Source of the DNA: Seleniivibrio woodruffii
GTDB lineage: Bacteria > Chrysiogenota > Deferribacteres > Deferribacterales > Geovibrionaceae
Direction of reading: 5' to 3'
NCBI RefSeq assembly: GCF_029267515.1
Contig: NZ_JAJUIS010000007.1
Span: 62,001-126,000 of the forward strand
Length of the DNA: 64,000 nucleotides
Of the stretch, positions 1 to 64,000 are shown piece by piece. A program made the position numbers and the translations under genes. The notes under the pieces are model-generated. The model had not been told where the DNA came from, made no database searches, and saw only the letters and a program-made list of their open reading frames with translations. How positions within the stretch are numbered: position 1 is the stretch's first letter; each line of letters starts with the position of its first letter.

Positions 1-1
1 A

Positions 2-778
2 AATTTCCTTCCATACGACAGCTACAGGTGCATATTCGGCGACTGCTCCGCCTGCGGGCATAAGTGCCTTGAGCTGCTGGAAAAACGCATAAAAGAGAAT
101 AACAACGTTGCCGCCGTTATGCTTGAGGCGGTACGCTGTACCACCGTCCACGTTCCCGACAGGGCATATTTCGAAAAGCTGGACAATATCTGCCATAGAT
201 ACGGCGTGCTGAAAATATTCGATGAGACCGCAGCCGGACTGGGAAGGTCGGGTAAATGGTTTTCATATCAGCATTTCGGCATAGAACCGGATATGGTTGT
301 CGCCGGAAAAGGGCTTGGCGGCGGGGTTATGCCCCTTGCCTGTCTGATGGCACGAAAAGGTCTGGACGGTGCTCAGGATATCTCTATCGGTCATTACACC
401 CATGAGAAAAATCCCGTTGCGTGTGTTGCCGGACTTGCGGCAATAGATTTTATGGAGAAAGAGGGTCTGCCGGAAGAGGCGGGCGCGAAAGGTGATAATT
501 TCGGCACTGTGCTGAACGCACTGCACAAAAAATACTCACATGTGATAGGCGACGTGCGTCACCTTGGACTGATGGCGGCGGTTGAGATGGATAAAAACGT
601 GAAAGAGCGGAATTTCATCGCGGAATATGTGATGTACGAATCGCTGAAAGCGGGACTGAGCTTCAAAGTGTCAGCAGGAAGTGTACTGACACTTTCACCG
701 GCACTCACAATCACGGAAGGCGAACTGGGGCGGGCGGCTGAAATACTCGATTCCGCTCTGGCTCAGGTAAGGATATAG
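2..778 (+). CDS. Class III PLP-dependent aminotransferase-family protein, 5' end outside window
   Basis: The frame is open from base 2, so this is the C-terminal part (about 258 residues) of a class III (ornithine/GABA-type) aminotransferase fold enzyme. Visible family features are the cofactor-contacting DETAAGLGRSG segment, the PLP lysine in AGKGLGGG, and a GHYTHEKNP segment. It ends 9 bases before phnW and is presumably in the same operon. In phosphonate loci a class III family member, PbfA, is not a transaminase but an ammonia-lyase for 1-hydroxy-2-aminoethylphosphonate, and it often accompanies PhnW. The neighbourhood makes PbfA a reasonable candidate, but a true omega-transaminase cannot be excluded. 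The family is clear; the substrate is inference. Confidence 0.8.
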   Translation, partial: NFLPYDSYRCIFGDCSACGHKCLELLEKRIKENNNVAAVMLEAVRCTTVHVPDRAYFEKLDNICHRYGVLKIFDETAAGLGRSGKWFSYQHFGIEPDMVVAGKGLGGGVMPLACLMARKGLDGAQDISIGHYTHEKNPVACVAGLAAIDFMEKEGLPEEAGAKGDNFGTVLNALHKKYSHVIGDVRHLGLMAAVEMDKNVKERNFIAEYVMYESLKAGLSFKVSAGSVLTLSPALTITEGELGRAAEILDSALAQVRI

Positions 779-787
779 GAGAGGCAT

Positions 788-1885
788 ATGCACGGATTTG
801 ATAATAACTATCTTCTTTTAACCCCCGGTCCGCTCTCAACAACGCAGAGCGTCCGCGCAGCTATGATGTATGATGTCCCAACCAGAGACAAAGAGTATTT
901 TGCAATGATTCAGGATATCCGCAGGGAGCTTGTTCAGCTTGCGGCGGGCGGCGATGAAAAATATACGGCGGTGCTTGTTCAGGGGTCAGGTACCTATGCG
1001 GTTGAGTCCATGCTGTGCAGCGCGGTGAGCGTCAACGACAGACTGCTCATAGCCGTAAATGGTGCATACGGGCAGCGCATGGCTGAGATAGCGAAAAAAG
1101 CCGGACTGACTTTTGAGACAGTAACCTTTGAAGAGGATGAACCCGTTGACGTTAAGGCGGTTTCGGATATGCTCTGGAAGGGTGATTTCACACATCTGGC
1201 GGTGATACATCTTGAGACCACAACGGGGATACTTAACCCCGTTAAGGAGCTTGGCAGGATATGTGCGGAATCGGGCACGGTTTTTATGGCAGACTGCATG
1301 AGCAGTTTCGGTTCGGTGGAATTTGATATGAGAGAATGCGGGATGTCCTTTATGGCGGCATCTTCAAATAAATGTCTTCAGGGCGTTCCGGGTATAGGGC
1401 TTGTGGTATGCCGAAGGGACGCAGTTGAAAAGTGCAGGGGAAACAGCAGGTCGGTTTCACTCGATCTTTACGACCAGTATGCGTTCATGGAATCGTCAAA
1501 AGGCGGGTTCCGGTTCACCAGCCCCACACATGTCATACTGGGACTTAAACAGGCATTGGCGGAACTTTCAGAGGAGGGCGGCATAGCTGCCCGCAGCGCC
1601 AGGTACAGGGAGAATCAGCGTATTCTCTCGGAAGGTGTTAAGGAACTCGGTTTTAAACTGTTTCTGTTGGAGGAAGTTCAGTCACCCGTGATAACGACAA
1701 TAGAGTACCCGTCAGGCGGTTTCGATTTCGAGAGAATGTACGGGTATCTCAAGGACAACGGTTTTTATATCTATCCCGGCAAGCTGACGAAGAAAGAGAC
1801 GTTCAGAATCGGCACTATAGGCAACGTTTTTCCCGACGATATCAGAAGACTTCTGGGGCTGATAGAGCATTGGCTTGAGGCATAA
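788..1885 (+). CDS. phnW: 2-aminoethylphosphonate:pyruvate aminotransferase PhnW
   Basis: This 365-residue class V aminotransferase matches PhnW over its whole length. It has the N-terminal NYLLLTPGPL motif, QGSGTYAVE near residue 75, HLETTTGILNP near 145, the PLP-lysine segment SSNKCLQGVPG, and the RFTSPTH and YPGKL motifs near the C terminus. PhnW interconverts 2-aminoethylphosphonate plus pyruvate with phosphonoacetaldehyde plus alanine in the cytoplasm. An AGGAGAGG ribosome site lies just upstream of the ATG. No phosphonatase (phnX) follows, because the next gene is convergent; partners must lie to the left, outside the window. Both degradation and phosphonate biosynthesis therefore remain possible. 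Confidence 0.93.
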   Translation: MHGFDNNYLLLTPGPLSTTQSVRAAMMYDVPTRDKEYFAMIQDIRRELVQLAAGGDEKYTAVLVQGSGTYAVESMLCSAVSVNDRLLIAVNGAYGQRMAEIAKKAGLTFETVTFEEDEPVDVKAVSDMLWKGDFTHLAVIHLETTTGILNPVKELGRICAESGTVFMADCMSSFGSVEFDMRECGMSFMAASSNKCLQGVPGIGLVVCRRDAVEKCRGNSRSVSLDLYDQYAFMESSKGGFRFTSPTHVILGLKQALAELSEEGGIAARSARYRENQRILSEGVKELGFKLFLLEEVQSPVITTIEYPSGGFDFERMYGYLKDNGFYIYPGKLTKKETFRIGTIGNVFPDDIRRLLGLIEHWLEA

Positions 1886-1918
1886 AAAAAGGCGGTCGCA
1901 ATGACCGCCTTTATTGTT
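1885..1918. terminator. Bidirectional rho-independent terminator
   Basis: A 7-bp stem (ggcggtc/gaccgcc, 1891-1909) with a 5-nt loop is flanked by an A run on the left and a T-rich tract on the right. It can terminate both phnW and the convergent gene at 1923-3347. Confidence 0.85.
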
Positions 1919-1922
1919 TTGT

Positions 1923-3347
1923 TTACGCTTCTGAGGGTGCAATATCTCTCAGGAGAATCTCGATTATCTCGGCGGCAGTGATGCCGTCTCTGCCGTCTTT
2001 AATGAAATCTCCTATCTTTTTCAGTGTGTCGCCGGCTGTGATGAGGTAATGCTCAATATAGCCGTTTTTGTAGATTGTGGGCAGACCGATGTTAGCCACC
2101 AGAGCGTTGCAGAGGCATTTTCTGCCGTCTGTCTCCTCTTTCAGTCCGCCTTTTGCGATGTATGCGTCAACAGGTTCAGCCGCGCAGCGGTATCCTATTG
2201 AACCGTCGGCTTTTTTATAGAGTGAGCGCAGGTAGCCGAGGTTGCATATTCTGGGTCTTTTAAGGTATGTTTCAAGTTCGGAAAGTGTATCCTGTATTCT
2301 TGCCACCTTGAAAGGGAATCCCGTGGGGGATGCCTTGGGGTCTGTGAAGACATCGGGGATGCGCTGGATTATAGCTTTTTTGATGCTGTCCACAAAGCCG
2401 GACTCTTTGCACATGGCGAAGATTGTTCCCACCTGAATACCCTGTGCACCGGCGGCTATGGCGGCTTTCAGTTTTCCGGGTTCGCCCCATGAACCGCCCA
2501 GCCAGAAGGGAACGCCGAGTGACTGCACTTTTTCCAGTTCAACCTCGTCCTTTTCCGTGTAGATGGGTTCGCCCTTTGCGTCGAGCTCCATTCCGCCTCT
2601 GGGGGGAGCGTTGTGTCCGCCTGCGGAGTTATGTTCTATGACAAGTCCGTCAACGGCCGGTTTTGTCTTTTTAACCATGGTTGTTGCCAGAATGTTTGAC
2701 GACACTATGGCGTAGAATTTGGGTCTTGCAAGCTCTTTGAGATGTGCGCCCATTATCATTTTCGGGCTGAATGTTATTCTGTAGTCCTCGTCCTTATCCG
2801 CTCCTGCAACGTTGAGGCGCAGGCTTGCATCCTCGCCTTTTGCAAAGCTGTCCAGAACGGCGGGTATCTCTCTGGGTATCCCCGCACCCATGACGATGTA
2901 GTCAACTCCGGCGAGCATTGCACCGTATATAGAGCTGAGGTTGGGGAGGATAACTTTTTCCATCAGGTTTATGCCGATGGGGTTGCTGTGACCCTCTTTT
3001 GCGAGATACACCTCACAGAAGTTCGCAGCCACAGTGAGTTCCTGCAGCTCTCTGGAAGGTGTCATGGTGTACATCTCCACCTGTTTATATGGAGCGGACT
3101 CTTCTTTTCCGCCCTCAATGAAGTAAGTTTTTATGATTCTTTCCGCGATCTCTCTGACAGGGAACGCGGCAAGCGCTTTGCGCATCTGTCCGTCACTGTC
3201 TCCGTTCTGAAGTCTGCGTACCAAAATAACGTCCATCGCAGTGCCGGAGACAACCCCTATTTCACCGCTTTCCCCCACGGCTCTTGCCAGACGCCAGTCG
3301 GAAACACCTGCGCCCATGCCGCCCTGTAAAATTCTGTACTCTTTCAT
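1923..3347 (-). CDS. FMN-dependent nitronate monooxygenase / 2-nitropropane dioxygenase-family protein
   Basis: This 474-residue TIM-barrel flavoprotein belongs to the nitronate monooxygenase/FabK superfamily. It begins with the RILQGGMGAGVS segment typical of the FMN-binding first strand. It continues with GINLMEK, AGVDYIVMGAG, the EHNSAGGHNAPPRGG segment (His-containing active region) and GAQGIQVGTIFAM (phosphate-binding). It is longer than classical NMO (about 350 residues) because of a C-terminal extension of roughly 120 residues with several cysteines, as in the subgroup related to PfaD-type enoyl reductases. The native substrate cannot be read from sequence. It is a single gene, convergent with phnW and divergent from the FliG-like gene. 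Confidence 0.8.
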   Translation of the reverse strand: MKEYRILQGGMGAGVSDWRLARAVGESGEIGVVSGTAMDVILVRRLQNGDSDGQMRKALAAFPVREIAERIIKTYFIEGGKEESAPYKQVEMYTMTPSRELQELTVAANFCEVYLAKEGHSNPIGINLMEKVILPNLSSIYGAMLAGVDYIVMGAGIPREIPAVLDSFAKGEDASLRLNVAGADKDEDYRITFSPKMIMGAHLKELARPKFYAIVSSNILATTMVKKTKPAVDGLVIEHNSAGGHNAPPRGGMELDAKGEPIYTEKDEVELEKVQSLGVPFWLGGSWGEPGKLKAAIAAGAQGIQVGTIFAMCKESGFVDSIKKAIIQRIPDVFTDPKASPTGFPFKVARIQDTLSELETYLKRPRICNLGYLRSLYKKADGSIGYRCAAEPVDAYIAKGGLKEETDGRKCLCNALVANIGLPTIYKNGYIEHYLITAGDTLKKIGDFIKDGRDGITAAEIIEILLRDIAPSEA

Positions 3348-3534
3348 CCTTGCCTCATATGTTAAACGGCATCTGCCGCCGTACTATTTAACCCCATAAC
3401 ATTATCGTATAGTAACGGTACATGCAAGAGACTTATTGCCGATACTTTAAAAATAATTTGTTTTGCTTACTATTTCCCTTCTGTATTTTTGAATCTTTTG
3501 ATATATAATGCAGTATCAACAGACGGAGAGTAAT

Positions 3535-4035
3535 ATGCAGGTTAATCTGGAAGAGAGCAACAACATCACCATCGAGCGGGAGGGAACTTCCGACAGCTTT
3601 ATAATGTGTATTGATTCCAGAGTGACGGTGAAACTTTCCAAGTCAGAAATGAGGCTCATGCACGCGCTCATCGGTGCCCAGCTTCAGGATAATCCTAAAA
3701 TGGGTAAAGACGCTTTAAAAAAAGTTATGTCCGACGCTCTTTCCGCCAACAAACCCAAGGTTCAGGAAGTTCTGAGAAGAATGAAGCAGGAGGACATCGC
3801 CTTTGTCGTTTGGTACATGGGCGATCTGCGCCTTGCACACGAAATTCTCTCCAATATGTCAAAACGCTCCGCGGAAGACGTTCAGGAAACTGTGCGCGAA
3901 GCTATCGAACGCCGCATCCGCAAGGAACGCTCAACAGGCAACACCGTATTTGAAAGCCAGATGAACGAATACGGGAAAAACGTTGTAACCTCTTTTCTCA
4001 AGCAGGTGTTCGACACGGACAATCTCGCAGTTTAA
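3535..4035 (+). CDS. Orphan FliG-like (FliG C-domain type) protein
   Basis: This is a 166-residue soluble protein. I prefer the ATG at 3535 because GGAG sits six bases upstream; an ATG at 3508 in the same frame has no such site. Residues 74-130 resemble the C-terminal helical domain of the flagellar switch protein FliG, especially VLRRMKQEDIAFVVWYMGD followed by EILSNMSKRSAED, which is close to the FliG 'ilsnmskRaae' helix. The first 70 residues are unlike FliG, and the protein is half the FliG length, so it is not the motor component itself. No flagellar genes adjoin it. It overlaps the 3' end of the convergent regulator gene by four bases. A motility or structural accessory role is possible; function is unknown. 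Confidence 0.6.
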   Translation: MQVNLEESNNITIEREGTSDSFIMCIDSRVTVKLSKSEMRLMHALIGAQLQDNPKMGKDALKKVMSDALSANKPKVQEVLRRMKQEDIAFVVWYMGDLRLAHEILSNMSKRSAEDVQETVREAIERRIRKERSTGNTVFESQMNEYGKNVVTSFLKQVFDTDNLAV

Positions 4036-7000
4036 CGAAGCGCAGCAGATTTAATAATATATATAAGCTCAGTCTTTTCCGCTTTGGAATAGCCTTCCCT
4101 GTCCAGAAATTCTGAAAATTTATCCAGTACGTTTCTGCACTTCTGAATTTTTCCATTCTGGGCATAGAACGAATAGGTCATTGCCACCATGTCCGTTTCA
4201 TGGATGAATACGCTGAAAAAACGGTCGAACAGGGTCTCGGGACTGAATATCTCCGGCATGAAATAGTGCAGACTGTTCATCAGTTTCAGCATATTCATAA
4301 AGCTGACGTCCGTTTCTCTGCGTTTGCTCTCCACAGGCAGAACGTCTGTTATTCCGTCAAAAAATCTTCCTTTGAAAAGAGTTTCCGCCTCGGCAATGCT
4401 TATAGCCGCCGAAATGTATTCGCCGCGGGAATAGCTTTCTGAAGCAGTTTTTATCAGCAGGTTAAACCTTTCCGAATCGCATTTTATGTTGTGAATTTTG
4501 AGCATTCCGTTCTGCAGGGTAATATAGTTTTTCGGATCAATCCCGGAAAATGTGTCCGCCAGCAGTTTTCTGAAACGTGACAGCAGATTGTCCAGACTTC
4601 GCCGGGCGTTTTCCCTGCTGCTTTCCGACCACAGAAAAACCTGCATCTGTTCCTGATCTATGGTGAAGCCCGGACTGGAGAGAATTATGGCGAGCATAGT
4701 GCGGAACTGTACGCTTATGTCGGAGCAGTCCAGCGTATTCTGCCCGAAAGATATGGACAGGTTGTCCAGAGCTGTGATGTGCATCACAGGAATGGGGCGC
4801 GTGTTTTTGTCGAATGCAGTGTCCAGCTTCTGAAAGGCAAGATCAACTGAGAAAGCCGAAACGGACGGTTCGTTCGCCGTATATATGCAGGTGTTCAGCA
4901 GCACTTCTGGCATAAGTCCGCTCAGGTGGGTGTAACCTATCTTTTTCATCAGCTTTATGCAGAAGATGGCGTGTTCCCTTGCGCGCATTTTATCCCCTAT
5001 GTTGTTGAACAGATAGGAAAGGTATGAATGTGCGCAGGCGGCTGCATTATCGTTGACAGGATTTTTTTCCTGATTCGCCGCTTTGGTCAGGTGGAGGATC
5101 GCCTTCTTGTGGTTGCCGATAAATGTGTATGCGGCTCCTGCGGCTGCTTCACCGAAAGCCGTGAAAAAGTTATTAACTTCGCAGCTTCTGGCTTTTAACG
5201 ACGCTTCAGCTACGGAAGCTGCGTTTTCGTCACATTCGTATGCAAGTATCATTGCCTTAAACCCAAGAAGAAGTGCCGCCATGTGTTCCGGAAGGTTTTT
5301 GATATTACTGTCTGTGAGTCTGCTGAGAATTATTTCAGCCAGTTCCGTATCGCCTCTGGAAAAAGCATATTCCAGTTCGCATATGTCCGCAAAGGCAGTG
5401 AGTCTGAAGCTGTGTTCCATATGAAGACGGTATTTTCTCTGCACAAGATTCATTATCAGGTGCATAAGATGGAACTGACCGGTCATGGCGAGAAAATGGT
5501 TGAGAAGGTTGAGCATGGACAGTTTAAGAAATCCTTCCTGCTTAACTGTTATTATCTTCTGAAAAGTTATGTTGCAGTATTTTTCAGCCAGTTTTTTTTC
5601 ACAGGCGGTCATGTGTGCGGAGATAAAAAGGGAATAAAGGTGCAGTTTGAAACTTTCGGCATTGTATTTTTCAGCCAGAGCAAGCGATCGGCTGAGATAT
5701 TCAGCCGCGAGCTGTCCGCTTTTGAAATTGAAGCATCCAAGCCCGTATGCGGCGCAGACGATCATCTTCATGGGATCTTCCAACTCGTCACAGGTTTCTG
5801 TCATCATAGACTTTATTCTGACGAAATATTTTTCAGCCTCAGTCAGATTACCCTCTATGGCCGAATAATAGCTTAAAAGCCCGCAGGCGGATATTATTGT
5901 TCCTGCTCTGTTACCGTACATTGTGAATGTGTCCAGCGTATGAAAAAAGATGTCTCTCGTCTTTTCCGGAGCAACAGCCAGAAGAAGCTGACCGAAAGCC
6001 AGAGGTATCCATGCCCTGTTTCTGAAAACGTCTGCGGGCACAGTGGAAAAGATATCGGCAAGATGTCTCTTTGTTTCGATGAGGATTATTGCAGGAAAGT
6101 TTTTTTGAAGATATTCCTCAAGTTTGTCAAAATTTTCAGCAGATATCATATATTCGATTACCGCTGGGAGGTTCTGTCTTTCCGCTTCATATCCGGCTGC
6201 CAGTTCATAAAATGAATGGCGCTCAAATACCGACAGGCGCGTTACGGCTTCGTTTTTCAGCCATTCGCGGAACAGCCTGTTGAATCTGAACAGGTCGTTC
6301 CTTTTTTTTATGACCAGCACGGTTTCCTCGTGCAGTTTCTGCATCAGCTTTCCGGCAGATCCGGTGGAATCCGCCAGACTGAGAAGCTGTGTGCTGAAAG
6401 ACGGCAGCAGTGAAAGTTTCTGCAGGAGATGGTATTCTTCCGGTGAAAGTTTTTTTACCGCTGCGCTGAATATCCCTTCGCAAGCCTCCATGGCAAAAGC
6501 AGTTGCCGAGAAGGTGTCCTCCTCTGTTTTTGCCATGGAGCAGATCACAGCCTCAGCGTACGATATGATCCCCTCGGTGATTTCGTATATCCTTTCCAGC
6601 GAGCGGAAGGTTGCTGTGTCCTGCAGGCAGGCGACAGACAGTTCTTTAAATTCTTCCTGTGTAAGTTTCAGATAGCTTTCGTCTATGATGTAAGTTTCCC
6701 TGTTTAGACGTGCGTATTCTGCCGGAAATCCGTTGGTTTTGTGCGTACAGACAGCAAAAGACAGACTTCCTCCGGCAAGCTGCAAAGCGGACATCAGAGC
6801 GAGGTAGGTTACGCTTTTTATTTTTAATATGTGGATGTCGTCAATGATAATAAGTGTTCTGATTCTGGAGTTTTTTTTGTACGCTCTCAGAAGAAATGAC
6901 AGAAGGTTTCCGACCTCAAGCGGGGTGATGCCTGTCTTTTCAGCCTGTTCCATGTGTTCTGAAACGAAATCGGGCTGTGACTGACGCATTGCCTTGTAAA

Positions 7001-7223
7001 GATTCCGGCAAAAATATTCAGGGGTTTTGTCTTTTTGGGTAATCTGGTAATATACTGTTCTTTCGAAATATTTTGCTCCGATACTCAATGCGAACCCGGT
7101 CTTTCCGGTTCCTTCGCCCGCTGTCAGCAGAAAGATATTTTTTGTCTGCATGTGCGGAGACAGTGCGGCAAGTTTTGAAACTCTGTTTAAAATAATGTTT
7201 GCTGCCGGTTTATTTTCATTCAT
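4032..7223 (-). CDS. Very large STAND ATPase transcriptional regulator with C-terminal BTAD domain
   Basis: This 1063-residue cytoplasmic protein has three parts. At the N terminus is a MalT-like STAND NTPase, with Walker A AGEGTGKT at 35-42 and Walker B TLIIIDDI at 123-130. A long helical TPR-like middle spans roughly 330-780. The C-terminal ~270 residues resemble a winged-helix plus bacterial transcriptional activator domain: VFLWSESSRENARRSLDNLLSRFRKLL, then a YSRGEYISAAISIAEAETLFKGRFFDG helical segment. MalT/SARP-type regulators of this architecture oligomerise on ATP and inducer binding and activate target promoters. The ligand is unknown. Transcription starts in the AT-rich region near 7240, divergent from the cobalamin locus. 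Targets are not evident; the neighbouring FliG-like gene is one candidate. Confidence 0.75.
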   Translation of the reverse strand: MNENKPAANIILNRVSKLAALSPHMQTKNIFLLTAGEGTGKTGFALSIGAKYFERTVYYQITQKDKTPEYFCRNLYKAMRQSQPDFVSEHMEQAEKTGITPLEVGNLLSFLLRAYKKNSRIRTLIIIDDIHILKIKSVTYLALMSALQLAGGSLSFAVCTHKTNGFPAEYARLNRETYIIDESYLKLTQEEFKELSVACLQDTATFRSLERIYEITEGIISYAEAVICSMAKTEEDTFSATAFAMEACEGIFSAAVKKLSPEEYHLLQKLSLLPSFSTQLLSLADSTGSAGKLMQKLHEETVLVIKKRNDLFRFNRLFREWLKNEAVTRLSVFERHSFYELAAGYEAERQNLPAVIEYMISAENFDKLEEYLQKNFPAIILIETKRHLADIFSTVPADVFRNRAWIPLAFGQLLLAVAPEKTRDIFFHTLDTFTMYGNRAGTIISACGLLSYYSAIEGNLTEAEKYFVRIKSMMTETCDELEDPMKMIVCAAYGLGCFNFKSGQLAAEYLSRSLALAEKYNAESFKLHLYSLFISAHMTACEKKLAEKYCNITFQKIITVKQEGFLKLSMLNLLNHFLAMTGQFHLMHLIMNLVQRKYRLHMEHSFRLTAFADICELEYAFSRGDTELAEIILSRLTDSNIKNLPEHMAALLLGFKAMILAYECDENAASVAEASLKARSCEVNNFFTAFGEAAAGAAYTFIGNHKKAILHLTKAANQEKNPVNDNAAACAHSYLSYLFNNIGDKMRAREHAIFCIKLMKKIGYTHLSGLMPEVLLNTCIYTANEPSVSAFSVDLAFQKLDTAFDKNTRPIPVMHITALDNLSISFGQNTLDCSDISVQFRTMLAIILSSPGFTIDQEQMQVFLWSESSRENARRSLDNLLSRFRKLLADTFSGIDPKNYITLQNGMLKIHNIKCDSERFNLLIKTASESYSRGEYISAAISIAEAETLFKGRFFDGITDVLPVESKRRETDVSFMNMLKLMNSLHYFMPEIFSPETLFDRFFSVFIHETDMVAMTYSFYAQNGKIQKCRNVLDKFSEFLDREGYSKAEKTELIYIIKSAALR

Positions 7224-7306
7224 ATAATACTAGTAACAAAAGAATATAGAGGTGACAAGGTATTTATTTAAGATTTATTTAAGATGTGTGTGGTATCTTT
7301 AATTAA

Positions 7307-7430
7307 GATAATATCCGGCGTAATTGCAGGTACTCCGGAAAAGGCTCAAAGAGCCTGTTATCCCTGAATTCAACTCCTATCTTGTTTCCATTTGAAATCC
7401 CCTCCGTAACACCCCTTCGGAGGGGTTTTT
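7307..7430 (+). ncRNA. Putative small RNA with its own terminator, no coding frame
   Basis: A -10-like GATAAT lies at 7307-7312. About 110 bases later a strong intrinsic terminator occurs (stem cccctccg/cggagggg, 7399-7425, followed by TTTTT). Between them is a small hairpin (ggctcaaagagcc, near 7345) and no credible open frame. No plus-strand gene lies upstream that this terminator could serve, because the preceding gene is on the minus strand and starts at 7223. A short independent transcript of about 110 nt is therefore the simplest reading. I could not assign it to 6S, SRP, tmRNA or tRNA. The -35 element is poor. Confidence 0.35.
7399..7430 (+). terminator. Intrinsic terminator upstream of the cobalamin promoter
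   Basis: An 8-bp GC-rich stem (7399-7406 with 7418-7425) is followed by five T. It lies just before the TTGACA promoter of the riboswitch transcript and insulates it from upstream transcription. Confidence 0.75.
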
Positions 7431-7441
7431 CTATGTCCGCC

Positions 7442-7470
7442 TTGACATATTCCGATTTATCGTTCAGAAT
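7442..7470 (+). promoter_or_regulatory. Sigma70-type promoter of the cobalamin riboswitch transcript
   Basis: A perfect TTGACA (7442-7447), a 17-base spacer and CAGAAT (7465-7470) place the transcription start near 7477, a few bases before the first conserved riboswitch element. Confidence 0.75.
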
Positions 7471-7483
7471 CATCATGCAGTCT

Positions 7484-7640
7484 GACAAGGGTGCAGGCAG
7501 AAAAAGGGAAACCGGTTGAAATCCGGTGCTGTCCCGCAGCTGTAAACCTGACGAAACCCCGAACTATTGTCACTGTGCCCATGGCACGGGAAGGCAGGGG
7601 GATTAGGACGACGGTGAGCCAGAACACCTTCTTTGCCTAT
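7484..7640 (+). promoter_or_regulatory. Cobalamin (adenosylcobalamin-type) riboswitch
   Basis: The conserved core is readable in order. GGGAA at 7506 is followed by a ccgg..ccgg stem containing TTGAAATCC. Then come GCTGTCCCGCAGCTGTAA (7528-7545), a TCACTG element near 7570, a GCAC/GGGAAGGC stem, and a degenerate B12 box GAGCCAGAACACC (about 7616-7628). The P1 closing pair aaggGTG/CACCtt is visible. It leads into the cobaltochelatase gene 80 bases downstream, so high cobalamin is expected to repress cbiK and cobA. The expression platform, possibly the ggaac-cccg-ttcc hairpin near 7659, is not certain. Confidence 0.9.
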
Positions 7641-7719
7641 GAACTTTACGAGGATAGAGGAACCCCGTTCCACGTTCAAGAACACCCTGTACAGTTGAAT
7701 AATATTTTCGGAGGCGTTG

Positions 7720-8697
7720 ATGCGTACATTCATTGTGTCCGTAATCATGCTCCTGCTGGCTGTTTCAGGTGCTTTTGCAGCGGAGATGAATATGGAAAAA
7801 GAGAAAACGAAAGAGAAAAGCGCGGTTGTTATTGCCGCATTCGGAACCACCTATGAATCCGCACTGGATTCTCTTCTTAAAATCGAAAAGGATGTTAAGG
7901 CGGTCGTGGGCAAAGAAGTTCCCGTTCGTATGGCATTCACATCGAACATAATCAGAAAAATATGGCACGAAAGAAAGAACGACCCGACCTATAAGGCGGA
8001 ACACAAAGAGGTTCCAGAATATCTTTACAATGTGAAGAACGTCCTTGGGACAATGGCGGATCTGCAGAACGAAGGATACCGCAATATCGTCGTTCAGCCC
8101 ACCTATCTCACCTCCGGCGAGGAATACAGCGACCTTAAAGCATACGTTGAGGGTCTCGACGGCATCAAAACACTTAAAGACAAGTGGAAACCATTTAACA
8201 GACTCGCTGTCGGAAAACCCATAACAGGTGACTACGATTATCACGAGGACCTTAAAGCCTTCGCAGAGTCCCTTAAAAAAGACGTTGATCTTGCGGCATC
8301 ATCCTCATCCGCACTGGTTTATATGGGACACGGCAACGAACATCTTTCAACAGGTATATACTATGAACTGGAAAAACTTCTGAACGAAACGTATCCCAAA
8401 ACAAAAATTTATGTGGGTACGGTGGAAGGTCATCCCGATCTGGGCGACGTTGTGAATAAACTGAAAGCAGATAAAGTTAAAAAGATAACTCTGAAACCCC
8501 TTATGGTTGTCGCAGGCGACCATGCCAACAACGACATGGCAGGGGACGAAGAGGACTCTTGGAAAATCATCTTCACCAAAGCGGGAATCAAGGTTGCGCC
8601 CGTTCTGGAGGGGCTGGGCGAAAACCCCGCGGTCAGAAAAATTGTTGTGGACAATATGCTGAAAGCTGCGGCTGAAGCAGATATAAAGCTGAAATAA
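7720..8697 (+). CDS. cbiK: Periplasmic sirohydrochlorin cobaltochelatase CbiK
   Basis: This 325-residue class II chelatase inserts Co2+ into sirohydrochlorin (anaerobic cobalamin route) or Fe2+ in related enzymes. The ATG at 7720 is preceded by CGGAGG; an in-frame TTG three bases earlier is less likely. CbiK hallmarks are AAFGTTYESALDSL at the start of the mature protein, RMAFTSNIIRKIW, VQPTYLTSGEEY, the metal-ligand histidine in YMGHGNEH, EGHPDL, and PLMVVAGDHANNDMAG. Residues 1-20 form a clear cleavable signal peptide ending in SGAFA, so the enzyme is exported, as known for CbiK-P of Desulfovibrio. Directly after a cobalamin riboswitch and followed by cobA, its link to corrin or heme/metal metabolism is strong. 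Confidence 0.93.
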   Translation: MRTFIVSVIMLLLAVSGAFAAEMNMEKEKTKEKSAVVIAAFGTTYESALDSLLKIEKDVKAVVGKEVPVRMAFTSNIIRKIWHERKNDPTYKAEHKEVPEYLYNVKNVLGTMADLQNEGYRNIVVQPTYLTSGEEYSDLKAYVEGLDGIKTLKDKWKPFNRLAVGKPITGDYDYHEDLKAFAESLKKDVDLAASSSSALVYMGHGNEHLSTGIYYELEKLLNETYPKTKIYVGTVEGHPDLGDVVNKLKADKVKKITLKPLMVVAGDHANNDMAGDEEDSWKIIFTKAGIKVAPVLEGLGENPAVRKIVVDNMLKAAAEADIKLK

Positions 8698-8718
8698 CAG
8701 CCTGTTTTGCAGACATAG

Positions 8719-8744
8719 CGCCGGAGTGCCCTCACACTCCGGCG
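8719..8744 (+). other. Intercistronic hairpin between cbiK and cobA
   Basis: A perfect 10-bp stem (cgccggagtg/cactccggcg) with a 6-nt loop lies 17 bases before cobA's ribosome site. It has no T run, so it looks like an mRNA-stabilising or attenuating hairpin rather than a full terminator. Confidence 0.55.
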
Positions 8745-8762
8745 TATTACAAAGAGACGGAA

Positions 8763-9473
8763 ATGAAAAGTGAACTTATTATAATAGGTGCCGGGCTGGG
8801 GGCGAAATCAATCACTCTGGAGGGGCTTGAAGCGCTGAAAAGTGCGGACAGCGTCCTTTATGACAGGCTGATACACCCTGCCGTTCTGGAGATGATACCC
8901 GAAAATGCTGAAAGCGTCAGCGTCGGCAAGGATCCTTATAACAAACACTGCATCAGGCAGGAAGACATAAATACGGCTATCGCTGAACACCTGAAACGCC
9001 ACAGACGTGTTGTGAGGCTTAAAGGCGGCGACAGCACTCTGTTTGCCCGTTCTCTGGAAGAGACTGAAACTGCGGAAGCCTGCGGGGCTTCATCTCGGAT
9101 AATCCCCGGTGTAACGTCTGCCTCCACACTTGCGGCGAAGATTTCAAAAGCTCTCACCGACAGGCGAAAGGTGTCAGGCTGTGTTTTTATAACAGGACAT
9201 TCGAAGAACGGGGACTGCCCGTACAGCTTTAAGGCGCTTGCGGAACTTGGGTTGACAATTGTTGTCTATATGGGTGTTAAAAACGGCGGGTATATAGCAG
9301 AACAGCTTATTTCAAACGGAATGAACGGGGGCACTCAGGTTGTTATCGGCAGCAAACTTGAATCAGACGGCGAGCGGCTTTGCATAACCACACTCGCGTC
9401 TCTGGGCGACGTGCTGGCAACGGGCGAATATGACCACCCCGCAACCATCATCATTGGTGACGTTTCCGGCTAG
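8763..9473 (+). CDS. cobA: Uroporphyrinogen-III C-methyltransferase (SUMT)
   Basis: This 236-residue SAM-dependent tetrapyrrole methylase converts uroporphyrinogen III to precorrin-2, the branch point for siroheme and cobalamin. Family motifs are the N-terminal GAGLGAKSITLEGLEAL (usually GaGPGdpeLlT, here altered), VLYDRLI, VRLKGGDSTLFARSLEE, IPGVTSAST, FITGH, VVYMGVKN and PATIIIGDV. It stands alone, without the CysG dehydrogenase/ferrochelatase half. It follows cbiK on the same transcript under the cobalamin riboswitch, with GAGACGGA as ribosome site. The N-terminal GAGLGAKS replacing the usual GPGDP/E is a mild divergence. Confidence 0.9.
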   Translation: MKSELIIIGAGLGAKSITLEGLEALKSADSVLYDRLIHPAVLEMIPENAESVSVGKDPYNKHCIRQEDINTAIAEHLKRHRRVVRLKGGDSTLFARSLEETETAEACGASSRIIPGVTSASTLAAKISKALTDRRKVSGCVFITGHSKNGDCPYSFKALAELGLTIVVYMGVKNGGYIAEQLISNGMNGGTQVVIGSKLESDGERLCITTLASLGDVLATGEYDHPATIIIGDVSG

Positions 9474-9495
9474 AGCATATTGCATAAAGGAATAA

Positions 9496-9530
9496 GAGAC
9501 TGCTTCACCCTTTTGGGGCTCGCAGAGACG
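9496..9530 (-). repeat. Dispersed intergenic repeat, copy A (single arm)
   Basis: This segment (gagactgcttc ... ggctcgcagagacg) is the reverse complement of a degenerate 'cgtctctgcgaggagcgcagcgacg' element seen again at 11116, 16582 and 20776. It lies between the convergent cobA and DUF2023 genes; the rest of 9474-9663 holds no gene. Confidence 0.55.
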
Positions 9531-9663
9531 TGATTCTTGCTCTGTCTTCGCTGGAAGCACTAGCCGAAGGCGAATGGGTTCATTTTTAATTATTTGACGA
9601 ATAAAGCGACGACACGATCTCGTTTTCACTTGATTTTAGTATGTATTTATAGAGAAAAACGCT

Positions 9664-10020
9664 CTAACCGCAGCACGCGGCGCAGTATTGTTTTTCGATG
9701 TTGCCAAGGTATCTTTCGCATTGTTTGGTGACGTCGTATCCGAGCAGCACTCCGAGTATGAAATCCTCTTTTTCATCGAAGCTGTTGAGAGGCTTGTCCC
9801 CGAAGCTCTTTATGATGCTTATGCACGGGCAGTCGCCGAAAAAGAAGTTAACTCGACCCTCTTTTGCGGGCGTTTCGTGCCAGTTTATACCGCTTTTTTT
9901 CAGCTTCATGCGGCAGACCTCAGACTCTTCTATACGCGCAGTGTAAAGCACAAGACGGCGTATTCCTTTTTTGTATTCATAAAGAAGATGTGAAAAGAGT
10001 CTGTTCTCCCCGTTGCTCAT
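9664..10020 (-). CDS. DUF2023-type small cysteine-containing protein
   Basis: This 118-residue soluble protein begins MSNGENRLFSHLLYEYKKGIRRLVLYT, the pattern I associate with the uncharacterised DUF2023 family. It has Cys pairs in DCPC and a C-terminal CAACCG. The ATG at 10018-10020 is chosen because AAGGAG precedes it and it overlaps the stop of the upstream gene by one base (TGATG), indicating translational coupling. The gene is transcribed after the DUF2325 gene from the palindrome-bearing region near 10390. Function is unknown; the cysteines suggest a metal or redox role (inference). Confidence 0.65.
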   Translation of the reverse strand: MSNGENRLFSHLLYEYKKGIRRLVLYTARIEESEVCRMKLKKSGINWHETPAKEGRVNFFFGDCPCISIIKSFGDKPLNSFDEKEDFILGVLLGYDVTKQCERYLGNIEKQYCAACCG

Positions 10021-10355
10021 CAGTTGGCTCTCCTTGATTCGGCATGAAGCAGGCATCCCTTGCAGTCATCCTTGCAGCCCATAGCTTCTTTTATGATGCA
10101 GCTTACTGATTCGGGGCTTGTTCTGTCGGTGCAGATGAACGGAATGTCGTGTCTGCGGCATATGTTCTTTGCCTTGTTTATCATGTTGTGGCTGGAAAGT
10201 GTTGTAAGAAAGACCACGCAGTTGGTGCATTTGATACTGTTTTCAAACGAGTTGCTCATTTCGTTGAAGACCTTTGCCTTGCATCCTATCTGCTTACATG
10301 CAGCCAGATATTCGTTTTCTCTTCTCTGAAGACCGCCTATTATACAGACTTTCAT
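10020..10355 (-). CDS. DUF2325-type small protein
   Basis: This 111-residue protein starts MKVCIIGGLQRRENEYLAACKQIGCKAKVF, a Rossmann-like beta-alpha-beta pattern typical of DUF2325. The middle has CTNCVVFLTTLSSHNMINKAK and the C terminus a cysteine cluster CKDDCKGC that could bind metal. The ATG at 10353-10355 sits six bases after AAGGAG; an earlier ATG overlaps the ribosome site and is unlikely. It is co-transcribed with the DUF2023 gene and divergent from a nitroreductase. A Fur-like palindrome at 10385-10403 lies in its promoter region, so iron-linked control is a reasonable hypothesis. Biochemical function is unknown. Confidence 0.65.
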   Translation of the reverse strand: MKVCIIGGLQRRENEYLAACKQIGCKAKVFNEMSNSFENSIKCTNCVVFLTTLSSHNMINKAKNICRRHDIPFICTDRTSPESVSCIIKEAMGCKDDCKGCLLHAESRRAN

Positions 10356-10384
10356 ATGCATCTCCTTGCCTGACGAATAATGAT

Positions 10385-10403
10385 ATTGATACTTAATATC
10401 AAT
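10385..10403. promoter_or_regulatory. 19-bp near-palindrome, possible Fur operator
   Basis: ATTGATAcTTAatATCAAT is nearly self-complementary, AT-rich and the size of a Fur box. It lies in the divergent region between the DUF2325 gene and the nitroreductase. Similarity to the Fur consensus is partial, so another dimeric regulator is possible. Confidence 0.4.
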
Positions 10404-10490
10404 AAGGGGCAAAAGTCAACAGGAATTTTCTATTTATTTTGTCTCTTTTGCAGATTAGTATATTCCATGACAATTTCACCAGAGGGAAGT

Positions 10491-11063
10491 ATGCTGGAAT
10501 TAATAAAGAGAACAAGATCTTACAGACGTTTTGATAATTCGCGCAGACTGGACGGAAAGTTTATGTCTGAGCTTATTGATGCTGCTCGGCTGGCGCAGAG
10601 CGCTGCGAACGCGCAGCCTTTGAGATACGTTACTGTATGCGGTGAAGAGATGTGCGCGAAGATATATCCGGAGCTTCGCTGGGCGGGCAGGCTGAAAGAC
10701 TGGGACGGTCCGGCGGAGTCCGAACGCCCCGCTGCATACGTTGCCGTCTACGCGGATACTCAGGCACCAGCAGTTGCAAATCCTGTTGTGGATTCCGGTA
10801 TAGCCATGCAGAACATGTGTCTTTATGCAATGGAAAAGGGCGTTGGAAGCTGCATGATAGGCAACTGTATGAAAAAGGAGATTAACGCGCTTCTGGGCGT
10901 TGGCGAAAGGTATAATCTGCTGTGGGTCGTCGCGTTCGGCTATCCTGTGGAAAACGTAGTTCTGACGGATTGCACAGGGGACGTTGCTTATTACCGTGAT
11001 GCCGAAGGGAACCACTTTGTGCCGAAATATAAGAGTGAGGATGTTTTGCTGGGCAGCCTTTGA
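10491..11063 (+). CDS. Nitroreductase-family FMN oxidoreductase
   Basis: This 190-residue protein starts at the ATG at 10491, which has AGAGGGA four bases before it (an ATG at 10467 is the alternative). It opens LELIKRTRSYRRFDNSR, the FMN-phosphate-binding arginine cluster of the nitroreductase fold. It then shows LAQSAANAQPLRYVTV (FMN contact), VDSGIAMQNMCLYAMEKGVGSCMIG (the family's conserved helix) and LWVVAFGYP near the C terminus. Such enzymes use NAD(P)H to reduce nitro compounds, quinones or flavins. It is monocistronic, divergent from the DUF2325/DUF2023 pair, and followed by a dispersed repeat. The substrate is not predictable. Confidence 0.85.
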   Translation: MLELIKRTRSYRRFDNSRRLDGKFMSELIDAARLAQSAANAQPLRYVTVCGEEMCAKIYPELRWAGRLKDWDGPAESERPAAYVAVYADTQAPAVANPVVDSGIAMQNMCLYAMEKGVGSCMIGNCMKKEINALLGVGERYNLLWVVAFGYPVENVVLTDCTGDVAYYRDAEGNHFVPKYKSEDVLLGSL

Positions 11064-11115
11064 TGGTTGCCTTTGAAAGGCAAAGGGGAAATGAAGCGGA
11101 CGTCAGACGTATACC

Positions 11116-11195
11116 CGTCTCTGCGAGGAGCGCAGCGACGCGGCAGTCTGTGCTGTTCAGACCGTTTCTGGCATAAGCTCTCGCGATGACGACTA
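11116..11195. repeat. Dispersed intergenic repeat, copy B (inverted arms)
   Basis: The left arm, gtctctgcgaggagcgcagcgacgcggcagtct (about 11117-11149, described here only as a consensus match), is followed by a degenerate inverted arm, aagctctcgcgatgacg, near 11173-11192. It lies between the convergent nitroreductase and ruvA genes and resembles the widespread 'cgaggagcgcagcgacg' palindromic repeats of many bacteria. Confidence 0.6.
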
Positions 11196-11224
11196 TGGGT
11201 TTCAGGATGGAACAAAAAGCGCCG

Positions 11225-11803
11225 TTATTGTGACAACTCTTTCAGTGCCAGACGGAAGAGTTCGTCGAACGCCGCATCCGGTTTATATACTTTGCCGACT
11301 GCTTTCCGGCAGTCGTTGACTGAATATCCGAGGTTTGTAAGCGCACTTACCAGATCTTCCGTCCCGCCTGCCGTCTGCGAGCCTTCCGGCTGCGTGGCAA
11401 GCTGTCCGAACTTGTCTTTCAACTCAACTATTATTCTTTCCGCTGATTTTCTGCCTATTCCGGGGATGGTGGCAATGAGTGATATATCGTTCTGAACGAC
11501 TGCATTCATAAACTTTCTGGCTTCCATAGCGGAGAGTATCCCCAGAGCTATTTTGGGTCCTATCTTTGAAATCGTATTCAAAAGCAGAAACAGCTTTTTC
11601 TCTTCAATGGTTGCAAACCCATAGAGCGCAACAGCGTCCTCGCGCATCACGAAATGGGTGAAAAGTCCTGCTTTTTCACCGGTTTGGGGCAGTGTGCGGT
11701 ATGTTGCGGCTGAGATTGATATCTCGAAAGCAACGGTGCCTGTGTCTATGACCGCCGTTGCGGGGAGTTTTTCAACAAGTATGCCTTTAACGCTGTATAT
11801 CAT
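11225..11803 (-). CDS. ruvA: Holliday junction branch-migration protein RuvA
   Basis: RuvA tetramers hold Holliday junctions for the RuvB motor and RuvC resolvase. This 192-residue protein has the usual order. An N-terminal OB-fold (MIYSVKGILVEKLP ... VALYGFATIEEKKLF) is followed by two helix-hairpin-helix motifs (ISKIGPKIALGIL and IPGIGRKSAERIIVELKDK) and a C-terminal UBA-like RuvB-binding domain (DLVSALTNLGYSVNDCRKAV). The ATG at 11801-11803 has GGGAGG upstream and overlaps the ruvC stop as ATGA, so a longer upstream frame is ignored. It is last in the yebC-ruvC-ruvA operon; ruvB is not in the window. Confidence 0.96.
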   Translation of the reverse strand: MIYSVKGILVEKLPATAVIDTGTVAFEISISAATYRTLPQTGEKAGLFTHFVMREDAVALYGFATIEEKKLFLLLNTISKIGPKIALGILSAMEARKFMNAVVQNDISLIATIPGIGRKSAERIIVELKDKFGQLATQPEGSQTAGGTEDLVSALTNLGYSVNDCRKAVGKVYKPDAAFDELFRLALKELSQ

Positions 11804-12291
11804 GATACGAACCTCCCCGTAAGGTTGAGACCGAGACATATTCCGCAGGCAAGTGCGTCGGTTGCGTCCATGGGGACGTTGCCTATCTTTCGTCCGAGAA
11901 GTATCTCCACCATATGCTTAACCTGCGATTTGTCGGCTTTGCCGTAGCCGACCACCGCCTTTTTTATCTGCAGTGCGGTGAACTCCCGCACTTCAAGTCC
12001 GCTTGAAAGAAGTGTTGCTATTATTGCTCCGCGTGTTTGTCCCAGTAGCATCGCACTCTTAACGTTCACCGAATAGAAAACGTCTTCCACCGCGGAATAT
12101 GAGGGTTTGAACTCGTCTACAGCCTCACGCACACCGGAACATATTACCGCAAGTCTCTGAGGAAGGGTTTCTTTAGAGTCGGTGCGTACAATTCTGTGGG
12201 CGACATATTCTACCTTTCCGGGCCATACCTGCACAATGCCTATACCGGTGCAGTTCAGTCCGGGGTCAACCCCCATGACGATTTCAGGCAT
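11800..12291 (-). CDS. ruvC: Crossover junction endodeoxyribonuclease RuvC
   Basis: This 163-residue resolvase nicks Holliday junctions symmetrically in a RuvAB complex. The acidic catalytic residues are in place: Asp in GVDPGL near the N terminus, Glu in AVEDVF around 69, and the Asp pair in PMDATDALA near the C terminus. Length equals the family norm. Its start codon overlaps the yebC stop (TAATG) and its stop overlaps the ruvA start, so the three genes are translationally coupled. Confidence 0.96.
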   Translation of the reverse strand: MPEIVMGVDPGLNCTGIGIVQVWPGKVEYVAHRIVRTDSKETLPQRLAVICSGVREAVDEFKPSYSAVEDVFYSVNVKSAMLLGQTRGAIIATLLSSGLEVREFTALQIKKAVVGYGKADKSQVKHMVEILLGRKIGNVPMDATDALACGICLGLNLTGRFVS

Positions 12292-13040
12292 TATTCTTCC
12301 ATTGCCGCCATAGTTGCTTCGTCCGCGTCGAAGTTGGAGAATACCTCCTGAACGTCGTCGAGGTCTTCAAGCGCGTCTGTTATGTTAAAAAGTTTTCTGA
12401 GGTCTTCTGCGCCGAGCGTAATCGTGTTCTTAGGCTTCATCGTTACCTCAGAGTAGTTTATCTCGTATTTTTTCTCTTCAAGGGCGGTTTTGACGGCGAA
12501 GTATGAACCCACTTCGGTGACAACCTGAAAAACGTCACCTTCGTCTTTAACGTCCTCAGCCCCGAGTTCAAGAGCCAGTTCGAAGAGCGTTTCCTCGTCA
12601 GCTTTGTCTTTCGGTATCTCAATTATACCTTTTGATTCGAATATCCATGCCACGCATCCTGCTTCGCCCATGTTTCCGCCTTTTTTGTTCATGGTGCTGC
12701 GCACTTCCGCAACTGTGCGGTTTCTGTTGTCTGTAAGGGCTTTAATAAGGATGGCAACGCCGCCGGGTCCGTAGCCTTCGTATGTAATCTCTTCGTATGC
12801 GCTATCGTTACCTTCTCCTGTACCTTTTTTAATGGCACGGTCAACGTTGTCTTTGGGAAGGTTACATTCTTTCGCTTTGTCAAGCGCCAGACGCAGACGG
12901 GAGTTCATAACCGGGTCTGCTCCGCCCTCCTTAACGGCAACGGCTATCTCTTTTGCAACTTTTGTGAAAGCCTTACCTTTTTTTGCGTCCTGTGCTGCTT
13001 TGCGGTGCTTAATGTTTGCCCACTTGCTATGTCCTGCCAT
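12291..13040 (-). CDS. yebC: YebC/PmpR-family (TACO1-like) protein
   Basis: This 249-residue protein begins with the family signature MAGHSKWANIKHRKAAQDAKKGKAFTK. It continues with NLPKDNVDRAIKKGTG, YEGYGPGGVAILIKALTDNRNRT and NMGEAGCVAWIFE. YebC proteins bind DNA as regulators or, in the YebC2/TACO1 group, help ribosomes through proline stretches; sequence alone does not decide which. The ATG at 13038-13040 follows GGAGGATCAG; upstream in-frame sequence lacks a ribosome site. It is first in the yebC-ruvC-ruvA operon, a common arrangement. Confidence 0.95.
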   Translation of the reverse strand: MAGHSKWANIKHRKAAQDAKKGKAFTKVAKEIAVAVKEGGADPVMNSRLRLALDKAKECNLPKDNVDRAIKKGTGEGNDSAYEEITYEGYGPGGVAILIKALTDNRNRTVAEVRSTMNKKGGNMGEAGCVAWIFESKGIIEIPKDKADEETLFELALELGAEDVKDEGDVFQVVTEVGSYFAVKTALEEKKYEINYSEVTMKPKNTITLGAEDLRKLFNITDALEDLDDVQEVFSNFDADEATMAAMEE

Positions 13041-13149
13041 CTGATCCTCCGGTATATCTAAGTAAATTTGTGTTATTTGATTTTTTGGGAAAAGAATTAT
13101 AACCAAAAAAGTGCGGATAAGTATATTTGAAAATGGAATGGAAAGCAAC

Positions 13150-13180
13150 AAAAAGGCGGAAACCCGAAGATTTCCGCCTT
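13150..13180 (-). terminator. Intrinsic terminator of the 13188-14906 chemoreceptor gene
   Basis: A 10-bp stem aaggcggaaa/tttccgcctt (13153-13180) with an 8-nt loop is followed on the minus strand by TTTTTG. Confidence 0.85.
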
Positions 13181-13187
13181 AAAGAGT

Positions 13188-14906
13188 TTATTTCGTCGTT
13201 TTGAACCGCTGGATGAGCCCCTGAAGCTCGGAAGCGAGCTGGCTGAGCTGTTCCACAGCCCTTGCCGTTTCCTGCGAAGCGTTGGAGTTTTCTCCGGTTA
13301 CATGGGAGATGTTCTCAATGCTGTGCGCCATCATCTCGGTTGCCGAAGCCTGTTCGTCCGTTGCGCGGGCTATCATGCTGACCTCGTTTGAAACATTTTC
13401 AACATTGTTCATGATGACATCCAGCGCGGCTTTGGCTTCCTCAGCCTTTTTGGTTCCGTTCTCAACCTGCATAACGCCTTCGTGCATACCGGCAACAGCT
13501 CCGCCTGTGTCAGCCTGAATTGACTGAATCATATCAGCTATTTCCTGCGTTGCCTTGACAGTCTTTTCTGCAAGTTTTCGAACCTCGTCTGCAACAACAG
13601 CGAATCCGCGTCCGTGTTCGCCGGCTCTTGCGGCTTCAATGGCTGCGTTGAGCGCCAGAAGGTTTGTCTGGTCTGCGATGTCGTCGATAACCTGAATTAT
13701 CTGACCTATCTGCTCGCTGCTTTCGCCCAGTTTCCGGACTGTAACGGCTGATTCGGAAACGGTTTCCGCAATCTGTTCCATCATGTTTCTGGTTTCTTCC
13801 ACCAGAGTGTGACCTTTTGAAACGGATGCACTCGCCTCTTCGGCGCTTTTTGAAACGTTCGCCGCGTTGTGTGCAACCTCGACAACGGTGGAGCTTACCT
13901 CTTCAACCGCAGATGCTGTGGCTGCAACCTGTTCGGACTGCTCTACAGCTCCTCTGGCTATGGTTTCCGCATTGCTGGAAAGCTCTGCGGATGTGGATGC
14001 TATTGATGAGATGGAATCCGTGACAACCATCAGTGCGTCGTTAACGTCTGCCGTCATTTTGTTGGTTGCTTTTTCAAGTTCGCCGACTTCATCGTCGCTC
14101 GATATTTTCATGCGTACTGTAAAGTCGCCGGCAGCTATCTGGTTAAGCGCAGTGCTTACCCCCTGAAGCCTGTTGAAGATATAGCGCGAGTTTATGAGAT
14201 AAAGTATTATCAGTATCACTATAGTGACGGGAAGAAATACGAGGAACGATACGAAAAGGTTTTTATATATGGCCGAGTAAACGGGTGCTGTGGGGAGATA
14301 AACTTCGAAAGCCCCGTGGAGTTCTCCCGCTTTCCAGTTTTCCATTTTAACGCCGGTGGGGTCAAGCCCCTCGCTGTTGCCCCAGAGAGCCTGCGATGTC
14401 GCAGGATCTCCGTGGCATTTTAAGCAAACCTGTGTAAGCCTGATGGCTTTGTAGTATCTTAACTGTTTGTTCTCTTTATCGTGGTAAACAAATTCCGGAC
14501 CGGACCCTTTTCCTGTGTCCAGCTTGTCAAGTTCTTTCAGCGCCATAAGGTCTGTTGCGTCCGGTTCGTTAACAGGGTTTCTGGGGGAAATCTTGGGTAC
14601 TTTGAATTTAAGTCCCGCTTCCTCCGACTTCAGTTCCATAGCCTTCATAGACCCAACAATGGGTACTGTCAGCAGAAGCCTGTTAATATCGTGTTCAAGT
14701 TCGTCCGTCTTGTAAATATCCGCTGCTGATGCCAGCCCCATAAACTCCCTGACACCTTCAGCAGCAAGCACGAAACTCCTTGCCTTGGCAACCTCAGCTT
14801 TGAACATATTGTTCTGCAGCATGAAGAAGTTGACTGTAAATAAAACAGCCATTCCGGCAAAAACCGTAATCGCTACGTATAGCAAAATCTTGACTTTTAG
14901 TTTCAT
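13188..14906 (-). CDS. Methyl-accepting chemotaxis protein with Tll0287-like c-type heme sensor domain
   Basis: This is a 572-residue chemoreceptor. TM1 spans about 7-29, a periplasmic domain 30-215, TM2 about 217-238, HAMP 239-290, then the cytoplasmic signalling hairpin with the conserved tip [47 protein letters not shown]. The periplasmic part carries C161-LKC-H165 in a DUF3365/Tll0287-type fold ([17 protein letters not shown] ... [13 protein letters not shown]). That is a covalent heme c attachment site, so the receptor probably senses redox potential or a diatomic or other heme ligand and signals to CheA. No C-terminal CheR/CheB-tethering pentapeptide is seen. It is downstream of leuA on the same strand, but 74 AT-rich bases separate them. 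A kinase with the same sensor type lies at 56131-57903. Confidence 0.9.
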
Positions 14907-14980
14907 TAATTCACCATAAATTGAAATTTTTTCACATGAATAAAAGTATTATATATATTTACTCATATTTAACAAGTGTT

Positions 14981-16540
14981 TTATATCCCTTCTGCTATTC
15001 TGGGAGCCAGTTTAGATTCCTTTCTGGTGATGTATTTGTTAAGTGCATCAAGATATGCTTTTGCACTTGCAACGACAACATCGGTATCCGCTCCCCTTCC
15101 TTTGATAGAGTATCCGCACTGTTCGAATTCGGCTGAGAGTGTAACCTCGCCCTGTGCGTCCTTTCCTTCAGTAAGAGCCTTGATGTTGTAACTTTTCAGC
15201 CTGCCTGGAACTCCCGCGATCCTTTCGATGGCTTTCATAACCGCGTCTACAGGACCGTCACCGATGGACGCATCTGTAATGAACTCGTGGGAGGCGGTTT
15301 TCAGCCTTACTGTCGCCGTGGGGATGGCTGTGTTCCCGCTGAACATGTTAATTCTATCCAGATCGAAATGTTTCGTTGTCTGGGCAGACTGGTTGAGAAC
15401 GATGTTCTCAATGTCTTCATCAAAGACCTCTTTCTTTTTATCGGCTAAAACTTTGAAAGCATCAAATGCAGTTTGCATAGCTTCGTCGTCCAGTTCGAAA
15501 CCAAGAGCTTTCAGCCTCTGAACGAAGGCGTGGCGACCGGAGTGTTTGCCCAGAACAAGGCTGTTTTCGGGATAGCCGACACTTTCGGGTGTCATTATTT
15601 CGTAGGTTATTCTGTTTTTCAATACTCCGTCCTGATGTATGCCCGCTTCGTGTGCGAATGCGTTCTTGCCGACGATTGCTTTATTGGGCTGAACGTGTAC
15701 GCCGGTGATGGCTGTAAGCATTTTGCTGGAACGGTATATCTCCTTAGTGTTGAGACCGAATTCAACATCGTTGAAGATATCTTTTCTGACTGTCATAGCC
15801 ATGATAACTTCCTCAAGAGATGTGTTGCCCGCGCGTTCTCCGATGCCGTTGACGGTACATTCAACCTGAGATGCGCCCGCCTTGATGGCTGCCAGAGAGT
15901 TTGCGGCACCCAGACCGAGGTCGTTGTGGCAGTGTACGCTTATGCGTGCCTTATCGACGTTGGGCACTTTGTTCATTATGGTGCTGATTATTTTGTCGAA
16001 CTCCATAGGTACAGTGTAGCCAACTGTGTCGGGTATGTTAACGGTTTTTGCTCCCGCAGCTATAACAGCCTCAACAACGCGGCACAGATAGTCCAGATCG
16101 CTTCTTGTTGCGTCTTCTGCGCTGAATTCCACGTCTTCGCAGAGGTTCCTTGCGAATTTAACCGCGTCAACGGCTATTTCCAGAGCTTCTTCCCTGCTTT
16201 TTTTAAGTTTGTACTGAAGGTGGATGTCGCTTGTTGCTATGAAAGTATGTATGCGGGGACGTACAGCTCCTTTCAGAGCGTCCCAGCCCACTTCGATATC
16301 TTTTTTATTTGCGCGGCAGAGACCTGCCACGCCGCAGTTTTTGATGACGGCGGCAACACGGCTTACGGCTTCGAAGTCGCCGGGGGAGGAGATGGGGAAG
16401 CCGGCTTCCATCACGTCCACGCCCATTTTTTCAAGCTGCAGCGCCATCTGGATTTTCTCTTCGGTGTTCATGGAGAATCCGGGTGCCTGCTCTCCGTCTC
16501 TCAGTGTGGTGTCGAATACGATGATTTTTCTCTTTGACAT
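14981..16540 (-). CDS. leuA: 2-isopropylmalate synthase LeuA
   Basis: This 519-residue enzyme condenses acetyl-CoA with 2-oxoisovalerate, the first committed step of leucine synthesis. The catalytic TIM barrel shows FDTTLRDGEQAPG (10-21) and the divalent-metal HxH motif as H203-C-H205-ND. It also has the IGERAGNTSLEE segment and NAFAHEAGIHQDGVLKN. The C-terminal ~120 residues (from NMFSGNTAIPTATVRL) form the regulatory leucine-binding domain, so feedback inhibition is expected. Length matches the roughly 510-residue bacterial form. AAGGAG precedes the ATG. No leuB, leuC or leuD adjoin. Confidence 0.95.
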   Translation of the reverse strand: MSKRKIIVFDTTLRDGEQAPGFSMNTEEKIQMALQLEKMGVDVMEAGFPISSPGDFEAVSRVAAVIKNCGVAGLCRANKKDIEVGWDALKGAVRPRIHTFIATSDIHLQYKLKKSREEALEIAVDAVKFARNLCEDVEFSAEDATRSDLDYLCRVVEAVIAAGAKTVNIPDTVGYTVPMEFDKIISTIMNKVPNVDKARISVHCHNDLGLGAANSLAAIKAGASQVECTVNGIGERAGNTSLEEVIMAMTVRKDIFNDVEFGLNTKEIYRSSKMLTAITGVHVQPNKAIVGKNAFAHEAGIHQDGVLKNRITYEIMTPESVGYPENSLVLGKHSGRHAFVQRLKALGFELDDEAMQTAFDAFKVLADKKKEVFDEDIENIVLNQSAQTTKHFDLDRINMFSGNTAIPTATVRLKTASHEFITDASIGDGPVDAVMKAIERIAGVPGRLKSYNIKALTEGKDAQGEVTLSAEFEQCGYSIKGRGADTDVVVASAKAYLDALNKYITRKESKLAPRIAEGI

Positions 16541-16581
16541 TGTTCTTTCTCCTTATTTTTAAAAATTAATCTTTTTAACTA

Positions 16582-16660
16582 TGTCTCTGCGCGGTGCACA
16601 GAGACGCGGCAGTTTCATATCCGGATCACGTCGTCGCCTATGCTCCTTGCGATGACGTCC
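16582..16660. repeat. Dispersed intergenic repeat, copy C (inverted arms)
   Basis: In the leuA upstream region, gtctctgcgcggtgcacagagacgcggca-like sequence is followed by an inverted arm cgtcgtcgcctatgctccttgcgatgacg (about 16631-16658; consensus description). The arms pair imperfectly into a long hairpin, the same family as copies A, B and D. The remaining bases of 16541-16781 hold only the leuA ribosome site and the pssA terminator. Confidence 0.6.
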
Positions 16661-16721
16661 AATCGTCTGTTATCTTCCTTTTAGTCCTGATAGCATCTGT
16701 TGTTCCTCCTTCCCTGCAAAA

Positions 16722-16761
16722 TCGAAAAAAAAAGCCCCAACCCCGTAAGGGCTGAGGCTTT
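16722..16761 (-). terminator. Intrinsic terminator of psd-pssA
   Basis: On the minus strand a stem aaagcc...ggcttt (16731-16761), with an inner cagccc/gggttg partial stem, is followed by nine T. It lies 20 bases after the pssA stop. Confidence 0.8.
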
Positions 16762-16781
16762 GGTTTAACATAGATGTGAAA

Positions 16782-17531
16782 TCACACTTCCGTACCGAAA
16801 GGTTCCTCAGAGCTACCCGCGGGGTGTCTTAGTCGTTTATACGCAAATAGCAGCAGTCCGCTGAATGCGTAGCCGACGGACAGAACGAATAGGGATAGTT
16901 CGGGGATAAGCCCGATAACGAATATCGCCAGAACGAACATGACCAGTACGTTGTATGATTTTTGCTGGAACAGGGTTTTTCCGCTGTAATATTTCACGTT
17001 GCTCACCATCAGGAACGCAAGAATGTATATGGTGAATGTGAACCAAACGGGGAGGGTGATATCCTCAGGATTCCCGATGTATTCCTTAACGAAAAGCACA
17101 CTGGATGCAACCACGCCGGCAGCGGCCGGAATAGGCAGTCCTATGAAATATCTTGGGTCGATCTTTTTTGTCATTACATTGAAACGGGCAAGGCGCAGAG
17201 CACCGCAGGCGACGAAAAGGAAAGCCGCCATCCAGCCGAGCCTGCCGTAAGGTTCCAGAGCCCATTTATAAACGAGGATACCCGGTGCAACGCCGAAGGA
17301 CACGAGGTCGCTCAGTGAGTCGAGCTGTATCCCGAAATCGCTGGTGGCGTTCATCAGTCTTGCTATTTTGCCGTCTATACCGTCGAATACGAAAGCGACA
17401 AGGGTTGCGCTGGCCGCAAGGGTATATTGTCCGTTAAGGGATGCGATTATGGAGTAGAATCCGCAGAAAAGCCCCATGATTGTCACGAGGTTTGGCAGAA
17501 CATAGTTTTTGTTCTGAACAGCGCTGTTCAT
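16782..17531 (-). CDS. pssA: CDP-diacylglycerol-serine O-phosphatidyltransferase PssA
   Basis: This 249-residue integral membrane enzyme makes phosphatidylserine from CDP-diacylglycerol and serine. The CDP-alcohol phosphotransferase signature is intact in DGIDGKIARLMNATSDFGIQLDSLSD near residue 50 (four aspartates coordinating two metals). About six to eight hydrophobic segments follow (for example AGVVASSVLFV and VLVMFVLAIFVIGLIP). It lies five bases after psd on the same strand, so the two enzymes converting CDP-DAG to phosphatidylethanolamine are co-expressed. Confidence 0.95.
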   Translation of the reverse strand: MNSAVQNKNYVLPNLVTIMGLFCGFYSIIASLNGQYTLAASATLVAFVFDGIDGKIARLMNATSDFGIQLDSLSDLVSFGVAPGILVYKWALEPYGRLGWMAAFLFVACGALRLARFNVMTKKIDPRYFIGLPIPAAAGVVASSVLFVKEYIGNPEDITLPVWFTFTIYILAFLMVSNVKYYSGKTLFQQKSYNVLVMFVLAIFVIGLIPELSLFVLSVGYAFSGLLLFAYKRLRHPAGSSEEPFGTEV

Positions 17532-17536
17532 GTCTT

Positions 17537-18166
17537 TTAAGCACCTGTATATTTGGCGAGAACAGACTCGCCTGCTTTGACAATATCGCCGTTTTTGAGT
17601 GAAATGTCAAATCCTTTCGGAACGAAAACCTCAAGGCGGGAGGAGAATTTGATTATCCCCAGCCTGTCGCCGATGGGCAGTGTTTCGCCCTCTTTTGCAT
17701 AGCATACGGTTCTGCGTGCGATGAGTCCGGCAATCTGTTTAACGGTAATATTACCGTATTCGCTCTCTATTTCTATTATATTCTGTTCGTTTTCATACGA
17801 TGCGTCGGGTCTGTCCGCCGGTAGAAACTTTCCCTCAACATGTTTAACGGAAAGTATCTTTCCTGTGATGGGCATACGGTTGACGTGCACGTTGAACACG
17901 TTCATGAATATGCTTATTTTTGTGACAGGCTCACCGTTGTGTTCCGACTGGAACACTTCTATAACCTTGCCGTCGGCAGGGGACACCAGAACGTCTTTAA
18001 ACGGCGGGATGCTGCGCTCCGGATCACGGAAGAACCAGATGCAGAAGGCACAGAAAAGCCCCACGATAAATATTATCAGCTTGACCGGGAATATCACCAG
18101 TACAAGAAAAACAGCAAGCGCGCCAAGAACAAAAGGAAATCCCTCTTTAGCTATCAACCTTTTCAC
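17537..18166 (-). CDS. psd: Phosphatidylserine decarboxylase (archaeal-type, PSD-A)
   Basis: This 209-residue pro-enzyme decarboxylates phosphatidylserine to phosphatidylethanolamine. Two N-terminal membrane helices (10-45) precede the catalytic domain with VLVSPADGKVIEV, FMNVFNVHVNRMPITG (His), and the self-cleavage region GIIKFSSRLEVFVP. Cleavage normally occurs in a G-S pair (KFGSR); here the pair reads S-S, a conservative variant in which the pyruvoyl-forming serine is still present. The start is uncertain: GTG at 18166 abuts GAGG, whereas TTG at 18157 has better spacing from GAGGTG. It forms an operon with pssA. Confidence 0.92.
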   Translation of the reverse strand: MKRLIAKEGFPFVLGALAVFLVLVIFPVKLIIFIVGLFCAFCIWFFRDPERSIPPFKDVLVSPADGKVIEVFQSEHNGEPVTKISIFMNVFNVHVNRMPITGKILSVKHVEGKFLPADRPDASYENEQNIIEIESEYGNITVKQIAGLIARRTVCYAKEGETLPIGDRLGIIKFSSRLEVFVPKGFDISLKNGDIVKAGESVLAKYTGA

Positions 18167-18262
18167 CTCAGAATTTTGCTATAAAATACCGCGGTCTTGT
18201 ACCGTTTGCAAGAAATACATTTAAATGAAGATGCAAAAGTTTGGTATATCAGTGGAAATCTG

Positions 18263-19042
18263 TTATCCTAAAGTCTGTTTCAGCTCTATCTGACGTTTGA
18301 AAACGTACTTTATGATAAGGTTGCGGTCTGATTCCTTAGTAAAGTCGAAACGGAAGCTAACCTCTGTGCGTTCCTGTATTCTCTTTACGCGGATTGCCGT
18401 GCATGGGGCGCTGTCGAGCTCCGGCACGGCTTCGGACATATCCAGAAGAAACTGCTGGTGGTTTTCCATCCATGATGAGGTTATCAGCTTTCCGCCGCCG
18501 CCCGAAACGTCCATTATCATGCAGTCCACGCTTTTGTGAGGTATCTTCATGTTTTTGTCCGGCACGGCGGAGTAGAACATTTTCACCTTGCCCTTGATGC
18601 GTGTGTCCACGCGGTAGAACTCACGGAGTTGGTTTCTTGTTATGGATTTAGGTTTTTCAACGGTGACAAGAGTTACTCTGCCCTGTGATTTTCTTCCGGT
18701 CACAGTGGTTTCAAAGCGGAAACGCCCGCTGGTGTTAACAAATTCTATATGGGCTATTGTTCCGGGAACCATCGGAACCGGCACACCGTCCGCCGAAGGC
18801 TGAGAGATGTGTATGTTGCTGTTGTCAAAGTCTTCAACGCGGGAGTCGTAAACGCCCTGATAGCTTGCGTTTTTGACAGTGACAGTGATTCTGGTATTTA
18901 CCGGCATATGGTCTTCTATATTTTTAATATCCTCTTTTTTCATTCCGTCATTCTCCGCAAAAACAAAATCCAGACCGTTTCCGTCTTGGCTTCTATGGTT
19001 ATTTATATAGTCCGACATTTTATTGAGCACAAGGCTAAACAT
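18263..19042 (-). CDS. YcgR-like PilZ-domain c-di-GMP-binding protein
   Basis: This 259-residue cytoplasmic protein has an N-terminal YcgR/PilZN-like beta domain (about 45-135, RITVTVKNASYQGVYDSRV ... FRFETTVTGRK) and a C-terminal PilZ domain. The PilZ c-di-GMP-binding motifs are present: RNQLREFYRVDTR (RxxxR, about 140-150) and DVSGGGGK (D/NxSxxG). Proteins of this build slow or redirect flagellar motility, or modulate other outputs, when c-di-GMP rises. An HD-GYP protein (43390-44598) elsewhere in the window could set the c-di-GMP level. The gene appears to be monocistronic. Confidence 0.85.
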   Translation of the reverse strand: MFSLVLNKMSDYINNHRSQDGNGLDFVFAENDGMKKEDIKNIEDHMPVNTRITVTVKNASYQGVYDSRVEDFDNSNIHISQPSADGVPVPMVPGTIAHIEFVNTSGRFRFETTVTGRKSQGRVTLVTVEKPKSITRNQLREFYRVDTRIKGKVKMFYSAVPDKNMKIPHKSVDCMIMDVSGGGGKLITSSWMENHQQFLLDMSEAVPELDSAPCTAIRVKRIQERTEVSFRFDFTKESDRNLIIKYVFKRQIELKQTLG

Positions 19043-19228
19043 TTTTTACACTCCGTGGTGAATTCGCTGGTATATAATATAAATCGCACGGTGCACACGA
19101 ATATTTAGCGGAAAAAACGATAGCGTTTAAAATCCTTTTCTAAAATGAGTGATTGAGTTATATTGTGCTTGTTCCGATAATTATTATACCCTGCAAGGGG
19201 ATTCGGGTTATTTTTTTAGGAGTTATTA

Positions 19229-19795
19229 ATGGAATGGGATATCACGGCAGACCAGATTAACGACGGAGAGCTGACTTTCAGCCTTACGGAGTTCACAAAT
19301 AAGATGTTTAAGATGGTCAGCGCCGAGGTCAAAGAGTCTGAAACCGCGCCGGCAGGTGCGGAAAATCAGACCGAACCTCTTGAAAATTATTTTGTTCAGT
19401 ATTACGTTTGTTTTTATAACTACATGCTCTGTCTGGCAACGGACAGATCCCGCTGGGGATTCGTTTCCCACACAAAGCGCCTGATGATAGATCAGGATAT
19501 TAAAAAGCGGTTCATGGATAAAAAATATCTTATCCTGCTGGCGGAGGAACAGAAGGAGACTGTGGATATTTTTAAGGCTGTGCTGAAAAGATTCGTTTCC
19601 GACCTCATTGAGGCGGGCGTCAGCACAAACAGGCTGCCGCAGATGATTTATATGCAGCAGCTAAACTCTTTCTCGTCTATCCTGCCCAGTATTATGAAAA
19701 ATGAAAAAGCAAGAAAAATGCTTGTGCGCATCGAGTTTCACAACAGCTTTTTCGGGAGTCTGAAGAGCCTTTTTAAACTTCCCATAGGTGGATGA
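19229..19795 (+). CDS. Uncharacterised 188-residue protein, first of a coupled pair
   Basis: I do not recognise this protein. It is soluble, acidic at the N terminus and basic at the C terminus, with no signal peptide or membrane segment and several predicted helices (for example KYLILLAEEQKETVDIFKAVLKRFVSDLIEAG). AGGAG lies seven bases before the ATG. Its stop codon overlaps the start of the next gene by four bases (ATGATG context), implying a two-gene unit whose products act together. It is divergent from the PilZ gene. Confidence 0.7.
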   Translation: MEWDITADQINDGELTFSLTEFTNKMFKMVSAEVKESETAPAGAENQTEPLENYFVQYYVCFYNYMLCLATDRSRWGFVSHTKRLMIDQDIKKRFMDKKYLILLAEEQKETVDIFKAVLKRFVSDLIEAGVSTNRLPQMIYMQQLNSFSSILPSIMKNEKARKMLVRIEFHNSFFGSLKSLFKLPIGG

Positions 19796-20583
19796 TGGCA
19801 AAAGAAAGAAACAGTGACATACGTCTTCTCAAACTGGTCAACAAGGTAACGGAGACCAGAAAGATAACAATGGGGTACATGCTTTATGCCCTTGAGATTG
19901 TGAGAACCAATACTGAGGTCACGTACAGCATCACGTTTATCCCCATAGCGAAGACAGGACCCGAAGGGAATGCGGAAAACCTTCCCGAAAACGAACTGCC
20001 TTCGGAGATCATGAACGGGCTTGAAAACGAATTTAAAAAGGACAACAGGCTTACTGCTGTTGCCGACCTTCTGACACGCACCATCCGGTTTCCCCATATC
20101 AATAAGTTCAAGCTGTCGAGTTCATACCGCGGATATGGTCTGGGAACCTATGCCATGAACGAACTTGCCGGACTTCTGCGCGGCAGTTTTCCCGATTTCG
20201 GTGTGGAATCCGTATATTTCTATTTCGATTCTAAACGCGAGGACGACGACAGAGGCGCTTTCTTCTCTTTTATGGAGAAATTCGGCTTCACTTTCAGTTT
20301 TGATGACGAAAACAACAACAAAGGACTTCTCAATATGGAAAAGGCTGAGATGCTGCGCATAAATCCGAAAAAGGATAAATGCGTCGAGCTGGAACTCGCC
20401 CCTTTCATCCGCACACTGTTCAGAGAGCGCGATGAGTTTCGTCAGGAACTTGGCAGGCTGAAAGCGGAATATAAAAAGAACAATACGTTCATGAACAGAT
20501 TCGAGAAGGATCAGGCTATTAAATTTCTTACAAACGTTATTATAGCGTTGGTTCTTATAATCCTTATGCTCCTCTTTATATAA
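19792..20583 (+). CDS. Uncharacterised protein with GNAT-like motif and C-terminal membrane anchor
   Basis: This 263-residue protein shows YRGYGLGTYAMNELAGLL near residue 112, like the acetyl-CoA-binding R/QxxGxG/A motif A of GNAT acetyltransferases. It is followed by VESVYFYFDSKRE and FMEKFGFTF, as in the C-terminal strands of that fold. The chain then has a charged coiled-coil-like stretch (about 205-240) and ends in one hydrophobic segment (ALVLIILMLLFI), a tail anchor into the inner membrane. The GNAT assignment is tentative. It is translationally coupled to the preceding gene. Confidence 0.6.
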   Translation: MMAKERNSDIRLLKLVNKVTETRKITMGYMLYALEIVRTNTEVTYSITFIPIAKTGPEGNAENLPENELPSEIMNGLENEFKKDNRLTAVADLLTRTIRFPHINKFKLSSSYRGYGLGTYAMNELAGLLRGSFPDFGVESVYFYFDSKREDDDRGAFFSFMEKFGFTFSFDDENNNKGLLNMEKAEMLRINPKKDKCVELELAPFIRTLFRERDEFRQELGRLKAEYKKNNTFMNRFEKDQAIKFLTNVIIALVLIILMLLFI

Positions 20584-20775
20584 TCGCAGGTGATGCACTT
20601 CGTTCTGCGGCGTCAGTCCAAACTTGCCCGCAACACGCACAAATCAGTGCGCTTTTGCTTGTCGCGTTTGAACTTCCTTGCATAACTCGTGCCTGACCCG
20701 CGATATGTTCCATTAAGTCGCATTAAAGCGTCAGCACAACCTCGGAACTGCTTGGTTCTGAACGGCAGCCATTTC
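20584..20775 (+). repeat. Intergenic imperfect long palindrome, non-coding
   Basis: Between gcggcgtcag (near 20606) and cctgacccgc (near 20692) several sub-segments are mutually complementary, giving a long imperfect hairpin. No credible gene occupies it; frames crossing it lack ribosome sites. A loosely similar 'ttcgcatcacggcgtcag' stretch follows ccsA near 62755. Confidence 0.4.
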
Positions 20776-20899
20776 TGTCTTCGCGAGGAGTGCAACGACG
20801 CGGCGATCTGCTCCCCTTAGGCATCAATATTTGTACTGAAAATTCTATGGAGTTCAGATTGCTTGGTCAACCTGCGTTTTCCTCGCAAAGACGTCATCC
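20776..20899. repeat. Dispersed intergenic repeat, copy D (inverted arms)
   Basis: The arm tgtcttcgcgaggagtgcaacgacgcggc (20776-20804; consensus description) and an inverted arm gattgcttgg ... cctcgcaaagacgtcatcc (20857-20899) flank about 50 bases. It is the same family as copies A-C and the best-preserved copy in the window. Confidence 0.65.
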
Positions 20900-20975
20900 T
20901 TTATGAGATATGCTCTGAATAACAGCGTTGCACCCTCTGTTTTCGCGGGTAGCGCCAGCCATCACCGGCATATAT

Positions 20976-21009
20976 ACCAAAAAAAATCCCCCGTTTGCGG
21001 CGGGGGATT
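20976..21009 (-). terminator. Intrinsic terminator of the 21039-22853 chemoreceptor
   Basis: A 9-bp stem (aatcccccg/cgggggatt, 20985-21009) with a 7-nt loop is followed on the minus strand by eight T. Confidence 0.85.
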
Positions 21010-21038
21010 CTGTATATTAAATCTCATATTTTTCAGTT

Positions 21039-22853
21039 TTAATCGCTTAAAACTTTTTTAGCTGCCTCAATGATGGCTCTGGGGTCGAAACCGATTCTGA
21101 ATGCTCCCCAGTGTTTCCCGTTCACTATCACCGGCATACTGATGTCGTTAATGACCTCTCCCGTATCTCTGGAATAGGTCTGTATGAGGAACGACTGGGT
21201 GTTTTTCGCAGCGCGCAGACCGGTGTGGTCGTTGAATATACGCTTGTCTCTGCTGTGCGCCGTGTCCGCTTCCTTGTTGCCTGTGGGCTTTGCGGAATAT
21301 TTTCTGTTGTGCGTGGGTGCATAGCCGTTCACGTCAACGCAGAGTGCGAAGATTATGCCTGACTGTTCAGTGAGCACCTTATCGTAAAGGGGCTGGAACA
21401 GGGACTCAACCTTGGAATCGTATTTTGTTGTGTATTTGGCAGGGAAAACTCCCGGTATCTGTTTGTATTGCTTGTCAAAAACATCAACGCCTTTGTCAGC
21501 AAGGTCTTTAAGTACCTCTTCGAACCTTGTTTTATAGGTTTCGCCGAGGTGCAGTATCTTTTCCATCTCGCCCATGCCTATCTTGAACTTCGCCACGTTG
21601 TCCTGTATGTCCTCAATGTGGGAATTCAGGGTGAGGGTGTTCTTGTGGGACTCCTGCATCATGTGATCGACAAGATACGCCGCGTCCTTAATGGCGGTGA
21701 TGTTGGTATGTATCAGAACGTTATTGTCGGTAAAGCTGTCCAGAGAACCTGTTATCTCCTGAATACCGTGACCTGTCTGTTCAAAATCGTGCACCATAGT
21801 TGCAAAGTTGGTGGATGTCTTGTCCACTACGCTTTTTGTTTCGTTTATATACTGATTGATTTTGTTTGTCTGGTCTGAGGTGTGTCTGACTTCGCCTATC
21901 ATCTGGTTTATGTTGGAGGATATCTCTTCCGTTGCGGATTTAACGCGCTCGGCGAGCTTGCGCACTTCGTCGGCAACAACAGCAAACCCTCTTCCGGCTT
22001 CGCCCGCTCTTGCCGCCTCGATTGCGGCGTTCAGAGCCAGAAGGTTCGTCTGGTCTGAAATATCTTCAATAAGAGAAACTATCTCTCTGATAGTTTCGGA
22101 GTTTTTGGTCAGATTGCCTACCGTCTGCTGGAACTCGCCAAGCATCCCGCTGATGGCGTCCATGTTGCAGGTCAGCGCCTCCATCTCGTTTTTGGAGTTG
22201 ACAGCCTTTGCTATGTTGTCTTCCGCAGCCTGACTGATGCTTGTTGAGTGACCGCGGACAGTTTCCACAGCCTCTGTTGAGCGGGAGCTGACTTCGAATA
22301 TACGCTCGGAGAGCTCCGTCTGGTTGTTAACCTCTACGAACGTTCTGTTGGTGTTGTGTACAACCTGCGCCGATTCAACGCCAATGCTGATGCTTATCAT
22401 CCTGATTTTCAGAATTAGCTTGCGCAGTTTCAGCATGAACATGTTGTACCCTTCGGCAAGGTCGCGCATCTCGTCATATGTCAGAAGCGGCATGTCCGTT
22501 GAAAGGTCGTTGCCGCCCATTCCCATCTCATTGAAAAGCTGCGCCATCCTGCGGATGGGATGCACTATGAGAACGTAGAAGAAACCGAGTATGAAAAAGA
22601 GAGCGAGTATGGTCAGCAGCATAAAGAACAGAGATGTGAAATAGCCATGTGAGCAGGCGTCCAGAATCTGCTGTTTCAGTCCGGGTTCAATATCCATGGC
22701 GGTGATTTTTGCTATTATGTTGTTTTTATACGACATAAAGGAAAAAATGGCTATCGCCTGAATGGATGTGACAAACAGTATGTTGCCGAGAAGTTTCCGG
22801 GCAAGAGTATTGAAAAATGATTTTTCGAGACTTTTGTATATTTGCATAAACAT
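21039..22853 (-). CDS. Methyl-accepting chemotaxis protein with C-terminal cytoplasmic Cache-like domain
   Basis: This is a 604-residue receptor. Two membrane helices (about 22-42 and 72-97) leave a periplasmic loop of only about 30 residues, so external sensing is unlikely. HAMP-like sequence follows, then the signalling hairpin with the tip [45 protein letters not shown]. The last ~150 residues (from [18 protein letters not shown]) form a sensor-like domain resembling single Cache domains ([15 protein letters not shown] ... [21 protein letters not shown]). It would sit in the cytoplasm after the signalling tip. The ligand is unknown. GTGGGG precedes the ATG. Confidence 0.88.
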
Positions 22854-22974
22854 GTATTACCCCACAAAACAATGAACAGTTTTGCAAAACATGGACATAA
22901 TTTAGCACATTAGTTAACTTTTGCAACCACAAAAAGTCCCGCGACCGAAAATAAAACTTGTTCGTAAGATTCTG

Positions 22975-23232
22975 TTATAAATGGAATTTTAGCCCTTTTG
23001 TTTCCTTTATTTTTGTATATATATTTTGTAATTCATCAAAATCAATTACTTCCACAGTTATTGAAATTGATGTGTAAGTACCTTTTGTACTTATGTTTTC
23101 TGTTATCATAGCTGTTTCGTGCCGCGTAAAGATTTCTTTGATATCTTTCTTGAAATCTTCTGTATTTTCGCCCATAGCTTTAAAGGTAAAAATAGTCGGA
23201 AATTCAATCATTTCTTTCATCGTATCACTCAT
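22975..23232 (-). CDS. DUF493 (YbeD-like) family protein
   Basis: This 85-residue ACT-like alpha/beta protein shows the DUF493/YbeD pattern: IEFPTIFTFKAMGENTEDFKKDIKEIF then a TYTSISITVEVIDFDELQNIYTKIKE C-terminal half. E. coli YbeD adopts a regulatory ACT-like fold; the molecular role here is unknown. The start overlaps the end of the upstream nfeD-like gene by 8 bases, so it is the last gene of trmB-nfeD-DUF493. Confidence 0.8.
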   Translation of the reverse strand: MSDTMKEMIEFPTIFTFKAMGENTEDFKKDIKEIFTRHETAMITENISTKGTYTSISITVEVIDFDELQNIYTKIKETKGLKFHL

Positions 23233-24469
23233 TATTATTAGCCTCCAGTATCAGTACCATGCCCTGAACCGCAACTACCTTTGCGGAATCGTTTTTATTG
23301 AAATTAAACGTACTTTTAGCTTTCCAGAGTTCACCATGAATAAAAATATGTCCGGCGCCATTGTCCCAATCCGTTATTATTCCGGTCTCTCCGGTCATTC
23401 CTTCACGTCCGGTGACGGTCTTCTTGTGGAAGTCTTTAAGCAAAAGTCTGCCCAGAATTATGAAAATTGCCGCAATGGTTCCGATGACTCCGAAGATCAG
23501 CCAGAAAGATACTCCAATGCCCATGTTGCCCTCTCTTGAAAACATAAGATACATGCCGAAACCCATGCTGACCACCGCTCCCAGAGTCAGCAGCCCGAAG
23601 CTGGGCACGAAAATTTCCGCTATAAGAAGTCCCAGACCCGCCAGAATGAGCAGCAGCGCAAGTGAGTTTACGGGGATTATGTTTATTCCGGCAAGAAAAA
23701 GCACCAGCGCAGCTATGCCGACGCCTGCGAAGATGAATGTTCCCGGCATCTTGAACTCAAGGAAAATCGCCGCTATGCCTATAAAAAGAAGGAGAATCAG
23801 AATATTCGGGTCGCTGAGAAAGAATGCTGTCTTCTGCATGGGCGTGGGGTTCAGTGTGGTTATATCCCCCGCCTGAAAGCCCAGCTTCGCCGCCGCCAGT
23901 TTTGCAACCTCTGCATTTGTGTTTGCTATTGCGTCTATCAGTCCCTTTTCCAGAGCCTCTTTTGCGGTGTAGCTCACCGACTGTGTTACTGTTTCAACAG
24001 CCGCGTCCGCGTTTCTGCCCCGTTTTTCCGCAATGGACTTTATGAATGCCACTGTGTCGTTTTCTATTTTCTGTGCCATGTCCCCCTGAATATCCTTGCC
24101 GGATATGTCAACAGGGTGCGCCGCACCTATGTTGCTGCCCTCCGCCATCGCCGCATAGCCCGCCGACAGCGTTATGAACGTGCCGGCGGAACCCGCCCTT
24201 GCGCCCTGCGGCGCCACAAAGACAATCACGGGTGTTTCGGTCTCAAGAAACATCTGGACTATTTTTCTGGTTGAATCCAGCAGTCCTCCGGGGGTGTCCA
24301 GCCGGACAAGCAGAACAGCGTCTTCATCCGTCGCTTTTTTAAGTGCCTGTTTCAGGTAGTTGTGGGTATACCCGCTTATGATGCCGTTCACCTCGCAGAC
24401 GAGTATCTGTTTTGCATGTGCCGTGGTGAAAACGAACAGTGCCGCGAAGAGGATAAGCAGTTTTTTCAT
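23225..24469 (-). CDS. NfeD-family membrane-bound serine protease (NfeD1b type)
   Basis: This 414-residue protein has a signal peptide (1-19, ...TTAHA) and then a ClpP-like protease domain. Visible are LLVRLDTPGGLLDSTRKIV, the serine in PQGARAGSAGTFIT and the lysine in IAEKRGRNADAAVE, the Ser-Lys dyad of stomatin-specific proteases. Four or more membrane helices follow (about 225-345), then a C-terminal soluble NfeD OB-fold (from GREGMTGETGIITDW). Such proteases cleave stomatin/SPFH proteins and act in membrane quality control. The usual stomatin partner is not adjacent; the gene lies between trmB and a DUF493 gene. Confidence 0.9.
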   Translation of the reverse strand: MKKLLILFAALFVFTTAHAKQILVCEVNGIISGYTHNYLKQALKKATDEDAVLLVRLDTPGGLLDSTRKIVQMFLETETPVIVFVAPQGARAGSAGTFITLSAGYAAMAEGSNIGAAHPVDISGKDIQGDMAQKIENDTVAFIKSIAEKRGRNADAAVETVTQSVSYTAKEALEKGLIDAIANTNAEVAKLAAAKLGFQAGDITTLNPTPMQKTAFFLSDPNILILLLFIGIAAIFLEFKMPGTFIFAGVGIAALVLFLAGINIIPVNSLALLLILAGLGLLIAEIFVPSFGLLTLGAVVSMGFGMYLMFSREGNMGIGVSFWLIFGVIGTIAAIFIILGRLLLKDFHKKTVTGREGMTGETGIITDWDNGAGHIFIHGELWKAKSTFNFNKNDSAKVVAVQGMVLILEANNNE

Positions 24470-24470
24470 G

Positions 24471-25160
24471 TCACTTCCCGTCGGTTTTTTTCAGGCGGAA
24501 AAAGCTGACCCCAAGCTCCGGAACAAACTTTCTGTAATATTTTGTCGGGAGATAGTCGTCCAGCCTGTCTATATACACAGTATTATATACGCTTTTTAAT
24601 TCTTTAACAGGTTTGAGATTCTCCGCAATTTCAAGTGCGTAGTCTATCTGGTCTGTCGCCATGCAGAGGGTGCCGCCGGGTTTAAGTTTTTTAGTTAGCA
24701 GCTCTATGAACTCTGTCTTGAGCAGTCTGCGTTTCAGATGTTTTTTCTTTGGCCACGGATCAGGGAAGTTAACGTAGAAGTTGTCAACGCAGTTGTCTTC
24801 AAGAATTGACACTATAAAGGTCGCGTCGAAATGGATCAGCCTGATATTGTTGTTTTTAACCTGACGCGCTTTTGTTATGGCGCGGTTGAAGATGCGTTTC
24901 ATTACCTCAAAGCCGAGGTAGTTCTGCTCCGGAGACGCCTTTGCATATTCTGAAAGGAATTCGCCGTTGCCTATGCCTATCTCGACGTTGAAAGGTTTGT
25001 CGGTATCGAAAAAATCCTTTGGCGACAGCCTTTCATATGCGGCATATTCGCCGCCGTGGCTGAATTTCTGTATTTTTTCCACCTGCGGGTAGAGGCTTTC
25101 GGAGTAAATAAACAGGTCGTTTTGAAAATTTAGCTGGATTTTAATCCTGTCTTCTGTCAT
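24471..25160 (-). CDS. trmB: tRNA (guanine-N7-)-methyltransferase TrmB
   Basis: This 229-residue SAM-dependent methyltransferase makes m7G46 in tRNA variable loops. Recognisable are VEIGIGNGEFLSEYA (SAM motif I), NYLGFEVMKRIFNRA, the diagnostic NFPDPWPKKKHLKRRLL, and LKPGGTLCMATDQIDYA. An N-terminal ~45-residue stretch precedes the core, as in several non-enteric TrmB proteins. It starts the trmB-nfeD-DUF493 operon, with one base between its stop and the next start. It is divergent from rpmB. Confidence 0.95.
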   Translation of the reverse strand: MTEDRIKIQLNFQNDLFIYSESLYPQVEKIQKFSHGGEYAAYERLSPKDFFDTDKPFNVEIGIGNGEFLSEYAKASPEQNYLGFEVMKRIFNRAITKARQVKNNNIRLIHFDATFIVSILEDNCVDNFYVNFPDPWPKKKHLKRRLLKTEFIELLTKKLKPGGTLCMATDQIDYALEIAENLKPVKELKSVYNTVYIDRLDDYLPTKYYRKFVPELGVSFFRLKKTDGK

Positions 25161-25259
25161 TGTGTTCTTCCTTTGTAATAATTCATATAAAAAAATGCTT
25201 GTTTGAATACGGAAGTTATGCTAGCATTTTAAGCTCTCGAAATCAAGGAGGTAGGTACG

Positions 25260-25448
25260 ATGGCCAGAAGATGTGAAATCTGCGGTAAAGGCCCCATGTT
25301 CGGTCACCAGATCAGCCACGCTCATAATGTATCAAGAAGGGTTTTCTATCCCAATGTACATAAAATCAGAGTCGTTGTGGACGGTGAAGTCGTGCGCAAA
25401 ACTGTCTGCACGAAATGCATGAAAGCGGGCAAAGTTCAGAAAGCGTAA
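25260..25448 (+). CDS. rpmB: 50S ribosomal protein bL28
   Basis: This 62-residue ribosomal protein starts MARRCEICGKGPMFGHQISHAHNVSRRVFYPN, the bL28 signature. Two cysteine pairs (C5/C8 and C50/C53 region, TVCTKCMKAGK) form a zinc knuckle, so this is the zinc-binding C+ form. A strong AAGGAGGT lies upstream. The gene is monocistronic, with a terminator at 25497-25521. Confidence 0.97.
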   Translation: MARRCEICGKGPMFGHQISHAHNVSRRVFYPNVHKIRVVVDGEVVRKTVCTKCMKAGKVQKA

Positions 25449-25496
25449 GTTTCTGACCTGCCTCAAGCGGTCCTTTTAAAATCAGAATTAACCATG

Positions 25497-25521
25497 AAAG
25501 CCTGCATCAGCAGGCTTTTTT
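25497..25521 (+). terminator. Intrinsic terminator of rpmB
   Basis: Stem aaagcctgc/gcaggcttt with a 4-nt loop, followed by T's. Confidence 0.9.
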
Positions 25522-25610
25522 GCGTTGCTGTGATCTCAGATTTATTGAAAATGATATCTTCCATAAAAACAGGTTAAGCTATCTGCTGTTTATCTTTGAC
25601 AATCAAACAT

Positions 25611-25629
25611 GATAATGATATTCATAATC
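25611..25629. promoter_or_regulatory. Fur-box-like operator
   Basis: GATAATGATATTCATAATC matches the classical 19-bp Fur consensus (GATAATGATAATCATTATC) at 16 positions. It lies downstream of and overlapping a TTGACA (25596-25601) promoter-like element. No obvious iron gene follows directly. Confidence 0.55.
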
Positions 25630-25735
25630 AATTGTTGATTGCCTGCCATTTTTCGCAGTTGTGCGGCAAGGGCGGTTGCTGTTAAAATAATAAAATGCTT
25701 ATTTTGGTCTTTTGGATATTAATGGTGTGATTGCT

Positions 25736-25764
25736 TTGACAATCGTCGATTCCAAGGCTAAAAT
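25736..25764 (+). promoter_or_regulatory. Consensus sigma70-type promoter
   Basis: TTGACA (25736-25741), a 17-base spacer and TAAAAT (25759-25764). It would drive the small membrane protein gene at 25899 and the DUF805 gene behind it. Confidence 0.65.
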
Positions 25765-25898
25765 GTAGCAATAAACATTCATTTTATATTATTGGTTTGA
25801 AAATGGGGGAGTGGCACCGGGTTTCCGGTCTGTGTTTTGCTGTAAACCTGTTTCAAATCGACATATTTTTAATTTCAGTCGATGCAGGGGGACGGTTG

Positions 25899-26240
25899 AT
25901 GATTTCATTTACTACTGTTGCTGTTTTTGAGTTTGTTCATGTTCTGGGTTTTATCCTGATAGGCGATATCCTTTTTATGAACGAGCCGCGGATGAGGCTT
26001 GCTTATTACATCGTAATGGGCATCTACATAATGGTTCTGGCTTTTCTTTCCATAATAAACAGAGGCGACGGACCGGAGATAAGTGCTTGGGAATCCATTG
26101 CGAAGATGGACAGGGTGCTGTTTGATTTCAGCAAAAACAATACTGTAACCTATCTCGGCATATACGTTGTACTGTTCGGTTCATGTCTTTTTGTCGGCAA
26201 ATTCGTTATAAAGTCAATCGGACTGTATTTTCCGGCATAG
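25899..26240 (+). CDS. Small hypothetical membrane protein
   Basis: This 113-residue protein has three or four hydrophobic segments (about 3-25, 33-52, 85-110) and a short charged loop (NRGDGPEISAWESIAKMDRVLFDF). No family is recognised. The ATG at 25899 is preceded by AGGGGGA; a TTG/ATG pair at 25797/25803 would add 32-34 residues but has no ribosome site. It lies 8 bases before the DUF805 gene, so the two are likely expressed together. Confidence 0.6.
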   Translation: MISFTTVAVFEFVHVLGFILIGDILFMNEPRMRLAYYIVMGIYIMVLAFLSIINRGDGPEISAWESIAKMDRVLFDFSKNNTVTYLGIYVVLFGSCLFVGKFVIKSIGLYFPA

Positions 26241-26248
26241 GAGAGTTT

Positions 26249-26608
26249 ATGGATTGGTATTTTAAGGTATGGCGCGACTGGCAGAATTTCAGCGGCAGGG
26301 CGACAAGAACTGAATACTGGATGTTTACGCTGTTCAACGTCGTTATTATAGCGCTCATCACCATGATAGGTGTTTTCATCGACACGGACATAATTGATTT
26401 CGTATATTCAATCGCCGTGTTCATACCCGCTCTGGCAGTCACGGTGCGCAGGCTGCACGACACAGGGCGCTCCGGCTGGTGGCTTCTGCTGTTTCTCATT
26501 CCTGTGATAGGTTTCATAGTTCTGCTGGTTTTTTACTGTCAGGACAGCAAACCGGACAACCAGTACGGAAGAAACCCGAATGCTCAGGCGGAACCCTCCG
26601 AATACTGA
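26249..26608 (+). CDS. DUF805 inner-membrane protein
   Basis: This 119-residue protein starts MDWYFKVWRDWQNFSGRATRTEYWMFTLFNVV and has the DUF805 hallmark TVRRLHDTGRSGWWLLLFLIPVIGFIVLLVFYCQDSKPDNQYGRNP. Three to four membrane helices are visible. The ATG at 26249 follows AGGAGA; the longer upstream frame is not needed. The function of DUF805 proteins is not established. Confidence 0.9.
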   Translation: MDWYFKVWRDWQNFSGRATRTEYWMFTLFNVVIIALITMIGVFIDTDIIDFVYSIAVFIPALAVTVRRLHDTGRSGWWLLLFLIPVIGFIVLLVFYCQDSKPDNQYGRNPNAQAEPSEY

Positions 26609-26647
26609 CCACTTGCGGTATTTTTGTTTAGAATGTAATATCCCTCT

Positions 26648-28477
26648 ATGATAAAACGTCTTGCTTTATTCATCAGTATCCTTGTGGCTCTGGTTCTGCT
26701 CATTACAACGGGCATCTATTTTTCCCAGTCAAAAAGCCTTATAACCGAAGATATGAACGCTCAGGCGGATATCATTCTGCGCCTTAAAAAGAACGGTATC
26801 GACGATTTCCTCGTGCGTATGCGTTACCTTATGCTGGCGCTGGCGGAGAACTCCGCTCTGAAGGAATATTTCGAGGGCAGAACCGACAGGGAGTCCATAG
26901 AAGAGCTGTTTACAGTCTATACGGAGCGGATGAGCGACATTCAGGCGATGCGTCTTGTGGATTTGCAGGGCAATATTGTCGTGTTCTGGCGTGAGGGTGA
27001 ACTCGTTTCCGCAAAGCCGGACTATAAACCTATATACGTGGGCGACAAGGAGTTTTTTAACCTTGTGAGCCGGAACCCGAAACGTGAGCCTGTTTTCTCT
27101 GATTTCGAGCGGGGGCACCTGCCGGACGCAGTGTCCTTTTGCCCCTCAATGATACGCAGTATGCTTCCTATTTTTGAGGGCGACAGGGTTATAGGCTACC
27201 TGATAGTTAATTTCTGGGGCAAAAAACTTGGGGAAACTGCAAGCCAGCTCGACGCGAAGCGCGGCTATTCCTTTATCGTGGAGATAAACGGCAGGGAGAA
27301 GGAGCGCAACGGCGTTTTCATTTTCCACCCCGACCATAAATACGAATTCGCAAACCAGTTCGGCACCGAATATTTCTTCGACACAGTTTACGGCAGGGAT
27401 AATTTCAAAACCCTCTTGTCTGGGGAACAAAATATGATCCCCATGAAAGAGGGCTTCATGTTCTTTTCAACCTATTACCCGTATGAGGACAAACGGCAGG
27501 CATGGAAAATATGCACCGTTATGTATAAAGATTATTTTTTCCAGTCGCTCACAGCGCTGCGTCATGAGTTCATAGCGGTTATGCTGTTCTGTATAATACT
27601 CAGTATACTGACCGCCGCTGTTTTCAGCAAATATTTCATGAAACCGTTCGCGGAGATTAAAAAGGCAGTGCAGGCGTATAGCCGCGGCGATTTTGATTAT
27701 CCGCTGGATGGGGAGTACACCGGCGAAATAGATGAGATAGCAAAGAGTATCCGCTCCATGGCGGACAGCCTTAAAATTTACATCGAAGATCTCAAAAACA
27801 CACAGATGCGGATGGAACTGATGAACCGCCTTTCGGCTCTCGGCGTTATGGCGGGGGGGATAGCACACGAGCTTAACACTCCCCTCAACTCCATCATAAT
27901 CCTAACTAAGCTGCTCCAGCAGGAGACGGGGGAGAGCGAAGACCTCGCCACCATAGAGCACGAGGCGCGCCGATGTGTGGATATAATAGATAACCTGAAA
28001 AAACTGGCACCGGATAAAGAGGGAAATTCCGAGCCTCTCCCCGTATATCTTAAAGAAGTCATTGAAAAGACACTGAAATATATAAACACCGACGCTCTTA
28101 TAGAGACCGACCTCGACGATGTTGTGGTGTCCGGTTTCCCCACTCTTTTGCAGCAGATGGTGCTTAATCTTGTGCAGAACGGGCTGGACGCTCTGGGCGA
28201 AAACGGCAGGATACGCGTTACGCTGAAACGTTCCGGCGGGCTGGCGTTGCTGTCAGTTGCCGACAATGGATGCGGCATACCGGAGAGTGAAATAGACAGG
28301 ATATTCGACCCGTTCCACACAACCAAAGCACCGAACAGAGGAATGGGGCTGGGGCTGTCGCTGGTGCACAAAATTGTCAAGAAACATGGCGGGCAGATAA
28401 CCGTTGAGAGCGAAGAGGGCAGAGGAACGGAGTTTAACATCAGGCTGGAGATAAGGGATGAAAGTAGTTCTCATTGA
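26648..28477 (+). CDS. Sensor histidine kinase with periplasmic Cache domain (NtrB/DctB type)
   Basis: This 609-residue kinase has TM1 (about 7-26), a periplasmic double-Cache-like domain (30-300; QAMRLVDLQGNIVVFWREGE, FSTYYPYEDKRQAWKICTVMYKD), TM2 (about 305-327) and HAMP. The phosphoacceptor helix is MAGGIAHELNTPLNSIIIL. HATPase follows, with NLVQNGLDAL, VADNGCGIPESEI and GMGLGLSLVHKIVKKHGG. Its 3' end overlaps the NtrC-type regulator gene by 20 bases, so they form a cognate pair. The external ligand, perhaps a carboxylate as for DctB-like kinases, is not deducible. Confidence 0.9.
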   Translation: MIKRLALFISILVALVLLITTGIYFSQSKSLITEDMNAQADIILRLKKNGIDDFLVRMRYLMLALAENSALKEYFEGRTDRESIEELFTVYTERMSDIQAMRLVDLQGNIVVFWREGELVSAKPDYKPIYVGDKEFFNLVSRNPKREPVFSDFERGHLPDAVSFCPSMIRSMLPIFEGDRVIGYLIVNFWGKKLGETASQLDAKRGYSFIVEINGREKERNGVFIFHPDHKYEFANQFGTEYFFDTVYGRDNFKTLLSGEQNMIPMKEGFMFFSTYYPYEDKRQAWKICTVMYKDYFFQSLTALRHEFIAVMLFCIILSILTAAVFSKYFMKPFAEIKKAVQAYSRGDFDYPLDGEYTGEIDEIAKSIRSMADSLKIYIEDLKNTQMRMELMNRLSALGVMAGGIAHELNTPLNSIIILTKLLQQETGESEDLATIEHEARRCVDIIDNLKKLAPDKEGNSEPLPVYLKEVIEKTLKYINTDALIETDLDDVVVSGFPTLLQQMVLNLVQNGLDALGENGRIRVTLKRSGGLALLSVADNGCGIPESEIDRIFDPFHTTKAPNRGMGLGLSLVHKIVKKHGGQITVESEEGRGTEFNIRLEIRDESSSH

Positions 28478-29747
28478 AGACGACGCGGTTCTTAACCGCA
28501 CGCTGAAAAGGGTGATTGAAAAGAGCTATACCGTGATGTCGTTCGTGTCGCCGTCAATGGCTGTGGAATATATAGCCCAAAGCGGTGCCGACGTTGTTGT
28601 ATCCGACATTCGGATGCCCGAAATGACTGGGTTTGACGTGCTGGAAAAGCTGAAATCAGTCAGCCCCGAAACGATTCTTATACTGATGACGGGGCAGAGC
28701 AGTATCGACGAATCGGTGAAAGCCATAAAGTCCGGCGCGTTCGACTATATCCCGAAACCTGTGGATACCGAACTGCTTATTTACAAACTTGACCTCGTTA
28801 ACGAAAAGCTGGCGCTCAAGGCGCTGGCGGACACAGCTGTGCGCAAGAGCGGAATGGTGGGCGTATCAGCGAAGATGGAAGCTGTGCTTAACACTGCGGC
28901 GAGGGTTGCGAAAACCGATACCAACGTTTTGATAACGGGAGAGACCGGAACCGGAAAAGAGGTTCTGGCGCGGTTCATCCACGAAAACAGCGAGCGGAGC
29001 AGAAGACCGTTTGCAGCCATAAACTGCTGCAATTTACAGCACCATCTGTTCGAAAGTGAGCTTTTCGGACATAAAAAGGGAGCTTTCACTGGTGCAGACA
29101 GCGACCGGAAAGGGATAATCCAGTCCGCATACGGCGGCTCGCTCTTTCTGGACGAGATAGGGGAAATGCCCCTCGATTTGCAGCCTAAGTTTCTGCGGTT
29201 TCTGGAAACTAAGAGCTTTTATCCTGTTGGATGTCCCGTTCAGGAGCAGGCGGACGTGCGCATCATAGCCGCCACGAACAGAGACCTTGCGCTTCTCTCC
29301 GAGAGAGGGGGGTTCAGGCAGGATCTTTTCTATAGGCTGAACGTTATAAATATAGAGCTTCCGCCTCTGCGTGAGCGCCGCGAGGACATTATGCCCCTCG
29401 CGCATCACTTCATGGAAAAATACAAACACATCAACACACACATCAAAGCAATAGATGAGTCGGCGGTGCAGTGCCTGCAAAGCTACGATTATCCGGGAAA
29501 TATCAGGGAGCTTTCCAACATCATCGAACGCGCCATGATACTTGAACAGGGTGAGCTTCTTGGCTGCGAATCGCTGAACCTCGGCTGCCCCATTGAGGCG
29601 GATACGCTGAGTCTTGATGCTGTTATGAAGCGCCACATCCTCAAGGTTCTGGACATCGCCGGAGGCAACCGCCAGAAAGCGGCGGAGATTCTGGGCGTTG
29701 ACACATCGACCGTCTACCGCAAGCTGAAAGACTACGGCATAGGCTGA
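28458..29747 (+). CDS. NtrC-family sigma54-dependent response regulator
   Basis: This 429-residue protein has three domains. The receiver (1-120) carries EDDA, phospho-Asp in VVVSDIRMPEMTG and the KPVDTE lysine. The AAA+ sigma54-activator domain shows Walker A GETGTGKE, the ESELFGHKKGAFTGAD loop contacting sigma54, and FLDEIGEMPL. The Fis-type HTH is at the C terminus (KVLDIAGGNRQKAAEILGVDTSTVYRKLKDYGI). It activates RpoN promoters when phosphorylated by the kinase encoded just upstream. Targets are unknown; the large lipoprotein gene 85 bases downstream is a candidate. Confidence 0.94.
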   Translation: MKVVLIEDDAVLNRTLKRVIEKSYTVMSFVSPSMAVEYIAQSGADVVVSDIRMPEMTGFDVLEKLKSVSPETILILMTGQSSIDESVKAIKSGAFDYIPKPVDTELLIYKLDLVNEKLALKALADTAVRKSGMVGVSAKMEAVLNTAARVAKTDTNVLITGETGTGKEVLARFIHENSERSRRPFAAINCCNLQHHLFESELFGHKKGAFTGADSDRKGIIQSAYGGSLFLDEIGEMPLDLQPKFLRFLETKSFYPVGCPVQEQADVRIIAATNRDLALLSERGGFRQDLFYRLNVINIELPPLRERREDIMPLAHHFMEKYKHINTHIKAIDESAVQCLQSYDYPGNIRELSNIIERAMILEQGELLGCESLNLGCPIEADTLSLDAVMKRHILKVLDIAGGNRQKAAEILGVDTSTVYRKLKDYGIG

Positions 29748-29832
29748 TACTTTCCTACACTTCCGTATAGGTTATTTTTCCCGGTTTTAGAGGGATAATT
29801 AAACATAATTATTTTTCTCGATTGGGGGCTCT

Positions 29833-32800
29833 ATGCGAAGAGTATTTTTTGTGTTAATCGCGATTTTGCTTCTATGTGGGTGCGGAGACGGTTCATCATC
29901 AGATAATGAATTAAGCTCCGAGGTGACATACAGCGGAGCAGATGTTTCCGCCGTGGCTGACAGCAGAGGGAAAATTACAGTAACCAGCACTGTGCTTGGC
30001 ATAGTTTACGAGATAGCGGTTCTGGACGATGACGGGCAGTCCGTCAGCGGCATAGAACTGACATACAGCGAAAGCGGCGGCAAGTCTGTGGTCTATATAA
30101 CAGACAGCAGCGGGAAGTATGCCGACGTTATAATGATAGGTACACCATCCGAACTGTCGGCACAGTTTCCGCGAAGCAAAAAAACATCATACCGCTCAGA
30201 AAGTGCGACATCCTATAATTTAGGTGTAACCCTGAAACAGAAAGGCGGATTGCCGACCGGATTTACGTCAGATGCAGCAAACCTTAACAGTGCCTTTTTC
30301 GGCACATCGGAACGCACAGGCACAGGCTGGTCAACAGTCTGCGCGATATCATCTGAAATATCGGATACCCTTTCCTCCATAGACGGTTCAAAAATACTCC
30401 TTTTCAGCGGTCTGACAGCTGACAGCAGTTTATATATGAAAACAGGCAGTTCATGGAGCGGAGATGCGCTCACTGCCGCCATTACGCAGAAACTTGCGGA
30501 AGTTTTCGGCATGTCGTTTTCAAATGCGTTTCTGGCAAGCTATCAGATTACCTGTTACGCCCCTGACGGCGGTATCGGCGGAATAGGCGCAGTATGCGAG
30601 ATAACCAAAAGCAACGATGTCTGCCAGTCAACGCCCGGCGGCGGTGAAACCAACACGGCACCTGTGATAAACGGCACACCTTCCACCACTGTAACGGCAG
30701 GCACAAACTACAGTTTTATCCCTTCGGCGGCGGACGCGGACGGGGATACGCTTACATATTCAATAGAGAACAAGCCGTCATGGGCAAGTTTTGATACGTC
30801 AACAGGAGCCCTCATAGGAACAACCACTGCCGGAGTGTTTTCAGATATAGTCATAAGCGTTACGGACGGGACGGATACAGCCAGCCTTGCTTCGTTTACG
30901 ATTACGGTGTCGGAGCAGACTACATCCAACAATGCACCTGTGATAAACGGCACACCATCCACCACTGCCATGTCAGGTACAAGCTACAGTTTTGTTCCTT
31001 CGGCGGCGGATGCAGACGGGGATACTCTTACATATTCAATTTCCAACAAACCTTCGTGGGCAAGTTTTAACACTTCAACGGGAGCACTCACAGGAACAAC
31101 AACTGCCGGAGTGTTTTCAGGTATTGTCATAAGCGTCACTGACGGAACGGATACAGCCAGCCTTGCTTCGTTTACGATAACGGTGTCGGAGCAGACTACA
31201 TCCAATACAGCACCTGTGATAAACGGCACACCATCCACCACTGCCATGTCAGGTACAAGCTACAGTTTTGTTCCTTCGGCGGCGGATGCGGACGGGGATT
31301 CGCTTACCTTTTCAGTCTCCAACAAGCCTTCGTGGGCAAGTTTCAACACTTCAACGGGAGCACTCACGGGTACGACAACTGCCGGAGTGTTTTCTAATAT
31401 AGTCATAAGTGTTACGGACGGCACCAATACAGTCAGCCTTACTGCGTTCACCATAACGGTGGAATCTGTTGTGAACAATGTGCCTAAAATATCCGGTACA
31501 CCGTCAACAGGGCTGTATGTCAACCAGACATACGACTTCACGCCCTCGGCATCGGATGCGGACGGCGATGATCTGAGTTACTCAATAAGCAACAAACCCT
31601 CGTGGGCTGTTTTTAATGCGACAACAGGCAGGCTTTCAGGAACAGCCACAGTGGGAACGTTCAGCAATATAGTTATCTCCGTTTCCGACGGTCAGACATC
31701 AGCATCTCTGTCATCTTTTACGATTACGGTTTCCAACCGTGCGCCGGTGATAACGGGAACACCCCAGACAACAGCCGGCCTCGGCAGTGCATACAGCTTT
31801 AAGCCTGCGGCTTATGACCTTGATGGTCAGACCCTCAGCTTCAGCATTACAAACCGCCCCGGCTGGGCTGCGTTTGACGAGGCAACAGGTGAGCTTTCTG
31901 GAACGACCACAGCGGGCATATACACGGACATAGTGATAAGCGTTTCAGACGGAATAGAGACTGTTTCTCTGCCTTCATTCAGCATATCCATAGCGAGTGC
32001 GAACCATGCACCCACCATCACCGGAACGCCGACAACTTCGCTTTACGTCAAAACAGCCTACAGTTTTACGCCGACAGCGGACGATGACGATGGCGACACA
32101 CTGACATTCGGTGTGTTGAACAAGCCAGACTGGGCATCTTTTAGTACATCAACGGGAGAGCTTTCCGGCACGCCGACAGAAAACGATGTTTATCACGGGA
32201 TAGTCATCTACGTTTCAGACGGTAAGTCCACCACCTATCTGGAATCTTTCGACATAACAGTAAATAACCATGCGCCGACAATAAGCGGCACTATGCCCAG
32301 ATATAGATGGAACATCTATCTGCCGTTTACATCTGTGTTCACCGCTTCCGATGCAGATGGGGATACTCTCACGTTCAGCCTTCAGAATCAGCCGTCAGGC
32401 ATGGTGATTAACCAGACAACTGGTCAGCTTTCATTTTTCGGTTCTACGGTTGGAACGTTTGAGAACATAATGGTTACGGTCTCCGACGGCAGAACGGGCG
32501 GCGTTGCTACCATAGGACCGTTCACTGTGGACGTGCTTAGCTGGGGATACACCAAAACAGGTGCGGTATCTTCGTATATCGACTTTGACGATAAGTATTA
32601 CGATCAGGGTTTTGAGCCCGATTTTACAAGGGACGACGCAACAGATATCGTTACCGATAAACTGAACGGCGTTATGTGGCAGGATGATGCGTCAGTTAAC
32701 GTTCTTTCGCTCTCAGATGCCAGCACCTATTGCAGCAACCTTGTTCTGGGCGGTTATGACGACTGGTATTTGCCGGACATGTGGACTTTCAATTCTATAA

Positions 32801-33381
32801 TGGATTATGGCAGGTCTCCGGCGTTTGTCAGTATATTCCAGAATCTTGATGTTGCGGCAACCTACTGGACAACGAGTCAGTATACTTTTTACGCAATCCT
32901 TTTTTCTGGTAACGGTAGGATTACAAATGTTAATTCATTTATACTTCCTGCCCCTGTGAATCCTGTAAAATGCTGCAGATATACGCAGATCATTTATGGT
33001 TTTCCGGTCTTTAAACGAGACCATAACACAAAAATAGTGGATGCAAAGGGTTCTATGCTCCAGTGGGACGACGACACCACCGCAGCAACCAGCACCGCAG
33101 CGTGGAGCGATGCAGTTACCTATTGCGAGAACAAGACACTCAACGGTCTGACGGACTGGCGGCTTCCTAATATAAAAGAGATGATGTCGATTCTTGAAGT
33201 TTCCTTTGAACTTAGCAGCGAGTTTGTGAATGTCGCCTCCGCTCCTTACTGGACTTCCACGACGGATGCTGGTGACTCAAGCAAAGCCTGGTATCTCAAT
33301 GCCAGCGACGGAACATCCGCAACAACCGCAAAGACAGACAATCTGAACATCAGATGTGTTCGGGGCGGTTTTTCAGAGTAA
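29833..33381 (+). CDS. Large lipoprotein with tandem Ig/cadherin-like repeats and two DUF1566 domains
   Basis: This 1182-residue protein has a lipoprotein signal with lipobox LLLCGC. A variable N-terminal region (to about 270) is followed by at least seven repeats of ~90 residues of the putative-Ig (He_PIG) type, with the consensus APVINGTPST..AGTSYSFVPSAADADGDTLTYSISNKPSWASF. The first three repeats are almost identical in DNA, with a period of 276 bp. The last ~250 residues contain two DUF1566 modules (GYDDWYLPDMWTFNSIMD and GLTDWRLPNIKEMMSIL). The many DxDxD motifs suggest calcium-stiffened rods. A surface adhesin-like role is likely but inferred. The gene lies downstream of an NtrC-type system and upstream of a multiheme cytochrome gene. 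Confidence 0.85.
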   Translation: MRRVFFVLIAILLLCGCGDGSSSDNELSSEVTYSGADVSAVADSRGKITVTSTVLGIVYEIAVLDDDGQSVSGIELTYSESGGKSVVYITDSSGKYADVIMIGTPSELSAQFPRSKKTSYRSESATSYNLGVTLKQKGGLPTGFTSDAANLNSAFFGTSERTGTGWSTVCAISSEISDTLSSIDGSKILLFSGLTADSSLYMKTGSSWSGDALTAAITQKLAEVFGMSFSNAFLASYQITCYAPDGGIGGIGAVCEITKSNDVCQSTPGGGETNTAPVINGTPSTTVTAGTNYSFIPSAADADGDTLTYSIENKPSWASFDTSTGALIGTTTAGVFSDIVISVTDGTDTASLASFTITVSEQTTSNNAPVINGTPSTTAMSGTSYSFVPSAADADGDTLTYSISNKPSWASFNTSTGALTGTTTAGVFSGIVISVTDGTDTASLASFTITVSEQTTSNTAPVINGTPSTTAMSGTSYSFVPSAADADGDSLTFSVSNKPSWASFNTSTGALTGTTTAGVFSNIVISVTDGTNTVSLTAFTITVESVVNNVPKISGTPSTGLYVNQTYDFTPSASDADGDDLSYSISNKPSWAVFNATTGRLSGTATVGTFSNIVISVSDGQTSASLSSFTITVSNRAPVITGTPQTTAGLGSAYSFKPAAYDLDGQTLSFSITNRPGWAAFDEATGELSGTTTAGIYTDIVISVSDGIETVSLPSFSISIASANHAPTITGTPTTSLYVKTAYSFTPTADDDDGDTLTFGVLNKPDWASFSTSTGELSGTPTENDVYHGIVIYVSDGKSTTYLESFDITVNNHAPTISGTMPRYRWNIYLPFTSVFTASDADGDTLTFSLQNQPSGMVINQTTGQLSFFGSTVGTFENIMVTVSDGRTGGVATIGPFTVDVLSWGYTKTGAVSSYIDFDDKYYDQGFEPDFTRDDATDIVTDKLNGVMWQDDASVNVLSLSDASTYCSNLVLGGYDDWYLPDMWTFNSIMDYGRSPAFVSIFQNLDVAATYWTTSQYTFYAILFSGNGRITNVNSFILPAPVNPVKCCRYTQIIYGFPVFKRDHNTKIVDAKGSMLQWDDDTTAATSTAAWSDAVTYCENKTLNGLTDWRLPNIKEMMSILEVSFELSSEFVNVASAPYWTSTTDAGDSSKAWYLNASDGTSATTAKTDNLNIRCVRGGFSE
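30655..31480 (+). repeat. Three near-identical 276-bp tandem coding repeats
   Basis: The sequence cctgtgataaacggcacacc recurs at about 30661, 30937 and 31213, exactly 276 bases apart, with the following ~250 bases also highly similar. Each unit encodes one Ig-like domain of the lipoprotein. Such repeats can expand or contract by recombination. Confidence 0.9.
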
Positions 33382-33553
33382 GCTATCTAAATTCAGGCGG
33401 TGCGGATCAGTTCCGTGCCGCCATTTTTGCATTTTACACATCAGCTTATTAAATTTTTTGCAATTTGCAAAAACCGGAACGAAAACAAAGCGTTTCAGAC
33501 GTTATTTTTCGGCACATATGTTGCAGTCAAACATTCAACTATGGAGGTGTACA

Positions 33554-35470
33554 ATGCGTTTTGCATTAATCTTTATTTTAGCGGCTCTCTTTGCCGTTCC
33601 CGCGTTCGCCTTTGATGCCGATTCTTCCTGCGTCAAGTGCCACGGAAACAAAGAGATGATAACCAAACTCGGCTTCCCCCAGATGTACCTTGACCCCACG
33701 GAAGTGGACAAAGAGGTAAACATGGGCGGAATAGCCTGCGAATCCTGCCACCTTGGCAACGCAGCGGCAATGGACAAGGACGAGGCACACAAAGGTATGC
33801 CCAGACCTTTCTATGCGGCTGTGGGTCCGAAATATAAATATCAGGCTGTCGGCAGAGAGATTACCAACTTTGCCCCCATCCAGCCAAAAGGCAGCGACAG
33901 AACAAAACTTCTGAACGCTAAACCAGACCCCAAAAAAGCTGAAGAAATGGGCGTTAAACAGCTCGTTCAGCTTAACTATCACGACCACGACCCCAAAACA
34001 ATGGCATACAGCCCCGAAATCGCTATGAAAACCTGCGGGCAGTGCCACGAAAACGAGGTCAAAGACTATAACAAAGCCGGGATGGGTCTCCAGAAAACCC
34101 AGAGAGGCTTTACCCACTGGTCATCCGACAAACCCGGACCCCAGAACTGCGGTCCATGGTTCGGTGACAACTATGAAGAGCTGAAAGGCGAATGTGCGAG
34201 GGGGGAGGGCTTTACAAAAGCCATGTCCGCAGGTCTTGACAGAGGCTGCAACAAATGCCACGCCAGCTGTGCAGACTGCCACTATGAAGGTCACAAGGCT
34301 TCAAAAGCCCGCCACACATTCACCAAAAAGCCTGAAACGCTCACCTGCTATGGCGGCGGACGAGGCACAATATGCCACGCCGGTCCCATGGACAGAAGAC
34401 GCGGCGCAGGATATATGCGTCAGGAATTTGCGTTCCCTGTGAACGAACTGCATGACGACATCCACTTTGCAAAAGGCATCCAGTGTACAGACTGCCACGA
34501 GTCAAAAAACCACTCATACGGTCACATAGGCTCCGCATCCGCAAGGAAATCATGCCAGAAATGCCACACTGAGATATATGATGCCGCTCAGAAAAGCGAA
34601 CACGGCAACGTAGACTGTTCATCATGTCACGTTAAGGCTGTGGGCGCGTATCAGTACACATTCTGGGGTCCCGGCAAATCCGAAGGTATGCCTAACCTTT
34701 ATACAAAATATAAAGAATACTACGGAACAAGAGACCTGCCCACTATCGTTAAACAGCCTGTAACTGGACTCTGGATACCTCTGAAACCCTATCCTATGGG
34801 TACAATGAACATCGCGAAAAAACCGAAAGTTACGAACAAACTGCTGCTCCGCGATATCCCTAAAACAACCGTTAAGGGCAACACGTCCATCGGACAGCCC
34901 GAAACTTTCGATGTTGAGCGTAAAGCGGACGAGGTGAACGATATGTACATCATCACCGGTCTGTACGGCGGTTACAAAGTTAACGATAAAATGCTCGCTT
35001 GGGTTCAGATGGACAAAATGTCCCACTCCATCGGCGAAGCGAGAGACTGCGCAAGCTGTCACTCTTCACACGAGCAGAAAGCAACCTCATGGTATACTTT
35101 CGACCTGCCAAACGCTGTTAAGAAGCCGTTCAGCGGTTCATACACTATGGTTGCAGGCAAAAAAGGCATCAAATTTGAGAATATGACAAACTCAGAAATA
35201 GTTCCCGCAGACGGCGTTGACGTTGAGGACTTCGCTCCTTTCCTTAAAAACCCCGAAGCATGGAACGTTAAGGGTATCGACTTCGAACTCAAATTTGACG
35301 ACAAAAAATACGCTAAAGGCTTCGGCGACTATCAGAAACTTTATGCTGAGCTGCACAACAGGATTTCCAGCGAGAAAGACCCTGCGAAACTTGAGCAGCT
35401 TAAAAAAATCAAAGCCGTTCTTCCCCACAACGTGGCATATGCGGCAGAGATGCTGAAAAATATGAAATAA
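33554..35470 (+). CDS. Periplasmic multiheme c-type cytochrome (nine CxxCH plus one unusual Cx8CH)
   Basis: This 638-residue protein has a signal peptide (1-19, ...VPAFA). The ATG at 33554 follows GGAGGT. Heme c sites are at CVKCH 26, CESCH 62, CGQCH 161, CNKCH 232, CADCH 239, CTDCH 311, CQKCH 334, CSSCH 355 and CASCH 499. In addition C265 and C274-H275 are separated by eight residues, a possible non-canonical attachment site. Many extra histidines could be distal ligands. It resembles hydroxylamine-oxidoreductase/octaheme-type respiratory cytochromes in general build, but I cannot assign a substrate; nitrogen or sulfur oxyanions are plausible. No membrane anchor is seen. It has its own terminator at 35494-35524. 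Confidence 0.85.
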   Translation: MRFALIFILAALFAVPAFAFDADSSCVKCHGNKEMITKLGFPQMYLDPTEVDKEVNMGGIACESCHLGNAAAMDKDEAHKGMPRPFYAAVGPKYKYQAVGREITNFAPIQPKGSDRTKLLNAKPDPKKAEEMGVKQLVQLNYHDHDPKTMAYSPEIAMKTCGQCHENEVKDYNKAGMGLQKTQRGFTHWSSDKPGPQNCGPWFGDNYEELKGECARGEGFTKAMSAGLDRGCNKCHASCADCHYEGHKASKARHTFTKKPETLTCYGGGRGTICHAGPMDRRRGAGYMRQEFAFPVNELHDDIHFAKGIQCTDCHESKNHSYGHIGSASARKSCQKCHTEIYDAAQKSEHGNVDCSSCHVKAVGAYQYTFWGPGKSEGMPNLYTKYKEYYGTRDLPTIVKQPVTGLWIPLKPYPMGTMNIAKKPKVTNKLLLRDIPKTTVKGNTSIGQPETFDVERKADEVNDMYIITGLYGGYKVNDKMLAWVQMDKMSHSIGEARDCASCHSSHEQKATSWYTFDLPNAVKKPFSGSYTMVAGKKGIKFENMTNSEIVPADGVDVEDFAPFLKNPEAWNVKGIDFELKFDDKKYAKGFGDYQKLYAELHNRISSEKDPAKLEQLKKIKAVLPHNVAYAAEMLKNMK

Positions 35471-35493
35471 GGCATAATTAGCCTCATGCCTTT

Positions 35494-35524
35494 AAGGGTC
35501 TTTCACTTAGAAAGACCCTTTTTT
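35494..35524 (+). terminator. Intrinsic terminator of the multiheme cytochrome gene
   Basis: A 10-bp stem aagggtcttt/aaagaccctt with a short loop, followed by TTTT. Confidence 0.9.
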
Positions 35525-35534
35525 CGTACTGAAA

Positions 35535-35775
35535 TTGCTACCTCCTTTGTTAAAGGAGGGTTGGGGTGGATTTACATTACTGCTGAAATTAGCAAAAAAC
35601 GCTTGCAAAATAAGCAGGATGGAGTATTCTTTTTTACTCTTCCGCAGATAAATCCGAACTGCGGTGGGGGTGTGAGTAAGGGTTCATGATGAACCCTGCT
35701 TGCGTAAGCATAGCTGAGGCTTTTGCCGAAGCGAAGCGTTGGCAGAAAATCCTAGGACTGGATTTTCTGCAAAAC
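35535..35775. repeat. Cluster of palindromes between cytochrome gene and tRNA-Pro, no gene
   Basis: This stretch holds a run of hairpins. They are cctccttt/aaaggagg (35541-35559), agggttcatgatgaaccct (35679-35697), tgctt/aagca (35697-35710) and an 11-bp stem gcagaaaatcc/ggattttctgc (35742-35770). A gggttggggtggattta segment following the first hairpin resembles motifs common in small mobile or intergenic repeats. No coding frame with a ribosome site is present. It may be a decayed MITE-like element or tRNA leader. Confidence 0.45.
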
Positions 35776-35779
35776 TTTA

Positions 35780-35853
35780 CGGGATGTAGCGCAGCTTGGT
35801 AGCGCACTGGTTTCGGGTTCCAGGGGTCGGAAGTTCAAATCTTCTCATCCCGA
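35780..35853 (+). tRNA. tRNA-Pro, anticodon CGG
   Basis: This cloverleaf of 74 nt has acceptor CGGGATG/CATCCCG, D-stem GCGC/GCGC, anticodon stem CTGGT/TCCAG with loop TTCGGGT (anticodon CGG, G37 as expected for Pro), and T-arm GGAAG-TTCAAAT-CTTCT. One T-T mismatch closes the anticodon stem at the loop side. CCA is not encoded. A copy of its 3' part lies at 39680-39707. Confidence 0.93.
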
Positions 35854-35858
35854 TTTGA
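35831..35858 (+). other. attL-like site: 3' end of tRNA-Pro
   Basis: The bases aagttcaaatcttctc plus the following cccgatttga match 39680-39707 at 26 of 28 positions. tRNA 3' ends are the usual integration targets of tyrosine-integrase elements, and the downstream copy is the expected second att site. Confidence 0.75.
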
Positions 35859-35860
35859 AA

Positions 35861-35898
35861 AAGAGGGTGTCGGCTTTATGCCGATACCCTCTTTTTTT
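35861..35898 (+). terminator. Intrinsic terminator after tRNA-Pro
   Basis: A stem of about 12 bp (agagggtgtcggc/gccgataccctct, one mismatch) with a TTTAT loop, followed by TTTTTTT. Confidence 0.88.
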
Positions 35899-35993
35899 GT
35901 GTTGGATGGAAGATTTGGCGAACTTGTTTCGCCATCAATCTTCTCATTTTAATCCGATATGTCTAAAATTATATCTGAAATCGACATGTTGGC

Positions 35994-36072
35994 TTGACTT
36001 GTTTATCGAATCAACATATCTTTTGAATATGTCGAAAATCGATATGAAAATAAACATATTGGTGTAATATGT
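35994..36072 (+). promoter_or_regulatory. Promoter and palindromic operators of the fic gene
   Basis: TTGACT (35994) and TATCTT (36017), spaced by 17, form the promoter. ACATAT/ATATGT inverted repeats occur at 36014-36032. A second pair, AACATATT-GGTGT-AATATGT, occurs at 36053-36072 and covers the start codon. Further ATATGTC-like half-sites lie at 35957 and 35983. The layout suggests autorepression by the gene's own C-terminal winged helix. Confidence 0.6.
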
Positions 36073-37148
36073 CGAATCATCCTGAAAAACCGTACAATGA
36101 TATTCATCTGTTGCCGCCGAAAACTGAGATAGAGACTAAGGCTGTGCTGAAGCTGGCTATCGAGGCGAACAAGGCTCTGGCTGAGCTGAATTTCGCAACG
36201 AAGATGTTACCAGATCCGACAGTTCTGATAAACACCATACCTTTACAGGAAGCCAAAGCAAGCTCTGAGATTGAGAATATCGTTACGACTTCGGATGAGC
36301 TTTTCAGAGCATCGTTCACGGATAATGCCGATGTGGATTCGGCTACTAAAGAGACATTGCGGTATCGGCAGGCATTGAAAGCGGGATGTGAAATGTTGAC
36401 CGCAAAACCTATCACGACCAATATGATTTGCGAAATATGCTCAATAATCAAGAATACTGAAATGAATGTCCGCAAGGTTTCGGGAACACAGATTAAGAAT
36501 GTGGCTACGGACGAGGTTTTATATACCCCGCCAGAAGGCGAAAAGGTTATCAGGGATTTGCTTTCCAACTGGGAAAGATTTCTGAATGAGAATACTGATT
36601 TTGACCCGCTTGTGAAAATGGCGGTTCTGCATTACCAGTTTGAGGCGATACATCCGTTTCTGGACGGCAACGGAAGGACGGGCAGGATTCTGAATATGCT
36701 GTATCTGATTCAGGAGGGGCTTCTTGCTTATCCTGTGCTTTATCTCAGCGGATATATTATCAGAAACAAGGCTGACTATTACAGGCTTATCCGTGGCGTT
36801 ACGGCGGATGAAAACTGGCAGGACTGGATTATTTATATCCTGCAAGGTATCCGTGAGGCATCGCTTGAGACTGTCCAGCGGATAGAGAGCATTTCTGCTC
36901 TGATGAAACAGACTTATGAGGATATTAAGCGTCTTGTACCGAATGTTCCCGCAAAAGAGATGAACGACCTGATTTTTACCCAACCATATTGCAGGGTTAA
37001 AAATATTGTTGATGCCGGCATCGCCAAACGCCAGACAGCAATGATATACTTAAAAAACCTTGAGGACGCAGGCATCCTCGAATCTGTCAAGACTGGCAGA
37101 GAGGTTTTGTTTGTGAATAAGAAGTTTTTAAATTTCCTAATAAACTAG
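36069..37148 (+). CDS. Fic-family protein adenylyltransferase with C-terminal winged helix
   Basis: This 359-residue cytoplasmic protein is of the Fic/DUF4172-like bacterial type. The catalytic loop HPFLDGNGRTGR starts at H195 and is complete, so AMP transfer from ATP to a target hydroxyl is expected. An N-terminal inhibitory helix motif S65-S-E-I-E-N70 fits class II autoinhibited Fic enzymes, whose glutamate blocks ATP binding. The last ~60 residues (VKNIVDAGIAKRQTAMIYLKNLEDAGILESV) form a winged-helix DNA-binding segment. It lies in the tRNA-Pro island, convergent with the SIR2-type gene. Such proteins may be toxins, regulators or stress modifiers; the target is unknown. Confidence 0.9.
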   Translation: MSNHPEKPYNDIHLLPPKTEIETKAVLKLAIEANKALAELNFATKMLPDPTVLINTIPLQEAKASSEIENIVTTSDELFRASFTDNADVDSATKETLRYRQALKAGCEMLTAKPITTNMICEICSIIKNTEMNVRKVSGTQIKNVATDEVLYTPPEGEKVIRDLLSNWERFLNENTDFDPLVKMAVLHYQFEAIHPFLDGNGRTGRILNMLYLIQEGLLAYPVLYLSGYIIRNKADYYRLIRGVTADENWQDWIIYILQGIREASLETVQRIESISALMKQTYEDIKRLVPNVPAKEMNDLIFTQPYCRVKNIVDAGIAKRQTAMIYLKNLEDAGILESVKTGREVLFVNKKFLNFLIN

Positions 37149-37176
37149 CAATTACTTTAGCCATAAATAACAGTTC

Positions 37177-39500
37177 TTACTCCATTCGAAGTAATTGTGT
37201 CCGTTGATCTTGCAAAGCTCTAATCAATTTAAATGGTTTAAAGTCATTATTTTTTAATTCTCGATCTATGTAAGTTATCGCCTTATTAATTATGAATCTT
37301 GAATCTGCGTTTTTATATCTATGATAAAATTTAAGAGCGTGTCTGGCATAAGTAGTAACATGGTATGTTTTACTATTATCATTATTTAAACATTTTTCTA
37401 GTTCATCAAATGAACTTAGCAAAGAGTTAATAACGGTATCATGGGAGTCTTCTTTTTTATCTATATTTCTATCAAAGAGGTAGGTTGCATGGGTGTTTCT
37501 AATTGAAAAGACTCTTCCATTAGAATCGTTGTATGCTTCTTCTATTAAACGCCATGCATCATCGACCATGTTTTTACGATACAAGTAAATTGCATATTGA
37601 TGTTTAATAAAAAAATCATTGTTTTTAAGAATTTGTTCATCGTAGAAATTTTTACCTTCTCGCCAATCTTGAAAAGCTATACACATGATATCAGCATCCC
37701 ATGCTTTTCTCTTGAACATTTTGAAATTAGGGATAAGTCTTTGATTAATATTGTTATGGAATCTTCTAATAACTTTACTAAGAACGTTAGGATCAATTAT
37801 TGTAATAGACATTTCTGAAAATATTTTACTTCTTAGTGAAAAATAATCCTGACTATCATCATCATCATAATAGTTCTCATCATCAACGAGTGATCTTAGA
37901 TTTTTAGCATATTTATATATTTGTTTGTAATCACATTCGTTATAATAATATGCTAGTAGCATTTCAAAAGAGCATGAAATACCAGCGTATCTTGCATATG
38001 TAATTATTGTATAAAATTCTAAAAGGTCATCCGGTAATTTCTCAATAATTTGCTGTATACGTTCTTTTGCTGAATAATTAAACCAAAGCTTAAAGACTAT
38101 TTCAAATAGTGAGACTTGTTCGTTTTTATATTTATATTCTGATTTGTGCATGAAATTGCATATGTTATTAACTTCTGATTGAGTAATATTACTAATGTCT
38201 ATAATAGAGGTGTCTGAGGCAAGATTGTTGATACCATTAATCGTATAAGTTATTGTATCCCTTTCGGCACTTATTATTCGATAATTATTAATAGTTTTGA
38301 GAATATCAAAAGCATCTAAATTACTTGAAAGATTATCTATGAAAATATACACGATATTTTTCTTGTCTATTTCAGAAATAAATTTTTTTGCTTGATTTAC
38401 AGTTAGGGTATCAAAAAAATATTTTGTGCCAAGTATTTCTTTAGATGCAGCTAGTTGCATTAACAACGTAGTTTTGCCGCTTCCTGAAAGACCCGTAATA
38501 TGAACATGTTTGTATTTTAATATATCATTTAAAGCAGTATTGAAAAAAGTAAGTTTGAATAACTGGTTCTCTATGATGTCACTCCAGCGGGGGTTATCAC
38601 CTTCGTAAAATAATTTAACAGGTCTGGCAGGATGTTTTTGTTTAAGAATTGATTCTAGAGAATAAGCATAAAAATACTTAGCTTCGTCAGACTTAATACC
38701 ACTATCAAGAAATGTTTCTTTGTTTTTTGTGTTCATATTATATTGAAAATAGTCTAAGAGCGATCTTGTATTTCCCCTAATAATAAAATAACCATCATCT
38801 GCATATGTCTCAGCATCGAGATCATATTTTGTATCAGGCAGTATTAAAATCCAATTGTGTCCACAGGGTCTTTTTCCAAAATTATCTTTATTAATTAAAT
38901 CAACAATATTAGGGTCATCTATGTTTATACCCCAAAACAATGAGGGAAATGAGAAATGTTTGATTTGTGCTGCTGTCCAAAAACTATTGTCTCTTAAAAA
39001 CGCCCCAGTTAATTCATCTATTGAGAATAACATGGGAACTTCATACGAGTATGTCACAGAACCATGAAGTTTAAATAAATCAATATCTTTAGATTCAAGT
39101 TTACCATCCAGAAATGTGTCATTAAGAAATTGGTTATTAAATTTTTCAAAGATTTTTTCAAAAAGATTATCAATATTTGTGGTTAGAATACTGCGTATAT
39201 TGATATTTTCTAAATTTAAGTAGATTGGATCAAAGGTGACAACTTTATATACTTCTTTTAAAAAAAATTATACTCTGTGCTCTTAGTTCTTTTGATTTGC
39301 TTTGAAAGCCAGCTTAAATTTTTATTTTTATGAATTTGCATGTCATATTCTTTACATATCTTATCAACCAGTTGTGGTACTAAAGGAAGTGATTCATTGA
39401 ATTTATTTGATGCTAAAACAGAAAAGCCTGCTCCTGTGACAAGATTAATGCCTTCACTTAAACTTTTTTTGAACATTTCTTCGTTTTGTATTTTAAGCAT
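37177..39500 (-). pseudogene. SIR2-domain + P-loop NTPase (STAND-like) defence protein, split by a frameshift
   Basis: Two frames together encode one ~775-residue protein. Frame 1 (39500-39258, 80 residues, ATG after AGAGG) holds the SIR2 NAD-binding start INLVTGAGFSVLAS. It stops just after an 8-A tract on the plus strand at 39261-39268. Adding one base restores the frame and yields SILTTNIDNLFEKIF and DIDLFKLHGS, the conserved SIR2 TTNxD and LHG motifs. It then runs into the second frame (39057-37177), which contains SIR2-like SLFWGINIDDPNIVDL, Walker A GLSGSGKTT, Walker B IVYIFIDNL and a helical C-terminal repeat region. SIR2-STAND proteins are NAD-depleting antiphage effectors. The coding region is much more AT-rich than the chromosome, indicating transfer. 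The break may be real decay, phase variation or a homopolymer sequencing error. Confidence 0.8.
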
Positions 39501-39526
39501 ATACAACCTCTTTTCGTGTTAACATT

Positions 39527-39562
39527 GCTAATATGTTAGCAGTATGGTTTTTAAATTGTCAA
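39527..39562 (-). promoter_or_regulatory. Promoter and palindrome of the SIR2-type gene
   Basis: On the minus strand TTGACA (39557-39562) is followed, 17-18 bases on, by a TAACAT-like -10. That -10 lies inside the palindrome GCTAATATGTTAGC (39527-39540). Its core AATATGTT is identical to the half-site in the fic operator, suggesting shared control. Confidence 0.5.
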
Positions 39563-39840
39563 TAAAATTGCTTATTTTTTGGCACAGATTTGGCACACTT
39601 CTGCCCCTTTCGGTCGGTTTTTGGCGGAAGGGGGGTATTGATAAATAAGGGTTTTTAGGCGTTTTGCCCCGTCGGAATTAAGTTCAAATCTTCTCGTTCC
39701 GATTTGAGTTTATCTTTTTGCAATTAGATGCATTCTTGTGTTCCGGTTATAATATGATGATTTCTCATTATCAGAAGATTCTGCTGCATTTTTCGAAACA
39801 TGGAACAGCTTCATTTATCAGTATCCTGCCGCTGACGGTA
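39563..39840. other. Right edge of the island, non-coding
   Basis: This stretch contains two TTTGGCACA-type direct repeats (39580-39598) and a CCCCTT/AAGGGG hairpin (39603-39632). The tRNA-derived repeat follows at 39680-39707, then AT-rich sequence to the EF-hand gene's 3' end. No gene and no integrase remnant could be recognised. Confidence 0.5.
39680..39707 (+). other. attR-like copy of the tRNA-Pro 3' end
   Basis: aagttcaaatcttctc is identical to tRNA-Pro positions 35831-35846. The following 12 bases differ at two positions. It is preceded by gtcgg, as in the tRNA, with a 4-base insertion, so the T-arm and acceptor 3' strand are duplicated. The spacing between copies, 3849 bp, defines the island. 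Confidence 0.75.
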
Positions 39841-40146
39841 TCACACGAAAATATCAATATTATTGCCAAGGTTGCTCATGAGGGCATTGCTTTCAGCGTC
39901 TGCGGATTCAGATACTTTTTCATCTTCGGATTTTCCGCCGCTTTTTTCGGCTTTATAATCATTCTCTTCTTTCGCGTTTATCCTGCCGTCGCCGTCTTTG
40001 TCATATTTGTCGTATACGTCTTTGCTCACCCTGTCATAGGCAATGCTATACGTTGTTGCAGATTTTTCGCCTGAACCGTTGTTCCCGTTTCCGCCTGCGT
40101 GTGGTATGCCGGAATAGGACGACGGATTAACACCTGATACGCTCAT
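39841..40146 (-). CDS. Small EF-hand calcium-binding protein
   Basis: This 101-residue hydrophilic protein contains one canonical EF-hand loop DKDGDGRINAKEE (about 50-62), with Ca2+ ligands at the expected positions. Around it is low-complexity Gly/Asn/Ser/Glu-rich sequence. The ATG at 40144-40146 is chosen because GGAG lies six bases before it; longer frames start at codons without a ribosome site. No signal peptide or membrane segment is evident. It lies just outside the tRNA island and is divergent from a histidine kinase gene. Role unknown. Confidence 0.6.
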   Translation of the reverse strand: MSVSGVNPSSYSGIPHAGGNGNNGSGEKSATTYSIAYDRVSKDVYDKYDKDGDGRINAKEENDYKAEKSGGKSEDEKVSESADAESNALMSNLGNNIDIFV

Positions 40147-40319
40147 ATCATTCTCCATCGGAAGTTCATATTCATATCGGAAAAAGACTTTATTTCTTAA
40201 CAAAAAGGGCTGTTCATTTACAAGCTAATCGTTACCGCGCTCCCTGCCTCGGTTGACAACCAAAGGCTTTGGTGGTTAAATATTGAGCGTAGGTATTTTA
40301 TTTAATCAAGAAGAGGCGG

Positions 40320-41888
40320 ATGAAACTTTCTTACAGGTTCAAGCTCGTTTTTGTTATAACCACCCTCTCAGTGCTGCTTACGGCGGCATCAGTTTTCATA
40401 TATTACCAATACACTTATAGAATCATGATGGAGAGTATCTCAAAAAACCTCAGGGATGTTTCTGAGCTTGTTCGCATGTCTTTGGATGAAAGCGATATGG
40501 AACGTCTGCAAAGGCTGAAAGCCGCATTGGAGCCTTATATTTCATATACCGAAGATGAGATAAAATACATCCAGGGCGGTGGTGTAGTGAGTAATTTGCC
40601 GGCTGATGTTATAAAAAAACTACAGTCGAGTGACGATTTTCAGTTTCTCACAAAAAAAATATCCAGATTGATGCTGCTGACCCTCGATGCTCCTTATGCT
40701 GAGAAGCTCAAGCCTTACTCAGTGAAAAAAACGAGAGAATATTTTGATAAGGGCGGAGTTATGCCCTATCTCGTTACGATGTCAGATAAATATTCAAAAC
40801 AGAGGTTTGTGCAGACGCTGGTTGCCAGCGGGTATGATAAAGTGGAAGGTGTTTGGATGGGCAATCCCATCGGGACAACATGGTACACAGCGCTTCCTGA
40901 TGAGATTTTGCTTATTCCTGATGTATATGTGCACAATGAGCTGTACACGGATGCATTCTATACGGCACTGTATTCCACGGCGACAATCTTTGATAAAAAT
41001 GGTAAATTTGTCGCTTGTCTGGAAATGGACTATCCTGTCGGGCAGGAACTGAATAAACTCAGAAACCTGAGAACTCTCAGCTATATCCTCATCTTCATAA
41101 GTTTCATCGCCAGCCTTCTGTTGTCGCTTTATTTTTCAAAACGCATGAGCGGTTCTCTTAAAAAGCTCACAGATGCCGCAGAGCAGATAAAGGACAACAA
41201 CTACGACGTGCGGACGGATATCTCCAGAGAGGACGAGTTCGGCAAACTGGGCAGCGCCTTCAACAACATGGCGGAGGCTGTGCAGAAGACCACAACCGAC
41301 CTGCAAAAGAGCAACGATCGTCTTATGTCCCTCACTGCTGACATGCACGACGGTGTGGGCGCAGTGTTAACCAGCATCCAGATAGCCACCCGCAAGGACA
41401 GCGAAACGGATATAGACAACATACACAGTCTTGCCGAACAGGGTATGGGCGAGATACGGTTTCTTATGGACGCCATGGAGTATGAATCGTCCACCTTTGA
41501 ACTGCTGACAGAGGGCATAACTCTTCTCGCTGTGGATATCCTGCAACCGAGAAAGATAGATTGGGTGCTTGAAACCGAAGGTGACAACTCTGCGGAGATG
41601 CCGTTTCAGATGTATCTGGATGTTCAGCGCATCGCAAGGGAGGTATTCGCGAACGTTATCAAACACAGCGATGCAAACAGGTGTGTTATACACCTGCGCA
41701 TCATCGGCGACACAATCTGGCTGACTGTGGAAGACAACGGGCACGAGCTTGAAAAACCTCTGGGAACGTCCGGCGGCAAAGGGTTGAAAAACATCCGACA
41801 CAGGGTGCTGCGCTACGAAGGTGATTTTAACAGCGAAAAAACAGAGTCCGGCTTCCACGTTAAAGTGTCATTAAAAATACCTGTCTGA
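40320..41888 (+). CDS. NarX/DegS-type sensor histidine kinase (HisKA_3)
   Basis: This 522-residue kinase has TM1 (about 8-28), a periplasmic sensor of ~220 residues unlike known Cache families at first sight, and TM2 (about 253-275). HAMP follows (YFSKRMSGSLKKLTDAAEQIKDNNYDV), then the HisKA_3 dimerisation helix with SLTADMHDGVGAVLTSIQIA (His in M-H-D-G). The C-terminal HATPase is short (REVFANVIKHSDANRC, LTVEDNG, GGKGLKNIRHRV). AAGAGG precedes the ATG. It is paired with the LuxR-type regulator 59 bases downstream. The signal is unknown. Confidence 0.88.
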   Translation: MKLSYRFKLVFVITTLSVLLTAASVFIYYQYTYRIMMESISKNLRDVSELVRMSLDESDMERLQRLKAALEPYISYTEDEIKYIQGGGVVSNLPADVIKKLQSSDDFQFLTKKISRLMLLTLDAPYAEKLKPYSVKKTREYFDKGGVMPYLVTMSDKYSKQRFVQTLVASGYDKVEGVWMGNPIGTTWYTALPDEILLIPDVYVHNELYTDAFYTALYSTATIFDKNGKFVACLEMDYPVGQELNKLRNLRTLSYILIFISFIASLLLSLYFSKRMSGSLKKLTDAAEQIKDNNYDVRTDISREDEFGKLGSAFNNMAEAVQKTTTDLQKSNDRLMSLTADMHDGVGAVLTSIQIATRKDSETDIDNIHSLAEQGMGEIRFLMDAMEYESSTFELLTEGITLLAVDILQPRKIDWVLETEGDNSAEMPFQMYLDVQRIAREVFANVIKHSDANRCVIHLRIIGDTIWLTVEDNGHELEKPLGTSGGKGLKNIRHRVLRYEGDFNSEKTESGFHVKVSLKIPV

Positions 41889-41947
41889 TAAAATATCACA
41901 TGATAAATCACATTTCCAAAAATGCAGATTTGATTTAAAAAGGGTTT

Positions 41948-42589
41948 ATGGCAAAAATCAAAGTTGTGTTGATCGAAGATCAGGATGATGTTGCGGTAAA
42001 TATTGTGTATGTCCTTTCGAAGGTGCCGGACATAGAGCTTCGTTCCATACATTTTTCTGCCGAAGACGCTTTCGCTGCCATAAATCAGGACGATGCCGAC
42101 GTTTATCTTGTTGATCTCGGTTTGCCGGGAATGAGTGGAGTTGAGTTCATTTCTCAGGTTTCACAGAAACAACCTGATACGGATTTCATCGTCCATACGA
42201 TTTCGGAAAACGGACGTGATCTTCTTGAGGCGCTCTCCGCCGGCGCTGTCGGGTATATTATCAAAGGCTGTGCAGATAATGATCTTATAGATGGAATCAG
42301 ATCGGTTGCTTCCGGTGGGGGGCTTCTCAGCCCCAGAATGGCGCGGAGACTTTGCCACTATTTCAGAGAGAGCGGAGGCAGTAAGAATCCGCTCACAAAG
42401 ACAGAGACGGAAGTGCTCAATATGCTGAAGACAGGCGAATCCTACGAGCAGATATCCATGAAGAAAAATGTCGCTCTGTCCACGATACAGTCGCATATCA
42501 AGAGTATATATAAAAAGCTGAATGTAAATAACCGCAGGGACGCCATTCTGGCTGGCTCGTTTTACGGGCTTTTAAACGAACAGAACTGA
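41948..42589 (+). CDS. NarL/FixJ-family response regulator
   Basis: This 213-residue protein has a receiver domain (VVLIEDQDD, phospho-Asp in VYLVDLGLPGMSG, GAVGYIIKG with the conserved Lys). It also has a C-terminal LuxR-type HTH (NPLTKTETEVLNMLKTGESYEQISMKKNVALSTIQSHIKSIYKKLNVNNRRDAI). It is the cognate partner of the HisKA_3 kinase upstream. A terminator follows at about 42683-42717. Confidence 0.93.
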   Translation: MAKIKVVLIEDQDDVAVNIVYVLSKVPDIELRSIHFSAEDAFAAINQDDADVYLVDLGLPGMSGVEFISQVSQKQPDTDFIVHTISENGRDLLEALSAGAVGYIIKGCADNDLIDGIRSVASGGGLLSPRMARRLCHYFRESGGSKNPLTKTETEVLNMLKTGESYEQISMKKNVALSTIQSHIKSIYKKLNVNNRRDAILAGSFYGLLNEQN

Positions 42590-42682
42590 CTGTCCTGCCG
42601 GTGTTGCTGAAACGGATGCGGCGGAGCCGGTTACTCTGCCGCCCGTACCTTTTCAAAGTCTGCCCTTTCTTCCAACATAGAG

Positions 42683-42720
42683 AAAACGCGGATGCCGTGA
42701 GGTTTCTGCGTTTTTTTATT
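42683..42720 (+). terminator. Intrinsic terminator after the NarL-type regulator
   Basis: Stem aacgcgga/tctgcgtt (42685-42712) with one G-T pair, followed by TTTTTT ATTT. Confidence 0.7.
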
Positions 42721-42759
42721 TGACACTTCCATGCTAAAATATGGTGAAAAGGAGGACGT

Positions 42760-43386
42760 ATGAATTCAAAAGGCATAGATGGCAGACATCTCAGGTTTCA
42801 CATTCCTTATTTCCATCTCAACAGCACGTTCGGCGATGACTGGTTCGGGCAGAAGGCGGAGTATTTTGCAAGATTTTTCGGAACACCGACCTTTCTGATA
42901 GCCCAGACCATAATAGTTGCCGTTTGGATAGCGCTGAATGTGAGCGGTGTGACGAAATTTGACATATACCCGTTCATATTGCTGAACCTGGCGTTCAGTT
43001 TACAGGCTGCATACGCAGCACCGCTGATACTTCTTGCCCAGACGCGTCAGGCGGACAGGGACAAGGCGCACACGGAAGCGGATGCACAGCACAGGGAAGA
43101 CCTTGCGGCTGCGGCGGAGAGAAGACAGATAATTGCAGAGGAGCACGCGGAAAAGATACTGGAACTGCTTGAGCAGAACACTAAACTGACCATGATAGTA
43201 CAGGATTTAAGCCGGAGTGCAGAGGAGCGGCAGATACTTGCGGAAACTCAGTCGGAAAAGATACTGGAACTGCTGGAGCAAAACACGAGGCTTACGATGG
43301 TTGTTCAGGAACTTACGCAGAGTATGGAAGTGCTCACCCGCGAGGTGCGGAACAGGCTTCTTATGCAGGACGACTACACAGACTGA
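42760..43386 (+). CDS. DUF1003 membrane protein with duplicated coiled-coil tail
   Basis: This 208-residue protein shows the DUF1003 pattern: an N-terminal soluble part, then two membrane helices (about 42-62 PTFLIAQTIIVAVWIALNV and 70-98 IYPFILLNLAFSLQAAYAAPLILLAQ) with QADRDKAHTEADAQHREDL after them. The tail contains an internal duplication of ~34 residues (ERRQIIAEEHAEKILELLEQNTKLTMIVQDL and ERQILAETQSEKILELLEQNTRLTMVVQEL), predicted coiled coil. AAGGAGG precedes the ATG. Function unknown. Confidence 0.88.
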   Translation: MNSKGIDGRHLRFHIPYFHLNSTFGDDWFGQKAEYFARFFGTPTFLIAQTIIVAVWIALNVSGVTKFDIYPFILLNLAFSLQAAYAAPLILLAQTRQADRDKAHTEADAQHREDLAAAAERRQIIAEEHAEKILELLEQNTKLTMIVQDLSRSAEERQILAETQSEKILELLEQNTRLTMVVQELTQSMEVLTREVRNRLLMQDDYTD

Positions 43387-43389
43387 GGT

Positions 43390-44598
43390 TTATCCGACCG
43401 TATTCATGTTTTCGACGTATTTATAGACTTCCGGCGGTACTGATACGTTTTCAGGGTTGATGAGACCGATTATCTTCTGTGCATCGAGTGCACTTTTCGC
43501 CATATCGACCACTTTAATGGGCATCCTGCCTCCGTTTTTGTTCATAAATATGACTACCACAGGGGTCATGGGGTTCGCAGCATTCATCTTGCCCACCATT
43601 CCCAGCTCTTTTGTAGCCATTATCACCAGTGAACCTACGGGGTAAATTCCCACGTTTTTTATGAAAAACTCGAAAATGGATTTGTTTATGTGTTTGTCAG
43701 CCCACTGGAACATAAGTTTCAGGGCGGATGTCGCAGCTATTCCTTTGTTATATACTCTGTCGCTGGTTATCGCGTCGTAAATATCCACAACGGCGCCTAT
43801 CTTGCCGAAAATGCTTATCTGTTCGTCTTTAAGACCATAGGGATAACCGGAACCGTCGTGGCGTTCGTGGTGCTCAATTATCATTTTAAGTTCTTCTTCG
43901 GGGACCCCGCATTTTTTTGCGTATTCGTATCCGAGAAGAACATGGGTCTTCATCACTTTATATTCATCCGGCGTGAGCTTGCCGGGTTTGTTCAGTATGG
44001 CATCGGGAACCAGCATTTTGCCTATGTCGTGCATCAGACCGGAGTTAGCTGCAATCTGTACCTCTCTTTTGCTGAGTCCCAGGTGAGTTGCAAGACTCGC
44101 GGCGAAAATGCTTACGTTCATAGAGTGGTGAAATGTATAATTGTCGTGCTGTTTCAGCTTGGTGATGCTGGTGAGCACCCCCCGTTTTTTCATGGTCATT
44201 TCCGCAATGCTGTCAGAAACGTGTTTGATAGCTGTGGAGTTGATCATACCGCCGCATTTTATGTCATCCAGAACCGAGCCGACGATGCGGACTGATTCCG
44301 TGTATACATCCGATGCCTGATGCAGGTCTTTCAGGTTTAGCTGACATTGTGCTGATTGTTCTTTTATCTCATTGATGATACTTGCCGATTTGCCGTCGAG
44401 AAGATCGTCGAGTTTTTGCAGTTCCTCGTTTCTGGGTTTGATGAAAACGTATTCTATGCCGTTCTGTCTGAGGCGTTCGATTACAGACGGATTGTCTATC
44501 CTGACCTTGTGAGTCAGAAAGTCGGTGCCGAGCCAGCCGCGGTCAAATTTTACAACCTCGTCACCTATTTTTAAATCATCAAGGAAAACCTTTTCCAT
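43390..44598 (-). CDS. HD-GYP domain cyclic-di-GMP phosphodiesterase
   Basis: This 402-residue protein has an N-terminal DUF3391-like region (EKVFLDDLKIGDEVVKFDRGWLGTDFLTHKVRI). The HD-GYP core follows: YTFHHSMNVSIFAASLATHLG, HDIGKMLVPDAILNKPGKLT, THVLLGYEYAK, EHHERHDGSGYPYGL (the GYP motif), and VVDIYDAITSDRVYNKGI. All metal-binding His/Asp residues appear intact, so hydrolysis of c-di-GMP is expected. No membrane segment is visible. The ATG at 44598 is preferred to a GTG 45 bases upstream that has no ribosome site. It could oppose c-di-GMP signalling to the PilZ protein at 18263-19042. Confidence 0.92.
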   Translation of the reverse strand: MEKVFLDDLKIGDEVVKFDRGWLGTDFLTHKVRIDNPSVIERLRQNGIEYVFIKPRNEELQKLDDLLDGKSASIINEIKEQSAQCQLNLKDLHQASDVYTESVRIVGSVLDDIKCGGMINSTAIKHVSDSIAEMTMKKRGVLTSITKLKQHDNYTFHHSMNVSIFAASLATHLGLSKREVQIAANSGLMHDIGKMLVPDAILNKPGKLTPDEYKVMKTHVLLGYEYAKKCGVPEEELKMIIEHHERHDGSGYPYGLKDEQISIFGKIGAVVDIYDAITSDRVYNKGIAATSALKLMFQWADKHINKSIFEFFIKNVGIYPVGSLVIMATKELGMVGKMNAANPMTPVVVIFMNKNGGRMPIKVVDMAKSALDAQKIIGLINPENVSVPPEVYKYVENMNTVG

Positions 44599-44717
44599 GC
44601 ACCGTCCCGCATTGTATATTTCTATATATGCCTCACTGTTCACTTATAGTAAAATATGAGCCATCGGTCAATATATATCTGACAGAATTGTTTGTCATTC
44701 CTCACTTTTGATGGGCG

Positions 44718-47273
44718 TTATTTTCCGAAGATACCGCCTGTTCCCCCGCTTATGAGCGAAGCGACGCTGCCCAAAGCTGATGGGAGGTCAAAAAAACTCT
44801 GTACAGCTATATATTTAGGCTGCCATTGCGGATTGAACTTATCCTTATAGCTGCGAAGTCCCTTGAAGTTATAAAACCTTTCGCCGTGGTTGAAAAGTGC
44901 GCTTGCAACCCTGTTCCAGAGAGGGGAAAAGGAGTGGGTGTCAATGCCGGACAGTGGAGCCATGCCGAGGTTGAAATAAGCGTAGCCTTTCTCTTTTCCG
45001 TGGAGCATCAGCTTAACGAACAGATATTCCATAACGCCTTTCGGTGCCGCCGAACCGTAACGCATGAGGTCTATGGACAGTTCGTCCATATCCGCCGCTG
45101 CCCAGAGGTTTGCAAAGGCAACGGGTGCATCGTCTTTAAAAACCACTGCAACCGGCATTTTTTTGATATATTCCACGTCGAAGGATCCAAGAGAAAAGCG
45201 CTTTTCCCGCGTATTTTTGTTCGCCAGCCATTCGTCGGATATCAGTTTAAGTTCCGGCAGAAGGCTTTCTGTGTCTTCGATTATTTCGAAACGGCAGTTT
45301 TCCTTTTCCATCTTTTTCAGGTTGTTGCGCGTTCCGCTCCAGTGGCTTCCTTCAAGGCTGAAATTGTTCAGAGGAACCCGCGCTTCCTCGCCTATCTTGT
45401 ATATCCTGAAACCGGCGTCTATGTACTGCGGGATGTACTGTGTGCCGACTTCATAAAAAACAGCTTTGCATCCGTGGTTCTGTGCCAGCCCGCGGAAACC
45501 TATAATAAGTTCCGCCGCCTCGTCCTCGTCTGCCGCGGAAACGGGATCGCCCATGCTTACGAAGCATCGTCCCTCTATGCCGTACATGATGAACGAGCTG
45601 TGCTCATCATTGGTGAAAAACTGTTTATCCTGCAGAAGAGCCAGATATGCCGAAGTGTCGCTGTTGTTTTTCACAACGTTTTCAATCTCTTCGGGACTGA
45701 GAGCTTCATAATGTCTGACCTTTTTGGACGGCTGCATGAATTTGTACAGCAGGAGCGCTGACATAAGGCTGAAAACACCCACAAGAGTGCGCAGGAATCT
45801 GGGCGCCTGATCGTTGAACGTGAAAGTCCACCAGAGACTGCTTCGGTACTCGACGTGTTTGTATGAGAAGAAGCCGAGCCAGACGTACACCAGAAGAATA
45901 GCGAACACCGCCGCTGCCCATTCTTTTGTGAGCACCTCGTCGAAAAAGGGGCTTCTTTTGTTAAACAGCTTGCGGACAGGGAGCATCGCCGCGGCAATGG
46001 CAACTGCGAACAGGGCGGTTTCAATCTCTGCACCTTTCAGCAGTCCGAAAATGGTGCCCGCCGCCAAAAGAGCCATGGTGAGCTGATACGCAAGGTCGAT
46101 GCGCTTTCTCAGTCCGCCGGAGAGTATGATAAGTCCCATTCCGGTTATGCTGGCGAGGAAATGTGAGGTTTCCACCACGGCAAGGGAGAACATCTTTTCA
46201 ACAAACGAAAACCTGTCGGGGTTTATCGGTGTCGCGCCGGCGAATAGCATATATGCGCCCACTATGAAGACTATCACGGAGATAAGGTTCGGCGTGACAG
46301 CTCTGTATATTCTGTTCAGGTATCCGGCGTATGAGAGCACCTTCTCTTTCTGCCGCGCACCTTCGGTTATTCCGAGTATGATAGCCGCTGTGAGCAGAGG
46401 AAGGATGTAGTATGTTACTCTGTATACCAGCAGCGAACCTATCATGGACGGAACGGAAGCAGAGGGAAAGAAAGACAGAATTACCGTTTCAAATACAACG
46501 GCACCGCCGGGAACATGGCTGATAAGTCCGATGGTCTGGGCGAGAATGTATATCCCCATGAACTGCATGAATCCGACAGGGGCGCTGTCTGGCATGAGAA
46601 CATAGAGAACGGCGCCGGCAAGTATCCAGTCTGTTACACCTACGGTTATCTGTGCAAGACCCAGAGCTGGGGAGGGGAGGGTTATCTCCTGCCCAAAGAG
46701 GGTGAACGGTTTCCGGAAAAAGACCAGAAGGAAGTAATACACCGCTATGCCAGTCAGAAAAAGAGCGCCGATGATGCGCATATTTATGAATGTATGCAGT
46801 TTAAGGGGCATCTCCGCAACAGGCGCAAGGGTCAACGCAGCGCCGCCCAAAGCGAGTATGCCAACCCAGAGTGTTGCGGATGTGAAGACGACCATTCTGC
46901 TTATTTCCGGGAAGCTGAGTCCCCATGATGAGTAGTACCTGTAGCGCAGGGAGCCTGAAGCCAGCACGGAGAGTCCGATTGAATTGCTGAACCCGTAGCT
47001 GAGAAAAGATGCCAGCACAACCTTGCGCGCAGCCAGTTTTCTGCCGAGATAGCGCAGCCCCAGAAAGTCGTATGTGGTCAGGAAAAGATAGCTTGCCGCC
47101 ATGAAGAAAACCGCGAGCAGCTTATTCTGCATGGGTATTGCGTTAAGATCCTTCATGATCTGCCGCAGGCTGTATTTGTCCAGAAAGCTGTCAACAAATA
47201 TGCCCGTCAGAAATAACATGGCTAAGATGAAGCCGAAAGATAATATCTGTCTGTATTTATGACTGATTTTCAT
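44718..47273 (-). CDS. mprF: MprF-like bifunctional aminoacyl-phosphatidylglycerol synthase/flippase
   Basis: This 851-residue protein has about 13-14 membrane helices in the first ~510 residues, with the flippase signatures FLSYGFSNSIGLSVLASGSLRYRYYSSWGLS and GLISHVPGGAVVFETVIL. A cytoplasmic C-terminal DUF2156/GNAT-like transferase follows from about 540, with FVSMGDPV, GSHWSGTRNNLKKMEKENC and GVMEYLFVKLMLHGKEKGYAYFNLGMAPLSGID. MprF adds lysine or alanine from aminoacyl-tRNA to phosphatidylglycerol and flips the product, reducing negative surface charge and sensitivity to cationic peptides. The amino acid used is not deducible. Its start overlaps the end of the MFS gene by 17 bases. Confidence 0.9.
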   Translation of the reverse strand: MKISHKYRQILSFGFILAMLFLTGIFVDSFLDKYSLRQIMKDLNAIPMQNKLLAVFFMAASYLFLTTYDFLGLRYLGRKLAARKVVLASFLSYGFSNSIGLSVLASGSLRYRYYSSWGLSFPEISRMVVFTSATLWVGILALGGAALTLAPVAEMPLKLHTFINMRIIGALFLTGIAVYYFLLVFFRKPFTLFGQEITLPSPALGLAQITVGVTDWILAGAVLYVLMPDSAPVGFMQFMGIYILAQTIGLISHVPGGAVVFETVILSFFPSASVPSMIGSLLVYRVTYYILPLLTAAIILGITEGARQKEKVLSYAGYLNRIYRAVTPNLISVIVFIVGAYMLFAGATPINPDRFSFVEKMFSLAVVETSHFLASITGMGLIILSGGLRKRIDLAYQLTMALLAAGTIFGLLKGAEIETALFAVAIAAAMLPVRKLFNKRSPFFDEVLTKEWAAAVFAILLVYVWLGFFSYKHVEYRSSLWWTFTFNDQAPRFLRTLVGVFSLMSALLLYKFMQPSKKVRHYEALSPEEIENVVKNNSDTSAYLALLQDKQFFTNDEHSSFIMYGIEGRCFVSMGDPVSAADEDEAAELIIGFRGLAQNHGCKAVFYEVGTQYIPQYIDAGFRIYKIGEEARVPLNNFSLEGSHWSGTRNNLKKMEKENCRFEIIEDTESLLPELKLISDEWLANKNTREKRFSLGSFDVEYIKKMPVAVVFKDDAPVAFANLWAAADMDELSIDLMRYGSAAPKGVMEYLFVKLMLHGKEKGYAYFNLGMAPLSGIDTHSFSPLWNRVASALFNHGERFYNFKGLRSYKDKFNPQWQPKYIAVQSFFDLPSALGSVASLISGGTGGIFGK

Positions 47274-48531
47274 GTTCTATAGTATCAAGTGTAACACTTA
47301 TCTTTCCGTCTTCAAACCGGATCTTCATATTTCTGTATTTAAAGAGGTAATAAAGTCCTACTGCAGCAGCAAGCAGACCGGATGCGGCACCGACGCCAAG
47401 GGCGGCGCGAGCACCGAACATATCCGCTATCCTGCCGACAAAGGGGGCGCCTACTATTGTTCCGCCCCATGATATCGCAAACAGTATCGCCAGTACCCGT
47501 CCGCGCATATGAGGTTCAGTGAGAAGCTGGACAGCTCCAAGCGCAGTTGTTGTGAAGGTCTGGGCGGAAATGCCTATGACAGCCAGCGCCGCGCCGAACA
47601 GCAGATAGGTCGGCATTGCCGCGGCAAGGATAAATCCTGCACCGAAAACTGCCGCACCGACGAAAATAAGCGATACGCGCGGCTTGTCGCGGCTTGCGGA
47701 GAGCAGAGCGCCCACAACGGAGCCTACTGCCATTATGGTTGTCAGAAGCCCGAACTCGTGGGCACCGGAGTGGAACACCGATACAGCCATGGTGGAAATG
47801 AATATCGGGAAGTTCAGTCCGAATGTGCCTATCAGAAAGAACATGAACAGAATTGTTTTAAGGTCGGGTCTGCCGGCGATATACCGGAAGCCGTCGGCAA
47901 GACCGCTTCGTGTGAATTTCACTTTTTCGCGCAGGTGCAGTTCACTCTTTTTAATGGTCCAGAGCGAAACCAGAACCGCGGCGAAAGAGGCGGCGTTTAT
48001 CAGGAAAACCCATCCTGTGCCTATCACGGATATCATGACGCCGGCAACTGCGGGACCGATCATCCGTGCGGCGTTGAAGGAGGTGGAGTTGAGCGCTATC
48101 GCATTTGAGATGTCCTTTTCCGTAACAAGCTCGGAAACGAACGTCTGCCGGGCGGGAGTGTCAAACGCTGTAACACAGCCGAATATCAGAGCAAAGATGT
48201 ACACATGCCACAGCTTAACAGCGCCAAGCACCGTGAGAAGCCCCAGCCCAAGCGCCAGAAGCCCCATGGAAGCCTGTGTCACGATAAGCAGTTTCCGCCT
48301 GTCGAAATAGTCCGCCGCAAAGCCGTTGACCGGAAGCAGAAAGAATTGGGGTCCGAACTGCAAAGCCATGACGATGCCCACAGCCGTCGCATTATTGTTT
48401 GTCAGCGTCGTCAGAACAAGCCAGTCCTGCGCTGTGCGCTGCATCCATGTGCCGACGTTGGAAACAATGGCGCCAGCCGCCCAAAGTCTGTAGTTTCGCA
48501 CCGCGAGGGAGCGAAAAGTGCTTTTAAACAT
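47257..48531 (-). CDS. MFS exporter (EntS/MFS_3 type)
   Basis: This 424-residue transporter has twelve predicted membrane helices. It begins FRSLAVRNYRLWAAGAIVSNVGTWMQRTAQDWLVL, the MFS_3/EntS-type first helix. The conserved loop 2-3 motif appears as GFAADYFDRRKLL, and DTPARQTFVSELV is typical of this subgroup, which exports siderophores or drugs. The ATG at 48529-48531 follows AAAGGA; a long upstream extension of the frame has no ribosome site and is ignored. It is co-transcribed with mprF (17-base overlap). The substrate is unknown; a link to envelope defence is suggested by the partner. Confidence 0.88.
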   Translation of the reverse strand: MFKSTFRSLAVRNYRLWAAGAIVSNVGTWMQRTAQDWLVLTTLTNNNATAVGIVMALQFGPQFFLLPVNGFAADYFDRRKLLIVTQASMGLLALGLGLLTVLGAVKLWHVYIFALIFGCVTAFDTPARQTFVSELVTEKDISNAIALNSTSFNAARMIGPAVAGVMISVIGTGWVFLINAASFAAVLVSLWTIKKSELHLREKVKFTRSGLADGFRYIAGRPDLKTILFMFFLIGTFGLNFPIFISTMAVSVFHSGAHEFGLLTTIMAVGSVVGALLSASRDKPRVSLIFVGAAVFGAGFILAAAMPTYLLFGAALAVIGISAQTFTTTALGAVQLLTEPHMRGRVLAILFAISWGGTIVGAPFVGRIADMFGARAALGVGAASGLLAAAVGLYYLFKYRNMKIRFEDGKISVTLDTIEHENQS

Positions 48532-48718
48532 AAGTTTTCCTTTCAGACGGATAATATACCAAACAGCATAAAACTGCAAAGTTTCTCTTCTGATGATAAT
48601 TTTGCCGGAATCGTAATTCAGCTTATATAATAATTTTTCTAAATTAAATATTACATTTTCAGCATATTCCTGTGACAGACAGAGGATACACTCATTCAAA
48701 ATTCCGGAGGTTTGCCGA

Positions 48719-50578
48719 ATGAGCAAGTTCAAAAAGTTAGCGTCAATGGTGCTTCTCGCCATTGTAATGACAGTCTCACTCGTGGCGTGCAACGACAGCG
48801 ACAGCGACGCTGCAACGCCCACACCCGATCCCGATACTGAAACGCCTGCAGCAAAAAGCGTTTCTTTCACAGGAGTTAAAGCTCCCGAAACAGACACTGA
48901 AAAAAGAAGCATCCTCGCTTCCGATACTGTGACAATCGACGGACAGGAATATTCCATCGGATATCACACAATCCTCAGAAGCGGCGATAAACCCAGTTCA
49001 GATTCAGAGGTTTTCGGTCAGCTCTATGATGAGGACGGAGACAAAGTGCTCAACCCTTCCGACGCTTCTGATTATGTCTCTTCCGACAACGACTTCTCTT
49101 CACTGCTTACAGGTCTTGACGGAAACCTTTACATGATATCCCACTTTGAATCGGTTCCCGCAGCTATGTATATCACAAAGCTGAAACAGGACGCTTCCGG
49201 CGTTCTTTCTGCTGAAAAAACACGCCACATCGATTTTTCCGGCGTTAAAGGCGGCTGGGTACACTGCGCAGGCAGCGTTACTCCCTGGGGAACGCACCTC
49301 GGTTCTGAAGAGTATGAACCCGACGCAAAGATCGTTGACGCAACAACGGGCAAGTTCAACGATACTTACGGCAACAGAATGGCGCTGTATTTCGGTCTGG
49401 CAACAAACCTGACAACAGCGGGCGCATACAGCACAATGAACATCTATAACTACGGATGGCAGACAGAGCTTGCAGTTCAGAACTTCAACGCTGTCACCGT
49501 GACAAAACACTACAGCATGGGACGCGTTGCGCACGAGCTTGGCTACGTTATGCCCGACAAAAAGACAGCGTATATCTCTGACGACGGTACAAACGTCGGT
49601 CTGTTCAGATTTGTTGCAGACGCAGCCGGTGACCTTTCCTCCGGTACCCTGTACGTTGCAAAATGGGCGCAGACAGATGCGGCAAACGGCGGTTCCGCTA
49701 ACATAACATGGATAAGCCTCGGTTCTGCCTCCGACGCTGAGATAAAGGCTATGCTTGATTCTCACGTAACATATGCCGACATCTTCGACGAAGTTGATAT
49801 ATCCGGCGGCGCTGCCTGCCCCTCAACTCACAACGAGATAAACACTACATACGGACATCAGTGTCTTCAAGTCAAAACAGGTATGGAAAAAGCTGCCTCC
49901 AGGCTGGAAACACGCCGCTATGCAGCTATGCTTGGCGGTACAACGGAGTTCCGCAAAATGGAAGGTATAACTCTTAACTCAGAAACAAGAACAATGTACC
50001 TTGCGCTTTCAGAAATAGGCAACGGTATGCTTGACAACAACGCCACAAACGATGCCGGCGGTCCCAACGATATAAAAGTTGCCAAAAACACCTGCGGCGC
50101 GGTTTATGCACTTGACCTCGACACAAACTATGCTGCTACAAAAATGTATCCTGTTGTTGTGGGAACACCCGTCACAACAGACTACGGCGCTGCTGACGAT
50201 TCCAAAAAATATGCTTCCGACGGCGCGTTTGCGAACAACAAATGCTCTCTGGACGGAGTTGCAAACCCCGACAACCTGACTTTTATGCCCGGTTATAAAA
50301 CTCTTATCATCGGCGAAGACTCAGGCGCCGGACACGAAAACGACATGATCTGGTCTTACAACGTTGAGACAAAAACTCTCACCCGTATCCAGACAACACC
50401 CTACGGTTCCGAAACTACATCTCCTTATTTCTATCCCAACTACCACGGTTTCGGATACCTTATGAGCGTTATTCAGCACCCCTACGGCGAAGCGACAACC
50501 GGTATGCCCGCTGCCAACAGCACAGCCGACAAGAGAGCCTACACAGGCTTCATAGGTCCCTTCCCCGCAATGAACTAA
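48719..50578 (+). CDS. PhoX-like (DUF839) phosphatase, lipoprotein
   Basis: This 619-residue lipoprotein has lipobox LVAC (Cys24) and an acidic linker, then a PhoX/DUF839 beta-propeller. The PhoX motif is visible as HC183AGSVTPWGTHLGSEEY; in structurally known PhoX the equivalent Cys and Glu bind the Fe/Ca cofactor. RVAHELGYVMPD and AYISDDGTNVGLFRFVAD are also family-like. Canonical PhoX is a Tat-exported phosphomonoesterase. Here a Sec/lipoprotein signal without a twin-arginine is used, so cofactor loading may differ. GGAGG precedes the ATG. A diheme lipoprotein gene follows 89 bases later. Confidence 0.85.
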   Translation: MSKFKKLASMVLLAIVMTVSLVACNDSDSDAATPTPDPDTETPAAKSVSFTGVKAPETDTEKRSILASDTVTIDGQEYSIGYHTILRSGDKPSSDSEVFGQLYDEDGDKVLNPSDASDYVSSDNDFSSLLTGLDGNLYMISHFESVPAAMYITKLKQDASGVLSAEKTRHIDFSGVKGGWVHCAGSVTPWGTHLGSEEYEPDAKIVDATTGKFNDTYGNRMALYFGLATNLTTAGAYSTMNIYNYGWQTELAVQNFNAVTVTKHYSMGRVAHELGYVMPDKKTAYISDDGTNVGLFRFVADAAGDLSSGTLYVAKWAQTDAANGGSANITWISLGSASDAEIKAMLDSHVTYADIFDEVDISGGAACPSTHNEINTTYGHQCLQVKTGMEKAASRLETRRYAAMLGGTTEFRKMEGITLNSETRTMYLALSEIGNGMLDNNATNDAGGPNDIKVAKNTCGAVYALDLDTNYAATKMYPVVVGTPVTTDYGAADDSKKYASDGAFANNKCSLDGVANPDNLTFMPGYKTLIIGEDSGAGHENDMIWSYNVETKTLTRIQTTPYGSETTSPYFYPNYHGFGYLMSVIQHPYGEATTGMPAANSTADKRAYTGFIGPFPAMN

Positions 50579-50606
50579 ACCGTAAGGTTTCCCTTTATCG
50601 GTAATA

Positions 50607-50644
50607 AGTTCCCCGTGATGCTCCGGCTTCACGGGGAATTTTGA
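50607..50644 (+). terminator. Hairpin between the PhoX-like and diheme lipoprotein genes
   Basis: A 10-bp stem ttccccgtga/tcacggggaa (50609-50638), followed by a short TTTTGATTT tract. It is a weak or partial terminator that may allow read-through into the next gene. Confidence 0.6.
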
Positions 50645-50667
50645 TTTGACTATAAGGAGAGATTGAC

Positions 50668-52395
50668 ATGAAAAAAACAGGTGTATTTTTCCTGCTGGGC
50701 GCCGTTCTGCTTTTTGTCACGGCAGCCTGCGGAGGCGGAGGAGGTTCCGCATCGCCGACGACGGAAGGTACCGTAACCTATCCTTTGCTTTCAAAATCTG
50801 TAAAGAATGAGGCGGCGTTTATCCCCTCCCAATGCTATACGGTGACTGAAGGGGAGAACGGGGAAAAATTCAATCCGTGTTACAGTTGCCATAAAAATTC
50901 TGTGGAGCCAAACTATACCAACGACGACGACCTGCAGGAAACATACACCTTTGCGGAATATGCGAACACGAACCACTGGACAAACCTGTTCGTTGACCGT
51001 ACGGAAGCAGTTGTCGCACAGAGCGACAGCGAGATACTCTCATATGTCCGCCAGGACAACTATAAGTCATCCGACGGGAAGATAATCCTTGCTGAAAAGC
51101 TGAAATCCGTTCCAAAAGAATGGGATTTCGATGGTGACGGAAGCTGGGGAGGCTACACACCGGATTGTTATTTCAACTTTGACAGCGAGGGCTTCGATAA
51201 AAACCCTTCCGGAGGCTATACCGGATGGAGAGCCTATGCCTATGCACCGTTCCTCGGCACCTTCTGGCCTACGAACGGTTCGACAGACGACGTGCTCATC
51301 CGTCTCAGCGATATATTTATGAAGGACGAAGGCGGCAGTTTCAGCCTTGATGTATATAAGATAAATCTTGCCATTGTTGAATCGCTGATAAAGAAAAAGG
51401 ACATCGCCATAGACCCTGTTGATGAAACGGTATACGGCGTTGATCTGGATAAAAACGGCAGCCTTGGTACTGCATCCGTCATAGAATATGACTGGCTGCC
51501 CACGGCAGGCAGATACATGTATTATGTCGGTTTGGCAAAAACAAAACTCGCGGCTGGAGAAGTGCATCTGGCAGCAGGGCTTTTTCCCGAAGGCACTGAG
51601 TTTCTCCATTCTGTCCGCTATATAAACGTCACTGACGGCGGCGACATTGACATTGCGCCACGCATGAAAGAGCTTCGCTATTCGAAAAAACTGATGTGGA
51701 TGACATACAGCGATCTGGAATATGAAGCGTACGACGAATTTAAAGAGGAATATGACTTTCCCGACAGGCTTTCAGTCTATTACGGGGATATCGAATACGG
51801 ACTGAGCAATCCGCAGGGCTGGGTGTTTCAGGCGTTCATAGAGGATGCCAAAGGTGATCTGCGTCCGCAGACCTATGAAGAAACGGTTTTCTGCATGGGC
51901 TGCCACACAAGGCTCGGTGCAACCAGTGATACGGTGTTTACTTACAGCCGAAAGTATGAGGATTCATCGAACAAACGCGGCTGGTTCCACTGGACCCAGA
52001 AGAGCATTAAAGGTATGCCTGAACATAAGGTGGCATACGAGGGTAAAGGCGATCAGTACGAATATACTATGTATTTGCAACAGAACATAGCGGGAGACGA
52101 GTTCAGGGACAACGACGAGGTTAAGGCGAAGTTCTTCAATGCCGACGGCACCCTTAAAACAGATATGGTGAACGCGCTGCACTCAGACGTTTCTGTTCTG
52201 TTGTTCCCTTCGTCAGCAAGGGCGCTGACGCTGAACAAAGCATACAGAACCATCGTTAAGGAGCAGAGTTTCGTTTACGGACGGGATGCCAACGTAAAGC
52301 CTGTTACGAATGTGCATAAAACAATTTCCCCGCAGGACAAACCAACGGGGCTGACGGATTTTATACTTTCCACAGCAACGTCGCTTATCTTTTGA
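50668..52395 (+). CDS. Diheme c-type cytochrome lipoprotein
   Basis: This 575-residue protein has lipobox TAAC (Cys21) followed by a glycine run. There are two heme c sites, CYSCH at 71-75 and CMGCH at 409-413, far apart in the chain. Between them is a large acidic domain with DFDGDGSWGGYTPDC and DLDKNGSLG calcium-loop-like motifs. I do not recognise the family. The lipid anchor and hemes point to an outer- or inner-membrane-attached periplasmic electron carrier or oxidoreductase. AAGGAGA precedes the ATG. It follows the PhoX-like gene on the same strand and ends at a bidirectional terminator. Confidence 0.75.
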   Translation: MKKTGVFFLLGAVLLFVTAACGGGGGSASPTTEGTVTYPLLSKSVKNEAAFIPSQCYTVTEGENGEKFNPCYSCHKNSVEPNYTNDDDLQETYTFAEYANTNHWTNLFVDRTEAVVAQSDSEILSYVRQDNYKSSDGKIILAEKLKSVPKEWDFDGDGSWGGYTPDCYFNFDSEGFDKNPSGGYTGWRAYAYAPFLGTFWPTNGSTDDVLIRLSDIFMKDEGGSFSLDVYKINLAIVESLIKKKDIAIDPVDETVYGVDLDKNGSLGTASVIEYDWLPTAGRYMYYVGLAKTKLAAGEVHLAAGLFPEGTEFLHSVRYINVTDGGDIDIAPRMKELRYSKKLMWMTYSDLEYEAYDEFKEEYDFPDRLSVYYGDIEYGLSNPQGWVFQAFIEDAKGDLRPQTYEETVFCMGCHTRLGATSDTVFTYSRKYEDSSNKRGWFHWTQKSIKGMPEHKVAYEGKGDQYEYTMYLQQNIAGDEFRDNDEVKAKFFNADGTLKTDMVNALHSDVSVLLFPSSARALTLNKAYRTIVKEQSFVYGRDANVKPVTNVHKTISPQDKPTGLTDFILSTATSLIF

Positions 52396-52397
52396 TA

Positions 52398-52433
52398 CAA
52401 AAAAAGGGCGGTCAGCGGACCGCCCTTAATAAT
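52398..52433. terminator. Bidirectional intrinsic terminator
   Basis: Stem aagggcggtc/gaccgccctt with loop agcg, A-rich on the left and T-containing on the right. It separates the convergent diheme lipoprotein and chemoreceptor genes. Confidence 0.85.
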
Positions 52434-52458
52434 TCCATTAAAGAAAACTCCGCGGCTA

Positions 52459-54105
52459 TTATGTTCTGAACCTGCTCACCAGCATGGACAGATCTTCCGT
52501 CTGCTTTTGAAGGTCTACGACGGTGTTTGAAACCTCCGTGACGGATATATTACTCTGCTCAACCCCGTTTGAAAGAACCTGCGTGTTGCCGTTTATGTTA
52601 TGTATCGCCTGAACCTGTTCGGAAACTGCTGTTTCGATGTGTCTGCTTGCCTCCGTGATAGTATTCACAGAGCTTACGATGTTTTCGAACATGCTTTCTG
52701 TGTCCCTGATAACGACAACGCCGTTTTCAACCTTTTTGCTGGCTGCCTTCATGTTATCCGAAGCCACAGACGATTCTTTCTGAAGGTTTAGAATGATAGT
52801 CTCTATCTCTTTGATAGCCTTCTGGGAGCGCTCCGCAAGTTTCCGCACCTCGTCGGCAACAACAGCAAAACCGCGTCCGTGTTCCCCTGCCCTTGCTGCC
52901 TCTATTGCCGCATTAAGAGCAAGAAGGTTAGTTTGATCTGCTATATCGTTTATAACGTTAAGTATGTTTCCTATCTCCTCGGAAGAGTTGGAAAGCTGAC
53001 CAATGGTTTTGCCGAGGTTTTCCACTTCGTCTTTAATTGATATGACGCTGGAAACAGCTTCCAGAAGCATTTCCCTTCCGTCGTGAATAAAGCTGTTTGC
53101 CTGTTCCGCTTTGTCCGTAACGTCCTGAACAGAGCGAACAACCTCTGATGCGGAGGTGCTCATTTCCTCCGTTGCCGATGCGACAGCGGAGAGCTGTAAT
53201 GTCTGTTCATGGAAGTTCTGCGCCAGTTTTTCAGATGTTGCGGATAGTTCCGAGTTGCCTGAAGCTATGCTGTCAGAGTTCTGTTTAACTGTGTTTATGA
53301 TATCTCTGAGTTTATTTATAAACTGATTGAAGTGTTTGGCGAGCTCGCCCACTTCATCCCCTGAGGTCACGGGGAGCTTTTTCGTAAGGTCGCCTTCGCC
53401 CTCTGAAATGTCTTTAAGCATACCGGCAGTCTGTTTGATGCTTCTGACAATCACCGAACCGAGTTTAAGAGCAACAGCCGCGCCGACAAGAAGACCGAAA
53501 ATAATGACGCTTATGAACATGTATTTGGCTGTGGTAAAGGTGGTGTTTGCGGCGTTGTGTTCTCCCTCTGCGTCTTTGAGGTTGGTTTCTGTAAGGGTGT
53601 TCAGGTTTTCACGCATGGCGTCGAAAAGTTTACTCGCTTCGCCGTATGAGAGGGCGGCTGCGGCAAGTCTGGAATCTTCGGTGTTTTCCGCGGAAAGTTT
53701 GAGCACCTGCTGTGATACAACCTTCCACTTTTCATAATCCGAGTGGAATTTGTCTATAGTATCCGCAGTTTTGTCAGTTCTGCTCAGTGCCTCATATTTA
53801 CCGAACCGGGTCAGAACCTGTTCCATATTTTCGTTGTAAGAGTCAAGAAAATCCTTATATTCCGCTGCATCCGCAGGTGTCACAGTCAGGGCGCGTTCCG
53901 CCAGCAGAAGCTGGTGCAGATCCCTGTCCGCCTCAATAAGGTAGTCCATGGACGGCAGACGGACGGAAAAAATTGAGGCCTGTGTGTTGTTTATTTTGGT
54001 AAGCCCGAAGTGACCTATCACTCCGCATATAGAGAGCATGAGCATCAGCGTGCCCAATCCAAGGTTGATTTTGGTTCTTATGGAAAGATTAGCAAGAAAA
54101 TTCAT
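52459..54105 (-). CDS. Methyl-accepting chemotaxis protein with four-helix-bundle sensor
   Basis: This is a 548-residue receptor. TM1 (about 12-32) is followed by a helical periplasmic domain of ~155 residues of the 4HB_MCP type ([28 protein letters not shown] is characteristic). TM2 (about 192-214) and HAMP follow, then the signalling hairpin with [47 protein letters not shown]. No C-terminal tethering pentapeptide is seen. The ligand is unknown. It is a single gene. Confidence 0.93.
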
Positions 54106-54245
54106 AGTAACCCCACAGGAAGGATCATTTTTTGTATTTATTATGATTATATGTGCTCAAATATGAGAATCAAAGCAAAAAATCTGAAGTTTAGAAAATA
54201 ATAATGTTTATTAATTTAAAGTTAAAATAGTTAGAGTATAATTTG

Positions 54246-56060
54246 TTATAGATTAACTCGGGTGACAACACCGTGGAGCTTATCCGCAGGAAGCCTGTAA
54301 AACTGCACGAACGATGGGGTTACTTTTCTGATAAGGGAATAAAATTTCCATATGGGGTTGTCGGTCATGATGTCCTCCACTCCGTAGAAAACAACCGCTT
54401 CGTTTATCCCTGCATTTTTGAATATTTTATCGATATCGACACCGGATACCATATAGCCCATGCGCACGTCGAATACGCGCAATCCGTCGGAAAGGTCTTC
54501 CTTGAACTGCCAGCTTATTCCGAACGGCTCATCCGTGACGTTTACGGATATAAAGATGTTGTCTTTGTAAATTATGTTATTGATGAATATGGTCTTTGCT
54601 ATATACGGAGGGATAAAGTTAACGTCCCTGATAAAGAAAAGCCCGGTACCGTCCAGCTTTGAGGAATTGAGGTATTTTACTTCATACTGTTTTAAGAAGT
54701 CCTCTATCCGCACAGGCTTGATGGCTCTGTACATCCTTTTTCCGCCCTTCGTGTATACAACTATCACAATAAACGGAACCGACGCTATCAGAAGCGACCA
54801 GAAACCGCCGTGGGGAATTTTCAGCATGTTTGAAGAGAGGAACAGTATGTCGATAACAGTTACGAAAACAGCAACGTAACATTTAATATAATCTTTTCTT
54901 ATAAAGAAGATGCAGGAAATGATTATGCCTGTTATGGTCATAGAGCCTGTAACGGCGAGACCGTATGCCGCTGCCATGTGTTCAGAGTTCTGGAAAACGA
55001 ACATAGCTATGAGAACGCAAAACAGCAGAAACCAGTTTACCGTGGGAATATATATCTGCGAACGCATTTCGTCGGAGGTGTAGTCCACTTTTAAAAGAGG
55101 GAGAATACGTGTTGTAATAGCCTGATACATAACGGAGAACATTCCGCTTATCATTGCCTGTGATGCTATTATGGTCGCCATAACGGAAAGCAGCAGGAAA
55201 GGAATGTAAAAAACAGGTGCCTGACTGTATACCATTTCAAACAGGATGTTCTTGGCATCCGTGTGCTCCAGAAGGAATGAAGCCTGCCCCATGTAGCAGA
55301 ATACCAGCACGAAAAAGACCATCGACCATGCTCTTATTATGGGTGCTCTGCCGAAATGTCCCATGTCTGCATAAAGCGCCTCGCCGCCTGTTGCGCAGAG
55401 TATCACCTCTGACAGAACGAAAAAGCCCACGACACCGTGGGTGCCTACAAATTCAACAGCATAGAACGGGTTAACCGCAAGAAGAATCTCCGGATGGCGT
55501 GAAAGTGACGCTATGCCTGTGATCAGCAGTACGGAGAACCATACCAGCATCACAGGACCGAAGAACACGGCAACCTTTTCCGTTCCCTTGCTCTGCACGG
55601 AGAAAAGACCTATGGCTATCAAGGCGGCTATAAATATCAGAAGTCCCTGGGAAACACCTGAAAAAGCCGGCAACTGCCGCAGACCTTCCACAGCGGAAAG
55701 GATACTGATTGCCGGAGTTATAACACCGTCGCCGACGAGAAGAGAAACCCCTATATATGTGAGAAGGGTGAAAAAAGCAGTTTTACGACCTGATTTAAGA
55801 AGAGGAGTGAGTATTTCCATAAGAACGATGGTGCCGCCTTCCCCGCGTTTGCTGAGGCTCATGGACAGCCATGCGTATTCCACAGTAACCAGAAGGAACA
55901 TCGTCCAGAAAATGAGCGATACAACGCCCATGATATTAACTTTTGTGGGTTCGAGAAGCAGAAAGATAACCGTCAGAGTATATATCGGGCTGGTACCGAT
56001 ATCACCGAATACGAGACCCAAAGATTTAACTATCTTTGCCCAGTCCGTACGTGTCAGCAT
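54246..56060 (-). CDS. kup: Kup-type low-affinity potassium uptake protein
   Basis: This 604-residue K+/H+ symporter starts with the family signature KSLGLVFGDIGTSPIYTL. It continues with RGEGGTIVLMEIL, YIGVSLLVGDGVITPAISILSAVEGL, GGEALYADMGHFGR and ASQAMISGMFSVMYQAI, spread over 12 predicted helices in the first ~430 residues. A hydrophilic C-terminal cytoplasmic domain follows (FFIRDVNFIPPYIAKTIFINNIIYKDNIFISVNV). It appears monocistronic. Confidence 0.96.
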   Translation of the reverse strand: MLTRTDWAKIVKSLGLVFGDIGTSPIYTLTVIFLLLEPTKVNIMGVVSLIFWTMFLLVTVEYAWLSMSLSKRGEGGTIVLMEILTPLLKSGRKTAFFTLLTYIGVSLLVGDGVITPAISILSAVEGLRQLPAFSGVSQGLLIFIAALIAIGLFSVQSKGTEKVAVFFGPVMLVWFSVLLITGIASLSRHPEILLAVNPFYAVEFVGTHGVVGFFVLSEVILCATGGEALYADMGHFGRAPIIRAWSMVFFVLVFCYMGQASFLLEHTDAKNILFEMVYSQAPVFYIPFLLLSVMATIIASQAMISGMFSVMYQAITTRILPLLKVDYTSDEMRSQIYIPTVNWFLLFCVLIAMFVFQNSEHMAAAYGLAVTGSMTITGIIISCIFFIRKDYIKCYVAVFVTVIDILFLSSNMLKIPHGGFWSLLIASVPFIVIVVYTKGGKRMYRAIKPVRIEDFLKQYEVKYLNSSKLDGTGLFFIRDVNFIPPYIAKTIFINNIIYKDNIFISVNVTDEPFGISWQFKEDLSDGLRVFDVRMGYMVSGVDIDKIFKNAGINEAVVFYGVEDIMTDNPIWKFYSLIRKVTPSFVQFYRLPADKLHGVVTRVNL

Positions 56061-56130
56061 TAAATGACGTATCCTGTTTTTAAAATTAGAAACATTTGCA
56101 GAAAATACGCCAGTTTCACCAGTGTGTCAA

Positions 56131-57903
56131 TTATGATTTTTGTAACCTCGTGGGGAAGGTTATCACGGTGGTCAGTCCATTTGCGTTTTCAAACGTCAGT
56201 TTTCCGTAAAGCTGCTCGGTGAGACTGTGTATCAGCATCATGCCAAGACTGTCCTTCTCCTTGGCATTTTCGTCAAGTCCTTTGCCGTTGTCGCTGACTG
56301 TGAGTATGGCGTTTCCTCTGTCCTCTTTCAGACTGATGCGGATAGCCGGGAATTCAGTTTCCGCGAAGGCGTGTTTAATGCTGTTTGTCACCAGTTCGTT
56401 GATCAGCAGCCCGCAGGTGATGGTTGACGATATAGGAAGGTCAAGTTTGTCTATATCCGTATCAAATTTTATCATGCTGCCCGTATGGGTGAATGTTACT
56501 GAATAATAGTCAATCAGTTTAGCAAAATAGTCAGCCATATCAACGGTTGACAGATCCTCTGATTTATATAGGCAGTCGTGCATAAGCGCCATGGACATAA
56601 CCCGTGACTGCGCGTTTTTAAGGATATCCTCCACAGACTGACCTGAGGAATCTGCCGTGTCCGCCTGTAAAGACAGGATACCGGAAACTATCTGGAGGTT
56701 GTTTTTTACCCTGTGGTGCAGTTCGCTTAATAGAATATCTTTTTCCTGCAATGCCTTGGCAATGGCTGTGTCTTTGGCTATTCTTTCCGTTATATCGAAG
56801 AAAGAAACCACTGCGCCTGTGGCTTTGCCGTCAAGAACTATTGGCGATGCAAACATTTCACCGAAAAATTCGGTTCCGTCTTTCCTAACAAAGGTTTCGA
56901 CACAGTTGAGAGGTTTTAGCGTGCCAATTGCTTTCAAGATTATGCAGTCCGGTGATTCCACAGGCATCCCCTGTTCGTCCCTTTTGTGGGTCAGCAGGAT
57001 ATGGTTTTTGCCCACCAGCTCTTCTGATGTGTATTTAAGTGTTTTACTTAGCGCATTATTTATAAAGGTTATGCTGCCCAGCCTGTCCACACCGAAAATG
57101 CTCTCCGATGCGGATTGAAGAATGGATTCGCTGCGGCTCATGGCGGCGTTAAGCACCTCTTCGCGCTCATTGGCTCGGGTAAGCATTCTGACAATATTCA
57201 AATATCCTATTCTGAACAGGATAAGTATCAGAACATAAAGGATTATATGCCCGACGTAAGCAGACTTTTCAATATCCTTTTCGCCATCTATAATGTCGGT
57301 GATGTTTGTTACAACGCTGATTGCGCCGCGGATATCGCCGACTTTGTAACCCTGAAAAGCATGACATTTCAGGCATGGTTTCTCTATGAAAAACGGTGCC
57401 ATTAATTTGAATTCATATTTTGCACTGCTTTTTTCCATAATATAGTAATCTTTTCCTGTTTTAAGCACCTTTTCGAGCGCTTCAACCTCCCAACCGTCCG
57501 GTACGTTAACAGGATTCAGCAGTTTGTCGCTGACCAGACGTGTACGCACAAGATTTGCATTTTTGTTGAATTCGTACATTTGGCGGACCATATAAGCCGG
57601 GTTAATCAGGGTGAGCGTCCGTCCGTCGGGAAGTTTTATGTCGCGGTCTTTTATATGCGAAAGGTACGGGTTAGGAATTGTGGTGGATGTAAAGGTGTAA
57701 ACTCCGCCGTGTTTTGATGCCCACCTGCGGAACATTTTGTCTTTTTCAAGTGCCATGCGCCCCTGGGCAAGGGCTGTTATCAGGGTGTTTTTTTTCGCCG
57801 TGCTTATAGTCCAGATAAGTGATCCGCCAACAGCGGCTGTCCACATAAAAATGAGCACTACGAAGTAGTTCTGGATCAGTCTGATACTGTTCGGCTGTTT
57901 CAT
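56131..57903 (-). CDS. Heme-sensor (Tll0287-like) PAS histidine kinase, HisKA_2 type
   Basis: This 590-residue kinase has TM1 (about 12-33) and a periplasmic DUF3365/Tll0287-like domain with the heme c motif C177-LK-C180-H181 (FFIEKPCLKCHAFQGYKVGDIRGAISV). TM2 spans about 215-235. A cytoplasmic PAS domain follows (about 255-375; FGVDRLGSITFINNALSKTLKYT). The HisKA_2/HWE-like phosphoacceptor region is LLSELHHRVKNNLQIVSGILSLQAD, followed by a HATPase (INELVTNSIKHAF, VSDNGKGLD). The heme site implies redox or ligand sensing in the periplasm. It is divergent from a stand-alone receiver gene (58024-58380) that may be its partner. The chemoreceptor at 13188-14906 carries the same sensor type. Confidence 0.88.
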   Translation of the reverse strand: MKQPNSIRLIQNYFVVLIFMWTAAVGGSLIWTISTAKKNTLITALAQGRMALEKDKMFRRWASKHGGVYTFTSTTIPNPYLSHIKDRDIKLPDGRTLTLINPAYMVRQMYEFNKNANLVRTRLVSDKLLNPVNVPDGWEVEALEKVLKTGKDYYIMEKSSAKYEFKLMAPFFIEKPCLKCHAFQGYKVGDIRGAISVVTNITDIIDGEKDIEKSAYVGHIILYVLILILFRIGYLNIVRMLTRANEREEVLNAAMSRSESILQSASESIFGVDRLGSITFINNALSKTLKYTSEELVGKNHILLTHKRDEQGMPVESPDCIILKAIGTLKPLNCVETFVRKDGTEFFGEMFASPIVLDGKATGAVVSFFDITERIAKDTAIAKALQEKDILLSELHHRVKNNLQIVSGILSLQADTADSSGQSVEDILKNAQSRVMSMALMHDCLYKSEDLSTVDMADYFAKLIDYYSVTFTHTGSMIKFDTDIDKLDLPISSTITCGLLINELVTNSIKHAFAETEFPAIRISLKEDRGNAILTVSDNGKGLDENAKEKDSLGMMLIHSLTEQLYGKLTFENANGLTTVITFPTRLQKS

Positions 57904-58023
57904 TTTTCACCTTTGGTAATTATAACAGTTTTTTTAAGTGTCAGCATGTAAATTTTACAACATAGACTTGTCGTTTCCGTTAATATGCTGCATAATACTG
58001 TATAGTATTAAACAGGTGAGGTT

Positions 58024-58380
58024 ATGAACGTGCAGGAGATGACTGTTCTTTATGTCGAAGATGAAGCTATAACCCGCATGTACTTTGCCAGAATGCTGTC
58101 CAAAAGAGTGAAAGAGGTCGTTCTTGCGAAGGACGGTCAGGATGGTCTGGACAAAGTAAATGAGTCTGCGCCTGATATCATCATAACAGACATAAACATG
58201 CCTGTTATGGACGGAAGGGAGATGGTCCGCCGCCTGCGCGAAAAAGGTTGCGAAACACCTATAATAGCCCTTACGGCATATGAATATACAAAGGATGAAC
58301 TGCGGGTTGACGACGTCATCCGCAAGCCTGTAAATCTCGAAAGGCTGATGTCCAGCATCTCCAGTTTATACGCAAGTTAA
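58024..58380 (+). CDS. Single-domain CheY-like response regulator
   Basis: This 118-residue receiver domain has LYVEDEAITR (acidic pair), phospho-Asp in IIITDINMPVMDG, Thr in IIALTAYE and Lys in IRKPVNLERL. No output domain is present. AGGTGAGG precedes the ATG. The divergent heme-sensor kinase is the obvious candidate donor. A terminator follows at 58407-58430. Confidence 0.92.
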   Translation: MNVQEMTVLYVEDEAITRMYFARMLSKRVKEVVLAKDGQDGLDKVNESAPDIIITDINMPVMDGREMVRRLREKGCETPIIALTAYEYTKDELRVDDVIRKPVNLERLMSSISSLYAS

Positions 58381-58406
58381 GGTTTAATACCATTCATCAT
58401 ATTCAG

Positions 58407-58432
58407 AGGGCGCCTTATGCGCCCTTTTTTCC
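58407..58432 (+). terminator. Intrinsic terminator of the CheY-like gene
   Basis: A 7-bp stem agggcgc/gcgccct with loop cttat, followed by TTTTTT. Confidence 0.88.
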
Positions 58433-58561
58433 GTTTTAAACGCCGGTCTTAACAATCTTTACTTCAACTTTAAATCATTAACACCATTCTGACAAAATTA
58501 CAGTTATAACTTTATTAAGCAATATTGGTATTGACGTTTTTTAACCTTAAAAGGAGGAACA

Positions 58562-60217
58562 ATGTTACGAATGGCTAAGTTCATTACGGCATTTGCGCTG
58601 ACGGCTCTCATAACGCTCTTCGCGTCGTCCGCAATGGCCGCACAGGAAAAACCTGTTAACCCCAAGACCTGCTATGAATGCCACGATGTAGTTAAGGAAC
58701 TGCACGCCGGCGGCAAGCACAAGAACGTTAACTGCGTTAACTGCCACTCAGGTCTGAAGGAACACCTTGCCGATTCTTCAAAACGTCCCGCGGTTGATAC
58801 ATCATGGGAAGCCTGCGGAAAATGTCACAAAAATCAGCACGACTCTTTCCTTCAGGTGAGCAAACACCGTCCCGCAAGAGACGAGAAATCGCAGCTCACA
58901 AACAGAGCACCCAATCCTTATTGGGACAAACTGATGATGGGACACGGTTTCACAAAGGAACACGGACTCACCAGAAGCCACCCCTTTATGCTTCTTGACC
59001 AGATCGTTGTTGACAGAGCTTTCGGCGGCAGATTCCAGCCCAAAAACGGCTGGGAATATGTTAACGACAAACCCGGCAAACTTTGGGACACCATTGTTGA
59101 CAAAGAGCCTTCCACTGACGACCAGAAGGTCTTCATGAGACAGACTGCGACAGCGGTCAACCCTGTTTGCTTACAGTGTAAAACTCAGGACCACATCCTT
59201 GACTGGGCATACATGGGCGACCCCAACGTTGGTGCGCCTTTCTCAAGAAAGAGCAAACCCGTCGCTATGATACAGACCAAAAAGATTCAGCACGGACTCA
59301 ACTGCTTCTACTGCCACGACCCCCACGCAGCTAAGCCCAGAGTCGTAAGAGACGCCCTTATCGACGCCCTTACAAGACCCGAAGCTGACACCCTTTGGCA
59401 CAAAGACCCCAACCATACAAAATTCAAAGTGTATGAAATGGGTATGAGAGGCTATACAAGAAAGATAGCTATCCTTGAAAAATATGACTCAAGACTTCAG
59501 TGCGGTCAGTGCCACGTTGAGTACAACTGCAACCCCGGCACAGACTCAAAAACAGGTAAACCCGTTACGTTCGACGACCCCAGAACAAACCACTTCCCTT
59601 ACAAAGACGTTCTGGATCTGTACGAGCATTATGAAAACCAGATACATTTCTACGACTTTAAACACGCTCTCACAGGCGGCTACCTGTGGAAAGCACAGCA
59701 CCCCGAATCTGAGACACATTACAACTCGGTTCACGCGAAAGCGGGTGTAGGATGCGACACTTGCCACATGGAAAAAGTTAAAGGCAAAGACGGAAAGATG
59801 TATACATCACACTATGCTGTCACTCCTAAAGATCACATCAAATCATCATGTCTGACAGGCGGATGCCACAAAGGATGGACAGAGAAGGATGCTGTTTACG
59901 CAATCGATTCTGTTAAAGCCTACACCAAAGGCAAGATGAGAAAAGCTGAGTTCTGGATAGACAGACTTATCGACAAGATAGTCGAGGGCAAAAAGGCAGG
60001 TCTTGACCCCGCTGTTATAAAACAGGCTCAGGATCAGCATCTTAAAGCTCATATCCTTTGGGAATACTGGACGGCTGAGAACTCAGACGGTTTCCACAAC
60101 CCCGAACTTGCAAGAGAATCGCTCACAAAATCTATGGACGAGTCTCAGAAAGGTATAAAAATCATCGACGATGCTATCGCGGCAAAAGCAGCTCCCGCTG
60201 CAGCGGCTGCGAAGTAA
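58562..60217 (+). CDS. Octaheme nitrite reductase-like cytochrome (NrfA/ONR family)
   Basis: This 551-residue periplasmic protein has a signal peptide (1-26, ...SAMA). Heme sites are CYECH 37, CVNCH 58, CGKCH 85, CLQCK 203, CFYCH 248, CGQCH 314, CDTCH 398 and a C-x4-CH (CLTGGCH) at 430. The CxxCK site is the lysine-ligated catalytic heme of pentaheme NrfA and octaheme ONR. The following QCGQCHVEYNC and KAQHPESE supply the active-site Tyr and His regions. Three extra N-terminal hemes and the length match octaheme nitrite reductases, which reduce nitrite (and hydroxylamine or sulfite) to ammonia with six electrons. AAGGAGG precedes the ATG. ccsB-ccsA follow; no NrfH quinol dehydrogenase is adjacent. 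Confidence 0.88.
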   Translation: MLRMAKFITAFALTALITLFASSAMAAQEKPVNPKTCYECHDVVKELHAGGKHKNVNCVNCHSGLKEHLADSSKRPAVDTSWEACGKCHKNQHDSFLQVSKHRPARDEKSQLTNRAPNPYWDKLMMGHGFTKEHGLTRSHPFMLLDQIVVDRAFGGRFQPKNGWEYVNDKPGKLWDTIVDKEPSTDDQKVFMRQTATAVNPVCLQCKTQDHILDWAYMGDPNVGAPFSRKSKPVAMIQTKKIQHGLNCFYCHDPHAAKPRVVRDALIDALTRPEADTLWHKDPNHTKFKVYEMGMRGYTRKIAILEKYDSRLQCGQCHVEYNCNPGTDSKTGKPVTFDDPRTNHFPYKDVLDLYEHYENQIHFYDFKHALTGGYLWKAQHPESETHYNSVHAKAGVGCDTCHMEKVKGKDGKMYTSHYAVTPKDHIKSSCLTGGCHKGWTEKDAVYAIDSVKAYTKGKMRKAEFWIDRLIDKIVEGKKAGLDPAVIKQAQDQHLKAHILWEYWTAENSDGFHNPELARESLTKSMDESQKGIKIIDDAIAAKAAPAAAAAK

Positions 60218-60234
60218 CAGACATTAAACCTTTG

Positions 60235-60262
60235 CGGGGGACTGAAATGTCCCCCGTTTTTT
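60235..60262 (+). terminator. Intrinsic terminator between octaheme cytochrome and ccsB
   Basis: An 8-bp stem cgggggac/gtcccccg with a 6-nt loop, followed by TTTTTT. It would lower, or separate, expression of the maturation genes relative to the cytochrome. Confidence 0.9.
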
Positions 60263-60297
60263 CAGATTATTTGTTATTCTTACTTTGAGGTGTATCC

Positions 60298-61659
60298 GTG
60301 CTTAAAAAAATACTCGATTTCTGGGCTTCCGTTAAGCTCGCGATGTTTCTCTTTATCATGATAGCTTTAAGCTCTTCTCTGGGTACTTTTATCCAGCAGA
60401 ATGATTCCGGTTCAAAAGCTGTTTTCTGGCTTTCGGACAAGCTGGGAATGAGCCACGAGCAGATGTATACATGGCTGGTTAAAACAGGGCTGGCGGATAT
60501 GTATTCATCATGGTGGTTCATTGCGCTTCTGGTGCTTTTCGGTGTAAACCTGACCGTCTGCACTTTCTACAGACTGTCTCACGTTTACAGACAGCTTAAA
60601 ACACCTGTCGCGATAAACAGAAATATTTTCGGTGAAAACTCCTTATCCTTCGAAACGGAAGGGGATGCCGAATCAAAGGTTAAAGATTTCCTCCGAGGCT
60701 ACAGCGTTGTTGAGGAGAAGGACGGCGACACAGCTTATTTCGCCGCGGAAAAAGGACGTTTCGCAAGAAGCGGAGTTTACATTACACACCTTGGTATTAT
60801 GGTCATCCTGATAGCAGCACTCGTAGGCGTTACTGTGGGATTTAAAGGCAATCTCGGTGTTGTTGAGGGGCAGAGCGACGATACTGTTATATTTCTGGAC
60901 AAGACCACTAAAAAACTACCCTTCTCTGTGCGTCTGGACAACTTCGATGTGAAATATTACGAAAACTCGGTGAAACCTGAGCTTTACCGCTCCGATATAG
61001 CCATCGTTGAAAACGGAAAGGAGATATCGAAAGAGGTGATGGTAAACTCGCCCATCGAATACAAAGGCTATCGTATATTTCAGACAAATCACGGATTTTA
61101 TCCGAACAGAGACCTTGCTTTTATCATTAATACCGGAAAAGAGGGTAATCTTAAAAAGATCGCTGTTCAGTTCGGTCAGAAATTTTCCATTCCGGGAACG
61201 GAAATCTCGGCAGAGGTGACTGACTTCGCGCCTTCTCTTGGTCAGGACAGTAAGGGCGAACTGGTTAACTTCAATACTCTTATGATGAACCCTGCCGTAA
61301 AGGTCGAAGCGTTTGATGAGAAAGACGTATCTCTCGGATATAAATGGGTATTCCAGAACTATCCAGAATCAGGTCAGGCTGGCGATATGAAGATTGAGTT
61401 TGTGGATGTTATAGGCGCGCAGTATTCAGTTTTCTCCGTAACTTATGATCCGGCTGACTACCTTGTATATATAGGATTTTTCATTCTCGGTCTTGGCGTT
61501 GTTATAGCTTTCTATTTCCGCCACGAGCGCATCTGGGTTCGCATCACTGATAACGGCGGTGTTAAAGAGATTTCCGCTGCTGCGGACAGAAGCAAGTTCA
61601 GGTCGGCAATTCCCGAACTGCTTGAAAAACTTAAACAATCGGTAACAAAAGAGGGCTAA
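60298..61659 (+). CDS. ccsB: System II cytochrome c biogenesis protein CcsB/ResB (Ccs1)
   Basis: This 453-residue membrane protein of the ResB family passes heme, with CcsA, to apocytochromes on the periplasmic side. It starts with GTG after GAGGTG. Visible are DFWASVKLAMFLFIMIALSSSLGTFIQQN (first helix and 'LGT-IxQ' motif), SSWWFIALLVLFGVNLTVCTFYR and GVYITHLGIMVILIAALVGVTVG. A large periplasmic domain (about 185-395; SPIEYKGYRIFQTNHGF) and a last helix (VYIGFFILGLGVVIAFYFRHERIWVRI) follow. It is one base from ccsA. Confidence 0.93.
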   Translation: MLKKILDFWASVKLAMFLFIMIALSSSLGTFIQQNDSGSKAVFWLSDKLGMSHEQMYTWLVKTGLADMYSSWWFIALLVLFGVNLTVCTFYRLSHVYRQLKTPVAINRNIFGENSLSFETEGDAESKVKDFLRGYSVVEEKDGDTAYFAAEKGRFARSGVYITHLGIMVILIAALVGVTVGFKGNLGVVEGQSDDTVIFLDKTTKKLPFSVRLDNFDVKYYENSVKPELYRSDIAIVENGKEISKEVMVNSPIEYKGYRIFQTNHGFYPNRDLAFIINTGKEGNLKKIAVQFGQKFSIPGTEISAEVTDFAPSLGQDSKGELVNFNTLMMNPAVKVEAFDEKDVSLGYKWVFQNYPESGQAGDMKIEFVDVIGAQYSVFSVTYDPADYLVYIGFFILGLGVVIAFYFRHERIWVRITDNGGVKEISAAADRSKFRSAIPELLEKLKQSVTKEG

Positions 61660-61660
61660 T

Positions 61661-62737
61661 ATGAACAGCTCCGTTTTATTCGGTATCTCAAGTATCACAT
61701 ATATGGTCACAATGGCGGTTTACGTCGCATATCTTATTATGAAAAAGGAGATAATCGGCAAGGTTGCGTCATGGATGGTCATTTTCGGTTTCGTCTGCCA
61801 CACCATAGCGTTCTTTCTGCGCTGGGTAGAGTTCGCAGATACATACAAACTCGGATTTTTCCACTCGATTCCGGTGACAAATCTATACGAATCACTGCTT
61901 TTCTTTGCGTGGTGCGTGGTGGCGGGCAATATCTGGATAGAGAGAAGATACAAAACAAAATTCATGGGTGCATTCCTTACGGCTATTGCCGGAATGGCGG
62001 TGGCTTTCGTTGATACCGTCGGTGCTGCAAAGGGTATACAGCCGCTTGTACCAGCTCTCAAGAGCAACTGGCTGCTGGCGCACGCAACAATGAGCTTCAT
62101 AGCCTATGCGGCTTTTTCGATGTCTTTCGTTGCGGCGGTTCTGCATCTGGCATCACTCAGGCTCCCCCGCAGAAGCGGCGTTTATATCTTCTGGACGGTT
62201 GCGCTCGGAACTTTTGTTTTCGTCACCCTTTTTGTGGTCGGCGACTTCGCTGCGGCACTCTCCGCAAAGGCTGTTGAGGGTGCGTACAAACCCCTCTATT
62301 TTACGTTTAAAAAGATGGGTGCAGGCGGCTTTGCAGTTCTGTTCCTCGTTTATGCAGTTGTTTGTACCGTTTTTTGGTTTTCGGGCGGAAAACTTGCGTG
62401 TCTGATGGACAGATTTTCCATAGACAGCAAGGCAATGGAAGAGCTTACCTATAAAATGATATCCGTTGGCTTCCCTATCTTCACCGTGGGCGGGCTGATA
62501 TTCGGCGCTGTCTGGGCGGACAAGGCATGGGGTCGCTACTGGTCATGGGATCCGAAAGAGACGTGGGCGCTCATAACGTGGCTGATATACGCTTTTTATC
62601 TCCACGCCAGATATGTTAAGGACTGGACAGGGGCGAAGGCTTCTGCGGTTGCCGTTGCGGGCTTTGTCTGTACGATATTCACCTATATCGGCGTGAACCT
62701 GCTGATATCCGGTCTGCACTCATACGGAGCGCTGTAG
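61661..62737 (+). CDS. ccsA: System II cytochrome c biogenesis protein CcsA
   Basis: This 358-residue heme-handling protein has about eight membrane helices. The tryptophan-rich WWD signature is intact: WADKAWGRYWSWDPKETWALITWLIYAFYLHAR, which presents heme in the periplasm. Histidines in helix regions (HTIAFFLRW, LLAHATMSFIAY, the C-terminal GLHSYG) fit the heme-ligand histidines of the family. It starts right after the ccsB stop and completes a two-gene maturation unit placed next to the octaheme cytochrome it probably serves, along with the other multiheme proteins here. Confidence 0.94.
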   Translation: MNSSVLFGISSITYMVTMAVYVAYLIMKKEIIGKVASWMVIFGFVCHTIAFFLRWVEFADTYKLGFFHSIPVTNLYESLLFFAWCVVAGNIWIERRYKTKFMGAFLTAIAGMAVAFVDTVGAAKGIQPLVPALKSNWLLAHATMSFIAYAAFSMSFVAAVLHLASLRLPRRSGVYIFWTVALGTFVFVTLFVVGDFAAALSAKAVEGAYKPLYFTFKKMGAGGFAVLFLVYAVVCTVFWFSGGKLACLMDRFSIDSKAMEELTYKMISVGFPIFTVGGLIFGAVWADKAWGRYWSWDPKETWALITWLIYAFYLHARYVKDWTGAKASAVAVAGFVCTIFTYIGVNLLISGLHSYGAL

Positions 62738-62890
62738 TCGGCGGTTATATGCTTCGCATCACGGCGTCAGGTCTTTAATTCCTCTGGTCATGTACTTCGG
62801 TGTACACTCCCCTGCGGAATTTATGACCTTCTTTATTTAAATGTTATTGTGTTCGAAAATTAGCTTAAATGGACTCATATGATATGTTAA
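62738..62890. other. Non-coding stretch with small palindromes
   Basis: Segments such as ttcgcatcacggcgtcag and gtacttcggtgtac (a short hairpin near 62792) resemble a degenerate intergenic repeat. No gene is visible between ccsA and mscS. Confidence 0.35.
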
Positions 62891-62891
62891 T

Positions 62892-62918
62892 CAAAAGAGG
62901 GGAGCATCACGCTCCCCT
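62892..62918 (-). terminator. Intrinsic terminator of the mscS gene
   Basis: A 7-bp stem ggggagc/gctcccc with loop atcac, followed on the minus strand by TCTTTT. Confidence 0.8.
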
Positions 62919-62921
62919 TGC

Positions 62922-63713
62922 TTATCTTGTGATATGTACGTCCATCTGCGGGAAGGGGATGGCGATTTTATTTTCGTCGAATTTCAGCTTAACGCTTTCC
63001 AGCGTGTCAAAATAAACGTTCCAGTATTCCGGCGAGTTTACCCACAGCCTGTACGCAAAGTTGACGCTGTTGTCTGAAAGCTCTGAGACGGCGATGGTGG
63101 GCGCAGGGTCTTTCAGTATTCTCTCATCCGCTTCCACTATTTCCTGCAATATCTCTTTAACGCGTTTAATGTCGCTTCCGTAGCTGACACCGACGGTGAG
63201 GTCAACGCGTCTGGTTTCTTTTGATGAATAGTTGGTTATGCAGTTGCTTATTATGGTCGAATTCGGCACGATAATTGTTTTATTGTCCGGAGTTATCATC
63301 TGTGTGGTGAAAATACCTATTATCTCAACAGTTCCTGTGGTTCCGCCCGCTTCGATAAAGTCGCCTATCACAAAAGGGCGGAAAATGATTATCATCACAC
63401 CTGCGGCAAAGTTTGAAAGTGAATCTTTCAGGGCGAGACCAACAGCCAGACCTGCGGTTGCAAGCACGGCGACAATGGATGTGGTTTCAATGCCAAGCTG
63501 GTTAAGGGAGGCTATAACAACGACAGCCATACCCACATAATAGATAATTCCGGAAAGGAATTTGGACAGTGTTTTGTCCATTTTTCCCTTTTCCATAAGT
63601 CTTACAGAGAATTTAGAAAGGTATCTTGCTGCGTACCGTCCTATGACAAGAATAAGTATGGCAAAAACTATCTGCCACGCGTAGGTGGTCAGATCGGGTA
63701 AAATATCACTCAT
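62922..63713 (-). CDS. mscS: Small-conductance mechanosensitive channel MscS
   Basis: This 263-residue channel opens under membrane tension to release solutes during osmotic downshock. It has three N-terminal helices. The third is the Gly/Ala-rich pore helix (VLATAGLAVGLALKDSLSNFAAGVMIIIFRPF, typical of MscS TM3). The beta domain follows (GDFIEAGGTTGTVEIIGIFTTQMITPDNKTIIVPNSTI), then a C-terminal alpha/beta vestibule (DLTVGVSYGSDIKRVKEIL). Length is near E. coli MscS (286). Confidence 0.95.
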   Translation of the reverse strand: MSDILPDLTTYAWQIVFAILILVIGRYAARYLSKFSVRLMEKGKMDKTLSKFLSGIIYYVGMAVVVIASLNQLGIETTSIVAVLATAGLAVGLALKDSLSNFAAGVMIIIFRPFVIGDFIEAGGTTGTVEIIGIFTTQMITPDNKTIIVPNSTIISNCITNYSSKETRRVDLTVGVSYGSDIKRVKEILQEIVEADERILKDPAPTIAVSELSDNSVNFAYRLWVNSPEYWNVYFDTLESVKLKFDENKIAIPFPQMDVHITR

Positions 63714-63847
63714 TTATAAAGGCTCCTTGTTTAGTGCTGATATGCAATATTACACCTAATAAAGCTCAGTTGTATAGAATTTATTGTATTGGCAACAATT
63801 GCAGCGGTTGTGGTTGCAATTATTATCAATAAGGCTAATATATCGGT

Positions 63848-64000
63848 ATGTTAAATGCAATAACTCAATCCTACGACAGGATAAAAAGCTACATCAAACA
63901 TCTGCCGCTGTACTACTCGAACAATTTTTCGGAGATAACGGGAGCGGATATCTATTTCAAACTGGAAAACCTCCAGCGTACAGGCTCTTTCAAGATACGC
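63848..64000 (+). CDS. Threonine dehydratase (threonine ammonia-lyase), 3' part outside window
   Basis: The first 51 codons are present. They contain SYDRIKSYIKHLPLYYSNNFSEITGADIYFKLENLQRTGSFKIR, the start of a fold-type II PLP enzyme whose cofactor lysine is in GSFKIR. The early residues resemble IlvA/TdcB-type threonine ammonia-lyases, which make 2-oxobutyrate. The ribosome site is weak (AAGG about 14 bases upstream). Catabolic and biosynthetic types cannot be separated without the C terminus. Confidence 0.8.
   Translation, partial: MLNAITQSYDRIKSYIKHLPLYYSNNFSEITGADIYFKLENLQRTGSFKIR

Follow-up and report, generated by a model that had tools for sequence, protein, structure and literature searches.

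Five charged residues of the rotor protein FliG, at positions 264, 281, 288, 289 and 297, serve as landmarks of the rotor. Charged residues of the FliG torque helix touch the stator, according to one account (PMC11853002), and the domain that carries this stator-binding helix, D5, is placed at residues 243-331 in another (PMC11087270). The window analysed here, a stretch of 64,000 nucleotides of Seleniivibrio woodruffii DNA, contains a gene for a small protein, hereafter the orphan, that resembles this last domain of FliG.

Likeness to Borrelia FliG1 lies in the occurrence of an additional FliG-related protein beside canonical FliG. FliG1 has the full FliG architecture, whereas the orphan carries FliG's last domain only. 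FliG1 is described as having a central part, together with the stator, in generating torque (PMC7225975). Among small proteins, YcgR and others act at the rotor-stator interface, as stated in one report (PMC10140304). If the orphan acted on the motor, it would resemble YcgR in being small and cytosolic and in having MotA or FliG as its target; however, YcgR is a PilZ protein, whereas no aligned orphan orthologue matched PilZ and the orphan resembles the rotor side itself. Full-text literature searches, mostly of journals other than subscription journals, returned no title or abstract in which stand-alone or extra FliG proteins were described.

The other system to be compared is the STAND activator MalT, of which the C-terminal DNA-binding domain is of the LuxR type and of which Aes is an inhibitor. 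MalT is also held inactive by a separate protein, MalY, as described in PMC10427625. Should the orphan act on the MalT-like regulator encoded beside it, MalY and Aes would be like it in being separate proteins that restrain a STAND activator, although MalY is not known as a fixed convergent neighbour of malT whereas the orphan gene lies tail to tail with that of the regulator. Since MalY is not known to be related to FliG, the comparison with MalY and MalT is an analogy.

Results

Reading frame, conservation and distribution of the orphan gene

3535-4035, + strand: orphan FliG-D5-like protein gene, 166 residues plus stop (from the frame, start, orthologues and dN/dS)

The frame of 166 residues at these coordinates, and both peptides that a previous sequence-only reading of this DNA had quoted from it, were found in the translation where that reading had placed them. 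The mechanically determined open reading frame begins at 3508, and the start codon of MQV lies at 3535; MQV were the first residues of all eight orthologues, which shared the frame from this point on. Judged by its sequence, the gene is genuine and subject to purifying selection, with dN/dS values of 0.039-0.077 for six pairs among four sequences at high dS (up to 2.1).

Of 50 Deferribacterota genomes, 8 were found to carry an orthologue, all in two genera of one family, Seleniivibrio (5/5 genomes) and presumably Denitrovibrio (3/3); none was found in the four genomes of the other two genera of this family. That homologues might be confined to non-motile species is contradicted by canonical FliG in each of the eight carriers, and Denitrovibrio acetiphilus is described as motile (PMC3035293). 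The orthologue of one carrier genome, G020 (locus L017, 10001-10486), contained one internal stop in a frame otherwise intact and conserved; the stop is due either to a lesion or to an error of sequencing. This sequence was omitted from the orphan alignment because of its stop, leaving seven of the eight, but was read through the stop for the table of residues discussed below. A scan of GTDB contigs with one orphan sequence returned only two loci (L001 and L002), which were left out as being, by length, the same contigs as those of carriers G026 and G027; this single-sequence scan missed or omitted the other known carriers and therefore shows no absence. Sampling of the orphan outside the phylum was sparse (289 genomes across the domain and two more). 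A mobile origin was considered and set aside, no relative having been confirmed in viral contigs or plasmids.

Sequence kinship with FliG

FliG_C (PF01706) was the best Pfam family for the window protein, with an E value of 1.4e-4 and a score of 22.5 bits, slightly below the cut-off of 23.3, and the sole family matched by all seven aligned orphan members (best E 3.4e-7). In the genome search, this cut-off was passed by three of the eight orthologues, with scores of 30.7, 24.9 and 22.9 (23.7 for the last with its neighbours). With the NCBIfam fliG model, four of the seven aligned members gave a match (best E 2e-4), whereas the window protein gave none. Weak matches to SspI, ribosomal L22, UPF0154 and PHROGs, including an HTH family (E 0.0014, two of seven members), were rejected.

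A profile of the orthologues, run against PDB sequences, matched FliG structures (best E 5.8e-5) and, on 1lkv, scored 23.9 bits for the C domain versus 1.9 for the middle domain. Within the phylum, the same profile also matched 21 frames of about the length of FliG (336-357 residues), at E values of 0.002-0.03. In the 289 genomes from across the domain, matches at E <= 0.001 comprised the eight orthologues and 20 other places, every one of which was a full-length FliG (18 identified by phmmer against FliG of the window's own genome and two separately). These 20 matches, selected because they matched, scored 18.0-27.3 bits, as compared with 7.1 bits for the best of 50 column-shuffled profiles and 15.6 bits for the best of 1050 shuffled FliG sequences (952 scored), a value not exceeded by FliG of the own genome (13.3 bits). 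A profile-profile comparison (hhalign) of the orphan with 11 FliG proteins of the phylum was weak (38% probability, E 3.3e-4). Taken together, the profile matches, the shuffle controls and the weak profile-profile score indicate, at the level of sequence, that the similarity is above chance and the kinship with FliG real but distant.

Predicted structure and domain layout

3535-3702, + strand: N-terminal module, residues 1-56, predicted strands and one helix (from models; without a named relative)
3712-4026, + strand: predicted FliG D5-like domain, residues about 60-164 (from Pfam FliG_C, the PDB profile search and structural realignment)
3862-3933, + strand: putative torque-helix equivalent, residues 110-133, extended (from model helix H110-133; IERRIRKER invariant in 8/8)

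An AlphaFold2 model built from seven sequences had a mean pLDDT of 82, with blocks of 86-96 across residues 61-160. In a Foldseek search, the ten best PDB rows were FliG or rotor chains of FliG length, although these matches were weak (best E 0.028). Following realignment with VIA-align 2, rows 1 to 16 were FliG or rotor chains with Z values from 9.4 to 6.3, rows 1 and 2 being tied, and the next row was an unrelated protein with a Z of 5.3. Since Z values of 8-9 are in the range that the program's note calls common among helical proteins, support for a FliG fold comes from the uniform identity of the top 16 rows and the drop to 5.3 for the next, not from Z itself. Thirteen of these 16 rows covered the C-terminal part of FliG while rows 1, 15 and 16 covered the middle domain, whose fold is related; in 11 of the thirteen, 83-87 residues were superimposed at 2.1-2.7 A on FliG residues from about 232 to 331, depending on species. 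When the sequence evidence is added to these rows, the orphan domain is assigned to the C-terminal part of FliG. Thus, profiles and model agree that residues from about 60 to 164 are a distant copy of FliG D5 and that the N-terminal 55 or so residues form an unrelated module, in support of the FliG C-domain likeness and unrelated N terminus described in the sequence-only reading.

At E <= 0.05, a profile of the N-terminal module had no matches in the 50 genomes beyond the eight carriers of the orphan, and a Foldseek search with this module gave no confident match (best E 1.4). Realignment with VIA-align 2 gave a best Z of 5.7 followed by values of 4.7 or less, with several rows for PC4, Sub1 and KhtT, which was too weak to name a fold.

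It is hardly credible that the resemblance to FliG is due to chance or that the gene is decaying. Taken alone, the hhalign probability, the best Foldseek E value and the failure of the own FliG to exceed the best shuffle are contrary to homology, and the score of the window protein, 0.8 bit below the Pfam cut-off, and the internal stop of one orthologue could be added to these; but the low dN/dS, the identity of all 20 further matches as FliG and that of the 16 best structural rows as FliG or rotor chains are difficult to reconcile with either chance or decay.

Rotor features lost and retained

Compared with FliG, the orphan is short (166 residues), gave no match to FliG_N or FliG_M in Pfam at E <= 10 and has the new N-terminal module but neither the N domain, which in FliG serves FliF, nor the middle domain, of which the motif EHPQ serves FliM; this motif, present in FliG of the own genome, is missing from the orphan sequence. 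The NMSKR motif, with variants, and the equivalent of Arg281 are kept in seven or eight of the eight orthologues. At the five charged rotor positions, FliG of the own genome has K, R, E, E and K, whereas four of these places are not conserved in the orphan. With the SKR motif as anchor of the alignment, the equivalent of Lys264 is lost in all eight, being Tyr or Phe or, if a gap of one residue is allowed, Trp; an acid occurs at place 288 in six of eight and at place 289 in none; and the Gly-Pro loop is replaced in all eight by a longer helix with IERRIRKER, so that there is no loop to carry position 297. The equivalent of Arg281, retained in 8/8, is the sole one of the five conserved throughout. 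Because the FliF- and FliM-binding parts are missing and four of the five charged rotor residues are not conserved, a role as an interchangeable rotor subunit is unlikely on sequence grounds. For the same reason, namely the missing FliM-binding middle domain, an earlier suggestion that the orphan binds FliM finds no support.

The genome itself encodes a canonical FliG, behind a FliF-like frame recognised by eye, as well as one FliM and six matches of the MotA/ExbB type. The orphan was originally noted as lying away from flagellar genes, which holds for fliG and fliM, located on contigs C13 and C11 as opposed to C3 for the window; a YcgR-type PilZ protein is encoded in the window 14 kb away. 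The presence of FliG in every carrier and of FliM and the MotA/ExbB-type matches in the own genome, the fold of a stator-contacting domain, the Arg281 equivalent and the acid at 288 in 6/8 are all consistent with a modulator of the motor, in which the N-terminal module would be the sensor and the D5-like domain, by binding FliG or the stator (MotA), would serve as decoy, brake or clutch. We nevertheless consider this rather unlikely, as all eight orthologues lack both the Lys264 equivalent and the acid at 289, the Gly-Pro loop is replaced, the gene is distant from fliG and fliM, and other flagellate relatives in the family are without the orphan.

The YcgR-type protein (18263-19042, - strand) matched PilZNR (E 7.8e-16) and PilZ (E 8.7e-8) and is, from these matches, a likely c-di-GMP flagellar brake. 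Two overlapping genes adjoin it on the + strand (19229-19795 and 19792-20583), encoding proteins of 188 and 263 residues with no Pfam match at E <= 0.01. The window also encodes a small EF-hand protein (39841-40203, - strand; E 0.0015, below the Pfam cut-off), and similar small EF-hand-like proteins were seen by eye close to the orphan in loci L016, L017 and L018.

A convergent MalT-like gene

4032-7223, - strand: MalT-like STAND ATPase, 1063 residues, convergent partner gene (from AAA_22, the MalT profile match and occurrence in the same 8/50 genomes)
4032-4035, no strand: TTAA, a 4-bp overlap in which both convergent genes have their stop codons (from sequence)

A constant partner gene, of which the earlier note makes no mention, was found next to the orphan. 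This gene, for a regulator of about 1060 residues, was seen in the eight genomes that carry the orphan, and neither gene was found in the other 42 of the 50. The two lay tail to tail in all eight, with a 4-bp overlap of stop codons in six and gaps of 1 bp (G025) and 2 bp (G018) in the others. AAA_22 was present in all eight family members, and a profile of the eight proteins matched MalT (8bob, E 3.9e-12, over 33-413) and, weakly, TPR proteins. As judged by these matches, the regulator has a MalT-like nucleotide-binding and oligomerisation core. At its C terminus, weak matches were seen to Trans_reg_C in two of eight members (best E 0.0015) and to BTAD in one (E 0.0053), none of them in the window protein, and no LuxR HTH was present among the families listed.

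Identity between regulators of the two genera fell to 26-28%. The frame of the G027 regulator was split, and this sequence was for that reason left out of the regulator alignment; the alignment includes a second, unpaired copy from G019 (L080, 3767-6985). This second copy is diverged, with 22% identity to the regulator of the window, and is without an orphan match; after it, a short piece of yet another copy was recognised by eye.

The flanks of the pair varied. An NMO gene, which we take to be PfaD-like, adjoins the orphan in six of eight loci, is more distant in G018 and G019, and is present in the family's other four genomes, in which neither orphan nor regulator was found. On the far side of the regulator, the gene is of the CbiK type in the five Seleniivibrio loci (by Pfam for the window and by eye for the others) and differs in the three loci of the second genus. 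The pair thus stays together while both flanks change. This persistence, with an overlap of 4 bp or a gap of 1-2 bp in 8/8, argues against a task tied to neither motor nor regulator, for which the fold would have been reused independently and the tail-to-tail arrangement would be inherited linkage. Such a task seems doubtful to us, even though convergent neighbours need not share a function, the distribution is confined to two genera of one family and the most conserved surface of the orphan (IERRIRKER, MQV) is without a motor counterpart.

Candidate control sites

A candidate sigma-28 promoter that precedes the orphan in two genomes (GCCGATAC or GCCGATAA) was rejected, as it was not kept in the others and had no fitting -35 element by eye. 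A scan of 3348-4300 for sigma-70 promoters and terminators found nothing. The conserved element CATGCAAG, 115 bp upstream, was likewise rejected as an orphan control site because it follows the divergent NMO gene in seven of eight genomes, including G019 where this gene is distant from the orphan, and can be read as the -35 region of the NMO gene. Upstream of the NMO gene, CTTGCATG (window 3420-3430; also L016, L017, L019, L020, L081 and L082) is conserved in seven of eight genomes and looks like the -35 region of that gene.

Discussion

The explanation that we favour, although tentatively and by analogy, is that the orphan may reuse the D5 fold as a protein partner dedicated to the MalT-like STAND regulator, either an anti-activator or a signal adaptor. 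The suggestion that the FliG-type fold might serve in another machine fits better than binding to FliG or FliM, given the constant MalT-like gene. In the proposed mechanism, a diverged, stand-alone copy of FliG D5 would have been placed behind a new N-terminal module, and the resulting protein would bind the ATPase or repeat body of the regulator. Once bound, the orphan would either keep the regulator inactive, as MalY does MalT, or relay a signal to it. The interaction, its transcriptional outcome and the sign of that outcome are what we infer from three lines of evidence. The first is the joint occurrence of the two genes in 8 of the 50 genomes, invariably tail to tail despite the drift of the regulator and the changing flanks; the second is the match of the regulator profile to MalT, an activator restrained by a separate protein; and the third is the loss of rotor-specific features from an orphan that remains under constraint.

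Several observations weigh against a partnership of this kind. The co-occurrence may reflect a single event in a common ancestor, and convergent neighbours are not co-transcribed. Moreover, the second regulator copy in G019 is unpaired, G020 has an open regulator frame beside an orphan broken by a stop, and in G027 it is the regulator that is split. Finally, the C-terminal Trans_reg_C and BTAD matches are weak, few and absent from the window protein.

A combination of motor and regulator may also be envisaged, in which the D5-like domain has two alternative docking places, the MalT-like STAND protein and the interface of rotor and stator, and so reports the state of the motor to transcription. 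Stator engagement or load would then set the amount of orphan left to restrain the regulator. We regard this as quite improbable.

The torque domain of FliG is treated as a specialised part of the rotor. A free-standing D5 that has lost most of its stator-facing charges and has a STAND regulator for a partner would be evidence that this domain has been reused as an interaction module. If the orphan also touches the motor, the conversion of motor state into gene expression by bacteria could be tested directly with it.
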